Assembly (NCBI GenBank): GCA_004296815.1
Contig: SCVT01000056.1
Location: 1-8,293 of the forward strand
Source of the DNA: Reyranella sp.
GTDB taxonomy: Bacteria; Pseudomonadota; Alphaproteobacteria; Reyranellales; Reyranellaceae
Length of the DNA stretch: 8,293 bases
Direction of reading: 5' to 3'
In this document: positions 1-8,293 of the stretch, in pieces
Layout: every line of letters starts with the position of its first letter
Position numbering within the stretch: the stretch's first letter is position 1
Position numbers and translations under genes: made by a program
The notes under the pieces: model-generated
Databases searched by the model: none
What the model saw: the letters and a program-made list of their open reading frames with translations, nothing else
Told to the model about the DNA's origin: nothing

Positions 1-1190
1 GATCAGCCCCCTTCGTCCCCACTGTCCACCTGCGGGGCGGCTCGGCCATTCGCCGACCGCTGATCGTGCTGGCGGTCTGCGCCGTGGCGGTCATCGCCTA
101 CCTGGCACGCGACTTCCTCATCCCGACCGCGGCCGCGCTGGTCCTGGCTCTGATCCTGACTCCCGTCGCCAAGGCCTTCGAACGTGCGCGGCTGCCGCCG
201 ACGGCGGCCGCAGGCGTTTCGGTCTCGCTGCTGGCCGTCATCGTCGCCGGCGTGCTCGTCGTCTCGGCGCCGGCCATCTCGACCTGGGCGCAGCAGGCGC
301 CCTACCTCGCCTATACGCTGGAGCGCAAGCTCGAGGGCCTGCGCGAGTCTCTCGCGGTGGTGAAGCGGTTCACCGATCGCGTCGAGCAGGCAACTACCGG
401 CGCGCCGGCGACGCCCGGATCCACCAGTGCGGAGAAGCCCCCCGAGAAGGTCGTGGTGCGCGACAGGTCACTGCTGGGCGAAATCGCCAGCACCACGCCA
501 GCCCTGCTGCTGCAGATCGGCTACGCGGTCGTGCTGGCCTTCATGCTGCTCGCCCATCGCAACGACCACCGCCGCCAGATCCTGCGGGTGCCGCTCAACT
601 TCCACACGCGCGTGCGCCTGGCGCGGATCATGCGCGACATCAACGGCCGTGTCGGCAGCTATCTCTTCGCGCTGGTCGTCATCTATTCGGTGGTGGCCGT
701 CATCTGCACCGTCGTGCTCGCCTTGCTGGGCTTCCCCAACCCGTTGCTGTGGGGTGTGCTGATGGGGCTCGCCTCTTTCGTGCCCTTTATCGGTCCGCCG
801 GTCGCGATCGGCCTGGTCGCGCTCGTGGCGCTGATTACCTACGAGGACTGGTGGTTGATGCTGGCCGCTCCACTGGCGCTCGCGGCTATCCATGTCGTGG
901 AATCGCAGTTCATAACGCCGATCTTCGTCAGCCGTCGCTGCGCGCTGAACACGGTGGCGGTGTTTGCCGGTGTCGCCCTGCTGGGATGGATGTGGGGTGC
1001 CGTGGGCGCCATCGTGGCGGTGCCGCTGCTTATCCTGGCGAGCACCGTCGCGGCGCACCTGCCGTCCCTGCGCTGGCTGGAGGTCATGCTGTCGGAGGAC
1101 CGGCCCGTCAGCGAGCGCCTGGCCGTGAAGCCGCCGCTCGCCTCGGTGACTCCGCTTCAGATTCGGCGGCGGCGCGTCGCGACGAAGTAG
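1..1190 (+). CDS. AI-2E family transporter (PerM-like permease), 5' end outside window
   Basis: This is a polytopic inner-membrane protein of the AI-2E/PerM family. Members are linked to autoinducer-2 export or to Na+/H+ antiport, but the substrate here is unknown. The first hydrophobic block (AYLARDFLIPTAAALVLALI) matches the family's N-terminal helices. A soluble, charged stretch follows around residues 85-135 counted from GTG 66. The C-terminal half carries the family hallmarks: LGFPNPLLWGVLMG, ASFVPFIGP, VESQFITPIFVSRR and WGAVGAIVAVPLL. The reading frame is open to the left edge: 21 more codons precede the GTG at 66, including an R-R-P-L-I stretch that looks like the usual lead-in to helix 1. 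No in-frame ATG and no convincing Shine-Dalgarno lie before GTG 66, so the true start is probably left of the window. The stop is TAG 1188-1190, and the last 34 bp overlap the convergent gene at 1157-1420. The family call is firm; the start is not. Confidence 0.93.
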   Translation, partial: SAPFVPTVHLRGGSAIRRPLIVLAVCAVAVIAYLARDFLIPTAAALVLALILTPVAKAFERARLPPTAAAGVSVSLLAVIVAGVLVVSAPAISTWAQQAPYLAYTLERKLEGLRESLAVVKRFTDRVEQATTGAPATPGSTSAEKPPEKVVVRDRSLLGEIASTTPALLLQIGYAVVLAFMLLAHRNDHRRQILRVPLNFHTRVRLARIMRDINGRVGSYLFALVVIYSVVAVICTVVLALLGFPNPLLWGVLMGLASFVPFIGPPVAIGLVALVALITYEDWWLMLAAPLALAAIHVVESQFITPIFVSRRCALNTVAVFAGVALLGWMWGAVGAIVAVPLLILASTVAAHLPSLRWLEVMLSEDRPVSERLAVKPPLASVTPLQIRRRRVATK

Positions 1191-1420
1191 GAGCCGCCAA
1201 GCAGGGCCCAGAAGCCGCCGACGATGGCGGAGGCTGCGGCCGGGTCGAGATGACGCTCGATCAGGGCGAAGGCGGAGAAAGACAGGAAGATCGCGCCAAC
1301 GACGATCGCCAGGGCGGCGGCGAGCGTGAGTGCAGCGCGCGTCATGGCCTCGTGGGCTGCGACGCGCAACGAACGGGCCGCGGCAGCGGAAGCCGCGACC
1401 CGGAGCAGGGGGCCGATCAT
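1157..1420 (-). CDS. Small two-helix membrane protein, YqjE/phage-holin-III-like
   Basis: This is an 87-residue hydrophobic protein. A short cationic N-terminal segment (residues 1-26) is followed by one membrane segment at about 27-52, a turn with E-R-H-L-D-P, a second segment at about 60-82, and an R-R-R-R tail. This resembles the small 'phage holin superfamily III' (DUF1469, YqjE-like) proteins, which are chromosomal and not lytic. The main support is position: it lies 40 bp downstream of a DUF883/YqjD-like gene on the same strand, as yqjE follows yqjD in enterobacteria. The role is unknown; related pairs are membrane-associated stress or stationary-phase proteins. No good Shine-Dalgarno precedes ATG 1420. 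An alternative ATG at 1345 would leave 62 residues, but it would remove the helical lead-in typical of the family. Its 3' end overlaps the convergent AI-2E gene by 34 bp. The gene is likely; the family assignment is moderate. Confidence 0.68.
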   Translation of the reverse strand: MIGPLLRVAASAAAARSLRVAAHEAMTRAALTLAAALAIVVGAIFLSFSAFALIERHLDPAAASAIVGGFWALLGGSYFVATRRRRI

Positions 1421-1460
1421 GGATGGTCTCGTTCGGGCAGGAGCAGGCTTTGCCGGACGC

Positions 1461-1790
1461 CTATTGGCGACGACAAAGCCAGCCTGCGAGGAAGCCGATT
1501 CCGACGACGGCGGCGAGGGTCGTGAGCGGCCGCGATTCGGCCGTTTCCACGAGCTTGTCGGTCGCCTTGTTCCTGAGGTCGATCGTGTCGTTGGCGATCG
1601 CCTTGGCGGTGTCGCCGTACTTGGCGATCAGCTCACGCGCCGAGCGTAGCGTCTCCTCGAGCGCTTCCTCGCCGCGGGCCACGATCGAGTGGCCTGTGCC
1701 GTTGACCGAATCGGTCAGCTCCTCGAGCTGGGCCTTGAGCAGGGCGATCTCCTTGGCGAGATCCTTGCCGTTGTGGCTGGCGGCACGCAT
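1461..1790 (-). CDS. DUF883/ElaB/YqjD family membrane-anchored protein
   Basis: This 109-residue protein has an amphipathic, charged helical body (residues about 8-80, with repeated A/E/K/L heptad-like spacing and a YGDTAKAIAND segment). A single C-terminal hydrophobic anchor follows at about 88-105, introduced by R-P-L and containing V-G-I-G-F-L-A-G-W, with a basic C-R-R-Q tail. That architecture is diagnostic of the ElaB/YqjD/DUF883 family. In E. coli, members sit in the inner membrane and bind ribosomes in stationary phase. The open frame extends upstream to 2093, but the start is fixed at ATG 1790 by a GGAGGA Shine-Dalgarno (1797-1802) with a 6-nt spacer. The extra 101 residues would overlap the DinB gene and have shadow-like composition. 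It is followed 40 bp later by a YqjE-like gene. A candidate EcfG-type promoter lies 44 nt upstream of the ATG, which would fit general-stress control. Confidence 0.88.
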   Translation of the reverse strand: MRAASHNGKDLAKEIALLKAQLEELTDSVNGTGHSIVARGEEALEETLRSARELIAKYGDTAKAIANDTIDLRNKATDKLVETAESRPLTTLAAVVGIGFLAGWLCRRQ

Positions 1791-1796
1791 GGCGGG

Positions 1797-1802
1797 TCCT
1801 CC
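1797..1802 (-). promoter_or_regulatory. Shine-Dalgarno deciding the DUF883 gene start
   Basis: On the minus strand the sequence reads GGAGGA, six nucleotides (CCCGCC) before ATG 1790. This near-perfect anti-16S match at ideal spacing selects ATG 1790 over the longer open frame that begins at 2093. Confidence 0.85.
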
Positions 1803-1819
1803 GACTGCTGGGAAATGGG

Positions 1820-1839
1820 GCGTCTCGTTGACGAAACGC
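1820..1839 (-). terminator. Hairpin after the operon's last gene; possible terminator or leader stem
   Basis: On the minus strand GCGTTTCG and CGAGACGC form an 8-bp stem with one G-U pair around a TCAA tetraloop, about 37 nt after the glutaredoxin-DinB stop codon. The wobble pair works only in minus-strand RNA; the plus strand would have an A-C mismatch. The sequence that follows (CCCATTTCCC) is poor in U, so this is not a textbook intrinsic terminator. It may end the operon weakly. The left arm overlaps the proposed -10 element of the next gene. Confidence 0.35.
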
Positions 1840-1859
1840 TCACATCTCCGGGAGGTTGC
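1835..1859 (-). promoter_or_regulatory. Candidate EcfG-type (general stress) promoter for the DUF883 gene
   Basis: On the minus strand GCAAC (1855-1859) and CGTT (1835-1838) are separated by 16 nt. The alphaproteobacterial EcfG consensus is GGAAC-N16/17-CGTT, so 8 of 9 positions match at an allowed spacing. The -10 element ends 44 nt before ATG 1790, leaving room for a leader of about 37 nt. A chance match in an 86-bp gap is possible, and no experimental support is available. DUF883-type genes are plausible members of such a regulon. Confidence 0.42.
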
Positions 1860-1876
1860 AGTCTTTGGGCCGTCGA

Positions 1877-2629
1877 TCAGCCGTCCCAGACATTCTGGGG
1901 CATCGGCAGACGTGCGAAATCCGCATCGCCGAGCGGTCGGGAATGTCCGATGCCTTCGCGTTCCAGCAGCATCATCCACTGCCGCACGTGCTGACCCGAA
2001 TGCCAGGTTGTGCGTTCGAGCAGTTCGTGCAGGCTCTGCGGCCCGTAGTAGGTCGAGAGCGTGCGTGTCGCTGCCGTGTCGCCGCCCTGCCACCAGTTCC
2101 GGAAACGCCGCTGGATTTCAGTGCCGTAGCTGACGATGGAGGCGATGTCGGCATCCTCGGCGGGCTCCTCGCGGAACATGGCCTGCACCAGCGTGGTGCC
2201 CTGCTCGGCGTCGAGGAACGCCTGGACCACGCGAAAGAGGTGGAAGGCGAGCGAGCGGTAGCTGCGCGGCCGCCCCGGCACATGGACGTGCAGGCGTTCC
2301 GCCGGCATCAGCGGCAACAGCGCCAGCGCCGACGTCATGAACTTGTCGAGGCGACCGTAGAGTTCGGTCGGGGACAGCGCGGGCCCGGACTTCTCATCGA
2401 GGCCGAGGAACTCGACGATCTGCTTGGTACTCTGGCCGAATGTGTACGCAGTCCCGCGCGACAGCACCGGCACTGAACGCAAACCGAGCGCCTGCAGCTC
2501 GGCGAAGCCGGCCGGGTCTTCAAGAACATTCACGGAGATGAAGTCGATCCCACGGACCGATAGAAACTCTTTGAGTCTCAGACAGCTCGTTCAACCAGGC
2601 TGCCAGAAGACCTTCAACGGCTCGGACAT
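1877..2629 (-). CDS. Putative selenoprotein: glutaredoxin(UxxC)-DinB fusion with in-frame TGA
   Basis: Read from ATG 2629, this is a 250-codon protein with one internal TGA (2591-2593, codon 13). The glutaredoxin-like domain covers about residues 4-77. It begins LKVFWQPG-[TGA]-TSCLRLKEFL and contains the cis-proline motif (SVPV, P54) and the FGQ segment before its last helix. The TGA occupies the first, nucleophilic position of the CxxC motif; the resolving Cys16 is present. A DinB-fold domain follows at about 85-240, with the expected metal-ligand histidines H130 (AFHLF) and H210/H214 (WHSGQH). DinB relatives include thiol-dependent isomerases and transferases, so joining one to a glutaredoxin suggests low-molecular-weight-thiol chemistry. 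The start is set by GGAGGA six nt before the ATG and 19 nt after the preceding receptor gene's stop. A GTG at 2533 has no Shine-Dalgarno and would halve the glutaredoxin fold. Codons on both sides of the TGA are in frame and conserved-looking, which argues for selenocysteine over decay. A point nonsense mutation or base error is the alternative. Confidence 0.78.
2544..2560 (-). promoter_or_regulatory. SECIS-like hairpin 2 (7-bp stem, GUG loop)
   Basis: On the minus strand TCGGTCC-GTG-GGATCGA folds into a 7-bp stem (including one G-U pair) with a three-base loop whose first base is G. There are 37 nt between the TGA and the loop. As I recall the bacterial SECIS rules, they require G in the first two loop bases and 16-37 nt from UGA to loop, so this fits at the outer limit. 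The G-U pair exists only in minus-strand RNA. Confidence 0.5.
2563..2579 (-). promoter_or_regulatory. SECIS-like hairpin 1 (7-bp stem, AAA loop)
   Basis: On the minus strand GAGACTC-AAA-GAGTTTC forms a 7-bp stem with one G-U pair. It is 17 nt long and starts 11 nt after the TGA, the size and distance I recall for the minimal E. coli fdhF SECIS. The loop lacks the guanine that E. coli SelB needs, which weakens it. It may act alone or stack with the next hairpin, only 2 nt away. Confidence 0.42.
2591..2593 (-). other. In-frame TGA, proposed selenocysteine codon (Sec13)
   Basis: The minus strand reads CCT GGT TGA ACG AGC TGT, that is P-G-[TGA]-T-S-C. As I recall related glutaredoxin-DinB proteins, they have cysteine here (W-Q-P-G-C-x-S-C). 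Replacement of a redox cysteine in a thioredoxin-fold CxxC by UGA is the classic signature of a bacterial selenoprotein. No selA, selB, selC or selD is in the window, so the decoding machinery has to be shown elsewhere in the genome. Confidence 0.72.
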
Positions 2630-2635
2630 GGCGTT

Positions 2636-2641
2636 TCCTCC
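2636..2641 (-). promoter_or_regulatory. Shine-Dalgarno for the glutaredoxin-DinB start at 2629
   Basis: The minus strand reads GGAGGA followed by AACGCC and ATG at 2629. This strong site lies in the 19-nt gap after the Bug receptor's stop and would be pointless if translation ended 12 codons later at the TGA. It is the main reason to start the gene upstream of the in-frame TGA. Confidence 0.88.
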
Positions 2642-2648
2642 AAGGCAG

Positions 2649-3626
2649 TCATTTGGCTGGCCGTATGCCCAGCATGTCAAGCAGCCCCTTCCAGCGCTCG
2701 AGGTCGACGGCGAGGCGGACGGCAGCCTCGTCGGGCTTGGTCGTATCCACGACGACACCGAGCTGCGTGAGCTGACCCGAGACCTCGGATGATTCCACGA
2801 CGTCGCTCAGATCGCGATTCCAGGCGGCGACGAGGCGGGGAGGGAGACCGGCCGGCGCGAACAATCCGTACCAGTCGCTGACTTGCAGCTCGGGGTGACC
2901 GAGTTCGACGATGGTCGGCACGTCGGGCAGCATGGCGCTGCGCTTGGCGCCCGTGGTCACGAGCAGCCGCACACGGCCGCCGCGCTGGTGATGAAGGAGG
3001 GACGCGATGCTGGCGCAGCCAGCCGGAACCCTGCCCTCAGCGATGTCGTTGGCCAGCGGACCGGCGCCGCGGTAAGCCACGGGTTCGAGCTCCAGCCCGT
3101 GCTGCCGACCGAGCAACTGCGGGAAGTAGGTCGAGAAGGTATCCGGCGCCGCCGTGCCGAAGCGCCGCCGCTCGGGTGGCCCAGCCTTCACCCATTGCAC
3201 GTACTCAGCGAAGCTCGCGACGCCGATCTTGGGCGAAGCACCGAACACGGTCTCGTAGGTGCCGACCATGCCGAGCGGTGCGAGATCTGTTTGCGGGTCG
3301 AACGGAAATGTCGCGGGCGAAATCAATCGGCCGATCAGGGTCGTGCTGGCGACCAGACCGACGATCGAGCCGTCGGGCGCTGCCTTCGCCAGCATCTCAC
3401 CCATCGCCGCGCCGGATCCACCGGGCCGGTTCTCGACAGTGACCGAGCGGCCGATGCGTCTCTGCAGGCCGGGGCCGATCGCGCGGGCCACCGAGTCCGA
3501 ACCGCCGCCGGCGGGAAAGCCGACCAGGATGCGGAGTGCACGATCGGGCAGTCGGGGCTGCGCAACGGCATGCGACGAAAGCAACGACAGTGCTCCGGCA
3601 AGCACGGTGCGACGCGGTGCGGACAT
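2649..3626 (-). CDS. Bug/TctC family periplasmic substrate-binding receptor (copy 2)
   Basis: This 325-residue periplasmic receptor belongs to the tripartite tricarboxylate transporter (TTT) family. These proteins bind small carboxylates or related compounds and deliver them to TctA/TctB-type membrane partners, none of which is in the window. The N-terminus has an R-R pair then a hydrophobic stretch ending H-A-V-A before Q23, a probable signal peptide with some Tat-like character. The mature part has the standard family blocks: PDRALRILVGFPAGGGSD, VTVENRPGGSGAAMG, the AAPDG turn, FPFDPQTDLAP, and LPDVPTIVELGHPEL near the C-terminal third. The start at ATG 3626 has no clear Shine-Dalgarno; it begins 30 nt after the VOC gene's stop, so coupling to upstream translation is plausible. 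It is clearly paralogous to the receptor at 4054-5043 but well diverged, so the two may bind different ligands. Confidence 0.93.
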   Translation of the reverse strand: MSAPRRTVLAGALSLLSSHAVAQPRLPDRALRILVGFPAGGGSDSVARAIGPGLQRRIGRSVTVENRPGGSGAAMGEMLAKAAPDGSIVGLVASTTLIGRLISPATFPFDPQTDLAPLGMVGTYETVFGASPKIGVASFAEYVQWVKAGPPERRRFGTAAPDTFSTYFPQLLGRQHGLELEPVAYRGAGPLANDIAEGRVPAGCASIASLLHHQRGGRVRLLVTTGAKRSAMLPDVPTIVELGHPELQVSDWYGLFAPAGLPPRLVAAWNRDLSDVVESSEVSGQLTQLGVVVDTTKPDEAAVRLAVDLERWKGLLDMLGIRPAK

Positions 3627-3656
3627 TTGAGAAAGGCGGCGGTCGGACAGCGAGGT

Positions 3657-4040
3657 CTATTGCTTTCTGTGACAGACGACGCAGATCTTGTTGCCGTCGG
3701 GATCGCGCACATAGGCGCCATAGTAGTTGGGATGATAGTGCGTGCGGAGGCCCGGCGCACCTTCGTCCTTGCCGCCTGCCGCCATCGCCGCGGCATGGGC
3801 GGCATCGACGGTGCCGCGGTCGGCGGCCTCCAGTCCGACGGTGATGCCGTTGCCGACGGTCGCTGCGTTCTTGTCGAGCGGGCTCAGCACCCAGAGCTGG
3901 GGCCGGCCGCCGGCCGGACCGTAGCCGACGGCATTGGGATAGTCCGCGTGGCGCACGAGGCCGAGCGGCTTCAGCAGCCCGTCGTAGAAGGGCTTGGCCT
4001 TGCCGAGATCGTTGCTGCCGATCGTCACGTGGCTGAACAT
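3657..4040 (-). CDS. VOC (glyoxalase/bleomycin-resistance) family protein
   Basis: This 127-residue cytoplasmic protein is a single vicinal-oxygen-chelate unit of two beta-alpha-beta-beta-beta modules. It starts M-F-S-H-V-T-I-G with the first expected metal histidine (H4), continues DLGKAKPFYDGLLKPLGL, and ends RTHYHPNYYGAYVRDPDGNK. The usual C-terminal ligand position, often Glu just after DPDGNK-[hydrophobic], is Cys120 here (N-K-I-C-V-V-C-H). It may therefore bind its metal differently or not be a glyoxalase. It is not possible to tell lactoylglutathione lyase, dioxygenase or fosfomycin/bleomycin-type activity from sequence alone. The start at ATG 4040 is well supported: the upstream stop and SD are fused (TGAGGAGAGG, then CGACGC), indicating translational coupling to the receptor gene 13 nt upstream. 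It sits between two paralogous Bug receptors. Confidence 0.88.
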   Translation of the reverse strand: MFSHVTIGSNDLGKAKPFYDGLLKPLGLVRHADYPNAVGYGPAGGRPQLWVLSPLDKNAATVGNGITVGLEAADRGTVDAAHAAAMAAGGKDEGAPGLRTHYHPNYYGAYVRDPDGNKICVVCHRKQ

Positions 4041-4046
4041 GCGTCG

Positions 4047-4056
4047 CCTCTCCTCA
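4047..4056 (-). promoter_or_regulatory. Shine-Dalgarno overlapping the upstream stop (VOC gene)
   Basis: The minus strand reads TGAGGAGAGG, then CGACGC and ATG 4040. The TGA is the stop of the Bug receptor at 4054-5043, and its last base begins the purine-rich AGGAGAGG site. This arrangement favours translational coupling of the two genes. Confidence 0.75.
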
Positions 4057-5043
4057 GTTCACCGGCTTCATCCCGAGCGCCTCGAGCGAGGCCTGCCACT
4101 TCTTCATGTGAGCCGCAAGGCGCTCCGCACAGGCGGCGGGTGTCGAGGTCTCGACATCGAGCCCGAGCTGACCCAGCTGGTCCTTGATCTCCCTGCTCTC
4201 GAGAACGGCGACGAGCGCGCGGTTCCAGGCGTCGACCGTCGGCTCTGGTGTCCCTGCGCGGGCGTAGAAGCCGTACCACTCCTCCATCGTCAGGCCTGGA
4301 TAGCCTGCCTCGGCGGCTGTCGGCAGGTCCGGCGCGATGGCGACGCGCTTCGAGCCGGAGGTCGCGAGGATGCGGATGCGGTTGGCGCGATGGGCCACCA
4401 GGAACGACGTCAGGCCGGCGACGCCCGCCGGCACCTTGCCGTCGGCCATGTCGTTGATCAGCGCCGAGGTGCCGCGAAACGGCACACCCTCCAGGCGAAC
4501 GCCGAACTCGCGACTGAACAGGCCTACATAGAATTTGAGCGAGGCATCCGATGCCGTCGCACCCAACCGGTTGCGGCCGGGTTCTCCGGCCTTCAGCCAC
4601 TGCACGTAGTCGGCGACGGTCGTGATGCCGAGTGACGTCGGCACCGCGAGCCCGTCGATGAACGTACCGGCGGTCGTGATGGGCGCGAGGTCGGTCGCCG
4701 GATCGAACGGGTAGGCGGGGGTGAAAAGCTTGGCGACCATGGACGGCGTGGGCATGAACGCGACCATGCTTCCGTCAGGGGCGCCGAACTTCAGCGCCTC
4801 GCCCGCGGCTGCGCCGGTGCCGCCGGGGCGATTCTCGACCGTGACCCGGCGGCCGGTCCGGCGCTCCAAGGCGGTCGCGATCAATCGCGCCATGCCATCC
4901 GAACCGCCACCCGCGCTGAAGCCGACGACGATGCGCAGGGTTCGGTCAGGCAACTCGGTTTGTCCACGCGCGACCGTCGGTACAGTCGCCAACGCACCAA
5001 TCGCGAGGATCGATCTTCGGTGGAGAGATCGTGGTGCGCCCAT
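4054..5043 (-). CDS. Bug/TctC family periplasmic substrate-binding receptor (copy 1)
   Basis: This 329-residue tripartite tricarboxylate transporter receptor begins MGAPRSLHRRSILAIGAL, a probable export signal with a twin arginine, ending around residue 28. The mature blocks are PDRTLRIVVGFSAGGGSD, VTVENRPGGTGAAAGEAL, YPFDPATDLAPITTAG, VPFRGTSALINDMADGKVP and APDLPTAAEAGYPGL, all typical of the Bug fold. The open frame runs upstream to 5163, but ATG 5043 is chosen because it gives a standard signal peptide and lies 4 nt after the monooxygenase stop (TGAGCGGATG on the minus strand). A start at 5163 would add 40 non-signal residues and overlap the monooxygenase gene. No TctA/TctB partners are present, so it is an orphan receptor in this window. 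Its position directly after a monooxygenase suggests it captures that enzyme's substrate or a breakdown product (inference). Confidence 0.93.
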   Translation of the reverse strand: MGAPRSLHRRSILAIGALATVPTVARGQTELPDRTLRIVVGFSAGGGSDGMARLIATALERRTGRRVTVENRPGGTGAAAGEALKFGAPDGSMVAFMPTPSMVAKLFTPAYPFDPATDLAPITTAGTFIDGLAVPTSLGITTVADYVQWLKAGEPGRNRLGATASDASLKFYVGLFSREFGVRLEGVPFRGTSALINDMADGKVPAGVAGLTSFLVAHRANRIRILATSGSKRVAIAPDLPTAAEAGYPGLTMEEWYGFYARAGTPEPTVDAWNRALVAVLESREIKDQLGQLGLDVETSTPAACAERLAAHMKKWQASLEALGMKPVN

Positions 5044-5047
5044 CCGC

Positions 5048-6370
5048 TCAGGATGAACGACGCGCCGGCCGAGGCAAGCCGAAATGATCGCGCAAGGTGG
5101 AGCCTTCATAAGCGGTGCGGAAAAGGCCGCGCCTCTGGAGGACCGGCACGACCTCGGCGACAAACAGGTCGAGCATGATGGGCAACAGCGGTGGCATCAG
5201 GTTGAAGCCGTCGGCGGCACCATCGTCGAACCAGTCTTCGATCAGATCGGCGATCTGCTCGGGGGTGCCGGCGGTGGTGTAGTGGCCGCGGGCGCCAGCG
5301 AGATAGGCGAGCAGCTGGCGCAATGTGAATTTTTCGCGACGGACCAGGCCAACGATCACCTCGGTGCGACTGCGAGCGGCTTGCACGGTCCCAGGGTCGG
5401 GGAAGTCCTCGGCAGCGAGCGGCTTGTCGAGCGGCAGGTGTGAGAAGTCGTGGCCGCCGAAGCGACCGGAGAGGCGCTTGCGGCCGACCTCGGGATCGGT
5501 GAGGTCGTTCAGCTCCTTGGCGAGGCGCTTCGCCTCGGTCTCGGTCGATGCGATCACCGGGCTGAGGCCCGGCAGGATCAGCACCTGTTCGGACGGCCGA
5601 CCTTCTGCAGCGGCCAGCGCCTTGAGGTCGGCATAGAACGCCTGCGCCGTCCTCTTTTCCATCTGCGCCGTGAAGACCGCTTCGGCATGGCGTGCGGCGA
5701 AGCGGCGGCCGGTGTCGGACGAGCCCGCTTGGACGAACACGGGACGGCCCTGGGGGCCGCGCGGCATGTTGAGCGGGCCGGCCACCTTGTAGAACTTGCC
5801 GGCGTGGTCGATCGGCCGGATGCGCTCGGCGCGCGCATAGTCGCCGCTCGCGCGATCGTCGAGCACGGCATCGTCTGCCCAGCTGTCCCACAGTGCCTTC
5901 ACGACCTGGACGAACTCCTCGCCGCGTTCGTAGCGCTCATCATGGCTCACAAGGCTTTCGCCACCGTAGTTGCGCGCCGCCGCGGCGAGCCATGAGGTCA
6001 CAATGTTCCAGCCGACTCGGCCGCCGCTGATATGGTCGAGCGAACCGAACTGGCGCGCGAGGTTGAAGGGCTCGGAATAGGTCGTCGAGGCCGTGGCGAT
6101 CAGGCCGATGCGGCTGGTCGAGCCGGCGATCGCGCCGAGAGCCGTGATGGGCTCCAGCCACGTGCTGGCGGCGTGTGCGACCGTGTCCATCAGCGCCAGC
6201 GTGTCGGCGAGGAAGATCGAGTCGAAGAGGCCGGCCTCGGCGCGGCGCGCGAGGTCGCGGAAATATTCGATGTCGGTCAGCGCGAGGGGCGAGGAGTCCG
6301 GGTGCCGCCACGACGCCTCGTGGTGGCCCCGGCTCTGGATGAAGAGATTGAGATGGAGCTGCCGCTTCAT
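5048..6370 (-). CDS. LLM-class flavin-dependent monooxygenase (NtaA/SnaA/DszA/SoxA family)
   Basis: This 440-residue cytoplasmic monooxygenase has the bacterial-luciferase-like TIM-barrel fold and is the large subunit type of two-component systems that use FMNH2 from a separate reductase. Characterised relatives act on nitrilotriacetate, dibenzothiophene sulfone and pristinamycin precursors. Diagnostic stretches are the N-terminal MKRQLHLNLFIQSRGHHEASWRHP, FDSIFLADTLAL, TTYSEPFNLARQFGSLD, the DHISGGRVGWNIVTS block at residues 112-126, and QAGSSDTGRRFAARHAEAVF near residues 214-233, which in this family lies by the flavin phosphate. The length is typical. The frame extends upstream to 6460, but ATG 6370 begins the conserved N-terminus and lies 4 nt after the ABC gene's stop (TGAGGGGATG), so re-initiation is likely. 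No flavin reductase gene is in the window. Similarity alone does not fix the substrate; an organosulfur or aminopolycarboxylate compound is possible. Confidence 0.93.
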   Translation of the reverse strand: MKRQLHLNLFIQSRGHHEASWRHPDSSPLALTDIEYFRDLARRAEAGLFDSIFLADTLALMDTVAHAASTWLEPITALGAIAGSTSRIGLIATASTTYSEPFNLARQFGSLDHISGGRVGWNIVTSWLAAAARNYGGESLVSHDERYERGEEFVQVVKALWDSWADDAVLDDRASGDYARAERIRPIDHAGKFYKVAGPLNMPRGPQGRPVFVQAGSSDTGRRFAARHAEAVFTAQMEKRTAQAFYADLKALAAAEGRPSEQVLILPGLSPVIASTETEAKRLAKELNDLTDPEVGRKRLSGRFGGHDFSHLPLDKPLAAEDFPDPGTVQAARSRTEVIVGLVRREKFTLRQLLAYLAGARGHYTTAGTPEQIADLIEDWFDDGAADGFNLMPPLLPIMLDLFVAEVVPVLQRRGLFRTAYEGSTLRDHFGLPRPARRSS

Positions 6371-6374
6371 CCCC

Positions 6375-8293
<1,919 letters not shown>

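Follow-up and report, generated by a model that had tools for sequence, protein, structure and literature searches.

A predicted selenocysteine codon at the active site of a glutaredoxin-DinB fusion protein in Reyranella and other Alphaproteobacteria

In the window (the whole 8,293-nucleotide stretch of Reyranella sp. DNA analysed here) a minus-strand reading frame is interrupted by a TGA at the place where a glutaredoxin has the first cysteine of its CxxC motif. Does this codon end translation, or is it read as an amino acid? A reading made from the sequence only had proposed that it encodes selenocysteine (Sec) in a likely undescribed selenoprotein. The elements on which this proposal was built were all found again when the window was re-read: an ATG (2629-2627), 12 codons, the TGA (2593-2591) and 237 open codons, after which the frame closes with a second TGA (1879-1877). 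The Shine-Dalgarno-like GGAGGA (2641-2636) is separated from the ATG by a spacer of 6 nt. Read through codon 13, the frame (2629-1877) encodes a 250-residue glutaredoxin-DinB fusion that starts with MSEPLKVFWQPG-U-TSC and has the active-site stretch W-Q-P-G-U-T-S-C.

1877-2629, minus strand: glutaredoxin-DinB fusion gene, 250 residues, frame read through the TGA at codon 13, terminal stop at 1877-1879
2636-2641, minus strand: GGAGGA, Shine-Dalgarno-like, read directly
2591-2593, minus strand: TGA, predicted selenocysteine codon, residue 13, glutaredoxin nucleophile position (TGA in 70, TGC/TGT in 33 of 103 distinct genes)

The two-domain architecture claimed for the product held up. The Pfam Glutaredoxin model (PF00462) matched with 37.1 bits (E 3.7e-9, cut-off 22.9), and DinB_2 (PF12867) scored 22.8 bits, just below its cut-off of 24.8; of the 120 Cys-form relatives among the matches listed, many but not all carry a precomputed assignment to the same DinB_2 family. 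The structure model of the fusion was confident for both domains, predicting a thioredoxin-type fold for the glutaredoxin half and a DinB four-helix fold with an H...HxxxH triad for the C-terminal half, and it matched glutaredoxins as well as DinB proteins, including mycothiol-dependent enzymes and BstA. The entries 2nsf/2nsg, named among these matches, have the function of MDMPI. The best PDB sequence match was the glutaredoxin 7c10/cGrx1, presumably the clostridial Sec-glutaredoxin, and in the NCBIfam comparison the glutaredoxin half also resembled the NrdH and YruB types.

2402-2617, minus strand: glutaredoxin domain, about residues 5-76 (Pfam match and predicted fold)
2582-2584, minus strand: Cys16, resolving cysteine of U-T-S-C, invariant in 105/105 rows
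2468-2470, minus strand: Pro54, cis-Pro position of the thioredoxin fold, SVP motif, invariant in 105/105 rows
1928-2380, minus strand: DinB/YfiT-like four-helix domain, about residues 84-234
2240-2242, minus strand: His130, predicted metal ligand 1, invariant in 105/105 rows
2000-2002, minus strand: His210, predicted metal ligand 2, invariant in 105/105 rows
1988-1990, minus strand: His214, predicted metal ligand 3, invariant in 105/105 rows

The rows are those of an alignment of 72 TGA and 33 Cys sequences, in which two pairs of TGA rows are identical. Residues the same in all of them are W9, C16, K20, P54, H130, W179, Y194, G196, R206, H210, Q213, H214, R216 and Q217. The resolving cysteine and the cis-Pro, which had been said to be kept, are thus both invariant; Pro54 was assigned as the cis-Pro by the rule that links this position to the Ser-Val-Pro motif. 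The three invariant histidines form a predicted metal site.

If the TGA replaces a catalytic cysteine, homologues should be found with a Cys codon in its place, and such an exchange was observed. At codon 13, 103 distinct homologous genes divide into 70 with TGA and 33 with TGC or TGT, the pool comprising all distinct genes read except the truncated locus L106 (loci L103 and L104 fall short of the codon), and every non-TGA homologue read has a Cys codon there. In the named-species set, which was made up of the best 80 of 87 relatives plus the window minus two loci lacking the codon and is therefore biased towards close, TGA-bearing genes, the counts were 57 TGA, 14 TGC and 8 TGT among 79 rows. 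A set of 101 genomes, the window's own included, gave a protein match in 59; the fusion with exactly one internal TGA was present in 57, the other two having a short glutaredoxin only and being excluded from the fusion count. All 30 of the fusion genomes fetched as loci had the TGA at codon 13. Sampled evenly, the class yielded matches at E <= 1e-20 in 32 of 385 genomes, spread over many families, and the 27 loci taken from these carried TGA in 16 cases and Cys in 11. The corresponding sample of the phylum (2 of 398 genomes at the same E cut-off, both of the window's genus) missed the Burkholderiales Cys forms known from the named-species set and is little informative. The residue before the Sec codon is free: A or H replaces G (WQPA-U, WQPH-U) in some distant TGA genes (L148-L152, L157, L159). 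Genome G365 carries the fusion in two copies, one with TGA and one with Cys (L173, L174), which offers a handle on what Sec adds; G004 also holds both, with possible contamination (7%).

A tree of 78 mostly close rows separated TGA and Cys genes on one branch (support 96). When 26 more distant rows were added, about three changes of label resulted (2-3 in bootstrap trees; a single change in 5% of trees), and two TGA genes fell, weakly (88/77), with Burkholderiales Cys genes in this unrooted tree. Because of this grouping, some Cys forms may have descended from Sec forms.

A candidate for the bacterial SECIS element, a hairpin, was found downstream of codon 13.

2544-2560, minus strand: SECIS-like hairpin, 6 bp, loop CGUGG (7 bp, loop GUG in the window sequence), in 70/70 TGA versus 0/33 Cys genes
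2543-2590, minus strand: codons 14-29, where synonymous change in TGA genes is most strongly suppressed (obs/exp 0.22)
2563-2579, minus strand: second possible hairpin, between the TGA and the SECIS-like hairpin, kept in the Reyranella-like group only and without covariation support

The hairpin at 2544-2560 follows the TGA with a spacing of 36 nt. Six pairs together with GU in the loop were present in all 70 distinct TGA genes and in none of the 33 Cys genes, which kept at most four of the pairs and never had GU in the loop. RNAalifold, given 44 sequences and no prompting, recovered the same hairpin with six pairs in 44/44; for the pair counts, 31 Reyranella-type stretches were taken from 50 distinct ones, and 13 more from a further 16. 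Covariation was seen at two pairs (U-A to C-G in 4 sequences, U-A to G-C in 1), so that 5 cells were changed on both sides, compared with 0.4 in shuffles and with no shuffle out of 500 reaching as many. The innermost possible pair was broken in 16 of the 44 sequences, which opens the loop to CGUGN. The bacterial SECIS model, as given in the part of PMC13188914 consulted, has a loop of 3-9 nt, a stem of 4-16 bp, a spacing of 16-37 nt, G followed by G or U in the first two loop positions and a minimum free energy of at most -7.5. The hairpin falls within this description with a loop of 5 nt, a stem of 6 bp and a spacing of 36 nt; its G stands at loop position 2 and is followed by U, and its energy taken alone, -7.5 kcal/mol, is exactly at the limit of the model. 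Folded singly, the sequence showed no unusual stability (z -0.64; 48 of 200 shuffles did as well), and Rfam gave no match on the window at gathering score, only weak chance matches at E up to 10.

Constraint on the nucleotide sequence was also evident from synonymous change. Over codons 14-29, within which the hairpin lies, the observed/expected ratio in TGA genes was 0.22, whereas 16-codon windows had a median of 0.76; this stretch ranked 2 of 235, the lowest window being the one shifted by one codon, and none of 20000 random codon sets was as low. In 22 Cys genes the same codons gave 0.86 (rank 70), showing that the suppression occurs in TGA genes only. A milder dip in TGA genes at codons about 49-75 (2405-2485, minus strand; 0.40-0.56 in 9-codon windows) is also the lowest stretch of the Cys genes (about 0.70) and is therefore not tied to the TGA. 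The other hairpin, at 2563-2579, looks perfect with its 7 bp, and 98.6% of its cells pair in the Reyranella-like set, but it is not kept in distant TGA genes. It was rejected as the SECIS: none of its pairs changed on both sides in the 44 sequences, and its covariation score was exceeded by 497 of 500 shuffles.

The genome of the window (4.64 Mb in 770 contigs, 89.5% complete) encodes the machinery for Sec. A search for selA, selB, selD and selC had been suggested with the original proposal, and all four were found: selA with 528.7 bits, selB with 457.1, selD with 293.6, and tRNA-Sec (selC) with 71.5 bits and the anticodon TCA according to ARAGORN. The selA, selB and selC genes lie together on contig C618 (L138) beside genes that look like those for formate dehydrogenase subunits. 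In R. massiliensis (L139, 14182-14184, minus strand) an in-frame TGA stands between frames of 212 and 832 codons beside the sel genes; we take it to be probably the Sec codon of formate dehydrogenase (fdhA). To our knowledge, the use of selenocysteine in Reyranella and many other Alphaproteobacteria is usually put down to formate dehydrogenase alone.

Across the 101 genomes SelA was found in 52 of 57 with the TGA gene and in 8 of 44 without it, in a tally made by hand that scored three weak matches (G050, G069, G096) as absent. Within the window's genus there was no association between SelA and the gene (52/56 genomes with the gene, 4/5 without), therefore the link between SelA and the TGA rests on the comparison across genera. 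Outside the genus SelA was present in 14 of 15 TGA genomes versus 3 of 13 Cys-only genomes (Fisher P 0.0003, to be taken as a guide only since the genomes are related); 10 of the 13 Cys-only genomes checked in the class thus had no SelA. Among the five TGA genomes without SelA, SelB was found in two (G017, G050) and was not found in G018, G040 and G072, which are 89, 60 and 77% complete.

How do other explanations of the TGA fare against these observations? If it were an ordinary stop, the true product would start downstream, at residue 17 or later, and would be a plain DinB protein. This is how the databases present it. The search returned 1983 matches; all of the 120 listed have at most 239 residues, all seven database proteins compared start after the TGA, at residue 17 or later, and start codons are available in frame. 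The same records bear out the statement that the gene is hidden from standard calling: among the matches compared, the fusion is known in databases only as a cut-off version. Such a start would, however, leave a glutaredoxin that is intact in all else without its first strand and its active site. Ahead of the TGA, conservation of KVFWQPG is at the protein level, with synonymous variation among its codons, the TGA swaps with Cys codons only, and hairpin and sel genes accompany it, which makes termination at codon 13 very improbable. We give as little weight to the idea that the TGA is read as cysteine or another residue without selenium. A cysteine does align with the TGA in every non-TGA homologue read, but Sec machinery is far commoner in TGA genomes, a TGA-specific hairpin would be pointless, and elsewhere TGA serves as a normal stop, with which the fusion gene itself ends.

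Least probable of all is a sequencing error or a nonsense mutation in a decaying gene. The source of the window, a metagenome-type draft in 770 contigs and 89% complete, would be compatible with it; the recurrence of the TGA at codon 13 across genomes and loci refutes it as a general explanation. The TGA is shared by close relatives instead of marking decay in one strain: the 70 distinct genes that carry it come from numerous assemblies, those of the isolates Reyranella massiliensis 521 and R. soli among them, with frames intact and functional residues invariant. The sequence-only reading, too, had judged a random hit on this codon to be unlikely. The proposal of a selenoprotein is strongly supported by the exchange of TGA and Cys, the sel genes and the TGA-linked hairpin. 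Insertion of Sec at codon 13 is, on these comparisons of sequences, very probable, and the fuller statement, that the codon is decoded by the cell's own SelA, SelB, tRNA-Sec and SelD under the direction of the hairpin and in a glutaredoxin-DinB enzyme, is only slightly less so. SelB would be expected to bind the hairpin at 2544-2560.

The gene neighbourhood was considered as a clue to function and rejected, being shared by close relatives only. Neighbours were not conserved beyond these in either 79 loci (an AI-2E transporter in 39, an ABC transporter in 34, TctC proteins in 32) or 31 chosen loci, where the commonest neighbour group occurred in 6, and the types scanned were unrelated (chromate transporter, ferric-reductase-like, old-yellow-enzyme-like, amidase). 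In the window, genes for two TctC-type binding proteins, a glyoxalase-type protein and a luciferase-like monooxygenase lie upstream (2649-6460, minus strand), an arrangement found in close relatives only, and a 109-residue protein without a Pfam match is encoded directly downstream (1464-1790, minus strand).

As for the role of the protein, we tentatively favour, as the most likely, a thiol transferase that is assisted by a metal and coupled with a Sec-glutaredoxin. SelB at the hairpin would first let the UGA be decoded as Sec. In the DinB half His130, His210 and His214 would hold a divalent metal that activates a low-molecular-weight thiol, which would be passed to an electrophile or a protein; Sec13 would then attack the resulting mixed disulfide or conjugate, and the selenenyl-sulfide so formed would be resolved by Cys16, so that thiol transfer and reduction would be joined in one chain. 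The thiol would most likely be glutathione, because glutathione synthase is present in the window's genome (415 bits), and given the resemblance to NrdH and YruB, thioredoxin reductase could be the reductant of the fusion. The DinB_2 score just below its cut-off and the lack of conserved neighbours beyond close relatives speak against this reaction. There is also a substantial chance, if short of an even one, that Sec is real and the DinB half is another metal enzyme, hydrolase-like or with an O2-using iron centre as in the EgtB/OvoA type, the Sec-glutaredoxin merely keeping this half or a partner reduced. Against this, the glutaredoxin is fused in every homologue read, which points to thiol chemistry, and most DinB relatives whose function is known are thiol transferases or isomerases, the DinB-type enzymes described in the part of PMC10950700 consulted being mycothiol, bacillithiol and glutathione transferases. 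A more far-reaching extension of the thiol transferase reading, which we regard as rather unlikely in its entirety, would make the fusion a new alphaproteobacterial selenoprotein family of "transfer-and-reduce" enzymes, in which a metal-bound thiolate and a selenolate act in turn on the same substrate and from whose Sec forms the Burkholderiales-type Cys forms possibly arose.

In relation to known systems, the closest likeness is to the Sec-glutaredoxins (PF00462, UxxC), which share the glutaredoxin fold, the UxxC motif and the resolving Cys with the window protein; the latter differs in its length of about 250 residues and in the DinB domain fused behind. That Sec-glutaredoxins are known in bacteria, as had been stated, agrees with Table 1 of PMC13188914, where a UxxC glutaredoxin is listed as an experimentally verified selenoprotein. 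This survey of 2026 covers 119 prokaryotic selenoprotein families, with no DinB fusion among them in the parts consulted and no occurrence of "DinB" in the main text; the word is likewise absent from the passages of PMC9312934 and PMC12013277 that were consulted. Text searches combining selenoprotein, glutaredoxin, DinB and Reyranella returned no description of the fusion, which may be listed unnamed under "glutaredoxin" in a survey. All NCBIfam matches of the window protein were below cut-off (NF041212, 26.3 versus 66 bits). The claim that the protein is undescribed thus stands for NCBIfam and the literature searched, and its support extends as far as these: Sec-glutaredoxins are known, and their fusion with DinB is new as far as the libraries and literature searched show.

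The UXX-star and HUGP/GUXX-star families (NF041212, NF041211, NF047338, NF045501), one of which is a fusion, have a short glutaredoxin-like domain with an active-site Sec, whereas the motif in the window is U-T-S-C and the partner is DinB. With the DinB/YfiT superfamily (BstA, YfiT, mycothiol S-transferase, MDMPI) the window protein has the four-helix bundle and the H...HxxxH triad in common, but the entries compared are separate proteins and here the DinB domain is joined to a glutaredoxin. Selenium would thereby be tied to DinB thiol enzymes, a link for which the literature searched gave no precedent. In the window's genome, formate-dehydrogenase-type genes and the sel genes are neighbours on one contig, but the formate dehydrogenase selenoprotein is unrelated to the fusion, and the sequence after the TGA of the formate dehydrogenase frame folds differently from that of the fusion. 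Burkholderiales and other Proteobacteria have Cys-form glutaredoxin-DinB proteins, which go under the annotations "glutaredoxin" or "DinB family protein" and for which the literature searched gave no functional study. These have the same architecture at 40-50% identity, with Cys at the position of the TGA; unlike the window gene, they have neither TGA nor hairpin. Together with the covariation, the TGA-linked hairpin and the matched set of 33 Cys genes provide a natural experiment on SECIS function and Sec/Cys exchange, in what appears to be an additional selenoprotein family that current annotation cuts before the active site.
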